This document shows positions 1 to 64,000 of a stretch of DNA of 64,000 nt, in pieces. The stretch is taken from NCBI RefSeq assembly GCF_018342065.1, contig NZ_JAFDOE010000004.1:171957-235956 (forward strand), given 5' to 3'. This DNA is from Citrobacter sp. FP75 (GTDB lineage: Bacteria; Pseudomonadota; Gammaproteobacteria; Enterobacterales; Enterobacteriaceae). The number at the start of each line of letters is the position of its first letter. The first letter of the stretch is position 1. The notes under the pieces are model-generated. The model was not told where the DNA came from, ran no database searches, and saw only the letters and a program-made list of their open reading frames with translations. Both the position numbers and the translations under genes were made by a program.

Positions 1-1701
1 CACATTATCGGGTTTCATTCCCACCGCCCGGCCAATTATTTTTTTAGCATCACAGGTGTCCGTAAACGTGACGGCTACACCGGTCATTTCTTCAATCAGA
101 TCCGGGCAGAGATAGTTCTCTATTTCACGTTTGCGCGTGGCGAAGAATACCTTACCGGCATCCTCCACTTCTTTTTTACGTTTCTGAATGGACAGAACCT
201 GTGCAGGGTCTCCCCCAATATCGGAGTCCAGAAATACGCACCAGGGAAGCCCCAGATCGTTGGCCAGATTCAATGTCACCCAGTGTTTGACGCTGCCACA
301 CCCTCCTATGAGGACTGGCACTATTTTCACGTCCTCCAGAGAGGCTGGCAACATACCTGACTGTTTTAATGAACTGGCCGCATGCCTCAGGAAAGTGACA
401 TCCGACTTTCCCTCTACCAGAACTATCCCCTGCGCCCTTTCCATACCGGTCTCTGGCAGCACCCCCAGGCTTTCAGTCGCTTCCTTCAGCACAGCGTCAT
501 CCGGCATTTTTACTACGGGTTCACCCGCCTCATTTCGGGTGACATAACGTACGCCTTCGACAGGGATCAATCCGGCCAGCGCCGGGACATGGGTGGTGAC
601 GATAATCTGACGGTGCGGCTGGCCTGCCAGTGCCAGTAACGCTTTCATCAGCATCATCTGATAGTTCGGATGCTGTGACGTTTCAGGCTCCTCTATGGCA
701 TAAATCACATTTCTGGGCGTCCCCGCGACATGCTTCTCGGCCTCAGCCCGGAAAAAATTCAACAGGATAAGCCTCCTTATCCCGCTGCCGCGCTTATTGA
801 TGGGGATGCCATTTTCCCCGTCCAGGGTGAAACTGAAGGTCCACTTGGGTTTCTCCTTAAATCGTGGAGTCAGTTCACTGGCGAGTTCGGGGGCCATTTC
901 ACGTAATTTATCCAGCGTTCTCTGTGCGACATCCAGTACGCTGTCCTGGATCTCATTTTCCAGCGCTGTAATTTTGTCCTGCAGCGCAGCCTGAGCGTCT
1001 TTTACGGCCTGCTGTAAGGGGTTTTTAGCTTCTGAATCCCCGTCGCTGCTTTCCCTGTCGGCTTTGAAAATCGCATACGTGGGCAGCAAATCGAGGATCT
1101 TACCCCATAATGATTTTGTGTCGGTTCCAAACTCTTTATCGACATCCAGCAACATTTCAGAACAGGTATAGGGAGCGGCGGCTTCCCTGATGGCCTGACG
1201 CCATAACGATGCAGTGCGTTTATCCGCCACATTTTTTTCAGCTTCTTTTCCCACCGCCCTGAGCTCGGAAATTTTCATTGCCAGTAAGTTTCTCAGGGGC
1301 TCCTCTTCGGGATGGATGCAGCGGATGCAGGTCTGCTCCGGTTTTCCTGAAGTCGTTGCTTTAAACGTTTTGACGATTTCAAAATTGCCGTCTTCATTCA
1401 GCAGATGTTCTGAGGCGAGCGTGGTCTGCACCCTGTCGTCGATCATGATAAAATCGGGCAGGTCATCAAATTCACAGGCTATTTCAAAACGGCCGTCCCC
1501 TTCTCTTAGGCTGAAACAGTTCATGTCATTCTTGTCAGCCTTCATTCCTTCTGTTTCAAAAAAAATAGCCAGCGCTTCCAGAATCGTTGACTTCCCAAAG
1601 TCATTACGACCGACAATACCCGTCATGCTTTCATCAATAATGATTTCAGTAGAGTTTCTGTAGCCTCTGAAGTTTTTCAGTTTTAATTTTCTGAGCCGCA
1701 T
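1..1701 (-). CDS. OLD-family ATP-dependent endonuclease, C-terminus beyond window edge
   Basis: The minus strand is open from an ATG at 1701 to position 1 (567 codons), so the gene is cut by the window edge. The start of the protein reads MRLRKLKLKNFRGYR, typical of SMC/OLD-type ABC ATPases. A Walker A motif GRNDFGKST follows at about residues 30-38, and an ATPase segment YAIEEPETSQHPNYQ lies near the middle. A TOPRIM domain comes after it, with LVEGKSD around Glu430 and FLDSD at Asp492/Asp494. This layout is that of OLD nucleases (class 1) and of Gabija GajA. Such genes are frequent anti-phage cargo. A UvrD-like partner (GajB) would lie left of position 1 and cannot be checked. The gene is cargo of the Tn7-like element. 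Confidence 0.85.
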   Translation of the reverse strand, partial: MRLRKLKLKNFRGYRNSTEIIIDESMTGIVGRNDFGKSTILEALAIFFETEGMKADKNDMNCFSLREGDGRFEIACEFDDLPDFIMIDDRVQTTLASEHLLNEDGNFEIVKTFKATTSGKPEQTCIRCIHPEEEPLRNLLAMKISELRAVGKEAEKNVADKRTASLWRQAIREAAAPYTCSEMLLDVDKEFGTDTKSLWGKILDLLPTYAIFKADRESSDGDSEAKNPLQQAVKDAQAALQDKITALENEIQDSVLDVAQRTLDKLREMAPELASELTPRFKEKPKWTFSFTLDGENGIPINKRGSGIRRLILLNFFRAEAEKHVAGTPRNVIYAIEEPETSQHPNYQMMLMKALLALAGQPHRQIIVTTHVPALAGLIPVEGVRYVTRNEAGEPVVKMPDDAVLKEATESLGVLPETGMERAQGIVLVEGKSDVTFLRHAASSLKQSGMLPASLEDVKIVPVLIGGCGSVKHWVTLNLANDLGLPWCVFLDSDIGGDPAQVLSIQKRKKEVEDAGKVFFATRKREIENYLCPDLIEEMTGVAVTFTDTCDAKKIIGRAVGMKPDNV

Positions 1702-2263
1702 ATGAAGTCCTGTGTGTAAGAAAGCGTTTTGCTGCAACCTGAATACAAAATATATTTTCAAATGCCTGCCAACATGCAGGGATAACCGTTATTCAGAATA
1801 TCTTAACGACATTTCTGGATTATGATCTGGTCGCGCTTTCTGAACTTTACTGCTCCTCAAAACACCGGAAGCCAACTTGTGGTTCGATACATGGCTAAGT
1901 TAAAACTCCAGAATGATGGGTAATAATTTCAATGCTCATTATATTTTTTGGAACTGACTCATGGCTTTTATGACTTAAATGATAATAATACACATTCTTT
2001 GATATTAATTATGTCGTACGGACATTGATAAATTTAAAGGTAGATAGATTTTCATTTACGGATTATTTCCTAAATTCATCGATAATGTGATCGACATAAA
2101 ATTTTCATTTAAGAGTGAAGAGATAATTTATGGTTGTCCGAAACAGCTCAAACTGGTGTATTTAACATAACAGAAGAAACGAAAGGCTTCATAGCAACCT
2201 GATACTTCAGGCCGCTAAGGGGTTAATATTGCTGCAGACAATTAGACCGGGAAGCGCATGGCG
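1702..2263. other. AT-rich intergenic region without a recognisable gene
   Basis: No supported gene lies between the nuclease start and the end of the HipB-like gene. The part next to 1701 should hold the nuclease promoter. A perfect copy of the 8-base transposon terminus TGTCCGAA occurs at 2135-2142 on the plus strand, but the repeats expected behind a real end are missing. A HipA- or HipT-type kinase, which normally follows a hipB gene, is absent here. Confidence 0.5.
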
Positions 2264-2563
2264 TCACCATTTCTCCCGCCTGGCTGGAAGTGAAGAATCA
2301 TTGTGCAAAGCTCCGTATTCGGGCTTTGCATCTGACAATGGTTCCCTGGATGAAAGTACGATCTCCACTCCAAGGACGCTGAACACTCTAAACAAACGCT
2401 CAAAACCCACACTTGCAGGGTTGGCCTCCAGTCGGGCATAAGTTTGCTGTGTTACACCCAAACGTTCAGAAACATCTCTTTGCGTCAGTCCATTGGCTTT
2501 GCGAAAGCCGATTAAAACAGGACGCAACTGATTCAAGGTCTTCAAAGCGTATTGAGTGTTCAT
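2264..2563 (-). CDS. HipB-like XRE-family repressor, orphan
   Basis: This 99-residue protein has a central helix-turn-helix of the XRE/HipB type: LIGFRKANGLTQRDVSERLGV followed by TQQTYARLEANPASV. The C-terminal extension after FSVLGVEIVL is hydrophilic and charged. The start at 2563 (MNTQYALKTL) is preferred over an upstream in-frame codon because the operator-like repeats lie just beyond it. HipB proteins are antitoxins and autorepressors of hipBA modules. No kinase gene follows within the 560 bases downstream, so the gene is either a stand-alone repressor or the remnant of a toxin-antitoxin module. It is oriented like the tns genes and the nuclease. Confidence 0.7.
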   Translation of the reverse strand: MNTQYALKTLNQLRPVLIGFRKANGLTQRDVSERLGVTQQTYARLEANPASVGFERLFRVFSVLGVEIVLSSREPLSDAKPEYGALHNDSSLPARREKW

Positions 2564-2608
2564 AAGTGATCTTCCGTATCGACGGGTTAACAAGCACAAC
2601 GAATGGAT

Positions 2609-2658
2609 TTACAGCAGATAAGCTGTAATACTCATTAACAGACTATAGGCTGTAATAC
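2609..2658. promoter_or_regulatory. Probable operator of the HipB-like gene: tandem inverted repeats
   Basis: A perfect inverted repeat TTACAGC-6-GCTGTAA occupies 2609-2628. A second, weaker copy spans 2635-2655, with ACAG and CTGTAA arms. The right arms form direct repeats (TAAGCTGTAATAC and TAGGCTGTAATAC) 27 bases apart. The pair sits 46-92 bases upstream of the HipB-like start codon, as expected for autorepression by a dimeric XRE protein. The role is inferred from position and symmetry. Confidence 0.6.
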
Positions 2659-2925
2659 GCCTCTTGCCAAGATTCGGCATCTTTCAAAAACAAGGCCGTG
2701 TTGAGTAAGCAGTACTGGTATCTAGCACCCCTGACCACTTTGCTTGAGAGTGACCCAGTGACATTTATCGTGATCGTAGGTCTTTTAGACGTTGTTGCTA
2801 ACCGGCATCATACTCAGGTGGTAACCCCCAGGGATACTCGGGAAGTGATAATTTATTCCCGCCCTAATCAAAATATATAACCCTATCTTATTAGCTTTCT
2901 TAGTAGTTTATAAATGAAGTAAAAA
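2659..2925. other. Spacer between the tns operon and cargo; no supported gene
   Basis: I see nothing convincing here. A 60-codon open frame on the plus strand starts with TTG, lacks a good ribosome-binding site and resembles no family I know. The stretch separates the end of the second tniQ gene from the regulatory region of the HipB-like gene. Confidence 0.4.
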
Positions 2926-3852
2926 TTAGCGAAGAAGCTTTACATTAAAAAGTGAGCAAAAATTTTTACCATTGAACCGGCAAAATTTGCAATCTGCGGC
3001 TTTTAGCCTGAGAAAATCCACATTAACAGAATAATCATCAAGTCCAACAGAGGCATAACTTACGTCCTCGAATAAATCGGTAATAAATGAGTTGAAATTA
3101 CAAAAATTAACCTCACTCAATATCCTGAACACCGCAGAAATATAACTACTATGCATTATCCTGACTTCAATAACCTTTAATAAACTAGAATGCGATTTAC
3201 TTTTAAAGAGGTCAAAGAGAAAGTAAACCAGCTCATTTTTATTGTCAGAAATCCATTTTAAAATTTTATCCCTGGCACATGGCAATAAATACACTGGAGT
3301 TTTGAAAGGATTTGAAATGTCAACCACAAGGGAACAATAACCATGAGGATTTATTCCACTTATAATTAAGTCACTAAGTCCTTTCACTGCATCCAAATAG
3401 TTGTCAAAACAAACCTCATATAAACAGGTACTATGAGCTGCACATTTAGATTCAAACAACCATCTATGACGAAGATAACCAATGCCTTTAGAGTGTATAT
3501 CTTCAATAATACATTTATGGCAGTAACGAATCTTTGAGATGTTTACCAATGGATATGAATTAGTTATGTGTAAATTATTTCGACAGGCATCTTCAACAGC
3601 GTTGAAATACCCGTAAACACCAGAAGATAACGACACTATATTGGAAGTTAGTATATAACCATTTCTTGTGGCAAGAATGTCATATATATCCTGCAAACTA
3701 TGCAATTTGTACATATCAATCAGTTCGAGCCGAGGAAAGGCATCGTACCTTAGTTCACCATGCTTAGATATTATGTTCCTGCAATTGGATAAGTTATACA
3801 TTATCTGTGAACGCAGAAGAAAACTGTGCCACAATTCATTTTCGTAAACCAT
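2926..3852 (-). CDS. Second TniQ/TnsD-family targeting protein, short form
   Basis: This 308-residue protein directly follows tnsD (11-base gap) and closes the transposition operon. A TniQ-type zinc motif is visible: CHKC at residues 111-114, a Trp at 131, and CAAH at 137-140. A further Cys cluster, CKFC then FC, sits near the C-terminus. It is shorter than TnsD and lacks the long C-terminal DNA-binding half. In Tn7 this operon position is taken by tnsE, but this protein shows no TnsE features. Elements with two TniQ-family proteins are known (for example type I-B CRISPR-associated Tn7-like elements). Whether this one cooperates with TnsD at yhiN or serves a second target route cannot be told from sequence. 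Family call is fairly safe; role is inference. Confidence 0.7.
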   Translation of the reverse strand: MVYENELWHSFLLRSQIMYNLSNCRNIISKHGELRYDAFPRLELIDMYKLHSLQDIYDILATRNGYILTSNIVSLSSGVYGYFNAVEDACRNNLHITNSYPLVNISKIRYCHKCIIEDIHSKGIGYLRHRWLFESKCAAHSTCLYEVCFDNYLDAVKGLSDLIISGINPHGYCSLVVDISNPFKTPVYLLPCARDKILKWISDNKNELVYFLFDLFKSKSHSSLLKVIEVRIMHSSYISAVFRILSEVNFCNFNSFITDLFEDVSYASVGLDDYSVNVDFLRLKAADCKFCRFNGKNFCSLFNVKLLR

Positions 3853-3863
3853 ATCACTCCCTC

Positions 3864-5420
3864 TTATTTAATTAGATTCTTTTTCCTGAGAAGTGTCATT
3901 GTCATTGGTAGTTTATCTCTGTATTTCAAAAGCCAGTTATGCCCCCCCAGTAAAGCATCCAGGCTTGTAAGTGACATCGGGTATTGCCCCTGAGATAAAA
4001 CAACATTTATTAATGATGATGAGATTATATCTCTCTCGCTCCAGTCTACTCTTTTATTTCTATAACATCGTACTGCTTTAGGAAGACAGGAATTAAGCCA
4101 GCCATTTTCATGTTTATTTAGCCAAAAGAAACTAGCATAACAACTTTCCTTGACTAACTTTCGCGTTACAGAAATGGATTGATTATGTATAAATCTTAAT
4201 ATTTTCTGCTTATGACGCCGTCTTAAAGAATCTTTTTTACATTTTTTACGCCATGAGCATAAACCGTAACAAGATGAAATTACAGAGGATACAGTTCCTT
4301 CCGATAATGAGTTTTTCTCAGCTATGGATGCCAGACTAAACCCCCTTACAGCCATAGACTTGATAAGCAATTCAGTGAATATATTAATTTTTGTGTTTCG
4401 CTTAAACGCCCTCAGGTATTTTTTATAAATAAGTGTTTTAATGTAACATCTGCTGCGATTAAATTCTCTCCCAAGGTTGCTAACACTAGTATTATTTTCA
4501 GCCATATGAAAGCTGTATTCCTTATGACTTTTAAAGATTTCTTTCTTTTTATTAGGACGACTTCCTGCATACGTTGGCCAGCAAGTATTTAACAAACAAT
4601 AACAAAGCAAAAGGTGCTTTGTGGGATGCTGACAACATTTATCTTTGAGTATAGGCTCCCAGTAGTGATAATCAGTAAGGGATGTCGGTAGAAGCTCCGA
4701 TGAACCCTCCCCAAATAACTGGCACTTAGCATAAACATGTGCGTAAAATACATTTTTCTTCAGATTCCCGTCCAATGATAATAAATTTAACTTTTTAAGT
4801 ACATCCATGTAATTTGGGTGACAAATTTCTTTTCTTCTGATTATATTTATGGACTCATAACAAAATTTAGCAAAATCGAAGTCTGTCTCATTGCTGAGTT
4901 GTTCTGTATACGAAACAGGAGGCATCAGTCCAATACGTATGTGCGGTGCAGAAGGGACATTGATGCTTTCAAGCACTACCTGGTGCCGATGGCAGGTTGT
5001 AACCCCATGAAGTTGATGCGCCAGATGCCAATAAGTAACACCATAATGAAAAGTATCTTCACGAGCGCAAACCGGGCAAAACTTCAATAGTGTCCGCTGT
5101 CCTAGTGAAAAATTACTAAGGCGGCACAATCGATTAAGCCTGGCAGGGGTCGTGTTGAAATCCATAATTTCATTACGACTGATTGGTAGTGCCCAGGCAA
5201 ACAGAGGGAGTAAAGTCTGTTCATGCCAGAGCTGGTCTGCACTTTCGGATGTATGAAGAGAAATAGCCTTTAATCCTGAATTGAGAATTGGATGGACGCT
5301 CATATCAGGTTTGTGGAAAATGATCGTTAACAGAGAAGATGGGGACATACCGTACACGGTAGCTGTCCGACAAAACCGACTGAACAAGGATTCATCAGGT
5401 AAAACAGACAACATTCTCAT
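3864..5420 (-). CDS. tnsD: TnsD/TniQ site-selection protein
   Basis: The 518-residue protein is close to the size of Tn7 TnsD (508). The N-terminal TniQ domain carries CPVC at 115-118, the spacer with YWHLAHQLHG, and CHRH at 143-146, a CCCH zinc finger. The C-terminal half is basic and rich in helix-turn-helix-like segments (for example SLASIAEKNSLSEGTVSSVI near 360). TnsD binds a specific chromosomal sequence and recruits TnsC. Because this element sits at the end of yhiN, its target sequence is most likely the conserved 3' coding region of yhiN. The gene begins 41 bases after tnsC. The start MRMLSVLPDESLFSRF fits the family. Confidence 0.85.
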   Translation of the reverse strand: MRMLSVLPDESLFSRFCRTATVYGMSPSSLLTIIFHKPDMSVHPILNSGLKAISLHTSESADQLWHEQTLLPLFAWALPISRNEIMDFNTTPARLNRLCRLSNFSLGQRTLLKFCPVCAREDTFHYGVTYWHLAHQLHGVTTCHRHQVVLESINVPSAPHIRIGLMPPVSYTEQLSNETDFDFAKFCYESINIIRRKEICHPNYMDVLKKLNLLSLDGNLKKNVFYAHVYAKCQLFGEGSSELLPTSLTDYHYWEPILKDKCCQHPTKHLLLCYCLLNTCWPTYAGSRPNKKKEIFKSHKEYSFHMAENNTSVSNLGREFNRSRCYIKTLIYKKYLRAFKRNTKINIFTELLIKSMAVRGFSLASIAEKNSLSEGTVSSVISSCYGLCSWRKKCKKDSLRRRHKQKILRFIHNQSISVTRKLVKESCYASFFWLNKHENGWLNSCLPKAVRCYRNKRVDWSERDIISSSLINVVLSQGQYPMSLTSLDALLGGHNWLLKYRDKLPMTMTLLRKKNLIK

Positions 5421-5461
5421 TTACCCCACCTCTCTTTGACCGTTACGAACTGATGACCTCA

Positions 5462-6910
5462 TTACAATTTATTAAGTGGATCTGTATTTATAAGCCCGCA
5501 ACGCTGAAGAGCATCGTAGGTATTTTTCTTTTCAGCTGTTCTGGTGATAACAAGATCATGGTCAAGAGACAGTATTTTCTCGTCGAAATTGCGCATAACC
5601 TCGTCTATTTTTCTTACGAATTCCTTGTGCTGTGGCCTGTCTATATCTCCAGGGATCAAAGCTTTTAAGGGCTTCTCTGACATGAACTTAGCCGAAGCAT
5701 CACTTTCATTAGATGCAGAGAGCCATTTGGCTTCCTCGTCTTCAGTCGCTGCCCCCGGGAGTAAAGTATCCTTATATTCCTCCGTATGGCTTACGAGTAC
5801 CGGTACAGAGGCCGACAAGACTGCACCAGTTATGATTTCATTACCGCTACCGATAACCTTTAATTGTGCCCCCCGATAAATCATCTGAGCCAATCCAATG
5901 TTGCCTTTAGATAAAATGAATAATTTTTCGTTTAACTCATCATTTAATGGTGTTTCAACATTTGTCCATTGTAATGGCCATAAATAATGAATAAACGATT
6001 GCCAGTCTTGTGAGTCGTATCTGACATTTGAAATTTTCATATAACCACCAGACTCTGCCCGCCTGGCAATTCTCATTTTCTTTGTCAGAGTCTCGTCAAA
6101 AGGATGATTTCCACAAAAAACCATAGATACCCCCATCGAATCTACAATTTCATGTAAAAAATCAATCAACTTACTCTCACCTCCAGTTCTTGAAAATTTT
6201 AGCCTCTGCATTTCATCAATAACAAGGATACCTAAAAATGATGATTTTATTCTTTGCGCAATCTGGCGAGCCAGAGCACCATTTCTAATCTCTGGTGTAG
6301 TTCGTTCAATACCAATTGCATCATCTAATTTTTGTAAAATCTCTTCACAAAGGTCTCTCACACTTGAGTTGTATGGACAATTAATCTTTACCCATACGAT
6401 TTGCTTACTGAAGCCGGGAAAAACTCCTTTATAGCTGCTGTGTTCTATAATCTGAGGGAAATGATCCATGACTTGCTCGATCATGGTAGTTTTTCCAGAA
6501 CCACTCATTCCAACTATCGTAATGGTTTCAGCCTGGGATTTAAAATATCCACTTTCGGGTTCAATATCAGGACGCTCAGTCCCATAGTAATGAAGATATT
6601 GAATAGTTCCGCTTTTTAAAGGATTACGGGCTGCATAGCTTTCCCTAAGTGCCCGTAAAATCATTTTATAAGCCTGGATAAGATTGGTTTGAGGGCAACG
6701 GAATTTCTTTATACGTTCGACATACTGCTCTCTAACATTCGCCGGGGCAGTCCAGCGGATTTTTTCGTCAATTTCGGGAAAATAACTCATTTCCAGAAGT
6801 ACTTCATCTTCCGTAAGCGCTTCAGGAAGTGCTTCAATTAAGGGGTTGCCACGATACTCAGGTAACTCCTGTTCTTTATATATCGCTGAAACGCTCCGTA
6901 TAAGGTTCAT
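5462..6910 (-). CDS. tnsC: TnsC AAA+ ATPase, transposition regulator
   Basis: This is the 482-residue AAA+ regulator that links the target-choosing TniQ protein to the TnsAB transposase. The Walker A motif GMSGSGKTT lies at about 134-142 and the Walker B motif GILVIDEMQRL at about 227-237. Sensor-type residues follow in VFCGNHPFDETLTKKMRIARR. Length is modestly below Tn7 TnsC (555). The start codon overlaps the tnsB stop by one base (both use 6910), so translation is coupled. The C-terminal tail after residue 380 is less conserved and may contact TniQ or TnsAB. Confidence 0.9.
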   Translation of the reverse strand: MNLIRSVSAIYKEQELPEYRGNPLIEALPEALTEDEVLLEMSYFPEIDEKIRWTAPANVREQYVERIKKFRCPQTNLIQAYKMILRALRESYAARNPLKSGTIQYLHYYGTERPDIEPESGYFKSQAETITIVGMSGSGKTTMIEQVMDHFPQIIEHSSYKGVFPGFSKQIVWVKINCPYNSSVRDLCEEILQKLDDAIGIERTTPEIRNGALARQIAQRIKSSFLGILVIDEMQRLKFSRTGGESKLIDFLHEIVDSMGVSMVFCGNHPFDETLTKKMRIARRAESGGYMKISNVRYDSQDWQSFIHYLWPLQWTNVETPLNDELNEKLFILSKGNIGLAQMIYRGAQLKVIGSGNEIITGAVLSASVPVLVSHTEEYKDTLLPGAATEDEEAKWLSASNESDASAKFMSEKPLKALIPGDIDRPQHKEFVRKIDEVMRNFDEKILSLDHDLVITRTAEKKNTYDALQRCGLINTDPLNKL

Positions 6911-9033
6911 TATTCTGCGTCCTCAGTCTTCTTCTTACCTTTTAACCATCTTTGTTTCTCCTCCCGGCCAGGCAAAAGCAGAACCTTACTGGATGACGGA
7001 AGTAGGGGTTCAGGTCTTCCATTAGCAACATCAGTTCGCCCTAATGAATCAAGTTCATTTTTCCTGTTCTTTTTAATATCTTTACCATGTACCCGTCGAG
7101 ATTCGTATATTTCATTTAATCTTTCGTTACCTTTCTTGTTAAAATCATCTTTATTATTGATATTGCTGAGTGAATCCAGAGTAAATAAATTAATTTCTTT
7201 TTGAGTATCTACCCAATCAGCCATTACATCTGTATCAAGATGAGCTTTACCTTTAAATATATCTCTTTTCTTAAGCAGGTAATGCTTTTTGAAAATGCTA
7301 TTTTTGTCAAATCTTACATATATATAATCTACGCAATTGTCATCTATTCTTGCTTCACAAGTGGTTCTTCCAAATACTCTGGCACCTGATGCAATGTCTG
7401 GATCACATTCATAAAAAAGATTATTGTACTGAATCCCACCGGCGGTAATGTTAGCGTTCACAGGGATCAACAATCGTGCGATCACTTCGTCGGCCCCAAC
7501 GGCTCTTGCGCTGAATCTCCCGTGCTTTAAGCTTATCATCCAACTATTTTTTGGTGATATTACGAGATCATTTTCAATCAGTAAGGGATTGATATAAGCC
7601 AGTTCTTCATATGTTCTCTGATTATGTGCAAGTATCTCCCGAATCAGTAAAGACGTGACCTCCTGAATCGTTAAACAAGCCCTGGATTGCGGTGTTGGCG
7701 CTCCTTTAACAATCTTACCCCTTCGTGTTGTTCCAATAAGCCTATGAATAACTTCATCATTTAGAATACCGAAACAGCGTTCAACAATGCTTTTTCTGTC
7801 GCCTCTACCGACTGGCGCAAACTCAAGTTTTGTCAGGGGGGTCATCTTTTCCTGAGGTTTAAGACCAATCATCTCCCCGTTGTCACACATCAATGTTAAT
7901 GGAATATGAGAACAAGGCCAATCATCATTAGTAATAGAGATTCCAAATAATCTACAATATTCTTTTTTTGGCATAAAGCAATTTGCTAACGCTTGTCGGG
8001 CAGCTCGCCATGAAGCATGGTATAAAGAAACATGAAGGCCAACAATCATTCTTGTTGCGCGATCCACCACTGTATAAATAGTTGGGCGCCCAATGACTTT
8101 TCGTCTGTTTAAACTCGAAATAAGATGTACATCAGCGACAGTTGAGTCTATTTCGAAAACATCACCCGGTAAAACAGTTGTATTAGCCGCACTACCTAAA
8201 AGCGCCCGCATTTTGAGGTCTATTTCTTTTTTCGTGTTCTTCTTCTTTATCGAGAAATCTTTAGTGAAGAGTTTTTTATTCCAGTATGAAAATTGTTTTA
8301 AAGAAGGAACATATGGAGCTCTATTTTCTAAGTTCGCTGTTTTAATTTCATCCCTAAAATACAAATCAATATGTCTCTCTAATGTTTTCTTTATCGTATC
8401 TCCGTTAACTTTATAATGATACATAATGAGAGATTTTCTAATATTATTTATATCTCTTTCATTAAGAATGAAAACACGTGAACGTTCATTAGGTAATGCT
8501 CTGTTTTTCTTGGAATTCCCAAGTTTAATTTCATGTTTGATTCTACTTTTCCCAGCGGCACCACAGTTCGAGAATGCGGGTAGTAATGCATAAACATCCT
8601 GCCCATGTCGCCAGTACAACGCCAGAAGCGTTCTGATAGTATATTGTGATATTTTTTTATTTCTGGAGTAGTCCATTAAAAGGTGAGACTTTTTATGTAA
8701 TGCATAGTCGAACAGAAACATTCTGTCATCTACAAGATCTTTAATGATATTGTAATTTTCATCTCGCCTTCCCCTGTCTTCATCTGTTATTTCTTTCTCA
8801 TCTACTAACATATATGAAGGGTATATATAATCTTTACAAGTTATGCTATTTGATTCAATATAATATTTAAACAATGAAAATGAGAAAGGAATTGGCTTAC
8901 CCGTTCTTTCTGATTTTATTTTAAACAAAATTAACAAATCAACCTTTTTGTCAAAATCCAAAACACGATAAAGCCCCTCTGCAAGCAAATCAGTGCCTTG
9001 AGAGAGCCAGACTGAATTTCTAATAATATCCAT
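6910..9033 (-). CDS. tnsB: TnsB DDE transposase
   Basis: The 707-residue protein is the DDE integrase-type transposase that binds the element's ends and joins 3' ends to target DNA. The catalytic triad is visible as Asp296 (VFEIDST), Asp384 (LMCDNGE) and Glu418 (KSIVERCFG). Spacings of 88 and 34 residues are near those I recall for Tn7 TnsB (273, 361, 396). The N-terminal 250 residues are the end-binding part. The C-terminal tail is charged, as expected for the TnsC contact. The start overlaps the tnsA stop by 14 bases. Confidence 0.93.
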   Translation of the reverse strand: MDIIRNSVWLSQGTDLLAEGLYRVLDFDKKVDLLILFKIKSERTGKPIPFSFSLFKYYIESNSITCKDYIYPSYMLVDEKEITDEDRGRRDENYNIIKDLVDDRMFLFDYALHKKSHLLMDYSRNKKISQYTIRTLLALYWRHGQDVYALLPAFSNCGAAGKSRIKHEIKLGNSKKNRALPNERSRVFILNERDINNIRKSLIMYHYKVNGDTIKKTLERHIDLYFRDEIKTANLENRAPYVPSLKQFSYWNKKLFTKDFSIKKKNTKKEIDLKMRALLGSAANTTVLPGDVFEIDSTVADVHLISSLNRRKVIGRPTIYTVVDRATRMIVGLHVSLYHASWRAARQALANCFMPKKEYCRLFGISITNDDWPCSHIPLTLMCDNGEMIGLKPQEKMTPLTKLEFAPVGRGDRKSIVERCFGILNDEVIHRLIGTTRRGKIVKGAPTPQSRACLTIQEVTSLLIREILAHNQRTYEELAYINPLLIENDLVISPKNSWMISLKHGRFSARAVGADEVIARLLIPVNANITAGGIQYNNLFYECDPDIASGARVFGRTTCEARIDDNCVDYIYVRFDKNSIFKKHYLLKKRDIFKGKAHLDTDVMADWVDTQKEINLFTLDSLSNINNKDDFNKKGNERLNEIYESRRVHGKDIKKNRKNELDSLGRTDVANGRPEPLLPSSSKVLLLPGREEKQRWLKGKKKTEDAE

Positions 9034-9862
9034 TTGCGTTCAGTCCTATATAGTGGCCATTGGATATTATCTTTATCAGACCGGTTTCGAGTATTGGATA
9101 TGATAAATCAATTTTTATCATTTTTAATCCAATCATTGCCTGCAATAACATCATCGCTTCTTGTGCATCTACCCCAATGATTGATGAAATCATTGCACGT
9201 AGTCCCACTATGGGATAAACATCTGGTTTAAGCTTCCATAGGATTTTATCAAGAGGATATTTATCATAAAATACAGAACCATCTCTTAATACAGAAGTAA
9301 CCCAACAAATATTTTTACCGACGACGTTATTGAGTTCCGAGCCAACATAAATTTGAAACTCAACATCAATCAACTGCCAAAACATCCTCTCTATTTCAAG
9401 TTTTTGGGCTTCGCGTTCAGGTATGCTCTCGTTTTGTTTTACTGCTACAGCTTTGTATCGAAGTCCGCCTTCAGGAGTTCTCAAGGTCAGTAAAAAATCG
9501 GTTGTCATAACATTCAGAACTTCGACAGGTACTCCTCTTACTCCCCTCACCATAGGATGTTGAAAATGTAGATGATTTGCTATTTGTTGGGTAAGCCGGA
9601 GAGGAAAGAGTGGGAATTGTTCCCGGATATCAATCACCGAGTCATTAAACTCAGCCAGATAGAAAAAGTTACTTTCGACAGAAGAAAGGAGATGATGGTT
9701 TCGAAACGTCTTAAGGCCAAAGACTATCGAACGGTTTCCACGGGATTTAACGTCCTGAGCTCTAAGCCAGGGCTGATAACTTTGGCCATAGCCCACTCCT
9801 ATGCCGTCACCTAGCGCATTTTCATAATCCAAATAGGATTTGAGACGCCTACCCCTACCCAT
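9020..9862 (-). CDS. tnsA: TnsA 5'-strand endonuclease
   Basis: TnsA cuts the 5' ends of the element, making transposition cut-and-paste. The N-terminal restriction-like nuclease is recognisable. Its probable catalytic residues are Glu71 (FYLAEFNDSV), Asp122 (VMTTDFLL) and Lys142 (KAVAVKQNE), followed by the IREQFPL segment typical of TnsA. The spacing resembles that recalled for Tn7 TnsA (Glu63, Asp114, Lys132). I take the ATG at 9862 (280 residues). A TTG at 9874 would add four residues. The gene is the first of the tns operon and starts about 160 bases inside the right end, so its promoter must overlap the TnsB-binding repeats. Confidence 0.88.
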   Translation of the reverse strand: MGRGRRLKSYLDYENALGDGIGVGYGQSYQPWLRAQDVKSRGNRSIVFGLKTFRNHHLLSSVESNFFYLAEFNDSVIDIREQFPLFPLRLTQQIANHLHFQHPMVRGVRGVPVEVLNVMTTDFLLTLRTPEGGLRYKAVAVKQNESIPEREAQKLEIERMFWQLIDVEFQIYVGSELNNVVGKNICWVTSVLRDGSVFYDKYPLDKILWKLKPDVYPIVGLRAMISSIIGVDAQEAMMLLQAMIGLKMIKIDLSYPILETGLIKIISNGHYIGLNANGYY

Positions 9863-9893
9863 GATCGTACCCAAAAAACGACATTGATACGTA

Positions 9894-10020
9894 CCTATAT
9901 GTGCATTTTATAGTCTCCAACCCTATAACCACACATTCAGTAAGTATACAACATTAGCGTCGTTTTTTGAGAATGGTTACAACTTTAGTGCTTTGTGTAC
10001 AACTTTATTGTCTTCGGACA
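9894..10020 (-). repeat. Right transposon end with four TnsB-type binding repeats
   Basis: Reading inward on the minus strand, the terminus TGT (10020-10018) is followed by 22-base repeats at 10012-9991 (GACAATAAAGTTGTACAC...), 9991-9970 (GCACTAAAGTTGTAACC...), 9961-9940 (GACGCTAATGTTGTATAC...) and a weaker one at 9915-9894 (GACTATAAAATG...). Sites 1-3 share the core (A)TAA(A/T)GTTGTA. The outer two abut and the inner ones are spaced, as TnsB sites often are. The repeats also cover the probable tnsA promoter, which suggests autoregulation by TnsB. Confidence 0.85.
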
Positions 10021-11208
10021 AGGCACCAAATCTTGCGCACACGCCCAGGCGCTCGACCACGCCCACTGGAAGTTATACCCGCCCAGCCAGCCGGTGACGT
10101 CCATCACTTCACCGATAAAGTAGAGACCAGGTACTTTCCGGGCTTCCATTGTCCGTGACGACAGCTCGTTGGTGTCTACTCCACCCAGCGTCACTTCTGC
10201 CGTGCGATAACCTTCTGTACCGTTTGGCTGCACGCGCCATTCGGTCAGCGTCTCCACCAGCGTTTGCTGATCGCGCGCGTTAAGCTGCTTCAACGTCACG
10301 TCAGGAATTTGTCCCAACTGCTGCAAACACTCCACCAGCCGCTTTGGTAATTGCATCGCCAGCGTGTTCTTCAGGCTCTGGTTTGGGTGCGCGCTGCGCT
10401 GTTCATCGAGGAAGCTTTCGAGGTCTACATCTGGCAACAAATTAATGCTGACAAATTCACCTGGCTGCCAAAAACTGGAAATTTGTAAAACGGCCGGACC
10501 AGAAAGCCCGCGGTGCGTAAAGAGCAGGTTTTCACGAAATACGGTGCCATCTTCAGCGGTGATAACCGAAGGAACAGAGACGCCTGAAAGCACCTGAAGC
10601 TGCTCCAGCAGCGGCTTATGCAGAGTGAAAGGCACCAGACCAGCACGGGTCGGCAGAACCTTCAAACCAAACTGTTCGGCAATTTTATAACCAAACGGCG
10701 TAGCGCCAAGACCCGGCATCGAAAGCCCGCCGCTGGCAATCACCAGTTTATTCGCACCGACGGTCGCGCCGTTAAGCTCCAGCATGAAGCCCTCATCACC
10801 CCGCGCGACGCTCAGAACTTCGCTACGTAAGCGCATCGTAACGTTACCTTTTTCGCATTCCGCCACCAGCATATCGACAATTTGCTGCGCTGAGTCGTCG
10901 CAAAAAAGTTGGCCGAGCGTTTTTTCATGCCAGGCAATACCGTGTTTACCCACCAGATCGATAAAATCCCACTGGGTATAGCGCGCCAGCGCTGACTTGC
11001 AAAAATGGGGGTTTTGACTCAAATAGGCCGCAGGTTCTACATAAAGATTGGTAAAGTTACAACGCCCCCCGCCGGACATGAGGATCTTGCGTCCTGGCTT
11101 TTTCCCATTATCAATGAGCAGTACGCGACTACCTGTTTGTCCTGCCTGCGCGGCACAGAACATACCCGCTGCGCCAGCACCTATAATAACGGTATCAAAC
11201 CTTTCCAC
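9985..11208 (-). CDS. yhiN: YhiN flavoprotein, C-terminus replaced by transposon-encoded residues
   Basis: This is the HI0933-like NAD(P)/FAD oxidoreductase YhiN of unknown substrate. An N-terminal Rossmann motif (VIIGAGAAGMFCAAQAG) and the C-terminal GGYNFQWAWSSAWACAQD are intact. I place the start at the GTG at 11208 (VERFDTVIIGAG), matching E. coli YhiN, with a ribosome-binding site AGAGAGG upstream; an upstream ATG would add an unlikely extension. The native C-terminus ends a few residues after AQDL. Here the reading frame crosses the transposon terminus at 10020 and continues for eleven residues, CPKTIKLYTKH, to a TAA within the TnsB-binding repeats. The protein is thus slightly longer than the native 400 residues and probably still folds. 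Confidence 0.93.
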   Translation of the reverse strand: MERFDTVIIGAGAAGMFCAAQAGQTGSRVLLIDNGKKPGRKILMSGGGRCNFTNLYVEPAAYLSQNPHFCKSALARYTQWDFIDLVGKHGIAWHEKTLGQLFCDDSAQQIVDMLVAECEKGNVTMRLRSEVLSVARGDEGFMLELNGATVGANKLVIASGGLSMPGLGATPFGYKIAEQFGLKVLPTRAGLVPFTLHKPLLEQLQVLSGVSVPSVITAEDGTVFRENLLFTHRGLSGPAVLQISSFWQPGEFVSINLLPDVDLESFLDEQRSAHPNQSLKNTLAMQLPKRLVECLQQLGQIPDVTLKQLNARDQQTLVETLTEWRVQPNGTEGYRTAEVTLGGVDTNELSSRTMEARKVPGLYFIGEVMDVTGWLGGYNFQWAWSSAWACAQDLVPCPKTIKLYTKH

Positions 11209-11437
11209 GTTGCGATCCTCTCTAAAAAGCGGGCGTGAATTGTAAAGATTCCTCAGTGGTCGCACCAGCACCAAACCATCAAAAATAGGTATTTATCTGA
11301 ATTCTATAAGATAATTCTTTAGTGGTGTTATACAAAGCAGGAGACAAATCAAAAAAACTCTATATTTCACTTTGCCCGCGCCGCCAAAGTCACTGATAAT
11401 GCGCCGCGTTCATGTCCTCAAAATGGCGTAACGTCCT

Positions 11438-12934
11438 ATGCTACATTTGTTTGCTGGCCTGGATTTACATACCGGGCTTTTACTATTGCTTGCTCTGGCT
11501 TTTGTCCTGTTCTACGAAGCAATTAACGGCTTCCACGATACAGCCAATGCCGTCGCTACCGTGATCTATACCCGTGCCATGCGTTCGCAATTGGCGGTGA
11601 TCATGGCTGCGGTATTCAACTTCTTTGGTGTTTTGCTGGGCGGTCTCAGCGTAGCGTATGCCATCGTGCATATGTTACCAACGGATCTGCTGCTTAACAT
11701 GGGGTCATCACATGGTCTCGCCATGGTGTTCTCTATGCTGCTGGCGGCAATTATCTGGAACCTGGGTACCTGGTACTTTGGTTTGCCTGCATCCAGCTCC
11801 CACACGCTGATTGGCGCGATTATCGGTATTGGTTTAACCAATGCGTTGATGAACGGCACATCGGTCGTGGATGCACTTAACATCCCGAAAGTGATGGGTA
11901 TTTTTGCCTCGCTTATCATCTCGCCGATTGTCGGTCTGGTGGTTGCAGGCGGCCTGATCTTTTTGCTGCGTCGCTACTGGAGCGGTACTAAAAAACGTGC
12001 CCGTATTCACCTGACGCCAGCAGAGCGTGAAAAGAAAGACGGCAAGAAAAAGCCGCCATTCTGGACGCGTATCGCACTGATCCTCTCTGCAATCGGCGTA
12101 GCGTTCTCTCATGGCGCAAACGACGGGCAGAAAGGCATTGGTCTGGTCATGCTGGTGTTGATTGGCGTAGCACCTGCCGGTTTCGTGGTCAATATGAACG
12201 CTTCCGGTTACGAAATTACCCGTACTCGCGATGCAATCAATAACGTCGAAACCTTCTTCCAGCAACGCCCTGACCTGCTCAAGCAGGCAACCGGCGTAGA
12301 CCAGCTGATTCCGTCACCGGAAGCCAGTGCTGCGACACCAACAGAGTTCCATTGCCACCCGGCGAACACCATTAACGCGCTTGAACGTGCGAAAGGTATG
12401 CTGGCGAATCTGGAAACCTACGACAAATTAAGTGTCGATCAGCGCGGACAACTGCGCCGTATTATGCTGTGCATTTCCGATACGACCGATAAAGTCGTGA
12501 AACTGCCTGGCGTAAGCAACGACGATCAGCGTCTGTTGAAGAAACTGAAAACTGACATGCTGAGCACCATTGAGTACGCTCCGGTGTGGATCATCATGGC
12601 CGTTGCGCTGGCTCTGGGCTGCGGTACGATGATTGGCTGGCGTCGCGTGGCAACCACTATCGGTGAGAAAATCGGTAAGAAAGGCATGACCTATGCTCAG
12701 GGGATGTCTGCGCAGATGACTGCCGCCGTCTCTATCGGTCTTGCCAGTTATACCGGTATGCCTGTTTCCACCACCCACGTTCTCTCCTCTTCCGTAGCAG
12801 GGACGATGGTTGTTGACGGTGGCGGCTTGCAGCGTAAAACAGTGACCAGCATTCTGATGGCCTGGGTCTTCACCCTGCCTGCGGCGATTATTCTTTCCGG
12901 GGGGCTGTACTGGCTCTCCCTGAAGCTTATCTAA
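11438..12934 (+). CDS. pitA: PitA low-affinity inorganic phosphate transporter
   Basis: The 498-residue protein is the inner-membrane Pit-family symporter that brings in phosphate as a neutral metal-phosphate complex with protons. It also carries zinc, arsenate and tellurite. Two family repeats are visible: [13 protein letters not shown] near the N-terminus and the related [16 protein letters not shown] in the C-terminal half, with a large cytoplasmic loop around residues 185-370. Length and sequence match E. coli PitA (499). It is divergent from yhiN and ends at a strong terminator. Confidence 0.96.
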
Positions 12935-12947
12935 GCGAATGCACAAT

Positions 12948-12983
12948 AAAAAAGCGGGCCTGCAAACAGGTCCGCTTTTTTTT
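12948..12983. terminator. Bidirectional intrinsic terminator between pitA and uspB
   Basis: A GC-rich stem (GCGGGCCTG with CAGGTCCGC) flanked by A's on the left and T's on the right lies between the convergent pitA and uspB genes, so it can end transcription from both sides. Confidence 0.85.
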
Positions 12984-12998
12984 GCATTGTTATAAGCC

Positions 12999-13334
12999 TC
13001 AGTGCCAGATAATCAGCGCAACCATACTGATCAATACCAGGCCACATAACGAACTGGTAAGAATGAACTGGCCGCGAACTCGCTCACAGCGACGAATAAA
13101 CTCATCATCATGATGATCGCGGTAACGCTGAGCGTAGATATACCACACCAGACGCATCTGCTTGTTGGGCTGCCCATGCGAGGTAAAAAAGCCTCCGCCA
13201 TCAACATACTGGTAAAGCAATGGATCGCAACCACGAAGTACCACTAACAGTGCGCGTAACGACGAAAAATAGCGCGCCATATTAACTATGCAAACGACAC
13301 ACAAAGCCCAGAATAACGCAATGGTGCTTATCAT
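12999..13334 (-). CDS. uspB: UspB, universal stress membrane protein
   Basis: This 111-residue inner-membrane protein has a hydrophobic N-terminal segment ([18 protein letters not shown]), a cytoplasmic middle ([18 protein letters not shown]) and a C-terminal membrane helix. It is nearly identical to E. coli UspB, which is induced by RpoS in stationary phase and needed for ethanol tolerance. Its biochemical function is not known. It is divergent from uspA as in E. coli. Confidence 0.95.
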
Positions 13335-13727
13335 ACCCCCCTCCCCGGCGACCCGCCCACGGAGTTCCTCTCCGGGACTACCGCTCCCCGATACCCTACC
13401 AAACTATTCAGTGAAGAGTGCTACCGAAACCGCTCGTGTTAGTGTCTCGCATCCGAACGCCTCTCTAGATAGTGTAGGAGATTAGTTAATTTTTTTGCCA
13501 GAAGGTTAATCGCTATCAATGCAATTAACTGAAAAATTTGTTTAACTAATTGGCAAGCAAGGCGGATTGACGGATTATCCTGGTCGCTATAATGTAAGGA
13601 TAGTCCTTAAAGGGTATATTTTACGACTGGGCTAGCCCCGCGCGTAAGGTCCGCAGGATGCGGATGACGCGGCGGCAAACGATCGCCAGAAGGCTAGTCA
13701 TCGACAACTTATGGAAGGAGTAACACT
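13335..13727. promoter_or_regulatory. uspB-uspA divergent regulatory region with uspA promoter
   Basis: This 393-base gap holds the promoters of both stress genes. On the plus strand, TTGACG at 13567-13572 and TATAAT at 13588-13593 form a sigma-70-like promoter with a short 15-base spacer. The AT-rich segment around 13490-13560 could bind regulators. A GC-rich leader (CTAGCCCCGCGCG, 13632-13644) precedes uspA and may form structure. The uspA ribosome-binding site GGAAGGAG is at 13711-13718. Confidence 0.55.
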
Positions 13728-14165
13728 ATGGCTTATAAACACATTCTCATCGCGGTTGATCTTTCTCCGGAAAGCAAAGTTCTGGTTGAAAAAGCAGTCT
13801 CTATGGCGCGGCCTTACAATGCAAAAGTCTCCCTTATCCACGTTGACGTAAACTATTCCGACCTGTACACCGGGTTAATCGACGTGAATCTGGGCGACAT
13901 GCAGAAGCGCATTTCTGAAGAAACTCACCACGCGTTAACCGAGCTGTCCACCAACGCAGGCTACCCTATCACCGAAACCCTGAGCGGTAGCGGCGATCTG
14001 GGTCAGGTACTGGTTGATGCCATCAAGAAATACGACATGGATCTGGTCGTTTGCGGCCATCACCAGGATTTCTGGAGCAAGCTGATGTCCTCCGCGCGCC
14101 AACTGATCAACACCGTTCACGTCGACATGTTGATTGTTCCGCTGCGAGATGACGAAGAAGCATAA
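13728..14165 (+). CDS. uspA: UspA universal stress protein A
   Basis: The 145-residue cytoplasmic protein belongs to the Usp domain family, and its sequence ([24 protein letters not shown]) is nearly identical to E. coli UspA. UspA accumulates on growth arrest and protects against DNA damage and oxidative stress. It forms dimers and lacks the ATP-binding glycine motif of the MJ0577 branch, consistent with the E. coli protein. It is monocistronic, with its own terminator. Confidence 0.97.
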
Positions 14166-14218
14166 AATGCTAGTTGTCGGGGCGTAACCCGCCTCGCTGC
14201 AAACATTTAAGCCTGTAA

Positions 14219-14245
14219 GCGCCCGCCTGTGCGGGCGTTTTTGTT
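14219..14245 (+). terminator. uspA intrinsic terminator
   Basis: A perfect CGCCCGC-CTGT-GCGGGCG hairpin is followed by a T-rich tract, 55 bases after the uspA stop. Confidence 0.9.
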
Positions 14246-14457
14246 TTTGTGCCTTTCGTACAAATCATTACACCTCAGTACATCAATCCAACAAATAAAT
14301 CATAATTAGTGTGATCAACTAATTGGATCGAAAACTATCTCTATAATACTCTACCCGCGCGGCCAATCACCGCAGTCTATAACAAAATAAGACTTTTTCG
14401 GCGCGTTTAAGAATACGCGTTCATACTTTTCGGGATGGCTTTGAAAGGCGATGGAAT

Positions 14458-15930
14458 ATGAATAAAACTGCACCTACGGGCTTGCTGCAGCAACCTCGTC
14501 CGTTCTTCATGATCTTTTTTGTAGAGTTATGGGAACGATTTGGCTATTACGGCGTTCAGGGCATCCTGGCGGTATTTTTTGTTAAACAACTCGGGTTCTC
14601 TCAGGAACAGGCGTTTATCACCTTCGGTGCGTTTGCTGCACTGGTGTACGGTCTGATCTCCATTGGCGGCTACGTCGGTGACCACCTGCTGGGTACCAAA
14701 CGCACGCTGGTGCTCGGTGCTATTGTGCTGGCAATCGGCTACTTCATGACCGGGATGTCCCTGCTGAAACCCGATCTGATTTTTATCGCATTGGGTACCA
14801 TTGCCGTTGGTAACGGGCTGTTCAAAGCTAACCCGGCAAGCCTGCTGTCAAAATGCTATCCGCCCAAAGACGCCCGGCTGGACGGCGCCTTCACCCTGTT
14901 TTATATGTCGATTAACATCGGTTCCCTGCTGTCACTGTCGCTGGCCCCGGTTATTGCCGATAAGTTTGGCTATGCGGTGACCTATAACCTGTGCGGGGCG
15001 GGGCTTATCGTCGCGCTGCTGGTTTATTTTGCCTGCCGTGGGATGGTGAAGGACATTGGTTCTGAGCCAGACCATAAGCCGCTGGTATTCCGCAACCTGC
15101 TCTGTGTACTGGCCGGTACGGTGGTGATGGTATTCCTGTGCGCCTGGCTGATGCACAACGTTCAGGTTGCCAACCTGGTGCTGATCTTCCTGTCGATTGT
15201 GGTCACCATCATCTTCTTCCGCCAGGCATTCAAACTGGATAAAACCGGACGCAATAAGATGTTCGTGGCCTTTATTCTGATGCTGGAAGCCGTGGTGTTC
15301 TACGTGCTGTACGCACAGATGCCAACGTCTCTGAACTTCTTTGCTATCAATAACGTACACCATGAAATTCTGGGCTTCGCCATCAACCCGGTGAGTTTCC
15401 AGGCGTTGAACCCGTTCTGGGTCGTGCTTGCCAGCCCGGTACTGGCGGTGATTTATACCCGCCTGGGCAACAAAGGCAAAGACCTGACCATGCCGATGAA
15501 GTTTACGCTCGGGATGTTCCTGTGCTCGCTGGGCTTCCTGACCGCCGCCGCCGCCGGTATGTGGTTTGCCGATGCGCAGGGGCTGACTTCACCGTGGTTT
15601 ATCGTGCTGGTGTATCTATTCCAGAGTCTGGGTGAGTTGCTGATTAGCGCCCTGGGGCTGGCAATGGTCGCTGCACTGGTGCCGCAGCACCTGATGGGCT
15701 TTATTCTGGGAATGTGGTTCCTGACCCAGGCCGCGGCGTTCCTGATGGGCGGGTACGTGGCGACGTTCACTGCCGTCCCGGAAAACATCACCGACCCGCT
15801 ACAAACGCTGCCTATCTATACCAACGTCTTTAGTAAAATCGGTCTGGTTACGCTGGCAGTCACGGTGGTGATGGCGATTATGGTGCCATGGCTGAATCGG
15901 ATGATTAATACGCCAGATAGCAGTAAGTAA
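14458..15930 (+). CDS. dtpB: DtpB di/tripeptide:H+ symporter
   Basis: The 490-residue protein is a POT-family proton-coupled peptide transporter (formerly YhiP), nearly identical to E. coli DtpB (489). The family E1XXE2-type motif is seen as [11 protein letters not shown] near the N-terminus. The [12 protein letters not shown] signature (POT/PTR2) is near residue 150. It should have about 14 membrane helices in the inner membrane. A terminator follows at once. The long AT-rich leader upstream may hold its promoter, but I could not define it. Confidence 0.95.
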
Positions 15931-15946
15931 GCTTATTTTTAACATT

Positions 15947-15972
15947 AACCGCGAGTCACATCGCGGTTTTTT
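15947..15972 (+). terminator. dtpB intrinsic terminator
   Basis: The stem AACCGCGA-GTCACA-TCGCGGTT is followed by a run of T's, 16 bases past the dtpB stop. Confidence 0.9.
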
Positions 15973-15982
15973 GTCTTTTAAG

Positions 15983-16010
15983 TCTTACGCTGTAAGAGTA
16001 TAGTTTATAC
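15983..16010. promoter_or_regulatory. Two adjacent palindromes, probable toxin-antitoxin operator
   Basis: TCTTAC-GCT-GTAAGA (15983-15997) is followed directly by GTATA-GTT-TATAC (15998-16010). Both have three-base centres. They lie just upstream of the HigB-like toxin start, where autorepression by the antitoxin or complex would act. GTATAGTTTATAC also resembles operators of HigA/MqsA-type antitoxins. Function is inferred from position. Confidence 0.6.
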
Positions 16011-16032
16011 AAAAAGGTCATCATGGACGGAC

Positions 16033-16380
16033 ATGACCATGAACTATATTGAGTTTATTGAGACTTCAGTCTTCTCACGCCAGCGAGAAGCTCTGCTCTC
16101 CGAGGACGAGTATCGGGCATTTCAGGAAATGCTCATTATAAATCCATTGGAGGGAGATTTAATTCAGGGTACAGGCGGTTGCAGGAAGGTCCGCTTCGCA
16201 CGCGAAAGCAACAACAAAGGCAAAAGCGGTGGGATTCGTAGTATTTACTATTTTCAAAATGGCGAAGGGCGTATCTGGCTTTTCATGGCTTATCCTAAAA
16301 GCAGAAAGGACAACCTGAGCGGCGAAGAAAAAAACGCACTCAAGGCCATCATTCACCAATTGAAAGAGAGCTCGTTATGA
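16033..16380 (+). CDS. RelE/HigB-type toxin
   Basis: This 115-residue protein is a RelE-superfamily toxin of the HigB-2 type, which cleaves mRNA on the ribosome. Typical segments are GTGGCRKVRFAR, KSGGIRSIYYF, IWLFMAYPKSRKDNLS and the Lys/Arg-rich core. Two in-frame ATGs (16033 and 16039) compete. The second (MNYIEFIETSVFSRQ) matches family starts and has better spacing to the GGACGG upstream. The stop overlaps the antitoxin start (ATGA). The toxin-first order is that of higBA modules. K-12 has no such module at this site. Confidence 0.82.
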   Translation: MTMNYIEFIETSVFSRQREALLSEDEYRAFQEMLIINPLEGDLIQGTGGCRKVRFARESNNKGKSGGIRSIYYFQNGEGRIWLFMAYPKSRKDNLSGEEKNALKAIIHQLKESSL

Positions 16381-16664
16381 ATGATTTCTTTAAAGAACTG
16401 ATGGAATCGGCAAGCGAGGCCGTTGAAATCAGCCAGGGTCGCAAAGCTGCCGCCCAGGTCACCCGATATGAGCTTCCAGATGTCAGGGCTATTCGAAAGC
16501 AAGCCAAAATGAAGCAGGATGAATTTGCACAGGCGATAGGTGTTTCATCCTCCTTGATCCAGGCCTGGGAACAAAAAAGGCGCATTCCAACTGGAACCTA
16601 TTTAAAGGTTCTCCGCGTTATAGAACGCAACCCGGAAATGGTCAATCTTTTCAAAATTGCCTGA
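16377..16664 (+). CDS. HigA/NadS-type XRE antitoxin
   Basis: The 95-residue protein has a C-terminal XRE helix-turn-helix (VRAIRKQAKMKQDEFAQAIGV, then SSSLIQAWEQKRRIPTG), the NadS-family layout. It should neutralise the preceding HigB-like toxin and repress the operon at the upstream palindromes. Overlap of four bases with the toxin gene implies translational coupling. Confidence 0.82.
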   Translation: MNDFFKELMESASEAVEISQGRKAAAQVTRYELPDVRAIRKQAKMKQDEFAQAIGVSSSLIQAWEQKRRIPTGTYLKVLRVIERNPEMVNLFKIA

Positions 16665-16707
16665 GATATCGCCCGTTCGGCCTTGCGCTATCGGGCATTT
16701 TCAGCGG

Positions 16708-17211
16708 TTAACCTTTACGCGCGTCAATCCAGTCCTGCACTTCCACCACAAAAGTATCCGGCGCTTTGCGGTACATCTTGCGGGCTAAATCCAGGATTGT
16801 GTGCTGACCGAGCGCTTCTTCCATGCGCTGCTGCGCCATATCCATCACTGAGCGCACGCCGCAAATCCCTTCACAAGCCCACTGGGGCGGATGTTCCTCG
16901 AAAACGGCTAAACGCTGGCGGATTTCGCGGCATTCGAAAATGCGCTTGTCGCCGTCAATGGCGTTGACCACGTCCAGCACCGTGATGTGCTCGGCAGGCC
17001 TGGCGAGCTGAAAACCACCGCCCTTCCCTTCAATGCTGCGCACCAGCCCGGCCTTCGACAGGCGGGTGAAGATTTTGGCCAGATAGTCATACGGCACGCT
17101 TTGCAACTCGGCAATTTCCCGCACGCTCATATCTCGCGCATCGCCCTTACTATCGACCATACACATCAGACTATGGATGCCGTACTCAACCCCGGAACTG
17201 TAAAATGCCAT
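16708..17211 (-). CDS. Rrf2-family transcriptional regulator
   Basis: The 167-residue protein has the N-terminal winged helix of the Rrf2 family (VREIAELQSVPYDYLAKIFTRL then KAGLVRSIEGKGGGFQLAR). Three cysteines lie in the usual effector region: Cys94 (FECRE), Cys113 and Cys117 (WACEGICG). In IscR, NsrR and RsrR such cysteines hold an Fe-S cluster, so a redox or NO sensor is plausible. The spacing (18 and 3 residues between) is unlike the compact IscR pattern. It is divergent from the NDH-2-like gene, its probable target. K-12 lacks this pair at the site. Confidence 0.85.
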   Translation of the reverse strand: MAFYSSGVEYGIHSLMCMVDSKGDARDMSVREIAELQSVPYDYLAKIFTRLSKAGLVRSIEGKGGGFQLARPAEHITVLDVVNAIDGDKRIFECREIRQRLAVFEEHPPQWACEGICGVRSVMDMAQQRMEEALGQHTILDLARKMYRKAPDTFVVEVQDWIDARKG

Positions 17212-17441
17212 TCTCTTATCTCAGCCAATATTAATCTGAGTTATTGTAGCTTTTTCGGCTTACAGTTTCCAGAATCTCCGAATGCGATCTCGTTCAATAA
17301 AAATATAATTAGATAAATATCAAATAGATAAATACAGAATCATATGCAAACCAGTAAGTTTATGAGGAATCACATTGCAATTCGCAACTACGACCAATAA
17401 AATCCGAGTCAATAATTCGTAGTTACCAGTGAGAAACTCCA
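17212..17441. promoter_or_regulatory. Divergent regulatory region, inverted repeats of probable Rrf2 operators
   Basis: Near the regulator, CTCAG and CTGAG arms lie at 17220-17241. Near the flavoprotein gene, AACTACG (17386-17392) and CGTAGTT (17418-17424) form a perfect 7-base inverted repeat. Inside it are CGACCAATAA and CGAGTCAATAAT, so related half-sites seem to be repeated on both sides of the region. The second pair ends 17 bases before the flavoprotein start codon and would block its ribosome or RNA polymerase access. The assignment to the Rrf2 protein is inference. Confidence 0.5.
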
Positions 17442-18641
17442 ATGCGTAAACAAATTCTGATCGTGGGCGCCGGTTTTGCCGGTATGTGGGCAGCATTAAG
17501 CGCCGCACGACTGGCGGATAAACATCAGCAATCTATTGATATTACAGTTATTGCACCGCAGCCAGAGCTGCGCGTACGCCCGCGTTTTTATGAGAATGAC
17601 GTCCAGACGCTGGTCGCACCGCTGCAGCCACTGTTTGATGTCACCGGCGTGAACTTCCTGTGCGGCACGGTAACGCAATTGCTTCCGCAATCCAAAGAAG
17701 TGAGCTGGACGGACGCGTCGGGCCAAAAACAGCTTCTCAGCTACGACCGACTGATTCTGGCAAGCGGCAGTCAGGTAAACCGTTCCATGGTCGCCGGAGC
17801 CGCGCAGCACGCCTTCGATCTCGATCAGCTGGAAAGTGCAGCCGTACTGGAGCAACACCTGAAAGGTCTCGCACACCAACCGGAAAGCGAAGCACGCAAT
17901 ACCGTAGTGGTCTGCGGCGGCGGTTTTACCGGTATCGAAATGGCGCTGGAATTACCGGGTCGCCTGCGCGACATTCTGGGCGCTGATGCTAAGACCAGAG
18001 TTGTCGTAGTTGAACGCGGTCCACAGCCGGGTGCACGCTGGAGTCAGGAACTGCGTGACGTGATCGCCGAGGCCTCTGCGGAGCTGGGCGTGGAATGGCA
18101 GGTCAATGCGGAAGTCGAAAGCGTGGACGCGTCCGGCGTAACGCTGAAAGATGGACAGACGATTGCATCACAAACCGTTATCTGGACGGTCGGCGTGCAG
18201 GCGAACGGCTTAACGGCACAGATCGACGCCCCGCGCGATCGCCAGGGCCGCCTGCATGTGAACACCGAACTACAGGTTGTAGGGCATGAAGATATCTACG
18301 CGACGGGTGACGTCGCCTACGCCGCCACCGACGATAAGGGCAACCATGCGCTGATGACCTGCCAGCACGCCATTCTGTTGGGTAAATTTGCCGGGAATAA
18401 CGCTGCCGCCAGCCTGCTCGACGTCGCACCACTGCCGTACCGTCAGGAAAACTACGTCACCTGTCTGGATCTCGGTGCCTGGGGCGCGGTATATAGCGAA
18501 GGGTGGGATCAGCAGGTAAAACTGACGCGTGCAGAAGCGAAGAAGCTGAAAGTGTCGATTGTTAGCGAGCTGATTTATCCGCCGAAGGCCGACCGCGCAG
18601 TAGCGTTTGAGATTGCCGATCCGCTGGCACCGTTTGTGTAA
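17442..18641 (+). CDS. NDH-2-like NAD(P)H:FAD oxidoreductase
   Basis: The 399-residue protein is a pyridine-nucleotide disulphide oxidoreductase-fold flavoprotein of the type II NADH dehydrogenase class. The N-terminal FAD site reads ILIVGAGFAGMWAALSAA, the central NAD site VVVCGGGFTGIEMALELP, and the C-terminal FAD-binding motif IYATGDVAYA. It is shorter than E. coli Ndh (434) and lacks an obvious C-terminal amphipathic membrane anchor. The electron acceptor could therefore be a quinone or a soluble partner. Control by the divergent Rrf2 protein suggests a role in redox or nitrosative stress. Confidence 0.82.
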   Translation: MRKQILIVGAGFAGMWAALSAARLADKHQQSIDITVIAPQPELRVRPRFYENDVQTLVAPLQPLFDVTGVNFLCGTVTQLLPQSKEVSWTDASGQKQLLSYDRLILASGSQVNRSMVAGAAQHAFDLDQLESAAVLEQHLKGLAHQPESEARNTVVVCGGGFTGIEMALELPGRLRDILGADAKTRVVVVERGPQPGARWSQELRDVIAEASAELGVEWQVNAEVESVDASGVTLKDGQTIASQTVIWTVGVQANGLTAQIDAPRDRQGRLHVNTELQVVGHEDIYATGDVAYAATDDKGNHALMTCQHAILLGKFAGNNAAASLLDVAPLPYRQENYVTCLDLGAWGAVYSEGWDQQVKLTRAEAKKLKVSIVSELIYPPKADRAVAFEIADPLAPFV

Positions 18642-18649
18642 GCAGTATT

Positions 18650-18678
18650 GCCGGATGCGGCTAACGCCTCATCCGGCC
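18650..18678. repeat. REP element
   Basis: GCCGGATGCGG and CTCATCCGGC form the usual enterobacterial repetitive extragenic palindrome, placed between two gene ends. Confidence 0.85.
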
Positions 18679-18684
18679 TGGAAA

Positions 18685-19434
18685 CTACGCTGTCCCGGCG
18701 TAGATATCAAACCTGTGACCTTTAGTGACCACCGCGTTTGGCGTTGCCACATCTGCCAGCGGTGGCGCGTAGTCCGGGCGCTTGACCACCACGCGTTTGG
18801 TGGCTAACTGGCGCGCAGGCTCCAGCAGGCCATCAGCGTCTAAATCAGGCCCCACCAGCGACTGGAACACGCGCATCTCTTTTTTCACCAGCGCGCTTTT
18901 CTGCTTATGCGGGAACATCGGGTCAAGGTACACCACCTGCGGACGCGGGGTGATATCGGTTAACGCCGTCAGGCTGGACGCGTGGATTAACTGCAAGCGC
19001 TTCTGCAACCACGGGCCAATTTCCGCATCGGCATAGCCGCGCGCCAGGCCATCGTCGAGCAGCGCTGCCACCACCGGGTTACGTTCCAGCATCCGCACAT
19101 GGCAGCCAACAGATGCCAGTACAAACGCATCGCGCCCCAGCCCGGCAGTCGCGTCAACCACATCCGGCAGATAATCGCCTTTCACGCCAACGGCTTTCGC
19201 CACCGCTTCACCGCGACCGCCGCCGAACTTGCGACGGTGCGCCATCGCCCCGCCGACAAAATCCACGAAGATGCCGCCAAGCTTTGGCTCATCGCGTTTG
19301 CGCAGTTCCAGATGTTCCGGTGTCATCACCAGCGCCATCAGATTGTCTTCATCGTGTTCCAGCCCCCAGCGGGCGGCCAGAACAGATAAGGCGCCGTCTC
19401 CGGCGCCCGTTTCATCAAGTAAGCAGATCTTCAC
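18685..19434 (-). CDS. rsmJ: RsmJ 16S rRNA m2G1516 methyltransferase
   Basis: This 249-residue S-adenosylmethionine-dependent enzyme methylates G1516 of 16S rRNA. The SAM-binding motif [18 protein letters not shown], the LERNP acidic loop and [14 protein letters not shown] (with the catalytic DPMFP) are visible. The protein matches E. coli RsmJ (YhiQ, 250) along its length. It lies eight bases after prlC and is likely co-transcribed with it. Confidence 0.95.
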
Positions 19435-19442
19435 GCGAATAA

Positions 19443-21485
19443 TCAGCCTTTAATCCCGTAATGCTCCAGCATCGCATCCAGCTGCGGCTCACGGCCACGG
19501 AAGCGTTTAAACAGCTCCATTGGCTCTTCTGAACCGCCGCGGGTCAGGATGTTTTCAAGGAACGACTGACCGGTTTCACGGTTGAAAATCCCTTCGTCTT
19601 CAAAGCGAGAGAAGGCGTCCGCCGCCAGCACGTCAGCCCACAGGTAGCTGTAATAACCCGCTGCGTAACCCCCGGCAAAAATATGGCTGAAGGCATGCGG
19701 GAAGCGGCCCCACGTTGGGCCCGGCACCACGGCAACCTGCTTTTTAATCTCCGCCAGGGTGTCGAGGATTTTCGCCCCTTGCTGCGGGTTAAACTCAGCG
19801 TGCAGACGGAAGTCGAACAGGCCGAACTCCAGTTGGCGCAGGATAAACAGCGCCGCCTGATAGTTTTTCGCCGCCAGCATTTTATCCAGCAGTTCTTTCG
19901 GCAGCGGTTCGCCGGTTTCATAGTGACCGGAGATAAACGCCAGCGCTTGTGGCTCCCAGCACCAGTTTTCCATAAACTGGCTCGGCAGTTCGACGGCATC
20001 CCACGGTACACCGTTGATGCCGGAAACACCGGCCGTTTCGATGCGGGTCAGCATGTGGTGCAGACCGTGACCGAACTCGTGGAACAGGGTGATCACTTCG
20101 TCGTGGGTAAACAGCGCCGGTTTGCCGCTGACCGGACGGTTAAAGTTACAGGTCAGGTAGGCGACCGGTTTTTGCAGCGAACCATCAAGTTTGCGCATCT
20201 GGCCGACGCAGTCATCCATCCACGCCCCGCCGCGTTTGTTTTCGCGGGCGTAGAGGTCAAGGTAGAAGCTGCCGCGCAGCGCGTTGTGTTCGTCATACAG
20301 CTCGAAGAAGCGCACTTCCGGGTGCCAGACATCAACATCGGTACGCTCTTTGGCGGTAATGCCGTAAATACGTTTAACCACTTCGAACAGGCCGTTAACG
20401 GCTTTGTTTTCCGGGAAGTACGGGCGCAGCTGTTCGTCGCTGATGCTGTAGAGATGCTGTTTCTGTTTTTCGCTGTAGTAGGCAATATCCCACGGTTGTA
20501 GCTCATCCACACCAAATTCAGCTTTCGCAAAGGCGCGCAGCTGAGCCAGCTCTTTTTCACCCTGCGGGCGGGCGCGTTTTGCTAAGTCGGTCAGGAAGTC
20601 GAGCACCTGCTGTGGGCTCTCCGCCATTTTGGTGGCAAGGGATTTAAAGGCGTAGCTTTCAAAGCCCAACAGTTGAGCCAGCTCGTGGCGCAGCGCGAGG
20701 ATCTCTTCCATCACCGGGCTGTTGTCCCATTTGCCCGCATTTGGCCCCTGGTCAGACGCGCGGGTGGAGTAGGCGCGGTACATCTCTTCACGAAGCGCCT
20801 GGTTGTCGCAATAGGTCATCACCGGCAGGTAGCTTGGGATGTCCAGCGTCAGCAAATAGCCTTCCTGCTCTTTGGCTTCGGCCTGTGCTTTAGCGGCAGC
20901 CAGCGCGCTTTCCGGCATGCCGGAAAGTTCCGCTTCGTCGGTGACCAGCTTAGTCCAGCCCATTGTGGCATCGAGGACGTTGTTGCTGTACTGGTTGCCC
21001 AGCTCAGACAGACGGGTGGCTATTTCGCCATAGCGCTGCTGTTTTTCTTTTGGCAGGCCAATACCGGAAAGCTCAAAATCACGCAGTGCGTTATCGACGG
21101 CTTTTTTCTGCGCGGTATTCAGGGTGGCATAATGATCGCCATCACGCAGGTCACGGTACGCCTGGTACAGACCTTCATGTTGCCCAACCCAGGTGCTGTA
21201 CTCAGACAGCAACGGCAGCGTTTGTTCGTAGGCTTCACGCAGCTCCGGGCTGTTTTTCACCGAGTTCAGGTGGCTGACCGGAGAGAAAATACGCCCCAGG
21301 ACATCGTCCACTTCCGCAAGCTGCTGGCAAAGATTTTCCCAGGTGTACGGCGCCCCCTGCGCAACCACACGCTCAACGTTTTCACGGCAATCGTTCAGTG
21401 CCTTAGTGACGGCGGGTACAACATGCTCCGGCTGAATTTTGGAAAACGGCGGCAGTTCGAAGGGAGTCAGCAATGGATTGGTCAT
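19443..21485 (-). CDS. prlC: Oligopeptidase A (M3 metallopeptidase)
   Basis: The 680-residue cytoplasmic zinc peptidase degrades signal peptides and short oligopeptides. The zinc motif HEFGH is in [17 protein letters not shown] second conserved M3 block, [15 protein letters not shown], holds the C-terminal substrate side. I start the gene at 21485 ([17 protein letters not shown]), as in E. coli OpdA; the open frame extends 18 codons upstream without support. It is divergent from rlmJ and leads rsmJ. Confidence 0.95.
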
Positions 21486-21700
21486 TAGCGCAGTCCTGTT
21501 GAAAAGAGTGAATGAAGCGCGCATACCGGCGCTATGCATATTATTTGTAGAATGGGGTTAAGTGTAGAGGATTTCAATGCCAGGCGTTGCGCTTTCGCGG
21601 CAGTGGCGACTTTTCTGTATACTGTGGCGATATGCTCTATTTTCGCCCGATGGCACGCAGCTTGTCGGGCCTACGTTTACAACCTGGAACACGTTTACCC

Positions 21701-22543
21701 ATGCTCAGTTATCGCCACAGCTTCCACGCTGGCAACCACGCCGACGTCCTTAAACATACGGTTCAGAGCCTGATCATCGAGTCGCTCAAAGAGAAAGATA
21801 AACCGTTTCTCTATCTGGACACCCACGCCGGTGCGGGTCGTTATCAGCTGAGCAGTGAGCGCGCTGAACGTACCGGAGAATATCTGGAAGGCATCGCCCG
21901 CATCTGGCAACAGGACGACCTGCCTGCAGAACTGGAGCCGTACATCAGTGTGGTTAACCATTTCAACCGTAGCGGCCAACTGCGCTACTACCCGGGTTCA
22001 CCGCTGATTGCCCGCCAGTTACTGCGCGAGCAGGACAGCCTGCAATTAACCGAACTGCACCCGAGCGATTTTCCGCTGCTGCGCTCTGAGTTTCAGAAAG
22101 ATGAGCGCGCACGCGTGGCAAAAGCCGACGGCTATCAGCAGTTAAAATCTAAATTACCGCCGGTCTCCCGCCGTGGGCTGATCCTCATCGATCCGCCGTA
22201 CGAAATTAAAACCGACTACCAGGCGGTAGTCGCCGGCATCAACGAAGGCTACAAGCGTTTCGCGACCGGCACTTATGCCCTGTGGTATCCGGTGGTCCTG
22301 CGCCAGCAAATCAAGCGCATGACCAAAGAGCTGGAAGCGACCGGCATTCGCCGCATCCTGCAAATTGAGCTGGCGGTGCGCCCGGACAGCGATCAGCGCG
22401 GTATGACGGCGTCCGGCATGATTGTGGTTAACCCACCGTGGAAGCTGGAACAGCAGATGAACAATGTGCTGCCATGGCTGCACAGCAAACTGGTTCCAAC
22501 GGGAATCGGGCATACCTCGGTCAGCTGGATCGTGCCGGAGTAA
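21701..22543 (+). CDS. rlmJ: RlmJ 23S rRNA m6A2030 methyltransferase
   Basis: The 280-residue enzyme methylates A2030 of 23S rRNA. The start at 21701 (MLSYRHSFHAGNHADVLKH) matches E. coli RlmJ (YhiR). Motifs are YLDTHAGAGRYQL for SAM and LILIDPPYE (DPPY, N6-adenine methylase). The open frame begins 38 codons earlier but that part has no family counterpart. Confidence 0.95.
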   Translation: MLSYRHSFHAGNHADVLKHTVQSLIIESLKEKDKPFLYLDTHAGAGRYQLSSERAERTGEYLEGIARIWQQDDLPAELEPYISVVNHFNRSGQLRYYPGSPLIARQLLREQDSLQLTELHPSDFPLLRSEFQKDERARVAKADGYQQLKSKLPPVSRRGLILIDPPYEIKTDYQAVVAGINEGYKRFATGTYALWYPVVLRQQIKRMTKELEATGIRRILQIELAVRPDSDQRGMTASGMIVVNPPWKLEQQMNNVLPWLHSKLVPTGIGHTSVSWIVPE

Positions 22544-22647
22544 TCGCAGCCATCGGTGGAACCTTTTGATTTCAGGTATACAATCGCGAATATTTTGGCG
22601 GAGGGCATAACGCTTCTCCGCCCAACAATGAACATGAAGGAGCGGTC

Positions 22648-24003
22648 ATGACCAAACACTATGATTACATCGCTATCGGCGGCGGCAGCGGCGGTATTGC
22701 CTCCATTAACCGCGCGGCCATGTACGGCCAGAAATGCGCGTTGATTGAGGCCAAAGAACTCGGCGGCACCTGCGTCAACGTTGGCTGTGTACCGAAGAAA
22801 GTGATGTGGCATGCCGCACAGGTTCGTGAAGCGATCCACATGTACGGCCCAGATTATGGTTTCGACACCACCATCAACAAATTCGACTGGGACAAGCTGA
22901 TCGCCACCCGTACCGCCTATATCGACCGTATTCACACTTCGTACGATAACGTGCTGGGTAAAAATAATGTCGATGTGATTAAAGGCTTTGCCCGCTTCGT
23001 GGATGCCAAAACCATTGAAGTGAACGGTGAAACCATTACCGCCGATCATATTTTGATTGCTACCGGCGGTCGCCCGAGCCATCCGAATATTCCGGGCGTG
23101 GAATACGGTATCGACTCCGACGGTTTCTTTGAACTGCCAGCCCTGCCAAAACGCGTAGCCGTTGTGGGTGCAGGCTACATTGCCGTTGAACTGGCTGGTG
23201 TGATTAACGGCCTGGGTGCCCAAACGCATCTGTTCGTGCGTAAACACGCGCCGCTGCGTAGCTTTGACCCAATGATCGTCGACACGCTGGTTGAGGTAAT
23301 GAACGCGGAAGGCCCGACTCTGCATACTCACGCTATTCCGAAAGCGGTGGTTAAAAACGCTGACGGCAGCCTGACCCTGCAACTGGAAGACGGTCGTAGC
23401 GAAACGGTAGATTGCCTGATTTGGGCGATTGGTCGTGAACCTGCAACCGACAACTTCAATCTGGCGGTTACTGGCGTGAAAACCAACGAAAAAGGCTACA
23501 TCGTCGTTGATAAATTCCAGAACACCAGCGTGCCGGGTATTTATGCCGTGGGTGATAACACCGGGGCCGTTGAGCTGACGCCAGTTGCCGTTGCCGCAGG
23601 CCGTCGTCTGTCCGAGCGTCTGTTTAACAACAAACCGGACGAGCATCTGGACTACAGCAACATCCCGACCGTGGTCTTCAGCCACCCGCCAATTGGCACC
23701 GTCGGTTTAACCGAGCAACAGGCTCGCGAACAGCACGGCGATGACCAGGTGAAAGTGTATAAATCATCGTTTACCGCGATGTATACCGCTGTCACCACAC
23801 ACCGTCAGCCATGCCGCATGAAACTGGTTTGCGTAGGCCCGGAAGAAAAGATTGTCGGTATTCACGGCATTGGTTTTGGGATGGACGAAATGCTGCAAGG
23901 CTTTGCGGTGGCACTGAAAATGGGCGCAACCAAGAAAGACTTTGATAACACCGTTGCCATTCACCCGACCGCATCGGAAGAATTTGTGACCATGAGGGGT
24001 TAA
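22648..24003 (+). CDS. gor: Glutathione reductase
   Basis: The 451-residue flavoenzyme reduces glutathione disulphide with NADPH. The FAD motif [10 protein letters not shown] and redox-active disulphide CVNVGC (Cys42/Cys47) are present. So are the NADPH site [13 protein letters not shown], the downstream VRKH segment that selects NADPH, and the catalytic His in AIHPTASEE. It matches E. coli Gor (450) closely. In K-12, OxyR activates gor; I could not identify the site here. Confidence 0.97.
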
Positions 24004-24038
24004 TGTAGAAAACGCATCCCTACACCTTTATGATTCTG

Positions 24039-24068
24039 AAAAACTGGCTGTAAAAGGCCAGTTTTTTA
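24039..24068 (+). terminator. gor intrinsic terminator
   Basis: AAAAACTGGC and GCCAGTTTTTT pair around a short loop, 36 bases past the gor stop, with a T-rich 3' arm. Confidence 0.88.
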
Positions 24069-24668
24069 TTGCTGTTATCAATGTATGTAAGCCCTATCTC
24101 GCTTTGTTGTCTGAATCAACACAGGTTTAACAGGTTGTTAATCGCGGTCATTCTGTTTCCAGTGTTGCAACACGTTCCAGTATCACCATCCACAGTCCTT
24201 ATGCCTTGATAAAGAAATTCGGACCAGACTCTTACCACCAACAAAAAACCGTCAGGTGCTGTTACATCTATGGCCATCGTAAGATCCATCTCGACCTGCG
24301 TGATACCGGGCAACGGTGCGGTGTTAACTGGGCTTGGCGGCAGGTGAAACGTGCTGGAATAAAGGCCCTGGTTGGATACCGGAGTTCGCGCGGGCGTAAT
24401 ATGAAAACCAGGCTCGGAAGTGTCTGGATTATCCGTGGCAACTCATAAAAAAGTTTAGTCAATATTAAAGACGGCTTCCCTTTCAAAGGTATTTAGTTAG
24501 CCTGCTAGTTATTTGCGATACATAAGTGATAAAAAAAATTTCTTTTGCACAAATTGGTAAAAAAATATCAAACATAAGATTCAAAATAAAACAAAATAGA
24601 AAATCACCCACCATCAGGATAGCTAAAGTAATTGAAAGCACATCGTTCTGATGGCTTCTGGAGGTTTC
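24069..24668. other. Junction of core genome and island; mostly non-coding and increasingly AT-rich
   Basis: After the gor terminator this 600-base stretch holds one decayed IS3-family fragment (listed separately) and, from about 24450, a very AT-rich leader before the AraC-type regulator. In K-12 the ars, slp and gad genes occupy the equivalent space. Confidence 0.6.
24206..24448 (+). pseudogene. IS3-family transposase (orfB) remnant with internal deletion
   Basis: The reading HRKIHLDLRDTGQRCGVN, WRQVKRAGIKALVGYRSSRG corresponds to the helix-turn-helix and linker part of an IS3-family OrfB (IS600-like by memory). It jumps within a few codons to RLGSV, the C-terminal end typical of the same proteins. 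The whole catalytic domain is missing. The bases after it (TCTGGATTATCCGTGGC) look like the right IS end. It marks the left border of the AT-rich island. Confidence 0.55.
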
Positions 24669-25484
24669 ATGAAAAAGGTTAATATACAGGACAAACTGAA
24701 TTTTACTGATACGGAAACCATCGCAATAGAAAGCATAATGACAAATAAGTACCTGGTCATTTATACTGACAACTGCGATTTAACAATACAAAAAAATAAT
24801 GAGACTTTGTTTTTCCCGCAAAGGACTTTTGTATTTATAGAGCGCGGAATAAAATTCTCTTGCAAAATAAAAAAATCACTCCCAGGGATAAAACCATATA
24901 GAGTTATACGTCTTGACAAAAAAGAATTGGTTATGCTCAAAGATGTTTTTAAAGCAACACACAGTTACTATCTTGATGAAAAGGTGATTGCAAGAAAACC
25001 CCATAATAAAATTATTGGTGTTGAAGGGCGCCAGGAATATATAGAGGAATTCAACCGTGCTGAGTCTACTACGGACCAACCACTAAAAATACTCAAATTA
25101 GCTAATATTATCTCACGAATTGGGCGATCGAAAGAAATCATTAACTCATTAATCGTATCTGCAGCTATTACATTTACAGATAAGGTTAGAAATATGATTG
25201 AAGAAAACACATCTAGAAAATGGCGTCTGAATATGATTGCCGATGAGTTTAATATTTCAGAAGTCTCTGTCAGAAAGCGTCTTGAGTCAGAGGGAACATC
25301 ATTTAATAATTTATTAGTTGAGATTAGAATGAATAAAGCAATGCAATTACTGCTTGAAAATGAATTGCAAATACATCAAATCTCGCGAGATGTAGGGATC
25401 TCAAGTCCATCTTATTTTATAAAAAACTTTAAAGACTATTTTGGCATTACACCAAAACAATTTATTATTTACTTTAGAAGTTAA
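24669..25484 (+). CDS. CfaD/Rns-like AraC-family virulence regulator
   Basis: The 271-residue protein belongs to the Rns/CfaD/PerA group that activates fimbrial operons in enteric pathogens. The C-terminal double helix-turn-helix contains RKWRLNMIADEFNISEVSVR and the conserved SRDVGISSPSYFIKNFKDYFG then TPKQF. The N-terminal half resembles the Rns fold (VIYTDNCDLTIQ, FIERGIKFSCKI). I start at 24669 (MKKVNIQDK), after a GGAGG-like site. The coding sequence is very AT-rich, as for such regulators. It probably controls the pap-like operon of this island. Confidence 0.82.
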   Translation: MKKVNIQDKLNFTDTETIAIESIMTNKYLVIYTDNCDLTIQKNNETLFFPQRTFVFIERGIKFSCKIKKSLPGIKPYRVIRLDKKELVMLKDVFKATHSYYLDEKVIARKPHNKIIGVEGRQEYIEEFNRAESTTDQPLKILKLANIISRIGRSKEIINSLIVSAAITFTDKVRNMIEENTSRKWRLNMIADEFNISEVSVRKRLESEGTSFNNLLVEIRMNKAMQLLLENELQIHQISRDVGISSPSYFIKNFKDYFGITPKQFIIYFRS

Positions 25485-25511
25485 ATATAAGTGATTTACG
25501 TTTATAAATCA

Positions 25512-26336
25512 TTACCCATTATGAGGGGTGGGTAGATATACTTTCACACAATATAGCTGCTGCCCATCCCTTGCCTTACCATTTAATTGAATACATTCAA
25601 TTATGAATAGATCAATTTTAAAATCAATGAACAATATAAAAAAACGACCAAATATGATATATTCTTCCCATGTACCATTGTACTCAAGCTCCCAATAACA
25701 CCCACTGTAAGTTTCATAGTTATAATTGGTTGCATCGCTATAACCAATCATGGCCACTAAGTTAATCTCCGTTTTATATGAGCTTGGATCGAATGTCGTT
25801 ACAATAACTGCTTCATTTTTTGCCGAGAGAATAGAAGTTACTTCTTGCAATCTGATATTGTTACTCCTGGAATATGGCTTACCCAATAAACTATCACGAT
25901 AATGAAACTCCTTAGTATTCAATTTTAAAGAATCAATTACCTTCATCACTGGACTTTTAATGTATAAATTGATAGATACCCCCAAAAATAAACCAGTACA
26001 ATCAAAACCCGATTCATTTCGATATTCTAAAGGAGTAACATTAAACTCTCGTAAAAACGCACGTGTAAATGATTGTTGAGTCGAAAAATTCAATTCCATC
26101 GCAATATGGTAAATCTTTTTTTTGGTTAATTTTAAAAGAATAGCAGCCTGAGTTAGTTTTCTTTTCCTGATATAGGTACTAATGTTCATACCTGTGAAGA
26201 TTTTAAATATTTTTTGTATATGTCTTTTACTATACCCTGACATATTTGCCACATCAACAACACTGATGTTGTCTTTATTATAAATCATTGCTTCTATTTT
26301 TTTAATCACACCATCCACAATCTCTTTGCTGTCCAT
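25512..26336 (-). CDS. Rob/MarA-type AraC-family regulator
   Basis: The 274-residue protein has the two helix-turn-helix motifs at its N-terminus (VVDVANMSGYSKRHIQKIFK, then IYHIAMELNFSTQQSFTRAF and the FNVTPLEYR tail). A C-terminal domain of about 160 residues follows, which is Rob's architecture rather than MarA's. The C-terminal part (GyrI-like in Rob) is poorly conserved. It is convergent with the Rns-like gene, ending 27 bases from it. Targets are unknown. Confidence 0.72.
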   Translation of the reverse strand: MDSKEIVDGVIKKIEAMIYNKDNISVVDVANMSGYSKRHIQKIFKIFTGMNISTYIRKRKLTQAAILLKLTKKKIYHIAMELNFSTQQSFTRAFLREFNVTPLEYRNESGFDCTGLFLGVSINLYIKSPVMKVIDSLKLNTKEFHYRDSLLGKPYSRSNNIRLQEVTSILSAKNEAVIVTTFDPSSYKTEINLVAMIGYSDATNYNYETYSGCYWELEYNGTWEEYIIFGRFFILFIDFKIDLFIIECIQLNGKARDGQQLYCVKVYLPTPHNG

Positions 26337-26397
26337 AAATCACACCTCAGAGTATTAAATTTTTATCAATGCTAACACTTAATTCTGTACCCGTCTA

Positions 26398-26667
26398 ATG
26401 ATAAAATTACGAATACCCCATGATAACAAGTCCAAAGATGTATTTATGAAGATAAGTATGCCGTCAGATAAAGCACTAAACCAATTTAGATTTTATGCAC
26501 ATATCGCCTCCAACACAGAAAGAAAGAGGAAGTATGATCTCGCAGCTCAATTTTGGGAGAAAGCATTGCAGTATGCTTTAAGTAATGAAAATATTGAATG
26601 GGCTATCCGTAGAAAAAAATTTTGTTTAAAACAAATTTCGTCACACAAGAAAAATCAAGATATCTAA
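26398..26667 (+). CDS. PerC-family transcriptional activator
   Basis: The short basic protein (89 residues from 26398, or 73 from the ATG at 26446) has the PerC signature YDLAAQFWEKALQYALSN, then WAIRRKKFCLKQI. PerC of EPEC is the third gene of the bfpTVW/perABC regulatory locus, and relatives regulate virulence and fimbrial genes. Here it lies near an Rns/PerA-like regulator, so the combination mimics a per-type locus. Divergent from the Rob-like gene (61 bases). Confidence 0.65.
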   Translation: MIKLRIPHDNKSKDVFMKISMPSDKALNQFRFYAHIASNTERKRKYDLAAQFWEKALQYALSNENIEWAIRRKKFCLKQISSHKKNQDI

Positions 26668-27038
26668 TACTAATAATACGTTTCAGAATTAAAGTTTTGC
26701 ATATGCGATGCTAGCTATAATTCATTATAGCAAGCCGTTTACAAATCATCATGAGTATAAACAATGAAATAATTTATTTTCGTTGTTTTAATATAGAGAA
26801 TGATACCATCCCGATTCAACCAGGAAAGCGTCAGTGTAGCGGACTGGTTATGCCCTATTTAAAAGGTTCATCGAAAACCTGCAGCAATCTGGGTGAAAGC
26901 GGAATAGAATAAACAGCGGGCGAATTCCAGTGATATAGAACAGGTAGAAAGTGCCTTTCTGCAAAGCGATCACTTTTCAGAAAGGCACTTTACTCAGCAA
27001 CTTTTTAACGATCAATCGTGCCAGGTATTAAACCGACA
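26668..27038. other. Intergenic region downstream of the pap-like operon
   Basis: There is no gene here. The stretch from about 26820 to 26940 is more GC-rich than its surroundings and could be IS debris that I could not place. A strong hairpin at 26948-26991 is listed separately. Confidence 0.4.
26948..26991 (-). terminator. Perfect 14-bp inverted repeat after the pap-like operon
   Basis: AAAGTGCCTTTCTG and CAGAAAGGCACTTT are exact complements around a 16-base loop. It sits 48 bases past the last gene of the minus-strand operon, so a terminator or mRNA-stabilising hairpin is likely. The T tract on the transcript is short. Confidence 0.55.
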
Positions 27039-28091
27039 TCATGGTATGGAAATTTCCATTACAGCTGCACCACTTAAATTTCCCGGTTGACTACTCGCAG
27101 TCTTTTTTAATACTGATTGAATAGTTAAATTACCGTTTCCTGATATAGTGATATCCGCAGAAGGTGATGACGCGGAAATATTTGTGTTTTCTACTGTCAA
27201 AACAGAATCCCAACCATTTCCTAATCCAACACCCACACCATCAGAGTATTCAGTTGTCGGAGTATTTAGAGATTTTAGGGTTAATTTAAACTTAACATCA
27301 CTAGGAAGTTGACACTTAATGTTTATAGAACTACTCGTAGTATGACCATCTGCAGATGAAATTGAATGCCCTCCATGTGACAGTTCTATTTTACTTGGAA
27401 ACACCTCACACTTATTATTGATTGTAATATCGAATGGAAGCGAGGCCTGGGTAGTTGAAATATCATCAATACTATCCAGCGGCCATCTTGAAAGCCATTG
27501 GTGCATAATTCTACTAGAATAGTACGAAGCAAATCCTATCCTCATCGGTATAGACCCCGTATAATGACCCACACCAAGATGTCGTACATCAAGAAGTAAG
27601 GATGAATCAAATGCCACAGGGCCATAATTAGTAACATGCCCGTCGGCATAACATCGATACTGTGTTAAGGGCATGCGTCTATCTTCTATTTTTTTATATA
27701 AAGCATAATGTCCTGTCCTGTCAATAACAGTAGTATCTGATGGTGTTTGGCCAATACTGATTGGTATCTCTACACCATTTGCACTTATTTTTTTCGGTAG
27801 AAAAAGATAATAATCAAGGCCTTCAATATCTACTGATACAAAATTACTGGTTTTACAAAATTTAGCTTTAAGATATAGATTCCCCGGCGTAATAGAATTT
27901 AATGCTACAGGAATACTTGATATAGCATTTCCATTGTATTCTAATCTACCCATTTCAAAACCATCATTTGGTGCTGTCCAAAAAAAACCGTAAGTCACAT
28001 AACCAAGATGTGGTAATGTCCCTATATAATCAGCATGTACTGGAGTCGAAAATTGACTAGCAATGAATGCACACAGAAATAAAAATCGCAT
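27039..28091 (-). CDS. PapG-like fimbrial tip adhesin with divergent lectin domain
   Basis: The 350-residue last gene of the operon encodes a two-domain tip adhesin. A signal peptide (MRFLFLCAFIASQFSTPVHA) precedes an N-terminal putative lectin domain to about residue 220. The C-terminal pilin domain resembles PapG: IELSHGGHSISSADGHT, then GVGVGLGNGWDSVLTVE. The end, LSGAAVMEISIP, also fits PapG's terminal GSATLLMILP. The lectin half is only remotely like PapG, which binds Gal-alpha-1,4-Gal glycolipids; receptor specificity is unknown. Cysteines pair as FCKTS/YRCYA and NKCEV/IKCQL. The pilin domain call is solid, the lectin call by position. Confidence 0.8.
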   Translation of the reverse strand: MRFLFLCAFIASQFSTPVHADYIGTLPHLGYVTYGFFWTAPNDGFEMGRLEYNGNAISSIPVALNSITPGNLYLKAKFCKTSNFVSVDIEGLDYYLFLPKKISANGVEIPISIGQTPSDTTVIDRTGHYALYKKIEDRRMPLTQYRCYADGHVTNYGPVAFDSSLLLDVRHLGVGHYTGSIPMRIGFASYYSSRIMHQWLSRWPLDSIDDISTTQASLPFDITINNKCEVFPSKIELSHGGHSISSADGHTTSSSINIKCQLPSDVKFKLTLKSLNTPTTEYSDGVGVGLGNGWDSVLTVENTNISASSPSADITISGNGNLTIQSVLKKTASSQPGNLSGAAVMEISIP

Positions 28092-28168
28092 ATATACCTC
28101 TAGTTTAGATAGTATTTAATAGTGGTTTTTATATAACGATATATAACAAAGTAATAAAACAAATACGA

Positions 28169-28705
28169 TTACACATAAAAAATATTCATGGTAGCCGTTG
28201 CACTAAATGTACCAGCAGTAAGTGCCTCGCTCCCATACTTATAAGGTGCAGCAGTAAAGGTAAAATGACTTCTTTCAGTATTTATTTGAGATAACCCTTT
28301 TTTAATTTTATCTTTATCTACATTGACCTTCAAAGGGAAACGACTGTCAACAGAATCTCCCTGGTACAGGGCAATCCCTAAAGATGAGGCATTTACCCCT
28401 GTAGTCTTTAGAATATTCTCACCTTGCACACCGGTGTTTGATGTAAAACTTATATAGGGCACTCCCGAATTATTCACACACAGAACTTCAACTGTTTTTG
28501 TCTGTTTGAATTTATTACCATCAACTTCTTGAATTGATACCTTTCCAAAATTAATCTCAAAGCTCGCGTCGTTATTTATTTTGCACGGCTCATTATAAAT
28601 TTCCCCTGTTATTTCTATTTGAACCTCTTCAGCCAGGGCACTGCCGAGAGTTAATGGAAAACATGCAATTAGAATCCGAATTCCATTTTTTACTTTCATT
28701 TTCAT
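28169..28705 (-). CDS. PapF-like minor pilin / tip adaptor
   Basis: I place the start at 28705 (MKMKVKNGIRILIACFPLTLGSALA), which gives a good signal peptide and a mature pilin of about 153 residues. The frame extends 48 codons further upstream into the preceding pilin gene without support. The disulphide CKINND and VLCVNNSG, and the C-terminal ATATMNIFYV beta strand, are those of Pap-type subunits. Its place before the tip adhesin gene corresponds to papF, whose product joins the adhesin to the fibrillum. Confidence 0.72.
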   Translation of the reverse strand: MKMKVKNGIRILIACFPLTLGSALAEEVQIEITGEIYNEPCKINNDASFEINFGKVSIQEVDGNKFKQTKTVEVLCVNNSGVPYISFTSNTGVQGENILKTTGVNASSLGIALYQGDSVDSRFPLKVNVDKDKIKKGLSQINTERSHFTFTAAPYKYGSEALTAGTFSATATMNIFYV

Positions 28706-28742
28706 CAAAAATATTTTACTGTTTATATTGATAGCACTGGCA

Positions 28743-29300
28743 TTATTCATACGTAATCTCAAACCTGGCCAAAGATTCGTATTCTCCCGGCTGTACACTT
28801 TTATTCGAAATGGCATCTGGCGTTGCTTGGACATATGCAAAAAAATCAAAATTCATACTACCATCAATTAAAGGCGTACCATTCGAATGATTATGATTCT
28901 CACCTAATTTAAGTGGAGTTTTCCCATCCGTATCAAGTAACCCTATAGCCAGCTTTCCTTCATTTCCCGAACCAGTGACACTAAGAAAATAATCACTCCT
29001 CTCCTTCATTTGAGGTTCATTCTTACCGGAAAATCTAAACTTCACTATTTTCCATGAAGAGTTTGCATCACAATCACGCAAACGAATACTAAATTTCTGA
29101 GGCGGCATGTTACCAGGACTTATATGAAAATTTTTTACAGGATATTTTAAAAAATGAACCGTTTGATTATCACTACCAGTGTCAATCTTACAAGGGTAAT
29201 CTGTTAAATCACCAATGAATGAGATGTCCACTGCTTTTGCTGAAAAAGCAATACTCCCAATCAAATGCAAAACAGCAATTCCCAAGGTCATTCTTTTCAT
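28743..29300 (-). CDS. PapK/PapE-like minor pilin
   Basis: The 185-residue secreted pilin has a signal peptide (MKRMTLGIAVLHLIGSIAFSAKA), the two pilin cysteines (YPCKIDTG, RDCDAN) and the C-terminal strand ESLARFEITYE typical of chaperone-usher subunits. In pap operons this slot holds papK and papE (tip fibrillum base and shaft). Only one such gene is present here, so this fibrillum may be simpler than that of P fimbriae. Confidence 0.72.
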   Translation of the reverse strand: MKRMTLGIAVLHLIGSIAFSAKAVDISFIGDLTDYPCKIDTGSDNQTVHFLKYPVKNFHISPGNMPPQKFSIRLRDCDANSSWKIVKFRFSGKNEPQMKERSDYFLSVTGSGNEGKLAIGLLDTDGKTPLKLGENHNHSNGTPLIDGSMNFDFFAYVQATPDAISNKSVQPGEYESLARFEITYE

Positions 29301-29315
29301 TATCCCCCCCCTCTT

Positions 29316-29900
29316 TTATTCGTACCCCAGCAGTAGATGCAACAATGAGCTACTCGCAAGTGGTGCCATATGCGTGTGGTCTGATCTATTCTGGCTTACC
29401 AGGGCTTGCCGCTGATTTTTGCTCATGTAATATATGAGATGGTTTTGCCCATTCTCCAGTGCTACTTTTCCATTACTGAGCATCTTTTGCTCTGCCGGCT
29501 GCCCCCCCTTTCGGTTGTATAAAAGGGCACTTTGTGTAGCTATGGTCTTATCACGACCTGCCTGTATTTTTGCATCACCGTCACCACACCCTACAAGCTT
29601 TAGCTTAAACACGTACCGTTCAAGCATTCCTTGCGGTTGCATGTCCTTATGCAAATCAATTTCATTTGTTTCCAGGGTACAGGGAGAAGACAACAGCGCG
29701 CCACTGACTACCAGCATGCCGGTGCGACCATTCCTTTCATTCACCCATTGATGACGCGTCTCGTCCACATGCAAAAATTCTTCTTGCTTCACCCACTCAT
29801 TTGCATATAACACGTTATTTACGATATAGCCTGCCATTAGAACAGCCAGAAAAACTCTGGCCGCGACCAGTTTCATCACTCCGCTCCGGGCTATTACCAT
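29316..29900 (-). CDS. papJ: PapJ-like assembly/integrity protein
   Basis: The 194-residue periplasmic protein resembles PapJ, needed for structural integrity of Pap pili. The segment NERNGRTGMLVVSGALLSSPCTLETNE and LVGCGDGDAK fit PapJ. I take the start at 29900, where ATG overlaps the papD stop in a TAATG, which gives translational coupling and the family length (193). The ATG at 29876 (MKLVAARVF) is an alternative. Confidence 0.7.
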   Translation of the reverse strand: MVIARSGVMKLVAARVFLAVLMAGYIVNNVLYANEWVKQEEFLHVDETRHQWVNERNGRTGMLVVSGALLSSPCTLETNEIDLHKDMQPQGMLERYVFKLKLVGCGDGDAKIQAGRDKTIATQSALLYNRKGGQPAEQKMLSNGKVALENGQNHLIYYMSKNQRQALVSQNRSDHTHMAPLASSSLLHLLLGYE

Positions 29901-30631
29901 TACTTTTTCACCGCCGTACAACGATCTCCACTGCAGCTAAATTGTAAGACTGGGCGCCCACCGTAATCGTTTATGTAGCTCAGATACGGTGTAGTGTAGC
30001 TACCTGATTTAACTGTTTTTGAAGACTTAGGAGCCAGCATCACCGGTTCAAATTCACCTTCTTCTGCCTGTTTTTTGCTGCCCCCCAGACCTATTACTGT
30101 TACATAGTATGGTGTTGGATTATCAATTGTGTAACCACCACTGGTTTTATTGAGTACTAACTGATCCTGCCATACAGCATTAGGTTCTGCTTTAATAGAA
30201 TCAGGTCGATAAAAAAGTTTTATCTTCGTTTGCAGTGCTATTTGCAAAACATTCGCCTTGTCACTCTTAGGCGGAATCTCGCGAAGATTGAAATAGAAAA
30301 TAGACTCTCTATCTTGAGGGAGTTTATTTATTTCCGGGGTGCTGGAAAGGCGCACCATACTTTTTTCACCAGGTTCAAGGCGTTGTACTGGTGGTGTAAC
30401 AACAATCGGTCCCGTTGTGATTTTTTCTTGCTTTTCATTTTCTATCCATGCCTGAGCAAGGTATGGTAATTGATTGTTGTCATTGGAAATATTGAGAGTC
30501 ATTGTTTTTTCCCCACCGTTAAAAACGGCTCGGGTGCGGTCAAGGGAAACGGCCGCATTAACAATAGGTGCTGCAGTCAAACATGCTGCAGTCATCAATA
30601 TATTCTTAAATACTGGTGTTACTTTCAACAT
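29900..30631 (-). CDS. papD: PapD-like periplasmic fimbrial chaperone
   Basis: The 243-residue chaperone has a signal peptide ending at IVNAAVS and the two immunoglobulin-like domains. The subunit-binding Arg8 lies in VSLDRTRAVF, the conserved FYFNLREIPP block follows, and Lys112 lies in TKIKLFYRP. It binds subunits by donor-strand complementation and delivers them to the usher. The C-terminal CSGDRC forms a disulphide as in PapD. It lies 91 bases downstream of papC. Confidence 0.92.
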   Translation of the reverse strand: MLKVTPVFKNILMTAACLTAAPIVNAAVSLDRTRAVFNGGEKTMTLNISNDNNQLPYLAQAWIENEKQEKITTGPIVVTPPVQRLEPGEKSMVRLSSTPEINKLPQDRESIFYFNLREIPPKSDKANVLQIALQTKIKLFYRPDSIKAEPNAVWQDQLVLNKTSGGYTIDNPTPYYVTVIGLGGSKKQAEEGEFEPVMLAPKSSKTVKSGSYTTPYLSYINDYGGRPVLQFSCSGDRCTAVKK

Positions 30632-30722
30632 ATTAAACCTCTCTCATTTTATGTTCTGATAAATCGCACATAAATAATCGGATGGAGAATATATCTCCAT
30701 ACTCCGAGTGAATAACGGCCTT

Positions 30723-33230
30723 CTATGCCTTTATGCATGGCAACAGTAATTGTTGGTCTGGATTTAGCTTCTCCGTAATATCTACGACGCACTGTATTTT
30801 TCCGTCCCAACTCACATTCAATCTTTCTCCGGGGGTTACCCCACTCAACCAAGAAAGTCCACTGTCTGCGACCATTCCCAGTTCACGGCCTTTAGCATTC
30901 ATTACGCTTGCACCAAAGGGTGGATAACTGTTATCAGCCATACGCAACACGGCAAATAAGCGATTCCCCTTTAGAACTTCAAATTTACGATATCCTATTG
31001 CACCCTCGGTCAGGACGGATTCCACCACAGAACGACGAGCCTCGATGTCTGCTGGTAACTTCTTCATATCAACTGAGGTAGTGTTACGATAATAACTGCT
31101 CACATTTGTCACAACACCAATACCCCAATCGTTGGTCGAAACTCGACCACCATCGACGGGTACTCCTCCAACACCGTCAGTATCGACCAGTAAGCGGGTA
31201 CTACCATTCATACCCCCCGCATGCAGGGCTGCCCCCTGTGCTGTAATGGTTGCACCACCTGAAGCACTCACCCCAAATGAGGTATAACCGTTCTGCACTG
31301 TTGAAAAATTGGCTGCAATATTAGCCAGTGGGCTGCTGTGGCTAAAGAACCCACTCATCTGTGTTTGAGACGGCAAGCTGTTGCCATTGCTCATACCTGC
31401 GTTCAACGAGTAGCTACTTAACCCACCATCCAGGGTACCGCTGTACCCTACGGTGTTAGTGTAACGATCGTTACTCATGCTGCTGCTATAATTAAGTGTT
31501 GTGCTTCCCCAAGGAACGGACAACCGCAGAAATACCGAATCGTTATCGTAGTTCTGGTATTTCGAACGGGAGGCAGACAATCCCAAAGAAACATTTTTCA
31601 AGCCAGCAGCATCGAAATATCTGTTCACTGACACCATGTAATAATCAGACATTTTCTGATCCCAGTATGTCTGATGGCTGTACTGCAGGTTAACGGATGT
31701 ATTTGAGTCTACGAAGTTCTTATTAAACGTAACGGTATACATCTCCTTTTCACGTCTCGTGAAATCATTGCGATAACGGGCATCAAGGTACTGTTCCATG
31801 GTCATATAGTTACGCTCTGAGAAACGATACCCTGCAAATGTAATATCTGCATTTACATCATCAAAACGTTTTGAATAACTTAAACGCCAGGACTTACCTT
31901 GTTTTGTTTCATCCTCAAGTCGAGCCACGGATTGGGTAACATCCGTAGATACAGTACCAAATTCATTAAGATCACGGCCGAGACCAACAGCCAGGGCGTT
32001 ATAATCTTCCGAAAAAATGCTGCCGCCATAGAGAGACCATTTATTACCGATCCCCCATGATGCTTCGCCGGATATAAAAACCGGACCTTCCATAGTGTGT
32101 TCGTAATTACGCGAACGACCTGAGACAAGTTTATAGCGAATTTGACCAGGTCGGGTAAGATAGGGCACATACGCCGTATCAACCTGAAATGTTTGCTTTC
32201 GTCCATCCTGCTCAATAACTTCTACATCAAGGCGTCCACGAACAGAACTATCCAAGTCCTGGATCGAAAATGGTCCAGCCGGGACAGTTGAATCATAAAG
32301 AATTCGATTCTGTTGCGAGATCACAACACGGGCATTCGTATTGGCAACCCCCGTAATCTGCGGAGCATAACCACGTAGTTTTGGCGGCAACATGCGATCA
32401 TCGCTCTCCAGACTGGCACCAATGTATCGCCAGGGACTGAAGATTTCTGAATTAATGTAATTTTCACCCAGCGTTAAGTTAGCACGCCAACGCGGGAGTG
32501 CACGGTACATGTAAAATCGATTCCAGGTGAACTGACTCTCCGTCCCCCCTGCATTACCAGTGGTATGGTTAAGATTACCCTGGTAGTCTCCACGTAAACG
32601 CCATGCCCCTACATTGATACCTGTTGTACCGTAATAACTGAGTAACTGAGACTGTCCTCCCTGGTGCGGCTTATTTACTGTCCCGTTAATGTTATAGTCA
32701 AACAACAATCCTGGAATACCATCATCCCATTGTGACGGTGGTAGCCAAGACGCATCAGAGTACTCCAGCCACGCTTGTGGCATGTTAATGTGAAGCATAC
32801 CTTGTGCCGTATTTGGGCGAATTTCGACCCCCGGCAAACGGCTGAAATCAGCACACTGTTCATTGTTCCAGTAGGTAACTTTCTCCAGAGATTCTTCAGT
32901 TAGCCCCATTCTGTTAACCATTTCAGGGGTCAGGCATGGCTGCGGTAATGACTCTTCCTCGCCTTTTCCTTGTGTTGGATGCTCCAGAAATGTTACAGAA
33001 AACGCAGTGGGTGAAACGCCTTGCCCATTCACTATTAATTCCATTTGATACTGCCCGGGCATGATATATCCCACTTGTGAGAATCGGGAAATATCAATAT
33101 TTTTTCTGTCTACCGCATCCAGAACATCAGTATTAAAGTCTACAGCGTAAGCCGGCACACCCGATAGTGAAAGCATCAACGCATAGGTAATGTTATTAAC
33201 GGTAAAATAATTATTCTTTTCCATTATCAA
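30723..33230 (-). CDS. papC: PapC-like outer-membrane usher
   Basis: The 835-residue usher forms the assembly pore. It has a signal peptide (ending VPAYAVDFNTDVLD), an N-terminal chaperone-binding domain, a 24-strand barrel, a plug domain and C-terminal domains (YPPFGASVMNAKGRELGMV). Length matches PapC (836). The start may be MIMEKNN or the ATG two codons later. Confidence 0.94.
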   Translation of the reverse strand: MIMEKNNYFTVNNITYALMLSLSGVPAYAVDFNTDVLDAVDRKNIDISRFSQVGYIMPGQYQMELIVNGQGVSPTAFSVTFLEHPTQGKGEEESLPQPCLTPEMVNRMGLTEESLEKVTYWNNEQCADFSRLPGVEIRPNTAQGMLHINMPQAWLEYSDASWLPPSQWDDGIPGLLFDYNINGTVNKPHQGGQSQLLSYYGTTGINVGAWRLRGDYQGNLNHTTGNAGGTESQFTWNRFYMYRALPRWRANLTLGENYINSEIFSPWRYIGASLESDDRMLPPKLRGYAPQITGVANTNARVVISQQNRILYDSTVPAGPFSIQDLDSSVRGRLDVEVIEQDGRKQTFQVDTAYVPYLTRPGQIRYKLVSGRSRNYEHTMEGPVFISGEASWGIGNKWSLYGGSIFSEDYNALAVGLGRDLNEFGTVSTDVTQSVARLEDETKQGKSWRLSYSKRFDDVNADITFAGYRFSERNYMTMEQYLDARYRNDFTRREKEMYTVTFNKNFVDSNTSVNLQYSHQTYWDQKMSDYYMVSVNRYFDAAGLKNVSLGLSASRSKYQNYDNDSVFLRLSVPWGSTTLNYSSSMSNDRYTNTVGYSGTLDGGLSSYSLNAGMSNGNSLPSQTQMSGFFSHSSPLANIAANFSTVQNGYTSFGVSASGGATITAQGAALHAGGMNGSTRLLVDTDGVGGVPVDGGRVSTNDWGIGVVTNVSSYYRNTTSVDMKKLPADIEARRSVVESVLTEGAIGYRKFEVLKGNRLFAVLRMADNSYPPFGASVMNAKGRELGMVADSGLSWLSGVTPGERLNVSWDGKIQCVVDITEKLNPDQQLLLPCIKA

Positions 33231-33348
33231 TCATCACTTTTAACACGAATCAGAGTGATTCCGACAAACGAAAGCTATATTCCTCCAACAACAAGGAAAT
33301 AAAACCATCATGTATGATGGATATGCTTAATGAAATACAGTTAAGCTA

Positions 33349-33936
33349 TTATTCGTAATCGACCTTAAACCGCAATACGGAATAATAACTCCCAGCTTTT
33401 AGTGGGTATTCGTTGCGGACAAGTCGTAAGGTATAATCGAACTCATCTTCATTCCCATTCAATAATAATGGGGGCATCACCTTTCCAGACTTAGCCGGAT
33501 AACCTTGCTGGTCCAGTATTTGTAAGCTTACGCCCTGAGAACTCCCGAGTAATAAGAATTTATCGGGAGTTTCACCATGCACCCCCTCAAAAGTTACACG
33601 CACTCGACTTGCCGTATAAACTCGTTTCCCAGTACCCGCCAACTCGCAATTACGTAACCTCAGGCGAAATTTCTTTTCCGCTCCAACACTACTATTCTGT
33701 AAATCCCGTACAGGTGTTTCTCCCATGTCGATTACCTGATACGTATCTTCCATCGCCAACGTACAGGCAGGCAGAATGACCTGACCTTTAAAATTTGCAC
33801 GACCATGCCACCATACATGCTCTTCCCCCCAATATTCCGGCAGTGTCATCCCCGGAGGAGGGAAAGGTAATGAGGAGGTAGCATATAATGCTGAACTCCA
33901 GAATATCGTTATAATAAAAGCAAAGCGCCAGTTCAT
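33349..33936 (-). CDS. papH: PapH-like terminator/anchor pilin
   Basis: This 195-residue protein matches PapH, the subunit that ends pilus growth and anchors it. Diagnostic segments are LPEYWGEEHVWWHGRANFKG, PACTLAMEDTYQVIDMGETP and YSVLRFKVDYE. The signal peptide ends near ALYATSS. Its place after the major pilin gene, beyond an attenuator hairpin, is as in pap operons and keeps anchor levels low. Confidence 0.9.
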   Translation of the reverse strand: MNWRFAFIITIFWSSALYATSSLPFPPPGMTLPEYWGEEHVWWHGRANFKGQVILPACTLAMEDTYQVIDMGETPVRDLQNSSVGAEKKFRLRLRNCELAGTGKRVYTASRVRVTFEGVHGETPDKFLLLGSSQGVSLQILDQQGYPAKSGKVMPPLLLNGNEDEFDYTLRLVRNEYPLKAGSYYSVLRFKVDYE

Positions 33937-33956
33937 TTTGATATTCCATTCCGAGT

Positions 33957-33987
33957 AAAAGCAGAACTATAAATAGTTCTGCTTTTT
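33957..33987 (-). terminator. Intercistronic attenuator hairpin between major pilin and papH genes
   Basis: A perfect 14-bp inverted repeat (AAAAGCAGAACTAT with ATAGTTCTGCTTTT) ends in T's on the transcript strand, 24 bases after the major pilin stop. It should terminate most transcripts and protect the pilin mRNA. Confidence 0.8.
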
Positions 33988-34010
33988 ATTATATAAGAAG
34001 CAAGCGCTAA

Positions 34011-34550
34011 TTATTGGTAGGTCAGGTTAAAGTTCGCAACGGCGGTGAAATCACCTTCTTTCAGAGTGCCACCATTCGCTTTTTTGACCCATGCGCTATA
34101 ACGCAGGGTGTTATCGCCTTCTTTAAGGTTGCTTGCTGCACCGTCAGCTCCCGTAAAGTCAACCAGATTGCCACCAGCGTCAGACACAACAATTACAGTA
34201 CCCGTGTCCCCCGCAGTACCTAATTCTTCTTTCTTAGCACCTATAGTCGTGCCAGAGAACGCAACTTTTACGGTTTTAAAAGCCGTTGGATTGGCCCCGG
34301 GCGCTGTATTAGCCAGAGAACAATTAACAAGTTTAATATCCAGATTTTTCTTAACCGAAATACCATCAGCCTCTAGATGCGCCTTAGAAATCTGGCCGAA
34401 ATCAATAGTTTGATCTGCTGATTCAGATGCAATCCCGCATGGTGCATCAATTACAGAACCTTTGAAGTTAACAACACCCTGGCCTTTAGCCTGGGCGCCA
34501 AAAGAAAACATCGCCATAGCTACAACACCAGCTACTAAACTTTTCTTCAT
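34011..34550 (-). CDS. Major fimbrial subunit (PapA-like)
   Basis: The 179-residue pilin has a signal peptide (MKKSLVAGVVAMAMFSFGAQA) and a mature part that begins KGQGVVNFKGSVIDAPCGI, with the pilin disulphide (APCGI, VNCSL) and a C-terminal beta zipper strand ANFNLTYQ. The start at 34550 is chosen because it yields this signal peptide; an upstream in-frame ATG adds 23 unsupported residues. It is the promoter-proximal gene of the operon, as papA is. The variable middle (Gly/Thr/Ala-rich) resembles several type-1/P-family pilins. Confidence 0.88.
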   Translation of the reverse strand: MKKSLVAGVVAMAMFSFGAQAKGQGVVNFKGSVIDAPCGIASESADQTIDFGQISKAHLEADGISVKKNLDIKLVNCSLANTAPGANPTAFKTVKVAFSGTTIGAKKEELGTAGDTGTVIVVSDAGGNLVDFTGADGAASNLKEGDNTLRYSAWVKKANGGTLKEGDFTAVANFNLTYQ

Positions 34551-34997
34551 AAAATTAAACCTCAATCCTTCTTTAACTAGTACACAATAAATTAAACACC
34601 GAGAACTAATGGCATTCAAAATGACGCTAATAATTTCGGGTTGCTCAAATTATTATAAAACAAATCATGACTAGCAAGAGCTATATTTAATATTGTTAAA
34701 ATTTTATCACTTATTACTAATTATAAGAAAAAACACGGATTACAAGCCATTACAATGCCATTTCGAAAGCAAAAAAGATATTCATGTACTATATAAGCAG
34801 TGTGGTGACGCACTGCTTGCGGCAACTACTGCACAGAGATTCGGATATGAAAACTTGTAATAAAAGATACCAACTGGGCTAGTGGGGAATATAGAACAGG
34901 GGCTGGTGGGCTAGCCCCGACGACAAGTACCCGAGAACGGTTCCAATTAATATTCTGCCGCACGAATCTGCCGTCAGAGCCATTTATTATGGGAAAG
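34551..34997. promoter_or_regulatory. AT-rich control region of the pap-like operon; no papI/papB and no GATC
   Basis: This 447-base region separates the major pilin gene from yaiO. The expected papB and papI genes are absent, and I find no GATC site, so Dam/Lrp phase switching of the pap type is not encoded here. AT-rich DNA around 34650-34780 should hold the promoter. AAGCAGTG and CACTGCTT (34795-34818) form an 8-base hairpin, possibly the end of the yaiO transcript. GGGGCT and AGCCCC (34897-34916) form another. Confidence 0.55.
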
Positions 34998-35771
34998 TCA
35001 GAATTTCCACGAAATCTGAGCTGCAAATTGTAATCCACTGTATTCATTCGTGGGTGTGTCATACCAACGTTTACCTGCCGTCAATCCCAGATTAAGCTGC
35101 GCTGTAAGCGGCTGGATACGCTGGAGACTTATGCTCTTCATACTTCCGCTAAGGGTCTCAGGAGACCAGTCATAAATGTAAGCGCCTGTGCCACGACTCA
35201 GCCACAACTGAGTATAACCATCCCCACGTGAGTCTTTCAGCCGAAAGGAGATCATATTGCTATAGCTGCCTCCCGTATGACTTGAATCATAATGAGTGTA
35301 ACGATAATTGGCGATAAGTTGACCGACATAGAGACCAATGCCGCCTTGCCATGCATTAACTTCAGCATCATCATAATATTTAGTGTAGCGATATCCAGTG
35401 CTGAACACGGATTTTGGCAGCAGGTTCAGATTAATATCCTGACGAAAATCCTGTCGTGCAAAGACTGGGGTATTATCAGCAAAGGCAATACCTGTACGGG
35501 TCGTTAGCCAGTTATTCCATTTATACCATACAGCACCCTGACCTCTCGTGGCATTGAAACGCTCGGTCTCATAATCGCGTTTTCCCTGAGAAATATTCAA
35601 AAGCAATGTTGATCTATCAACGTTTGCGACCATTTCAGCATAAGCCACATTGCGCGTACCATGGTTTCCAGAATAATCGATAAAATCATAGCCTGCAGTA
35701 ATTGATTTTAATCCTGCATAAGCTGGCAATGTGCTAAAAATACCTGCCGCTAATAATGCTTGTTTTATCAT
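34998..35771 (-). CDS. yaiO: YaiO-family outer-membrane beta-barrel protein
   Basis: The 257-residue protein has a signal peptide (MIKQALLAAGIFSTLPAYA) and strands with alternating aromatic residues ending in AAQISWKF, as in outer-membrane barrels. Length and sequence match E. coli YaiO. I start at 35771, 13 codons into the open frame, where the signal peptide begins. It follows yaiX by one base, so it belongs to the same operon as the polysaccharide genes and may be the export pore. Confidence 0.88.
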   Translation of the reverse strand: MIKQALLAAGIFSTLPAYAGLKSITAGYDFIDYSGNHGTRNVAYAEMVANVDRSTLLLNISQGKRDYETERFNATRGQGAVWYKWNNWLTTRTGIAFADNTPVFARQDFRQDINLNLLPKSVFSTGYRYTKYYDDAEVNAWQGGIGLYVGQLIANYRYTHYDSSHTGGSYSNMISFRLKDSRGDGYTQLWLSRGTGAYIYDWSPETLSGSMKSISLQRIQPLTAQLNLGLTAGKRWYDTPTNEYSGLQFAAQISWKF

Positions 35772-35772
35772 T

Positions 35773-36465
35773 TTAATCACCTGTGCAAATAAGCTCTTGC
35801 CGGAGGGCATAATTTCCGGAAGATAAGTTTCTTTCCACTATAATACGTGGGCCAAGTTGAGTACCCGGAGCAATAATTCGCCCTGGTAAAATAATCACCT
35901 GTACACCAAGTCGTGAGCGCTGACCGATATAGCACCCTAGTTTTTCACACCCAGTTGAAATAGTTTCCCATGGGGTGCGAACTGATACATGTTTCTCATC
36001 CAGACGATGGTTACTGGTACGCACCTGTGCTCCCAGATATGCCTGATGCTCAACAACAGAGTCGGAGATAAAACACTGTGGCCCAATAGTTACTTCGGAT
36101 TCAATAACCGCATTTTTAATTTCGGTTGCAAACCCAACTTTCACACTATTGCTAATCACTGTGCCTGGACGAATGAAGGCATAATTGCCAATCAAACTGT
36201 TAGCGCCAATCACTACAGGTCCCTGAATAACAGCACCATGGCAAATTTGTGTATTGGCACCAATAACAACTTCTCCAGCACTTTCATCTATAATGACATT
36301 ATCAGCAATTTGAATTTTGTCCTTTTTGGTATCAAGTTTCAGAAAGTCTCTCACTTCCTGTGGAAGAAGGGCGGGAATAAGTTTCTGACGTTTCCACCAA
36401 GGCCGAATAGCGTGTAGGTTTATCTCTTTGGGGTTCACGTCCAGTAAAAAAGGCAATAGGTCCAT
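35773..36465 (-). CDS. yaiX: YaiX, left-handed beta-helix (hexapeptide) transferase
   Basis: The 230-residue protein carries hexapeptide repeats (VVIGANTQICHGAVIQGPVV and following), the fold of acyl- and nucleotidyltransferases. In K-12, yaiX is a pseudogene broken by IS2; here it is intact. The ATG at 36465 is the only Met in the frame, and its first 44 codons overlap the end of yaiP in another frame. Substrate unknown; acetylation or nucleotidyl activation of a sugar is plausible. Confidence 0.8.
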   Translation of the reverse strand: MDLLPFLLDVNPKEINLHAIRPWWKRQKLIPALLPQEVRDFLKLDTKKDKIQIADNVIIDESAGEVVIGANTQICHGAVIQGPVVIGANSLIGNYAFIRPGTVISNSVKVGFATEIKNAVIESEVTIGPQCFISDSVVEHQAYLGAQVRTSNHRLDEKHVSVRTPWETISTGCEKLGCYIGQRSRLGVQVIILPGRIIAPGTQLGPRIIVERNLSSGNYALRQELICTGD

Positions 36466-37528
36466 AAATAATCCAGATAGCGTACGCTAATAAAACATAT
36501 AGAACAGAAAGTGGCGCTAATGGTACTAATACCCAACAACGATGAAACCACGCGCTAAAAGCACCAATCAGGCAAACCACACCTACCCAAAGAAAAGGAA
36601 ATATAGCTTGTACCACACCATGAACCCCGGTAGCGTGAAATTCATTAACCCAGGTAACCAAATAAATTCCTACGCCATAAAGCACTACCATAACCATAGG
36701 AAAAATGCTGAATATACCGAAGCGGCTAAAGAGGAGTGATTTATGTAATCTCATACATACCGCATAGCCAATAATCCAGCGTCGCCAACGACGCCACTCA
36801 TCACCCAGGCTGTTACATTCTTGCGGATAGACAACACAGCGATTGACCTGACGAACACAATAGCCATTGGCGACCAACGTCCAGGTGAGATCCAGATCCT
36901 CTACTTTTGTCCGATCGGAGAAACCAAACTTACGCAAAACATCCGTTCGAAACATCCCGCATGCGCCACTGATAATAAATGGAGCCCCTCCAAGCAACTG
37001 CTGCAATGTTCGCTTCATAACGATCATCGGTAACTTTACGGTGGCTCTGATATGGGGTAAAAAACCCGCCCCTTTTAATGTTGTAGAGGGAACTCCGCCC
37101 ACAGCATCCGCGCCACGCTCAATCTCCGCCAGCATATACCCTATACCATCGTTATCTGGCGGAACGTAAGTATCAGCATCACTTAAAAAAACCTGTTCGC
37201 AGGTAACGTAATTAAGGCCATTCATCAACGCCCCACCTTTACCGGTATTTTTTTGTGTCACAGCAATAAAACGACCACCCCATTTTTGTTTTACTTCTTC
37301 CATTACCTCCGCGGTATTATCAGTGGAGCCGTCATTAACGCAGATCACCTTACAGAAATAAGGGTTCAGTAAAAGATTTTCCAATGATTGTTTTAGGCAA
37401 GGCCCTTCATTATATGCTGGAATAATAACATCAACACATCCTTTTTTGTGACTTGGTTTTTGTCTTAATGTACTAAGAAACCATATAAATATAGCTACAG
37501 CCATAAATACGAAAATGATAGTTTTCAT
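36332..37528 (-). CDS. yaiP: YaiP family-2 glycosyltransferase
   Basis: The 398-residue inner-membrane protein begins with a signal anchor (IIFVFMAVAIFIWFLSTL). A GT2 domain follows: DVIIPAYNEGPCLKQSLENL, VNDGSTDNTAEVM, FLSDADTYV and DLDLTWTLVANGY. Then come the QxxRW-like WRRWIIGYA and C-terminal membrane helices, as in PgaC-type processive synthases. It should polymerise an exported glycan. It overlaps yaiX by 134 bases and follows yaiS. Confidence 0.88.
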   Translation of the reverse strand: MKTIIFVFMAVAIFIWFLSTLRQKPSHKKGCVDVIIPAYNEGPCLKQSLENLLLNPYFCKVICVNDGSTDNTAEVMEEVKQKWGGRFIAVTQKNTGKGGALMNGLNYVTCEQVFLSDADTYVPPDNDGIGYMLAEIERGADAVGGVPSTTLKGAGFLPHIRATVKLPMIVMKRTLQQLLGGAPFIISGACGMFRTDVLRKFGFSDRTKVEDLDLTWTLVANGYCVRQVNRCVVYPQECNSLGDEWRRWRRWIIGYAVCMRLHKSLLFSRFGIFSIFPMVMVVLYGVGIYLVTWVNEFHATGVHGVVQAIFPFLWVGVVCLIGAFSAWFHRCWVLVPLAPLSVLYVLLAYAIWIIYGPIAFFTGREPQRDKPTRYSALVETSETYSRPSSTGSERLSET

Positions 37529-37537
37529 TATATATGC

Positions 37538-38209
37538 TCATAGAATCATTTTATGAATAACAAAGCCTTCTCCATAATTACTATTAATTTGCTGTCCACG
37601 AAACTGCGCGACAGCACGCAAACGTTCAGGACACATATAATCACGTTTACTCTGACTTCTATGTTTACTTAAAGCTTTAAGTTTTAAATTGAAATCTTCT
37701 TCTTCCAATAATTCAAAAACCTGAGGCATGAATGAAAGCCATGTGCTTGGGGTTTCATAGCCAAGAATTTGTGGAATAGTACGGCAAGCAACCATTGAAG
37801 CCTGATAGACCGCCATATGATCCTGATGACGATCAGCATTGTGCATGGTATATACTCGCCCAATTTCAACATCCGATGGAATTTCATGGTGAATGATGTT
37901 TTCTAGAGCACAAATCATATCATTGAGTTGAAAATGGGCGCGAGTATCGGCAAAATCAAGATGAATGGTTTGCTGGCAGCCTAAAACTTTTAATGCTTCA
38001 CGTGATTCCTGATGACGATCAATAGGTTCATCAGTGCCAGACTTACCGGCCGTCATTACTACAGCAGAAATATAAATCCCCTTTCGCGCAAGACGCGCAA
38101 GAGATGCACCACAACCCAGTTCTATATCATCAGGGTGTGCACCAATAGCAAGTATGCCTTTTCTTTTATTTGATTGAGAAAGGATCACTGACTTTAACAC
38201 CTTATCCAA
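37538..38209 (-). CDS. yaiS: YaiS PIG-L family deacetylase
   Basis: The 223-residue protein has the PIG-L (LmbE) zinc motif AHPDDIELGCG at the N-terminus and HNADRHQDHMAVYQA later, typical of N-acetylglucosamine-type sugar deacetylases. It leads the yaiS-yaiP-yaiX-yaiO group (nine bases before yaiP). A cytoplasmic location and action on a glycan precursor are inferred from the lack of a signal peptide. Confidence 0.88.
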   Translation of the reverse strand: MDKVLKSVILSQSNKRKGILAIGAHPDDIELGCGASLARLARKGIYISAVVMTAGKSGTDEPIDRHQESREALKVLGCQQTIHLDFADTRAHFQLNDMICALENIIHHEIPSDVEIGRVYTMHNADRHQDHMAVYQASMVACRTIPQILGYETPSTWLSFMPQVFELLEEEDFNLKLKALSKHRSQSKRDYMCPERLRAVAQFRGQQINSNYGEGFVIHKMIL

Positions 38210-38621
38210 TATTTTTTCATTTTGTAGATTTTATGATGAGAGTAAAGTGCCACAATATCTGACACCAAACATAACAACATACTAATGCAATCGTTCTTTG
38301 CCACTATTTAGATTCGCTGCTATAACCAAAGAGGCACAAAAACGTTTAATCACTCTCGGACATTTTTATTCTACACAGGAAGCTTTACCAATAATCGATA
38401 ATAAAATAATATTATTTAAGATCAGGCTTAGAAAAACATCATATATACATTAAGATTAAATTAAAGTATCGACTATCCTCTTTGACATCCAGATATGACA
38501 CATGTCGAGATGGCTCTTGCGGTAACCATAAATGCAACAGCATCTGACAGTTCTTTGTTGGTGGAAGAATCCGGCCTACAGACATTGCTGAGTGTAGGCC
38601 GGACGCCATCCTGTTTATTTA
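38210..38621. other. Island/core junction; yaiS promoter region and a REP-like hairpin
   Basis: The first 300 bases are AT-rich and hold the yaiS promoter. Near the core side, CCGGCCTACA and TGTAGGCCGG (38571-38602) form a perfect 10-bp hairpin, REP-like and able to end yhjA transcription. No gene is seen. Confidence 0.6.
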
Positions 38622-40016
38622 TTATTTACCCTGCATATACGGCGTATATACCCCGTTGAGACTTTCAAGGAACGCCACGATATCGTCGATATCTTTCTGC
38701 GGTAGCTCTTTACCCACCTGATAACGCAGCATCAGTTTTACCGCACCATCAAGCGTAGGCACATCACCGCGGTGGAAATAAGGTGCAGTCAGCGCGACGT
38801 TACGTAATCCAGGGACTTTCTGACGCAACTTATCGCGAACTTCATTGGTTACATTCATACGACCAATATCTGCCGCAGTGACTTCGCCAAAATTAAAGTC
38901 CTTTTTCAAGCCCAGGGGTTCAAATGAGCGTCCGCCTAAAATAATACCGCCATGGCAGGTCGCACACTTATTATCCTTAAATAACTGATAACCCTGTTTT
39001 TGCTGGGCCGTTAACGCACTTTCATCACCACGTAGCCATTTATCAAACGGTGCATTTGGCGTAATCAGCGTTTTCTCAAACTCAGCAATCGCGTCAGTAA
39101 TATTGTCCCCGCTGAATCCCTGAGGATAGACGGCGATAAACTCTTGCTTCAAGGCCGGGTCTTTGTCCAGTTTCTGGATAATTTCATCCCAGGATTTAGA
39201 CGCCATTTCAATCGGATTGAGCGGTGGACCACCCGCCTGCGCCTGCAATGTTGGCGCACGGCCATCCCAGAACTGTTCAACGTTAAAGACCGAGTTAAAG
39301 ACCGTCGGCGCATTGATAGGGCCAACGGCACCACCGACGCCAATTGACGTTTTCCTGCCATCCACGCCGCCTGCGTTTAAGGCGTGGCAGTGCGCGCAGG
39401 AGATTGTGCTGTCGCCAGAGATACGTGGGTCATGATAAAGCGTAAACCCAAGCGCCACTTTGCGATCGTCAGTCGGAATGCTTTCCGGTATTGGCTGTAC
39501 AGGTTCATTGCGGTGCTGAGTTGCGGTATCGCGACTGGCGTAGTACTGCTCGCGTTGTTTGGCTACCCAGCCAAGAATTTCCTCTCGCTCCGCATCGCTA
39601 ACCTTACCGGCCCAGTGCAGCGCGGTATAGCGCGTAGGCGGCATGGTGTCGTACTGCATCACCCATTCGATTTTGTTCAAATCACTTTGCGAAACAGGTT
39701 TATCCGCAATCAGAGCGGCGCGAACGGCTTCAAGATTGAACGATTTGTATCCCAGTTGAATGTCGTAATTCATCAATTGTTTAGCGACAGGAAAGGAAGA
39801 ATAGAAAGGCAATTCAGCTGAAGGCGTGTGACAATAATCGCATCCCTTTTCGCGTAAAAATCCTAATACCTTATTATTGGCTTCCAGCGTAGAGGCCTGA
39901 ACATCAGCCTGTTTGCTACGTTGATTATCGTGATACCACACATAACCGGATAATCCAAAATAACAAATCACGATGCCTGCTATAGCAATCGCGGTAAGAC
40001 GGGTAATGATTTTCAT
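38622..40016 (-). CDS. yhjA: YhjA cytochrome c peroxidase (triheme)
   Basis: The 464-residue membrane-anchored periplasmic protein has three c-heme motifs: CDYCH, CAHCH and CATCH. It matches E. coli YhjA (Ccp), a quinol-linked peroxidase that lets cells respire hydrogen peroxide without oxygen. An N-terminal helix (TAIAIAGIVICYFGLSGYVW) anchors it. A perfect FNR box lies upstream. Confidence 0.95.
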   Translation of the reverse strand: MKIITRLTAIAIAGIVICYFGLSGYVWYHDNQRSKQADVQASTLEANNKVLGFLREKGCDYCHTPSAELPFYSSFPVAKQLMNYDIQLGYKSFNLEAVRAALIADKPVSQSDLNKIEWVMQYDTMPPTRYTALHWAGKVSDAEREEILGWVAKQREQYYASRDTATQHRNEPVQPIPESIPTDDRKVALGFTLYHDPRISGDSTISCAHCHALNAGGVDGRKTSIGVGGAVGPINAPTVFNSVFNVEQFWDGRAPTLQAQAGGPPLNPIEMASKSWDEIIQKLDKDPALKQEFIAVYPQGFSGDNITDAIAEFEKTLITPNAPFDKWLRGDESALTAQQKQGYQLFKDNKCATCHGGIILGGRSFEPLGLKKDFNFGEVTAADIGRMNVTNEVRDKLRQKVPGLRNVALTAPYFHRGDVPTLDGAVKLMLRYQVGKELPQKDIDDIVAFLESLNGVYTPYMQGK

Positions 40017-42095
<2,079 letters not shown>

Positions 42096-42132
42096 CGGCC
42101 TGGCAGCCTGATGGCGCTGGCTATTCAGGCTG

Positions 42133-43722
42133 TCAGTTAATGGCGTCATACAGCGTGTTATGAATTTTCTGCCATTTCTTATTTTCGGCGCTTGGCTCCG
42201 CGCGAGCGCGCAGTTCGGCTTGTTCGGCGTCATACCGCTGTCGCGCAACAACGTCCGGTTTGGCGCAAAAACTTTGCAGATAGCTTTTATGCAACGATGT
42301 CAGCGATGCTCCGTTCGACATTGCATGACTTAGCGTACCCATAAACTGCTGACAGGGTTGGGCCTCATCCATCTGCGAGGGATAACGCAACAGCAGCTTC
42401 AGCACGGCGGTATTACCCGCAGTGAACGCCTGCTCCGTCCACGCCAGCTTCCAGTCCATCCCGCCCTGCAAAAACAAGGACGTTACGCGGGTGTCGTTGC
42501 GATCGATAGCCGCCCGCATAGTAAACGCATCCCACGAGATGCCCATACGGGTCACCGTGTCCCGCGCGGAAGGCGCGTCACGTCGCGGTTCCTCCTGCAC
42601 GATGTCAACCGATTGACCGGCAGGTGCCTGTGGCGCAGGCGAGCTGAATAACCAGAACGCGCCCAGCGATATCATCAGCACCATTACGCCAACGGCCACC
42701 CACAGCATGCCGGAAATCAGCTGTTCACGCTCTTCGGCCGTGCGCTGCACCCGTTTTTCCGGCGGGTCGATACTGTCGGCAATTTCCTGCTTATCCTCCC
42801 CGGTCTGTTCGGCCTTTTGCTTTGCCGTTATCCAGAACTGGCGAATGAGGCTCTCATCAGATTCCAGATACGATGCAGGGCTGATGCGGATACGCCGCTC
42901 TTCAAACGCCCGCTGCACAGGGTGGGTGATTTGTCGGTACTGATAATTTAACAGCATCAGTTGTACCGAGCTCAGCGGCTGCTGAGCAATAACCCCATTG
43001 CGTGCCAGCCGGCAGTCATCAAGAAACATACGCAGCGTTAAGCGCGGCTCGACAAACAGCGTGAGTACCGAAGAGTCATTAAAAATCTGGGTAAAATGGC
43101 GCACGAACAGTTTCTTATCGACCACCATTAGCGCCAGTTCACTAAACAACATGCCGTCCAACGCATCACGCCCCTCGCCAAGTTTAAGCCAGCGTCGCAG
43201 CCGATCGGCACCAAAGTGCTGTTTCAGGAAGCTGTTAAGAGGATGTTGGTCCGGCCATACCCGCGCAACGAGGGCTTTCAGCGTTAACTCTATTGCGCGA
43301 AGCTGGCGCTGCGCCTGCATCTGTGCCTCTGGACTCCCGACGTCAATATCGGTTTGATACTTCAGCAACGGTTGAAGATGACGCAATTGCTCCAGAGAGG
43401 CGACAAAGCGCAACGCAGAAATAAGCTGGTTTTCACTGACATCCTGACCACTTTCATATTGAGGTACGTTCTGCTGAAGATGACGCAATCGCAGGGTGAA
43501 CTGGCTTAATTGCGCATCGTTCATCTGCAATCGTCTGGCAACCGCCCCCCAGCCGCCCAGATTCAGGCGGGCCTGATCGAGCTGTTCCAGAAACCAGCGC
43601 GGATCTTTGCCTTCTGCAACATGCACACCTAATAGCAGCAGGATTTCCACCGATGCCTGGCGAATGCTCCCTAAACAGTGTTCAAATGGCGTACATGTCG
43701 CCGGTAATGCGCTATTGGTCAT
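42133..43722 (-). CDS. STY4199-like HEPN-domain membrane protein
   Basis: The 529-residue protein resembles Salmonella STY4199, annotated as a HEPN-domain protein. A cytoplasmic N-terminal part of about 340 residues is followed by one membrane helix (MLWVAVGVMVLMISLGAFWLF) and a C-terminal part with repeat-like helices (AAIDRNDTRVTSLFLQGGMDW, AGNTAVLKLLLRYP), suggestive of ankyrin repeats. The HEPN label is from memory. I do not see an R-x4-6-H RNase motif. K-12 lacks it. Its function is unknown. Confidence 0.65.
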   Translation of the reverse strand: MTNSALPATCTPFEHCLGSIRQASVEILLLLGVHVAEGKDPRWFLEQLDQARLNLGGWGAVARRLQMNDAQLSQFTLRLRHLQQNVPQYESGQDVSENQLISALRFVASLEQLRHLQPLLKYQTDIDVGSPEAQMQAQRQLRAIELTLKALVARVWPDQHPLNSFLKQHFGADRLRRWLKLGEGRDALDGMLFSELALMVVDKKLFVRHFTQIFNDSSVLTLFVEPRLTLRMFLDDCRLARNGVIAQQPLSSVQLMLLNYQYRQITHPVQRAFEERRIRISPASYLESDESLIRQFWITAKQKAEQTGEDKQEIADSIDPPEKRVQRTAEEREQLISGMLWVAVGVMVLMISLGAFWLFSSPAPQAPAGQSVDIVQEEPRRDAPSARDTVTRMGISWDAFTMRAAIDRNDTRVTSLFLQGGMDWKLAWTEQAFTAGNTAVLKLLLRYPSQMDEAQPCQQFMGTLSHAMSNGASLTSLHKSYLQSFCAKPDVVARQRYDAEQAELRARAEPSAENKKWQKIHNTLYDAIN

Positions 43723-43900
43723 TATCGTCCCTAAAAGGACCGCAACAGTGCGGCCTCACGATGGTCTTTATTGCTCTTTTTATAAACGCGGCGTCGTGTA
43801 AAAACGTACCGATGTAAACTGAAACACATTCATATAACAAATAAGTGTGTTTTACAGTGATGACCACGTAATCATTGAAAATTATTCAGGAGGTAAGCCT

Positions 43901-44440
43901 GTGCCAGTGTTAAAAACATCACGTCTGACCTGCCGCCCGCTGACGGAGGCCGATTGGGATTTTTTCTTAGCATTGCAGCAAGATCCTAATGTAATGCACT
44001 ATGTCTCCGATGCACGCGCTGAAGAATATGTACGGGCAATATTTAACTCACGCCTGCCTGAATGGTCTCCCGGAAGCCCACACTGGCTATGCCTGGTCGT
44101 GTGCGATAATGAGTCGGGATCGCGGCTGGGTGTCACGGGGTATGTTCACCAAAATAATGCCTGCGCCGAAGTAGGTTTTCTGCTTGCACCCGAAGCGCAA
44201 GGTAAAGGCTATGGCGCAGAGTCTTTGTATGCCGTGTGTGATTTCGCATTTACCACTGGCGGGTTACGCCGTTTGACGGCCTACGTCACCGCAGGGAATG
44301 AAGCCTCGCGACGCCTGCTGGAAAAGGCGGGATTCGTTCATGAAGGCACACTGCGCGAAAGCTACTGGCTGCATCAAACCTGGTACGACGACTGGATTTT
44401 CGGCCTGCTAAAGCAGGAATATCAGCCACCCACGTCATAA
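43901..44440 (+). CDS. GNAT acetyltransferase (RimJ/RimL-like)
   Basis: I start at the GTG at 43901 (PVLKTSRLTCRPLTEADWDFF), with a strong AGGAGG seven bases upstream; the open frame begins 18 codons earlier. The 179-residue protein has the acetyl-CoA loop LAPEAQGKGYGAESLYAV and TAYVTAGNEASRRLLEKAGF then HEGTLRESYW, as in N-terminal acetyltransferases of the RimJ/RimL group. Substrate unknown. Confidence 0.85.
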   Translation: MPVLKTSRLTCRPLTEADWDFFLALQQDPNVMHYVSDARAEEYVRAIFNSRLPEWSPGSPHWLCLVVCDNESGSRLGVTGYVHQNNACAEVGFLLAPEAQGKGYGAESLYAVCDFAFTTGGLRRLTAYVTAGNEASRRLLEKAGFVHEGTLRESYWLHQTWYDDWIFGLLKQEYQPPTS

Positions 44441-44526
44441 GGCGTTTTACTGAAAAAACGGGCCGCATGGCAACTACTGTAACCGGGTATTTTCTCTAGA
44501 ATGGCTCTCTTTGCGGAGAAATCAGC

Positions 44527-44877
44527 ATGCACCGCCATTCATCACATTTTACGCCCGCCTGTATCGCCTTTATTAAACAGGGACAAGGATTGTCACTGGA
44601 AAAATATCAGGATGAACGCGGCGTCTGGGTCATTGGCTATGGGCATGAAATCACCGCAGGTGAAGCCTTCAATGGCCAAATTTCAGTGGCACAGGCAGAA
44701 ACGCTGCTGCTCACGGATCTGTGCGCCTGCGAGGAATTAATCCATGCAAAGCTGCCGCAGCTGAAAGATCTGTTCCAGTTGGAAGCGTTAATTGCGTGGA
44801 TGTTTAGCGCGGGGATAACCCGGTTTTGCCCATCAGAAATGTGGCCTGATTATATTTCACAGCCAGAGATTATCTGA
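44527..44877 (+). CDS. Lysozyme-fold (GH24) protein lacking catalytic Glu and Thr
   Basis: The 116-residue protein has the N-terminal part of phage-type lysozymes: FIKQGQGLSLEKYQDERGVW then VIGYGHEITAGE. In T4 lysozyme the triad is Glu11, Asp20 and Thr26. At the same spacing this protein has Gln20, Asp29 and Val35, so the general acid is missing. It is also shorter than endolysins (about 160). No signal peptide is seen. It may bind rather than cut peptidoglycan, or be decaying. Confidence 0.75.
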   Translation: MHRHSSHFTPACIAFIKQGQGLSLEKYQDERGVWVIGYGHEITAGEAFNGQISVAQAETLLLTDLCACEELIHAKLPQLKDLFQLEALIAWMFSAGITRFCPSEMWPDYISQPEII

Positions 44878-44895
44878 CTGTGAAATAAGCGTGGG

Positions 44896-45498
44896 TTAAT
44901 GTATTTCGTTTAACATCATTGCCGCCTGGGTACGATTTTTCACTTCCAGGCGCTGATACAGCGACTCCAGATGCGCTTTTACCGTCCCGGTGCTGATATT
45001 TAACATGCGACCAATTTGTTTATTGGACTCTCCGGCAGCCAGCATGGTCAGGATCTCTCGCTGGCGCGCACTTAATGTTTTAATATTTTGGCTACCGCTC
45101 TCGATTGGCGTTAAGCAATCTCTGGGATAAAACATCATGCCCATTGCAACGCTATTGAGCGCCAGCGTAAACGTTCCTGCGTCGGCGTCGCGCGGTACAA
45201 TAGCCAGTACATTTAGCTGCGCCAACTCCTGCAGCCATTTTTTACGGCAATCCGTGGCGGTTATCAGCACTTTTACCGTCGAATAGCGCTGTGCGAGCTG
45301 TTGGAGTAATCCACGGCAAAACTCACCGTCAAGATCGCCATCAATCATAACCAACGCATCCGGGTTTGCTTCCAGCTTTTGCCAAAGGTCATCTGCCTGA
45401 CTGACACCCTGAACATCCACTCCTGGAATACTTTCTTGTAAACTTACATTCATTCCATGAATAAATATCGACTGCCTGTCAAACATTATTAACTGCAT
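44896..45498 (-). CDS. yhjB: YhjB LuxR-family transcriptional regulator
   Basis: The 200-residue protein has a receiver-like N-terminal domain with the phosphoacceptor region degenerate (LVMIDGDLDGEF) and a C-terminal LuxR-type helix-turn-helix (LSARQREILTMLAAGESNKQ, then NISTGTVKAHLESLYQRLEV). I start at 45498 (MQLIMFDRQSIFIHG), as in E. coli YhjB (200). Targets are not known to me. Confidence 0.9.
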   Translation of the reverse strand: MQLIMFDRQSIFIHGMNVSLQESIPGVDVQGVSQADDLWQKLEANPDALVMIDGDLDGEFCRGLLQQLAQRYSTVKVLITATDCRKKWLQELAQLNVLAIVPRDADAGTFTLALNSVAMGMMFYPRDCLTPIESGSQNIKTLSARQREILTMLAAGESNKQIGRMLNISTGTVKAHLESLYQRLEVKNRTQAAMMLNEIH

Positions 45499-45863
45499 TA
45501 CTTCTCTCCGTCTGAATAAGATATTAGCCATCAACGCAGAAGGGTATTACCCACGGGGTAAAATAAGAACTCGCCGTTTGGCAGTGGCCATTCTACCGAT
45601 AACTGAAGAAGAAAGAAGCAGAAATTATGAATGGTTACAGCTCAGGCAAAAGGATTACACAAAGAGGTAAAAGCAAGGCTTTGCTTTAAGGATTTCCTTA
45701 TTATCAGTACGAACATCAAAGCAATTAATATTAATTAATCCGAGTCTATATTTTTTGCTGAAAATAAGGAATCTCAAACGTCGGGTGAATGTGTTACAAA
45801 ACACAATATAGCATGAAGTGCTTCTTTCGACGTATCTCTACACAGTGACAGGTCCTGATATGG
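45499..45863. other. Intergenic region upstream of yhjB
   Basis: AT-rich, with no gene seen. It should hold the yhjB promoter and the end of the EAL gene transcript. No strong hairpin was found. Confidence 0.4.
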
Positions 45864-46700
45864 TCAGCTCTTTTCACCCAACACCAGCTCGATCAGCTCA
45901 TCAATCTGAACCGGCTTACAGAAATAGTATCCTTGTAAAAAATCACTGTTTTTCAAGCGCAGATAGTCAGCCTGAGCCAGGGTTTCAACGCCTTCAGCGA
46001 TAATCCGCAGATGCATCTTTTTCGCCAGCTCAATCAGGGTGTCAACAAGGCGGGTATCACCGTTGCCGTCAATCTGAGCGACAAAAATTTTATCAATCTT
46101 AATGAACTCAGGCTCCAGCTCGTGGATGTATGACAGGTTTGAATATCCCGTTCCAAAGTCATCCAGCGCCACGGCGATATTGGATTTTTTTAATTTGGCA
46201 AACCACTCGCTTAACTGGGGAGTAAAGTGCAGCGGGTACTTCTCGGTTATTTCGATGACCAACTGAACATGGCTTGCAGAAAGCGTTTGCAACAGCGTAA
46301 TGGCATCCGACTCAAAGCGTGGATCGAGACAGTTATAAGGGCTCAGGTTAAGACTGATATAAAGCCCATCAGGGAAAAGATGGATCCGATGCTGAAGCTC
46401 GGCAATCACCTCCTGAACCAGCTGATGCGTCAGCAAGGCAATAAGGTTATGCTCCTCCGCCAGGGGAATGAATATATCAGGGGGAATATTGCCATGTACT
46501 GGATGCCTCCACCTGGCCAATACTTCGATACCCGCGATTCTACCCGTCTGACTATCAAAAAAGGGTTGATAGACTGGCTTAATCTGTCGCTGAGTCATTG
46601 CTGCGCTCAACGTTTTCGCCGCTGTATGGGGAAGAAAGCAGGCTTGCTGCGCACCGGCACCCGAGAACAATCCAGGGCTATCTTTGGTTAAGCTAATCAT
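45864..46700 (-). CDS. EAL-domain c-di-GMP phosphodiesterase
   Basis: The 278-residue protein is a nearly free-standing EAL domain that cleaves c-di-GMP. All signature residues appear present: GIEVLARW, SLNLSPYN, LVIEITEKYP, ALDDFGTGYSNLS, IKIDKIF, IIAEGVET and LQGYYF. The short N-terminus has no membrane helix. It lies 51 bases downstream of the chemoreceptor gene in the same direction, so the two may be coregulated with motility. K-12 has no gene here. Confidence 0.88.
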   Translation of the reverse strand: MISLTKDSPGLFSGAGAQQACFLPHTAAKTLSAAMTQRQIKPVYQPFFDSQTGRIAGIEVLARWRHPVHGNIPPDIFIPLAEEHNLIALLTHQLVQEVIAELQHRIHLFPDGLYISLNLSPYNCLDPRFESDAITLLQTLSASHVQLVIEITEKYPLHFTPQLSEWFAKLKKSNIAVALDDFGTGYSNLSYIHELEPEFIKIDKIFVAQIDGNGDTRLVDTLIELAKKMHLRIIAEGVETLAQADYLRLKNSDFLQGYYFCKPVQIDELIELVLGEKS

Positions 46701-46751
46701 CGCGCACCTTTCGCGTGCGGCTATCCGTTCATGGCAGCCGCACGCTAATCA

Positions 46752-48689
46752 TCAGAATTTGACCCAGTCATCCTGGACATTGGAGGAAGGTCGTTTACTC
46801 GTGGTCATACGGGCAGTATTCCCGTGGTTTACCCGGCGATGTTCCGCCTGTGTGGTTTGATCATTCGATACGCGGAAGATCGACACGACTTTTTCAAGCT
46901 GTACCGCCTGCTCCTCCAGCGAACTGGCCGCAGCAGAAGATTCTTCCACCAGAGCGGCGTTCTGCTGAGTGGTGGTGTCCATTTCGGCCATCGCTTGCGC
47001 AATTTGCGAGATCCCCCGGCTTTGCTCATCGGTAGCAGCGGCAATTTCGCTCATGATGTCCCGAACCTGCGCAACGGAAGTCTCAATTTTAGACATCGCA
47101 TCGCCTGCATTTTCGACAAGGTTAAAACCGGTATCGACATGCACGACAGACTCATTAATCAGGTTTTCAATCTCTTTGGCTGACTGGGCGCTACGCTGGG
47201 CAAGCGTACGCACTTCAGCAGCCACAACGGCAAAACCTTTCCCCTGGTCACCTGCGCGGGCGGCCTCAACGGCGGCATTTAGCGCCAAAATGTTGGTCTG
47301 GAAGGCAATGCTGTTGATGACGGTGGTGATTTCAGAAATACGATGCGAACTGCTTCGCACATTCTTCATGGTATCGATCACCTGCTGCGATATCTCACTG
47401 CCTGCTGTCGCATGCTGCGAGGCTTCATCCGCCAGCAGACGCGCATGGTTGGCGTTTTCCGCGTTCAGCGCCACGGTTGAGGTAAGCTCTTCCATACTTG
47501 CCGCGGTTTCCACCACGGCAGCGGACTGTTGCTCGGTACGTGCAGACAAATCCATATTGCCCGCCGCAATTTCTGATGAAGAACGCGCGACGCTATCCAC
47601 ACCGTTACGCACATCGTTAATGATGTTTTTCAGGTTGTCGTTCATGGTGGAAACAGCCTGCATTAACAAGCCCGGCTCATCGCGGCGGGTGCTGGTCAGT
47701 GTGCTGGTCAGATCGCCTTTGGCGATTTGTTCAGCCACACGCAGGGTTTCGTTGAGCGGGCGGGTTATGGATGTGGTTATGCCAATCGCCAGCAGGATCC
47801 CTAACGCAATACCAATAGCAGCGACAATACCCATCTGCAGTTGCACGTTACCGACCGTGTCAGTCACCATTTTCTGCTGCATGGCAAACAGAGTCTGGAT
47901 TGCCTGGGTCAACGAGATCGCTTTACCCGCTAAGGCATCGGACAGCGTTGCCTGTTGGTTCCAGACATTTTTATAATTCTCCAGTTCGGAAGCTACGTTC
48001 TGCATCTCTTCAAGACCAGACTGCAACCAGACCTTTTGCTCTTCAGAAGAAATCGGTAACAGTTGCCCGGTGTCAGCCTTTGCTGTCTCCAGACGTTTGT
48101 GAATCCCTTTCAGTAACACCTCTGTCGGGTGCTGCTTGTACAGCGCCATCTGCGAATCAATATCGCTCATAATAAAGGCGATCTGCGCCGCGATAAGCGA
48201 ATGCTGAGCATCTAGCGTACCGTTTCGGCTCAGTTCTGAGGCCAATTCTGAGTTATCACACAGCCCTTGTGTGCTGAGTTTCTGTTCGCTGGTTTTCTTT
48301 TCAGAAAGCGCTTTCGTAAAAGGCACCAAAGTCGTGACATAACTATTCACTGCATTCGCGGTATCTGCCAATGCCTTTGCCCCTTCAGGAGACCAGGAGA
48401 GCGCTTTCATTTCAGTGACGATACTTTGCATACGCTGGGTGGCAGCATTGGTCTGGTCCAGATACTTCTGGTCCAGCGTATATTGAAAACTAGTACGCCC
48501 TAAGCGGACCTGAGACAACGCATTAAATAAATCAGTGGTATGTCCATTTTTTTCAACCTTGTCCTGAATATTAGTAAGACCAAGCAAACCAGAAACAAGA
48601 ATGACAAGCGTCACAAGCAAGACGATTGAAAAGCCAAAGAATAATTTCTTACTTACTTTTAAATTGGTGAAGCGATTTATTATGCTCAT
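46752..48689 (-). CDS. Methyl-accepting chemotaxis protein
   Basis: The 645-residue chemoreceptor has two membrane helices (FFGFSIVLLVTLVILVSGLLGL near the N-terminus and VAAIGIALGILLAIGITTSI near 290-310), a large helical periplasmic domain between them, HAMP (TRPLNETLRVAEQIAKGDLT) and a signalling domain. The signalling tip contains AFQTNILALNAAVEAARAGD, then GKGFAVVAAEVRTLAQRSA. The C-terminus ends DDWVKF, which fits the xWxxF tether for CheR/CheB. The periplasmic domain is about 250 residues, longer than in Tar. Ligand unknown. Confidence 0.92.
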   Translation of the reverse strand: MSIINRFTNLKVSKKLFFGFSIVLLVTLVILVSGLLGLTNIQDKVEKNGHTTDLFNALSQVRLGRTSFQYTLDQKYLDQTNAATQRMQSIVTEMKALSWSPEGAKALADTANAVNSYVTTLVPFTKALSEKKTSEQKLSTQGLCDNSELASELSRNGTLDAQHSLIAAQIAFIMSDIDSQMALYKQHPTEVLLKGIHKRLETAKADTGQLLPISSEEQKVWLQSGLEEMQNVASELENYKNVWNQQATLSDALAGKAISLTQAIQTLFAMQQKMVTDTVGNVQLQMGIVAAIGIALGILLAIGITTSITRPLNETLRVAEQIAKGDLTSTLTSTRRDEPGLLMQAVSTMNDNLKNIINDVRNGVDSVARSSSEIAAGNMDLSARTEQQSAAVVETAASMEELTSTVALNAENANHARLLADEASQHATAGSEISQQVIDTMKNVRSSSHRISEITTVINSIAFQTNILALNAAVEAARAGDQGKGFAVVAAEVRTLAQRSAQSAKEIENLINESVVHVDTGFNLVENAGDAMSKIETSVAQVRDIMSEIAAATDEQSRGISQIAQAMAEMDTTTQQNAALVEESSAAASSLEEQAVQLEKVVSIFRVSNDQTTQAEHRRVNHGNTARMTTSKRPSSNVQDDWVKF

Positions 48690-48824
48690 ATATTATTCCA
48701 GTGCCGGAATGAACCGAACAACAATGCTATTTAACCATCATTAATAAGAAATTGAATATAGAATAAGAATGATAAAAAAAAGCCCTTCACACGTAAGTGT
48801 TCAGGGCAAACACCTGAGTTGACA

Positions 48825-49265
48825 TCACTCACTCAGGGTATCTGTCTTCTCCCCTTTTTTAACGGAGTGAGCCGGGAGCTCGCTCACTCTGTAATAGACG
48901 GGGATCACATCAGGATAATTAATGATGTAACCACGCCCTCTAATATTAAGGATAAAATCTCCAGGTAACCCTAGCAGGCTTAATTTATTATTAAGATTGT
49001 GCAGAACCTGCCATAATCTTTGTGTGGAAGGGCTGAGGTTATGCGCTTCCCAGATCTCTTCAAATAACTCTTCTTTGGGAACTGGCTTGGTCCTGCCATT
49101 CATCAGCAGATACAGAAAAAGCCTTAACATTGTTTCATTGAAATAAATTGACGCAAAAGCGATGCTTTTATCGGTATGGCTCCCTGTCAGCCGATACAGC
49201 CTGCGGTTAGAAATATCAAAATGAATCTCATCACCTATCATAAATCCATATAGACGATAGCCCAT
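48825..49265 (-). CDS. Winged-helix (OmpR/CadC-type) DNA-binding protein
   Basis: The 146-residue protein has a winged-helix output domain: MLRLFLYLLMNGRTKPVPKE, then ELFEEIWEAHNLSPSTQRLW, and NIRGRGYIIN at the wing. There is no receiver domain and no membrane helix, so it is a short cytoplasmic relative of CadC-type regulators. It is divergent from the membrane-bound winged-helix gene 570 bases away. Targets unknown. Confidence 0.75.
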   Translation of the reverse strand: MGYRLYGFMIGDEIHFDISNRRLYRLTGSHTDKSIAFASIYFNETMLRLFLYLLMNGRTKPVPKEELFEEIWEAHNLSPSTQRLWQVLHNLNNKLSLLGLPGDFILNIRGRGYIINYPDVIPVYYRVSELPAHSVKKGEKTDTLSE

Positions 49266-49838
49266 ATCTTATACCCACGTTAAATGAAGACTAACATGCA
49301 CCTCTACATATAAGCGTTGAGATAATCCATACCGTTTATGTGGTGGATTATATGGCTGCTATAAATGCTTTCCAATCCACAACCCGATGCACTATAAAGA
49401 ACCGGTCGTTTAGCATTCGTTTATGGTAGATTAGAAGTAATAAATGAAATTGACAGTTTAATATTCTTTAAAATGGCAACATGAAAACCTATTTATTCTG
49501 TTCAGGCATATGCAACCAATCACTCAATTTTAAATGTCGAAATTTTGTAATTATAAAGAATTAAATTCTGCATCTTCTGAAGATTTTCGTTATCCACTCG
49601 GCCCAGCTATCAATCGAGACCACAATAAGGGCAAAAAGCTTGCAGAAGCAGTGATCTTTTTTGATTTATAATGAATCATAGCGGACGACTGGAGAGGGGA
49701 TACGCGTGAAAGACACAGATAAGTACATGTACAACATCATGATTTATAACATTAAAAATCTTAATCAGAATTTTAGCAGTCGGATAATCTAAACACATTG
49801 AACAGCCTGATGTTCTACAGGTCGCAAATGGGCATGTC
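49266..49838. promoter_or_regulatory. Long AT-rich divergent region between two winged-helix regulators
   Basis: No sizeable gene is present in these 573 bases. The length and base composition suggest a heavily regulated divergent promoter region. A possible 28-codon frame lies at 49706-49792. Confidence 0.5.
49706..49792 (+). CDS. Possible small protein (28 residues)
   Basis: A GTG-started frame (MKDTDKYMYNIMIYNIKNLN...) follows a good ribosome-binding sequence GGAGAGGGG at 49691-49699. It ends 47 bases before the CadC-like gene. It could be a leader peptide or chance. I know no homologue. Confidence 0.2.
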   Translation: MKDTDKYMYNIMIYNIKNLNQNFSSRII

Positions 49839-50633
49839 ATGAAAAAAGTGTTTATGATAAACGAGACGGTAATTTTCGAGCCGGAACTTCGCCGCCTTGG
49901 GCCATTAGCCAACTACCCGGAACGGGCTGTCGCCTTGCATGGCCCTGTTAGTGAGTGCCTGACGCAGTTGCTTGAACATAATGGACAGGTGCTGAGCCAG
50001 CGTTATCTGTTCTCTGCCGTATGGGAAAAGCAAGGTGCGGTAGTAACGACTAACGCCCTTTATCAAACGATTTCTTCTATCCGAAAAGCGCTGAAAGCAG
50101 CCGACCTCGCTGACGATGTCATCAAAACGATTTCCAAGGAAGGTTTTAAGAGCATCGCTCGTGTTGTCGTGGGTGAACGAGAGGATTTTCTGAAACCACA
50201 GAGCATGCCTGCCAATCCCATTTTTGTGGCATCATCCTCCGCGCCACCAGAAACGAATGCCATGCCCCACACAGCGCCACGAAAACACGCGATAGTGTAC
50301 GGGTTGGCCGCCCTGCTGTTTATTCTTTCCTGCTACGTGCTTTATCTGACCTGGACATATGATGAACCGGCCTTTGCCAATTATTATAATACTGGTCAGA
50401 TGAACGGCTGCCACATTTTCTCTTCATGGCACGATCGAGACAAAAGTCGAAGCGCATTCGAGACCTTATCTGGCCGCTATCCTGTTAAATGTAATCAGGG
50501 TGAAATAGCATATTTAACGCTCAACCATGCACAACGCGGGGTATCTGTTTTAGTTTGCGACAAAAATCCGCAAGAAAGTAGCGCACATTGCCACTCTATT
50601 TATTACAAGCAGCAATACCATGAAAATGAATAA
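49839..50633 (+). CDS. CadC/ToxR-type membrane regulator (YqeI-like)
   Basis: The 264-residue protein has an N-terminal winged helix (LHGPVSECLTQLLEHNGQVL, then YLFSAVWEKQGAVVTTNALY and KTISKEGFKS), a membrane helix at about 151-171, and a periplasmic domain of about 90 residues with four cysteines. This is ToxR/CadC architecture, similar in layout to E. coli YqeI. Its stop overlaps the next gene, a small membrane protein, as toxR-toxS and yqeI-yqeJ do. The input signal is unknown. Confidence 0.8.
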   Translation: MKKVFMINETVIFEPELRRLGPLANYPERAVALHGPVSECLTQLLEHNGQVLSQRYLFSAVWEKQGAVVTTNALYQTISSIRKALKAADLADDVIKTISKEGFKSIARVVVGEREDFLKPQSMPANPIFVASSSAPPETNAMPHTAPRKHAIVYGLAALLFILSCYVLYLTWTYDEPAFANYYNTGQMNGCHIFSSWHDRDKSRSAFETLSGRYPVKCNQGEIAYLTLNHAQRGVSVLVCDKNPQESSAHCHSIYYKQQYHENE

Positions 50634-51084
50634 AGGGATCGTTATCTGGTCGCTGATTGCTCTGGCGATTGTCACTCCGCTACTCGTTGCTACTTATATT
50701 CAACATCAGAGGAAGAATTTCAGCTGCGAGATCCACACAACCATCGTTTATGATAATTCAGTTCTGGATATGATCCTCGACTTTAACCTTAATAATGGTA
50801 ATGGCACCTATGAAGCTGCCGGTGAATACAATGAAAATGGCGCACCGACTCAGTCCGTCAGTAATAAAGTATCGTTTAAATATTGGTATGAAGATGGGCA
50901 AGTCATTATGGTTTCTGATGAGGCAAACCCATTACCTAAGAAAGATGAATTTTTCAGGCAATTTATCCCCGATTTCTTTCAGCACCGTAATCGTGGCGTT
51001 CGATTCCAGATAACACCGGTAAACGCCATCAGCTATATTTTCACGTATGATGACGCCCCGGTTTTTTATTGCTCAAAAAACTAA
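50620..51084 (+). CDS. Small membrane-anchored partner of the CadC-like regulator (YqeJ-like)
   Basis: The 154-residue protein has one N-terminal membrane helix (IVIWSLIALAIVTPLLVATYI) and a periplasmic domain with two cysteines. The gene overlaps the preceding regulator by 14 bases (or eight, if the ATG at 50626 is used). The pair resembles yqeI-yqeJ. A ToxS-like stabilising role is inferred from position and topology. Confidence 0.65.
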   Translation: MKMNKGIVIWSLIALAIVTPLLVATYIQHQRKNFSCEIHTTIVYDNSVLDMILDFNLNNGNGTYEAAGEYNENGAPTQSVSNKVSFKYWYEDGQVIMVSDEANPLPKKDEFFRQFIPDFFQHRNRGVRFQITPVNAISYIFTYDDAPVFYCSKN

Positions 51085-51112
51085 TCTGCTACGCAATAAG
51101 TAGACGACCGAA

Positions 51113-51871
51113 TTACAAGAACATCCCGCCAGACACCTCGATGCGCTGGGCTGTCATCCAGGCCAGCTCATCACTGAGAAGCGCGGCAATGGCATCCCCA
51201 ATATCATCCGGCAACCCAACGCGTCCCAGGGCGGTTTGTGAGGCGATATACGCATTCAGCTGTGCGTTGTCCCGCACGTTTCCGCCACCAAAATCGGTCT
51301 CAATCGCGCCAGGGGCAATGATATTCGCCGTAATACCGCGCTCCCCCAACTCTTTCGCCTGATAGCGGGTTAGCACTTCCATCGCGCCTTTCATGGCGGC
51401 ATAAGCGCTGTAGCCAGGCAGGGCAAAACGCGACAACCCGGTCGACACATTGAGGATCCTGCCGCCCTGCTTTATCAGCGGCAACAAGCTCTGCGTCAGG
51501 AAAAACGGGCCTTTAAACTGGATGTTCAAAAGCTGGTCAAACTGCGCCTCGGTGAAGGCAGTATACGGCGCATTTATGCCAATTCCTGCGTTGTTCAATA
51601 AATAATCAAACCCCTCACACTGCCACTGGGTTTGCAGCGTTTCCTGCATTTGTTCAACAAAGCGCGGGAACGTTGAAATATCCCCGACATTCAACGGCAA
51701 TGTTGCTGCTTTCCCGCCAAGTTGGCGAATTTCATCCACCACCTGCAGGGCTTCTTTTTCGTTGCTGTTCCACGTCAGGATAATGCCAATTCCTTTGCTC
51801 GCCAGCTTAAGCGCCGCGTTTTTACCCAGTCCACGACCGCCGCCGGTCACCAATGCGATGCGTTGCGTCAT
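51113..51871 (-). CDS. Short-chain dehydrogenase/reductase
   Basis: The 252-residue protein is a classical SDR: cofactor loop VTGGGRGLGKNAALKL, NNAG motif (YLLNNAGIG), catalytic Ser in LNVSTGLSRF and YSAYAAMKGAME for Tyr-x3-Lys. The C-terminal IEVSGGMFL is standard. I start at 51871 (MTQRIALVTGGG). It is divergent from yhjC, which may regulate it, as is common for LysR-type pairs. Substrate unknown. K-12 lacks it here. Confidence 0.88.
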   Translation of the reverse strand: MTQRIALVTGGGRGLGKNAALKLASKGIGIILTWNSNEKEALQVVDEIRQLGGKAATLPLNVGDISTFPRFVEQMQETLQTQWQCEGFDYLLNNAGIGINAPYTAFTEAQFDQLLNIQFKGPFFLTQSLLPLIKQGGRILNVSTGLSRFALPGYSAYAAMKGAMEVLTRYQAKELGERGITANIIAPGAIETDFGGGNVRDNAQLNAYIASQTALGRVGLPDDIGDAIAALLSDELAWMTAQRIEVSGGMFL

Positions 51872-51990
51872 AAGAAACCCCATTTCTGCTGTAGTGAAGA
51901 TTGAGATTGAGCTTATTAGGTGTTAGAAAAACAATAAATACTGTTAATTGCGCATTACTGTTTCAATCAGAACAACAATAGGGCATGAGG

Positions 51991-52890
51991 ATGGATAAAA
52001 TTCACGCAATGCAGTTGTTCATCCGCGTCGCAGAACTGGAGAGCTTTTCGCGCGCGGCCGACACCCTCGGACTGCCTAAGGGTAGCGTATCGCGCCAAAT
52101 CCAGGCGCTGGAAAATCATCTGGGGACTCAGTTGCTGCATCGCACCACCCGCCGCGTTCAGTTGACCCAGGACGGTATGATCTATTACGAACGCGCGAAA
52201 GATCTGTTGAGCAATCTGGATGAACTGGACGGGCTGTTTCATCACGATCCCACCAGCATCAGCGGTAAGCTGCGGGTCGATATGCCGGTTGGCGTCGCCA
52301 GGAATCTGGTAATGCCCCGCCTGCCCACCTTTTTACATCAGTATCCAGGACTTGAACTCGAACTCAGCAGCAGCGACCGCCTGGTGGATTTAATACGCGA
52401 AGGTTTCGATTGCGTAGTGCGCGTGGGCACGCTGAAAGATTCTGGACTTATTGCCCGTCCGCTGGGGAAACTGACGCAGATTAACTGTGCCAGCCCACAG
52501 TATCTGGCCCGTTTTGGTTATCCAGAAAACCTGGAAGATTTGGTTTCGCATGCGGTGGTGCATTACGCGGTAAACTTGGGTACGCGCTCGCAGGGTTTCG
52601 AAGTAGCGACAGACAACGGACCCCGGTGGATTAAAACCGGCGGCATGCTGACGGTAAACAGCACCGAAACCTATCATGCGGCCTGTCTTGCCGGGTTGGG
52701 TATCATCCAGGTCCCACGAGTAGGCGTACGCGAGGCATTACGCGCCGGTACGCTGGTCGAAGTCTTACCGCAATATCGCGCCGAAGCGATGCCGGTATCT
52801 TTGCTTTATCCGCATCGCCGCAATCTCTCCCGCCGGGTACACCTGTTTATGGAGTGGCTGACCGGCGTGATGAAAGACTATGTGGACTGA
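51991..52890 (+). CDS. yhjC: YhjC LysR-family regulator
   Basis: The 299-residue protein has the LysR N-terminal helix-turn-helix (MQLFIRVAELESFSRAADTL, then GLPKGSVSRQIQALENHLGT) and the periplasmic-binding-fold effector domain. It matches E. coli YhjC along its length. I use the start MDKIHAM at 51991 as in E. coli; an ATG two codons earlier is possible. Confidence 0.9.
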   Translation: MDKIHAMQLFIRVAELESFSRAADTLGLPKGSVSRQIQALENHLGTQLLHRTTRRVQLTQDGMIYYERAKDLLSNLDELDGLFHHDPTSISGKLRVDMPVGVARNLVMPRLPTFLHQYPGLELELSSSDRLVDLIREGFDCVVRVGTLKDSGLIARPLGKLTQINCASPQYLARFGYPENLEDLVSHAVVHYAVNLGTRSQGFEVATDNGPRWIKTGGMLTVNSTETYHAACLAGLGIIQVPRVGVREALRAGTLVEVLPQYRAEAMPVSLLYPHRRNLSRRVHLFMEWLTGVMKDYVD

Positions 52891-52937
52891 CACGCTATAC
52901 TGTCCTGTGAATGCATAAAATAAGGACTACCGCCCTG

Positions 52938-53966
52938 ATGACGCAGGAAAAAGACGTAAAACGCCCCATTCAGGAACTTGAGCACACCCCGATCGTAAAA
53001 ATTGAGACGCCAGAGCGTGACCGCACGGAGACCAACAGTAGGCCCCATCAGGTGCTGAAAACGGCCCTGACTCTGGCAGAACGCGTTCAGCGCCAGCCCT
53101 TTATCGCCCACCTGATCCGTGCTACAGAGCGTTTTAATGACCGGATGGGAAACCAGTTTGGCGCAGCGATTACCTATTTCTCGTTCCTGTCGATGATCCC
53201 CATTCTGATGGTATCGTTTGCCGCTGCCGGTTTTATTCTCGCTTCGCACCCCACACTATTGCAGGATATCTTCAGCAAAATCCTGATTAACGTCAGCGAT
53301 CCGACGCTCGCCTCCACGCTGAAAAACACCATCAATACTGCCGTTCAGCAGCGTACTACCGTCGGTCTGGTTGGGCTGGGTATCGCGCTTTATTCCGGAA
53401 TTAACTGGATGGGAAACCTGCGCGAAGCGATACGTGCTCAGTCGCGAGACGTTTGGGAGCGCACGCCGCAGGATCAGGAAAAAATTTGGGTCAAATATCT
53501 GCGTGATTTTATCTCGCTGATTGGATTACTGATTGCGCTGATCGTCACGTTGTCGATTACCTCCATCTCTGGTTCTGCCCAGCAGATGATTATCTCGGCC
53601 CTGTACCTCGACGACATCGAATGGCTGAAGCCCGCCTGGCGACTGATCGGCCTGGCGATCTCCATTTTTGCCAACTATCTGCTGTTCTTCTGGATTTTCT
53701 GGCGACTTCCCCGCCATCGCCCGCGTAAGAAGGCGCTGATTCGCGGTACATTTATCGCCGCCCTTGGCTTTGAAGCCATCAAAATTATTATGACCTGGAC
53801 GCTGCCGTCGCTGGTGCAATCACCCTCTGGCGCGGCGTTTGGATCGGTGCTCGGCCTGATGGCGTTCTTCTATTTCTTCGCCCGCCTGACCCTGTTCTGC
53901 GCCGCCTGGATAGCCACCGCTGAATACAAAGATGACCCCCGGATGCCGGGGAAAACGCACCGCTAG
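52938..53966 (+). CDS. yhjD: YhjD inner-membrane protein (YihY/virulence factor BrkB family)
   Basis: The 342-residue protein has six or so membrane helices (ITYFSFLSMIPILMVSFAAAGFIL and following) and is close to E. coli YhjD after residue 50. In E. coli, yhjD mutations relieve the need for KDO in lipid A, which suggests a role in lipid IVA export. I start at 52938 (MTQEKDVKRPIQEL), the family start, nine codons into the frame. The N-terminal 45 residues differ from E. coli. Confidence 0.9.
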   Translation: MTQEKDVKRPIQELEHTPIVKIETPERDRTETNSRPHQVLKTALTLAERVQRQPFIAHLIRATERFNDRMGNQFGAAITYFSFLSMIPILMVSFAAAGFILASHPTLLQDIFSKILINVSDPTLASTLKNTINTAVQQRTTVGLVGLGIALYSGINWMGNLREAIRAQSRDVWERTPQDQEKIWVKYLRDFISLIGLLIALIVTLSITSISGSAQQMIISALYLDDIEWLKPAWRLIGLAISIFANYLLFFWIFWRLPRHRPRKKALIRGTFIAALGFEAIKIIMTWTLPSLVQSPSGAAFGSVLGLMAFFYFFARLTLFCAAWIATAEYKDDPRMPGKTHR

Positions 53967-53977
53967 TCTTCGTCAAC

Positions 53978-54004
53978 TGCCGGATGACGCTACGTTCATC
54001 CGGC
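53978..54004. repeat. REP element
   Basis: TGCCGGATGA and TTCATCCGGC arms around ACGCTACG, downstream of yhjD. Confidence 0.8.
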
Positions 54005-54264
54005 CTGTGCCCCAAATGCTTGCATCGCCATCCAGTACATTCTTAGGATATAAATCCAACCTGTAACTTTTATTTAACCAAAAACCAGTTTTATCATCCA
54101 AGTTTTAAATTGTGTGAAGCATTTCATAGAAGTGAAACCGCCGGCCTAAAAATTATCCCCTTTTTGCCTTATTTTTGACCACGCGCAACGTTTGTTACAG
54201 ATTGAAATGTCTCTTTTGCTGTGCGTAATATGACCATTCGTTCGACAAAAAATAAGAAAATATT

Positions 54265-55587
54265 ATGCAAGCAACCGCCACAACGCTCGACAACGAACAG
54301 GAACATACCCCGGTCAACTCGCGCAATAAAGTCGTCGTCGCCTCACTCATCGGCACCGCCATTGAGTTCTTCGACTTCTACATTTACGCCACCGCTGCGG
54401 TGATCGTGTTCCCTCACATCTTCTTCCCCCAGGGCGACCCGGCCGCGGCAACGCTGCAGTCTCTCGCAACGTTTGCTATCGCCTTTGTCGCGCGACCGAT
54501 CGGCTCTGCGGTGTTCGGACATTTCGGCGACCGTGTCGGGCGCAAGGTCACGCTGGTTGCCTCGCTGCTGACCATGGGGATCTCGACGGTGATTATCGGC
54601 TTGTTGCCTGGCTACGCGACGATTGGGATTTTCGCCCCGATCCTGCTGGCGCTGGCTCGCTTTGGTCAGGGTTTAGGCCTGGGCGGTGAATGGGGCGGTG
54701 CTGCGCTGCTGGCAACGGAAAATGCTCCACCGCGCAAGCGGGCGCTGTACGGTTCCTTCCCTCAGTTGGGCGCGCCGATCGGCTTTTTCTTTGCCAACGG
54801 CACGTTTCTTCTGCTCTCGTGGTTGTTGACCGATGAGCAGTTTATGAGCTGGGGCTGGCGCGTACCGTTCATTTCCTCTGCGGTGCTGGTGATTATCGGC
54901 CTGTACGTTCGCGTTTCACTGCATGAATCCCCCGTTTTCGCCAAAGTCGCGGCGGCGAAAAAGCAGGTGAAAATCCCGCTGGGTACACTGCTGACGAAGC
55001 ATGTTCGCGTCACGATCCTCGGCACGTTTATCATGCTGGCGACCTATACGCTGTTTTATATCATGACCGTCTACTCGATGACCTTCAGTACCGCCGCAGC
55101 CCCTGTGGGCCTTGGCTTACCGCGTAATGAAGTCCTGTGGATGCTGATGATGGCGGTGATTGGCTTTGGCGTCATGGTACCGATAGCCGGGCTGCTGGCC
55201 GACGCGTTTGGTCGTCGTAAGAGCATGCTCATCATCACCACGCTTATCATTCTGTTCGCCCTGTTCGCCTTTAAACCGTTGTTGGGTTCTGGCAATCCGG
55301 CGCTGGTATTTGTCTTCTTGCTGCTGGGGCTGAGCCTGATGGGGCTGACCTTCGGCCCGATGGGCGCGCTGCTGCCGGAGTTGTTCCCGACCGAGGTTCG
55401 CTACACAGGCGCGTCGTTCTCGTATAACGTTTCATCCATTCTCGGCGCTTCCGTGGCCCCTTACATCGCCGCCTGGCTGCAGGGCAACTACGGCCTGCCA
55501 GCCGTCGGTATTTATCTGGCATCGATGGCGGCGTTAACGCTGATTGCGCTGTTATTAACCCACGAAACCCGCCATCAATCGTTGTAA
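54265..55587 (+). CDS. yhjE: YhjE MFS metabolite:H+ symporter
   Basis: The 440-residue protein is a major facilitator of the metabolite:H+ symporter (ShiA/ProP) group with 12 membrane helices. Family motifs are visible: IGTAIEFFDFYIYATAA, HFGDRVGRKVTL, GLGLGGEWGGAALLATEN and FPTEVRYTGASFSYN. It matches E. coli YhjE (440). The substrate is not known. It is monocistronic, with REP sequences on both sides. Confidence 0.93.
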   Translation: MQATATTLDNEQEHTPVNSRNKVVVASLIGTAIEFFDFYIYATAAVIVFPHIFFPQGDPAAATLQSLATFAIAFVARPIGSAVFGHFGDRVGRKVTLVASLLTMGISTVIIGLLPGYATIGIFAPILLALARFGQGLGLGGEWGGAALLATENAPPRKRALYGSFPQLGAPIGFFFANGTFLLLSWLLTDEQFMSWGWRVPFISSAVLVIIGLYVRVSLHESPVFAKVAAAKKQVKIPLGTLLTKHVRVTILGTFIMLATYTLFYIMTVYSMTFSTAAAPVGLGLPRNEVLWMLMMAVIGFGVMVPIAGLLADAFGRRKSMLIITTLIILFALFAFKPLLGSGNPALVFVFLLLGLSLMGLTFGPMGALLPELFPTEVRYTGASFSYNVSSILGASVAPYIAAWLQGNYGLPAVGIYLASMAALTLIALLLTHETRHQSL

Positions 55588-55593
55588 TTTGAT

Positions 55594-55621
55594 TGCCGGA
55601 TAGCGCCTCGCTTATCCGGCA
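55594..55621. repeat. REP element
   Basis: TGCCGGATA and TATCCGGCA arms between the convergent yhjE and yhjG genes; may also terminate transcription. Confidence 0.85.
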
Positions 55622-55635
55622 GTTTTCTTCTGAAA

Positions 55636-57696
55636 TCACTTCTTCATCTGCGACAAAATCGTCCGACACTGGTTGGCCTCACCTTCAGACGGTGAGATCA
55701 GCGCCAACAGCGCGGCCGCAGGCGTGACGAGCGTGGCCAGCGCAGCGGCGACGGCACCACGGGCGATCAACGGCCCTGCCTTCACCCCGGCCTGCGGATT
55801 TTTGAATGTCCCGCGCACATACAGCGGCGAACGTAGCGTAATGATACGAATGCCTTTACTCTCCGGATCGACGGTTAAATCCAGCTGTTCAGAGGCAAAA
55901 CTCGCCGTTCCGGTAACATTGATAACCGCATTTTCGGTATCAAAAGCAAAAATCTGCGGGCGTGCGACACCGTTGACGATATCCAGATTCGCCGCCGCAC
56001 AGTTTACCCGTACTTCGTCATCACCAAATATCTGTCCAACGATATAGTTACCCAGATTCAGCCCCACAATCTCCATCAGATTTCGGCTAATCAACCCGTC
56101 GTTCATCAACAACTTCAGGTTGCCATTACTGTTGCCGAGCAGCGCGGCCACCGAATTCCCGCTCCCACGAAACTCGGCGTCACCGTTCATTTCACCCAAC
56201 GTTTTCTGCATCAGTTCCACATCCGGCATCAGCTCTTTCAGCTTCAGACGGCGCGCCTGGATAGTCGCCCGACCCTGCATCGGCTTTTTATCCCCCTCCA
56301 AATGAATGCTGGAGACGATACTGCCTCCCGCCAGACCAAATTTCAGCGGCTTCAGCCGCAGGTCGGCATTGTTCAGGATGATATGAGCGGAGAGATCGCT
56401 GATGGGCAGGCTGCTGCCGTGCTCAATACGTCGCCCTTTGAAGCGTACGTCGGCGTCCATGACATTCCATTTGTCGGTTTCGAAACGGTCGTACGGCAAG
56501 ACTTTATCCGTGGGCTGAACGTTCTTTTCACCCTTGCGTTGTTCAGACTGTTTGGCTCGTTGCGCACCTTTACCGGAATCCACGCCAATCAGCGGCCCTA
56601 AATCTGCCAGCCGCAGCTGGCGCGACTCAACGTCCCCTTCCAGTTTCGGGCGCGGCTTGCCGGTGGTGTAAGCGAGCGTGCCGTGAATATCGCTGTCGCC
56701 AATGCGACCATTAAAATCGCGATAATTAAACACCGAGGATTTCCCGCCATCTATTTTGGCGACCAGTCGCCCGTCGGTTTCAAAAGGTGGCGTATCCGGC
56801 AGCAGCACGCCGGTCAAATCGTACAAATCCCCGAGCGAATCGCCCGAAAACTTCAGTTTGAGATCCGCCCCGCCCATATTCATCGGATCGTTTATCGTGC
56901 CGACAAACGCCACCCGTGTATTACCCGAACGGAAATCAGCCTGCACCGGGAAAGGGGTACCTTCACCACGCAGCGCCAGCATCCCACCGATTTTTCCGCT
57001 GCCGCTGAGCGGTTCACCGTTATATCGGCCTTGCGCTTTCAGACCAAACACGTAGTCCTCGACGCGGGCGTTGCTCTCTTTATTTTTTGCACCGGTCACT
57101 TCGCTAAAGGGTAATGGCTTACCCAGCGGATCAACGAAGATCTCAATTTCCGACTGCGTGATCTTATCGTTGATGGCAATGCGCCCCTGATCGAACAAAA
57201 TGTTATCGAGTCGAAATGACCAGGCAGACGGTGGGACATTGGGGTCGGGGTTTTCACTCCTGGCGAGGGTAAAGGTCCAGTTGTTGTTTTTCTCCGACAG
57301 GCGGATAAGCCGCGCGTCCGGTTTCACCAGCTTAATCCACGGCAGCCAGACCGTTTTGGTCAGCAGCGCCAGCGGTGCGAGCGTGGCTTCAACGCGTGGG
57401 AGGTGCACCATGGTAACGTCGGGAATATCCGGCGGGTTGCCGAGGATAATATCTTCCGCATGAACGTGCGGCCACGGAACCCAGCTGCGCCAGCCGGTTT
57501 CCTGCTTCTGCCGCTCCCAGACTACGCCCAAATCACCGCGTATCGCGAACGGTCGGTTGAGTTCAGTAGAGACTTTCTGGTTGATGGTCGGTTTGAGCCG
57601 GTTCCAGTCAAATGTCGCAATCACGATGATGAGTACGACGATCAACAACAAGAAAACCCCTGATACTGCTGTGGCTATTTTGCCTGCTTTCGTCAT
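55636..57696 (-). CDS. yhjG: YhjG AsmA-family protein
   Basis: The 686-residue protein has one N-terminal membrane helix (GVFLLLIVVLIIVIATF) and a long periplasmic domain of repeated beta structure ending in an AsmA-like C-terminal part (VAALLGNSNGNLKLLMNDGL, AGPLIARGAVAAALATL). AsmA-like proteins are thought to bridge the periplasm in phospholipid transport; the specific role of YhjG is unknown. It matches E. coli YhjG (691). Confidence 0.92.
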   Translation of the reverse strand: MTKAGKIATAVSGVFLLLIVVLIIVIATFDWNRLKPTINQKVSTELNRPFAIRGDLGVVWERQKQETGWRSWVPWPHVHAEDIILGNPPDIPDVTMVHLPRVEATLAPLALLTKTVWLPWIKLVKPDARLIRLSEKNNNWTFTLARSENPDPNVPPSAWSFRLDNILFDQGRIAINDKITQSEIEIFVDPLGKPLPFSEVTGAKNKESNARVEDYVFGLKAQGRYNGEPLSGSGKIGGMLALRGEGTPFPVQADFRSGNTRVAFVGTINDPMNMGGADLKLKFSGDSLGDLYDLTGVLLPDTPPFETDGRLVAKIDGGKSSVFNYRDFNGRIGDSDIHGTLAYTTGKPRPKLEGDVESRQLRLADLGPLIGVDSGKGAQRAKQSEQRKGEKNVQPTDKVLPYDRFETDKWNVMDADVRFKGRRIEHGSSLPISDLSAHIILNNADLRLKPLKFGLAGGSIVSSIHLEGDKKPMQGRATIQARRLKLKELMPDVELMQKTLGEMNGDAEFRGSGNSVAALLGNSNGNLKLLMNDGLISRNLMEIVGLNLGNYIVGQIFGDDEVRVNCAAANLDIVNGVARPQIFAFDTENAVINVTGTASFASEQLDLTVDPESKGIRIITLRSPLYVRGTFKNPQAGVKAGPLIARGAVAAALATLVTPAAALLALISPSEGEANQCRTILSQMKK

Positions 57697-57774
57697 CTTT
57701 TACCTCCTCACTTTCTTCCTTGCCTGTCCTAAAGATAGTCCAGCAGGATTAAAAGGAGGCTGATGACGCCAACA

Positions 57775-58542
57775 TCAAAGCGACAAAATCACCTCTTCAA
57801 GGGTATGCAGGGGAACCGGACGCGAGAGAAAATAGCCCTGCGCAGCGAACGCCGGTGAGTTTTGCACATCGCGCCACTCTTCCAGCGTTTCAACGCCTTC
57901 GACAATCACCCCGCGGCAATAGCGGTTCATGAGCTGTAGCAACAGCGTGAACAGATTCCGGCCTTCCGGCGTCTGGCGCAGCATAATAAACAGATCCCGC
58001 GCCACTTTAATGTAGTCGTAGCTGACTTCACTCAGGGCAGAGAAATTGGCCATCCCAGTGCCAAAGTCATCCAGCCAGAGCGGACCAAATTCGCACATCG
58101 AAGCAAATGACGACCCCTTCGGCAAGCGAATATGTTCCACCAGCTCAAAGCGCAGCCACGGCAGACCTTCGATGATTCTCAGTATCTCGGGCTCCTGGCG
58201 CATCGCAAGCAGCGTTGGGCCATCAACGTTCACCGACGCCAGCAGGTCGTGGGTTTTAAAAAAGTCGCTTTTCAGTTGGAGTTGCTGGAGCTGCTCCTTC
58301 ACCACTTCAATACGGTGACGTACGGCTACTTCGGCAAAATAACGGTCTGGCGCAAGACGCTGGGAAGGGTTATCAGGATGGCTCACCACTGTCAGCAATT
58401 CAACAGCCATCAGCCGCCCATTAGTCTGGTAAATCGGCTGGTAGGTGTAAGCACGCTCGCACTGCAGCCAATAGCGTCTCTCCAGCAAGCTTTCGATACT
58501 CGCATCAGGCGTAATTAGCTGCTGGGTAACCTGCTTTATCAT
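57775..58542 (-). CDS. pdeH: PdeH c-di-GMP phosphodiesterase
   Basis: This 255-residue stand-alone EAL protein (YhjH) keeps c-di-GMP low so that flagella can rotate. Active-site motifs are visible: AVELLTVV, ASVNVDGP, ELVEHIRLP, WLDDFGTGMANFS, VIVEGVET and AAQGYFLSR. I start at 58542 (MIKQVTQQL), which matches E. coli; the frame extends 15 codons upstream. A sigma-28 promoter precedes it, as in E. coli, so it is a class III flagellar gene. Confidence 0.95.
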   Translation of the reverse strand: MIKQVTQQLITPDASIESLLERRYWLQCERAYTYQPIYQTNGRLMAVELLTVVSHPDNPSQRLAPDRYFAEVAVRHRIEVVKEQLQQLQLKSDFFKTHDLLASVNVDGPTLLAMRQEPEILRIIEGLPWLRFELVEHIRLPKGSSFASMCEFGPLWLDDFGTGMANFSALSEVSYDYIKVARDLFIMLRQTPEGRNLFTLLLQLMNRYCRGVIVEGVETLEEWRDVQNSPAFAAQGYFLSRPVPLHTLEEVILSL

Positions 58543-58590
58543 CTGAGATGTCCTGTAAATAAGAGTGTGACTGACCGGACTCGTCAAAGG

Positions 58591-58617
58591 TTATCGGCGC
58601 TCAGGCGCAGAACTTTA
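58591..58617 (-). promoter_or_regulatory. Sigma-28 (FliA) promoter of pdeH
   Basis: The minus strand reads TAAAGTTC, 11 bases, then GCCGATAA, an excellent match to the FliA consensus TAAAGTTT-N11-GCCGATAA, about 50 bases upstream of the pdeH start. Confidence 0.9.
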
Positions 58618-58688
58618 CGTTCAGCACGTCGCTAAATAAAAACCTGGCAGCAAAAAATCGCGCAGAATACGCGTTGGCTCAAAAAATT

Positions 58689-58707
58689 AATGGAACGATG
58701 TTTTAAT
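58689..58707 (+). promoter_or_regulatory. Probable KdgR operator of kdgK
   Basis: AATGGAACGATGTTTTAAT resembles the KdgR box (AATGAAAC-N-TGTTTCATT type) and lies 65 bases upstream of kdgK, a member of the KdgR regulon in enterics. Confidence 0.55.
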
Positions 58708-58771
58708 ATAGTTGACCACTTAACACCCACAGCGCACACTAACGCTAATTTTTTCAGAGCAGGTTACGACT

Positions 58772-59701
58772 ATGTCCAGCAAGATTGCCGTGATTGGCGA
58801 ATGCATGATTGAACTGTCACAGAAAGGCGCTGACGTTCAGCGCGGTTTTGGTGGCGACACGTTGAATACATCCGTTTATATCGCCCGTCAGGTCGATGCT
58901 GCGGCCCTTTCCGTACACTATGTCACGGCGCTGGGCACGGACAGTTTCAGCCAACAAATGCTGGAATCCTGGCACGGCGAAAACGTCAATACCTCATTAA
59001 CGCAGCGTATGGAAAACCGCCTTCCGGGTCTCTATTACATTGAGACAGACAGCAGCGGTGAGCGTACCTTCTACTACTGGCGTAATGAAGCGGCGGCAAA
59101 ATTCTGGCTGGAAAGTGAACACTCCACCGCCATTTGCGAAGAGCTGGCGACGTTCGACTACCTGTATCTGAGCGGCATAAGCCTCGCCATTTTAAGCCCG
59201 TCCAGCCGTGAGAAACTGCTGTCACTGCTGCGCGAATGCCGCGCCAACGGCGGAAAAGTCATTTTTGACAACAACTACCGCCCACGCCTGTGGAGCAGCA
59301 AAGAAGAGACCCAGCAGGTGTATCAGCAGATGCTGGAATGCACCGATATCGCGTTCCTGACGCTGGATGATGAAGATGCGTTGTGGGGTGAAAAACCCGT
59401 TGCTGAGGTGATTGCCCGCACTCACGCAGCAGGCGTGCAGGAAGTGGTGGTGAAGCGTGGCGCCGACTCGTGCCTGGTGTCCATCAATGGCGAAGAGCTC
59501 ATTGATGTACCGGCGGTAAAACTGCCAAAAGAGAAAGTGATTGATACCACCGCCGCGGGCGATTCGTTCAGCGCCGGGTATCTGGCGGTACGCTTAACCG
59601 GAGGCAATGCCACAGAAGCCGCCAAACGCGGCCACTTGACAGCCAGCACGGTCATTCAGCATCGCGGGGCGATTATTCCTCGCGACGCGATGCCGCAGTA
59701 A
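58772..59701 (+). CDS. kdgK: 2-keto-3-deoxygluconate kinase
   Basis: The 309-residue PfkB-family kinase phosphorylates KDG with ATP to KDPG in hexuronate degradation. The N-terminal IGECMIELS and FGGDTLNTSVYIARQ and the C-terminal anion-hole motif DTTAAGDSFSAGYLA are visible. Length equals E. coli KdgK. The upstream KdgR-like site fits induction by KDG. Confidence 0.96.
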   Translation: MSSKIAVIGECMIELSQKGADVQRGFGGDTLNTSVYIARQVDAAALSVHYVTALGTDSFSQQMLESWHGENVNTSLTQRMENRLPGLYYIETDSSGERTFYYWRNEAAAKFWLESEHSTAICEELATFDYLYLSGISLAILSPSSREKLLSLLRECRANGGKVIFDNNYRPRLWSSKEETQQVYQQMLECTDIAFLTLDDEDALWGEKPVAEVIARTHAAGVQEVVVKRGADSCLVSINGEELIDVPAVKLPKEKVIDTTAAGDSFSAGYLAVRLTGGNATEAAKRGHLTASTVIQHRGAIIPRDAMPQ

Positions 59702-59712
59702 ACCGTTATTCT

Positions 59713-59747
59713 TGTATGCCGGGGGCGCTTCGCTTGCCCGGCATACA
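59713..59747. repeat. REP-like hairpin between kdgK and yhjJ
   Basis: TGTATGCCGGG and CCCGGCATACA are perfect 11-base arms between convergent genes, probably a bidirectional transcript end. Confidence 0.85.
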
Positions 59748-59761
59748 GGTTACGATTTCCT

Positions 59762-61255
59762 TTATTGCACTGGCGGAATGTCCGTCACTTCAGGATGAGA
59801 TTCATCGGTTTCAACGGACGCTGCCGCAGCGGTAACGGGTGCCATAATGCCATCCCACGTCGCCTGCAGATCCTTCATATTGAATTCAGGCTCACCCTTC
59901 GGCTGAAGCAGAATAAGAGCCATCTCTTGCGACAGTTGCTGGCGCAGATCCTGATTCAACATCTCCACGGTCAGGCCGTTGAGGAAGTTCTGGCGTAAAC
60001 GCTGGTACTGTTCCGGCGCGATATCCACCACCTGATTTTGCAGCGAGCGCAGACGCTGGCTGATCAAAATATCGGTATCGGTACGGCCATAGGTGGCAAA
60101 CAGCTTCTGCAGTTCCAGATTTTTTTGCGCCACCAGCGCGTTAAACTCTTCTTCCGGCAGACCCTTATCACGCACTTTCGCCAACTCACGCGCCACCGTC
60201 CCCAGATTCGCATTCAGCTTATCATTCGGTGACTCTACGTTGATGGCGCACTGCGCACGCAGGAATAGCACCCGACAGTCAAAGCCCAGACCGATGTCTT
60301 TCGCATTGTTCCTGGTTAGCTCCTGCTGGATATGCCAGAACAGCGCTTCACGGGCTAAATCAGCACGCCAGTAGCGCAACAGCGCGGCGGATTCACGGAT
60401 CGGTTGCCACGGCGTGTCCCACATGATGGAGAGGCGATCCTGGCGTACCGCGTCGGTCATAATGCTCACCGCTTCAGCGCGTAGCGGGGAAAGTGTCGGC
60501 ACCGGTGCTGGTGTCTCACGTTTACCTTTTAATTCGCCAAAGGTTTTGTTGATTTGCTCAGCCACGCTGCGCGCGTCAACGTTGCCGACGATAATCAGCG
60601 TCATGGCGTCCGGGGTATACCATTTCTGGTAGAACGACTGGATTTTCTCGGCATCTACCGGGGTTTTCAGCGGATCGGCGGGATCGTGTCCCAGCAGTGT
60701 CGATCCCTTCAGACGGTAGCGCCACCAGCCTTCTTTGGTATCCATCGGCCAGGTTGTCACCATATCTTCGCTGCTCAGCGCATGATTGATGGTTTCTGGC
60801 GTGATGGTCAGCTTGCCGGAGATATTCGCCAGATAAGAGAGCGACTCTTTCAGCAGATCGTTACGGTTGTTGGGCAAGCTGAGGTTATACAGCGTGGAGT
60901 CATAGGAAACGATAACTGGCGGCATGGGACGCTTGGGATCGAACCCCTGCTGCCACAGTGAACGGGCTTGCGTGGCATCCAGGCCACCGCTTTGCGTCAG
61001 CGCGATACGCGGGATCGCGTGGCTGAAACCACTCTGTTGTGTACTCTCGGTGAGTGAACCGGTATTAACCAGCAGGCGAACCTCAATACGGTCGCTGGGG
61101 CGCTGGGGAGTGGCTAACACTTGCCACTGTAAACCGTTTGCCAGCGTACCCTGTTGCCACGCCGGGTCAGGCTGGAGCGCATCTGCCTGCACATAGCCGG
61201 CAGAGGCCATCATCAGCAAGCTGCCCGCTAAAAGTCGAATTTTTGTGCCCTGCAT
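59762..61255 (-). CDS. yhjJ: YhjJ, M16-family protein without the zinc motif
   Basis: The 497-residue protein has a signal peptide (MQGTKIRLLAGSLLMMASAGYVQA) and the M16 (insulinase/pitrilysin) fold. Family regions include VLVNTGSLTES-like N-terminal strands and FYQKWYTPDAMTLIIVGNVD. Where M16 enzymes have the HxxEH zinc motif, it reads HAIPR (GFSHAIPRIAL), so peptidase activity is unlikely. E. coli YhjJ (498) is equally described as a predicted zinc-dependent peptidase, secreted. It is best taken as a periplasmic non-catalytic homologue. Confidence 0.9.
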   Translation of the reverse strand: MQGTKIRLLAGSLLMMASAGYVQADALQPDPAWQQGTLANGLQWQVLATPQRPSDRIEVRLLVNTGSLTESTQQSGFSHAIPRIALTQSGGLDATQARSLWQQGFDPKRPMPPVIVSYDSTLYNLSLPNNRNDLLKESLSYLANISGKLTITPETINHALSSEDMVTTWPMDTKEGWWRYRLKGSTLLGHDPADPLKTPVDAEKIQSFYQKWYTPDAMTLIIVGNVDARSVAEQINKTFGELKGKRETPAPVPTLSPLRAEAVSIMTDAVRQDRLSIMWDTPWQPIRESAALLRYWRADLAREALFWHIQQELTRNNAKDIGLGFDCRVLFLRAQCAINVESPNDKLNANLGTVARELAKVRDKGLPEEEFNALVAQKNLELQKLFATYGRTDTDILISQRLRSLQNQVVDIAPEQYQRLRQNFLNGLTVEMLNQDLRQQLSQEMALILLQPKGEPEFNMKDLQATWDGIMAPVTAAAASVETDESHPEVTDIPPVQ

Positions 61256-61436
61256 GTGAACCCCTGATCAACAATCCTGGTAATAAAAAGACAGCCCTGA
61301 AAAAGGACTCTCTGAATATGACGTTAAAACACTTCGTGTTAGACCGCGAGAACATGAAAATGTCACGGAAGAAGTGAAAAAATCCCGAAACCTTCGGATC
61401 GACGGTTTCAGGTACAGGGGGTAATTATGCGCAGGT

Positions 61437-61465
61437 GCCCGTAGCCCTACAAGGGACTACGGGCA
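61437..61465. terminator. Hairpin between yhjJ and dctA
   Basis: TGCCCGTAG and CTACGGGCA form a perfect 9-base stem just downstream of dctA (13 bases past its stop). The transcript lacks a T tract, so it may act as a REP-like mRNA 3' end. A smaller GAAACC/GGTTTC stem lies at 61387-61409. Confidence 0.55.
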
Positions 61466-61477
61466 TAAGTGGAGGGA

Positions 61478-62773
<1,296 letters not shown>

Positions 62774-62939
62774 TTAAAGTAAAAACCACAGGTCTTGTAA
62801 GGTTTTATTTAACCTGCGGCCCTAAAGTAACACCCACACAACATCACAGAAATGTACAAAGATCATAATTGATACAAAAATGTTAAAAATTTTGAGCTGG
62901 CTCGCACAAGCGTACCCTTTTTTAACTTTTGTAATCAGC

Positions 62940-64000
62940 TCATTGCTTCGTTAAATAGCGTTCTTCGAAGATATCTGCCGGAACCGGACGGGCAAATAAG
63001 AATCCCTGCGCCACTTCCACCCCCGCTTGTGTCAACCACTCTCGTTGCGCTTCGGTTTCGACACCTTCGGCAATCATCTGCAAATCGAGGCTGTGAGCCA
63101 ACTGAATGATGGCGGATATCATGCTGCAATCCTCAGGCACGCCGTCGACAAACATCTTATCAATTTTGAGTACGTCCACCGGTAGCGACTTCATGTGCTG
63201 CAGCTGGCGTAAACCGGCGTATCCCATACCAAAGTCATCCAGTGCGATACGCACTCCCGCATTACGCAGCGGGCGCAAAATGGCGACGGCTGCGTTGGGA
63301 TCATCGATATGGCGGCTTTCAGTTACTTCGAGGATCAGCGTACCAGGCTTCACGCGATAACGGTTTAACAGCTCCAGCAGATCCGACACCATATTCGGGT
63401 GCATCAACTGTAGAGCAGAAAGATTTACCGACAGCGGGAGCATCAGGCCGCGCTCCTGCCAGGCAGCAAGCTGGCGACAGGACTCCTCCAGCACCCAGTA
63501 TCCGACGGTAACCATCAGACCACAGGATTCAATCCTGTCGATTAACCCTTCCGGTAATTCCCAGCTTCCGTCCGGCTGCTGCATCCGCAGCAGCGCTTCC
63601 GCACTCAGTATCTTACCGCTGGCGATCTCTACCTGCGGCTGCATCCACAGCGCAAACTGCTGGTTATCCAGCGCGGTAAGAATGTCGTTCTCTTCCGTCA
63701 AACGTTGCTGAGCTTCTTCCATTTGCTGTGGGTCAAAGAACTGAATCTGATTTTTACCTTTGCGGCGCGAAGTGAGTGCCGCGGAGAGCGCACGACTGTA
63801 GAGCTGTTCTGCGGTTAAATCGCCATAAAACATCGCTACGCCAATATTGCAATTGGGGCGCAGCTGGATGCCGTGGATAGGCAACCGCTCATTAATGATA
63901 GTAAGTACTTGCTGACTTAATGTGATGGCATGCCAGGGTTCCTTCACGCCATGCGCAATGATGGCAAAGTCGTAGCCACTGACCTGGGTAAGCACCATTC
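62940..64000 (-). CDS. pdeK: PdeK (YhjK), GGDEF/EAL c-di-GMP protein, N-terminus beyond window edge
   Basis: The visible 352 residues comprise the end of a GGDEF-type domain ([30 protein letters not shown]) and a full EAL domain. EAL motifs are [53 protein letters not shown] and [10 protein letters not shown]. The gene continues beyond 64000. It lies next to dctA, as yhjK does in E. coli, and probably acts as a phosphodiesterase. Confidence 0.9.

Follow-up and report, generated by a model that had tools for sequence, protein, structure and literature searches.

We find that yhiN of Citrobacter sp. FP75 is cut, in all likelihood, by an ordinary insertion of a Tn7-like transposon of the Tn6230 type with pco/sil cargo, and that the cut probably follows from two things, a nearly constant distance between conserved yhiN codons and the insertion point (hereafter the ruler) and the length of the tail of the host gene. 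According to this reading, TnsD would bind conserved codons close to the yhiN 3' end, and insertion would follow ∼ 62 nt after these codons begin, with a wobble reaching ∼ 3 bases, the spacing seen in the junctions. Enteric yhiN genes carry a few extra, poorly conserved codons, which the same ruler would remove. The reading frame, set by the wobble, would then run on into the AT-rich end of the element to the first chance stop.

Junction of yhiN with the transposon

The stretch analysed (the window, 64,000 nucleotides) corresponds to positions 171957-235956 of contig NZ_JAFDOE010000004.1. The features at the junction are:

9985..11208, minus strand: yhiN, encoding an HI0933-like FAD-binding oxidoreductase whose last residues derive from the transposon (Pfam PF03486 and PF22780, NCBIfam TIGR00275, translation)
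9985..10020, minus strand: codons supplied by the element end, CPKTIKLYTKH followed by the stop TAA (translation)
9947..10010, minus strand: three repeats in the near end that resemble TnsB sites (9947-9959, 9978-9990 and 9998-10010)
10021..10025, no strand: target-site duplication AGGCA, near copy; the second copy adjoins the other end of the element (contig position 144662)
10057..10083, minus strand: codons GGYNFQWAW, the probable core of TnsD recognition, 37-63 bp from the insertion point (no DNA is better conserved across 28 occupied yhiN sites)
1..10020, no strand: Tn6230-like element, the part within the window; the other 27.3 kb extends left on the contig

The longest ORF on the minus strand (9985-11274) ends in ...CAQDLVP-CPKTIKLYTKH*; alignment with relatives makes GTG at 11208 the probable start of yhiN. 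The terminus of the element, TGT, begins at 10020 on the minus strand and is entered in phase 0. The first stop stands at nt 36 of the element end, so that yhiN terminates inside the element (TAA, 9985-9987). The preliminary description, which had placed a Tn7-like end with its repeats at yhiN and had read the frame across it into a new C-terminus, is borne out on both points. By analogy with Tn7, the repeats would serve as TnsB sites. The run-on of 11 residues is what chance would give, since random sequence of the same composition averages 12.2 codons before a stop.

At a distance of 37.3 kb, the far end (...GTCAGGCAGGCA|TGTACACAGAC) likewise starts with TGT, with AGGCA before it. The element thus has the 5-bp duplication and the TGT...ACA ends of a yhiN-type Tn7-like transposon; lack of AGGCA at the far end had been named beforehand as evidence against the first interpretation. 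When the flanks of the window are joined without the element and with a single AGGCA, the minus strand reads GATTTGGTGCCTGCCTGA, which translates to ...CAQDLVPA* with TGA as stop. The unoccupied gene of a relative of the same genus (L031), the kind of empty site that the preliminary description had called for, reads ...CAQDLAPA* and aligns with the joined flanks. One residue (Ala) and the stop have therefore been exchanged for 11 residues and a stop, rather than the approximately six native residues estimated earlier. The idea that the tail difference is older than the element, the host gene already having read this way, can hardly be sustained: the joined flanks and L031 both have the short native tail and AGGCA is present at both ends, and a pre-existing altered tail, in favour of which nothing was seen, was rejected on the evidence of the empty site and the duplication.

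In a structural model of the window YhiN (23-row, mean pLDDT 81.9, pTM 0.69), the conserved codons fall in the last helix (378-392), residues 398-407 have pLDDT values < 50 and the added tail is predicted to be unstructured. Alignments with five of the six listed relatives of solved structure end at residues 405-416 of the 429-residue query, before the added tail; the sixth matches near the N-terminus only. We think that the appended tail is probably neutral.

The transposition genes of the element in the window are:

9020..9874, minus strand: tnsA (Pfam PF08722, E 1.5e-15)
6910..9033, minus strand: tnsB, transposase (position and annotation of near-identical copies as 'Tn7 transposition protein B' or 'transposase')
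5462..6910, minus strand: tnsC, AAA/TniB (Pfam PF13401 and PF05621)
3864..5420, minus strand: tnsD/TniQ, probable yhiN target selector (Pfam PF06527 and PF15978)
2926..3852, minus strand: 308-aa protein after tnsD, without Pfam or NCBIfam match

The genes tnsA, tnsB, tnsC and tnsD form one block, the assignment of tnsB resting on position and annotation and that of the others on Pfam. Pfam and NCBIfam searches with tnsB gave no match; plasmid copies that match it at 100% carry the transposase annotation. The tnsA-side end faces yhiN, and the insertion is at the 3' end of that gene. Tn7 lands ∼ 20 bp past the glmS stop, unlike the window element, and Tn7 proper at attTn7 downstream of glmS was rejected because the insertion is in yhiN. 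As for the tnsE of Tn7 proper, the ORF that follows tnsD (308 aa) matched nothing in Pfam or NCBIfam. This protein also occurs in the E. coli copies and is a candidate for a second targeting factor.

The cargo ORFs have matches to a multicopper oxidase for copper resistance, CopD, a P-type ATPase of the copper type, efflux parts (CusB-type and Cu(I)/Ag(I) outer-membrane) and sensor kinases for heavy metals, the pco/sil set as annotated in the E. coli copies. Judged by its site and gene content, the element would be a Tn7-like pco/sil transposon of the Tn6230 kind. At another locus (L008:11951-13717, minus strand) the element holds a 588-aa ATPase with weak, below-cut-off likeness to PtuA, RecF and Rad50, possibly a defence gene.

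Distance from the conserved codons and length of the host gene

Loci were collected with the window TnsA as query, which matched 14 of 392 genomes of the family, 9 of 369 of the class, 79 of 295 of a second family (that of genome G041), 2 of 17 of the genus and 55 of 394 of the order, sets that overlap one another; a related TnsA query matched 5 of the 25 genomes of one genus. At most 30 loci were read per TnsA search, plus E. coli records. The distance from the start of the GGYN codons to the element end was measured by script wherever both were seen (39 rows), and eight rows were removed as duplicates (four extra copies of the window; L111 and, from another collection, L010, which have the L017 junction; two E. 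coli rows with the L070 and L006 junctions). This leaves 31 yhiN junctions: 14 enteric, comprising 10 of family f1 (the window and one E. albertii record included) and 4 of E. coli, and 17 from five other families of the same order (f6, f7, f10, f21 and f25).

The offset is 59-65 nt in 30 of the 31 junctions and 52 nt in one (L088). It hardly differs between enteric hosts (59-64 nt, mean 61.9, n = 14) and the other families (60-65 nt, mean 62.3, n = 16 without L088; Mann-Whitney p = 0.48). The consequence for the gene does differ: yhiN is cut in all 14 enteric junctions, whereas in 16 of the 17 non-enteric ones its own stop ends at +60 and the element therefore lies at or just past an intact gene. 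Unoccupied yhiN genes (n = 30) have tails that vary in length and sequence; native stops are at +66 to +81 in the 28 enteric genes and at +60 (L045) and +84 (L044) in the two from other families, so a short tail is not universal beyond the enteric family. A longer enteric tail combined with the same ruler would result in loss of the last codons.

Some loci depart from this pattern. L088 (G891:C41, motif at 736 of the reverse complement) is the sole non-enteric junction with a cut yhiN; its tail is LSSDKKVCPLAKKFARYEDF, and its offset is ∼ 10 bases, or one helical turn, closer than the others. L061 and L084, both counted among the other-family junctions, have TAT instead of TGT at the end and may be decayed. 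In L061 and L087 the TnsA gene beside yhiN has one in-frame TAA, and L061 looks decayed. L118, outside the counts, has the element past an intact yhiN-like gene with a differing motif (GGFNFAWCW).

Across 28 occupied yhiN sites the conserved DNA is GG.GGcTatAAcTTcCA.TGGGC.TGG, with variation mostly at third codon positions. The accessible part of PMC2918618 describes such a pattern at attTn7 for the site bound by TnsD, and by that analogy the GGYNFQWAW codons are a plausible TnsD site. The same text places the TnsD site of attTn7 in conserved 3' codons, as is probable here, with insertion ∼ 25 bp beyond, and describes an insertion point without sequence requirement and a fixed orientation.

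We also examined 13 loci that lack the yhiN motif. Four are glmS-like (L057, L062, L120 and L121), the element in each lying past the stop of a gene recognized by eye as the 3' end of glmS; one is the yhiN-like L118, one (L116) starts at the element end, and the others have the element elsewhere or no visible end. The same end as at yhiN is found at sites without the gene (L011, L015, L047, L048 and L054-L056). Flanks are shared between L047 and L015 and between L048 and L011, perhaps the same genomes twice, and L054-L056 are alike. In L048 the end runs into an ORF that resembles an ABC exporter by eye, and the tail that it adds is once more VRGQ. The Tn6230-like element is likely to have a second targeting route. 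Plasmid records matching the junction query cover ≥ 80% of it in just 1 of 641 cases.

Reading frames and stop codons in the element end

In E. coli the junction was found in 634 of 5,426 genomes (E ≤ 1e-95). Among 60 evenly spaced rows of these 634 matches, 58 cover the same 251 bases as L006, which makes VRGQ alone the usual E. coli tail; the remaining two cover 252 bases (L076, with one more base further in but an unchanged register) and 248 bases (L074, offset 59). Exact matches among the best 60 of the 634 include at least two of the L070 form and at least four of the L075 form, counts that more-diverged variants could escape. The duplications move with the register (ATTGC in L006, GATTG in L075, TTGAT in L074), and these are therefore separate insertions. 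A mismatch occurs in one of the five duplications checked, L070 (TTGCA near, ATTGC far), which we take to reflect the gain of one base at the junction, a change that would have altered the tail and is seen in two strains. Two pattern searches for the far end and flank of the E. coli copies found neither for those copies; direct comparison with the K-12-type site located the far end in all four copies examined.

The preliminary description had proposed that the end is selected to hold one frame of yhiN open and had suggested looking for a conserved frame at other yhiN elements. The 14 enteric junctions use all three frames (phase 0, 3; phase 1, 4; phase 2, 7; chi-square p = 0.40; 2/4/8 if L070 is restored to its probable original register), which led us to discard a conserved frame through the end. 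The tails (VRGQ, CPKTIKLYTKH, CPRTIKLYTKH and SEDNKVVHKALKL among them) consist of 3-18 codons entirely of transposon DNA, and every frame of the enteric ends closes within 13-59 nt. In its general form, selection for an open yhiN frame with a working C-terminus from the element would explain why all 14 enteric junctions leave the gene readable, with 3-18 transposon codons in each, and why the first 12 nt of the enteric ends are free of stops. We nevertheless regard it as unlikely. Besides the use of all three frames, the commonest E. coli tail is only VRGQ, the identical end also occurs where there is no yhiN, and the ruler passes the native stop in 16 of 17 non-enteric junctions.

Stop distances point the same way. 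The first-stop distance of the frame that stays open longest was compared, for each of 10 ends, with 2,000 dinucleotide shuffles, and it was no different from the shuffles in any end (P(≤ observed) 0.10-0.49); an excess or a deficit of stops in the ends was rejected on this basis. Neither the maximum (p = 0.89) nor the mean stop distance (p = 0.60) differs between 6 distinct enteric and 17 other ends, and ends that never enter a coding frame are thus alike in both measures. Selection in the opposite direction, for rapid closure of all three frames to limit translation into the element, is less probable still. The window end does close all three frames within 44 nt, and the accessible text of PMC10201428 describes another Tn7-like right end with stops in all three frames, but shuffled versions of the window end do as well or better often enough (P(≤ observed) = 0.25), the 10 ends behave likewise and non-enteric ends are alike.

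One contrast between the groups was seen. The first 12 nt are free of stops in every frame in all 4 enteric end types, but in no more than 5 of the 17 ends from other families (Fisher p = 0.021 as given; p = 0.035 after pooling look-alike ends), a comparison made post hoc and uncorrected for descent. The shortage of very early stops may be a weak trace of frame-keeping. We consider it improbable that enteric-family yhiN-element ends have been cleared of very early stops in every frame, a frame-blind soft landing; if they have, YhiN would keep at least three extra tail codons in any register. Selection for frame-keeping is not needed to explain the junctions, because the ruler and the length of the host tail suffice.

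Relation to known elements and implications

Tn7-like elements at yhiN are known, as the preliminary description had supposed: in its available text, a 2024 review lists Tn6230 with the entry 'Targets yhiN att site, but molecular details are unknown' (PMC11406308). Tn6230 is confined to the yhiN-yhiM interval, a hotspot, in the E. coli set of PMC10121019, and the portion of PMC8865565 at hand gives tnsABCD as its core and 5 bp as the Tn7 duplication. The window element shares the yhiN site and tnsABCD with Tn6230, a likeness of site and gene content. The accessible sections of the respective papers also name yhiN as a TnsD safe-harbour locus (PMC10201428) and report a Cronobacter copper/silver transposon lying between yhiN and puuA (PMC3680222) and Vibrio elements beside yhiN, with an NAD(P)/FAD oxidoreductase adjoining tnsA in 93 of 413 sequences (PMC12671221). 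Tn7/pco/sil between yhiN and yhiM of E. coli J53 (pMG101-B) has the same kind of cargo and the same site, although the part consulted of PMC8417528 describes it as Tn7 at an attTn7 site between the genes, whereas the window insertion is inside the last yhiN codons.

A Tn7-like right end has been read as codons at the 3' end of a gene before, in VchCAST, where an in-frame linker was made in the laboratory (PMC10201428, accessible text); the window case is natural and uses whichever frame occurs. The accessible passages of the Tn6230 papers make no mention of the loss of the last yhiN codons, and we found no description of an altered YhiN tail in the parts consulted of the open-licence literature on yhiN, Tn6230 and Tn7-like ends. 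The yhiN-targeting kind is thus already known; what we add is the ruler, its dependence on the host and the use of three frames.

These data give base-level detail for an att site whose molecular details the review calls unknown in the part cited (PMC11406308). They also place the chromosomal pco/sil Tn7-like elements of E. coli KSC64 and KSC9, which were puzzling in the available text of PMC6211086, where their distance from glmS was noted and the reason asked: both records (NZ_CP018840.1 and NZ_CP018323.1) have the yhiN junction. For enteric hosts, the location 'between yhiN and yhiM' is corrected to 'inside the last yhiN codons', which accounts for the differing C-termini annotated for YhiN in element-carrying strains. 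A ruler set by conserved codons, whatever the position of the stop, would be harmless where the gene has a short tail and would alter the protein where the tail is longer.
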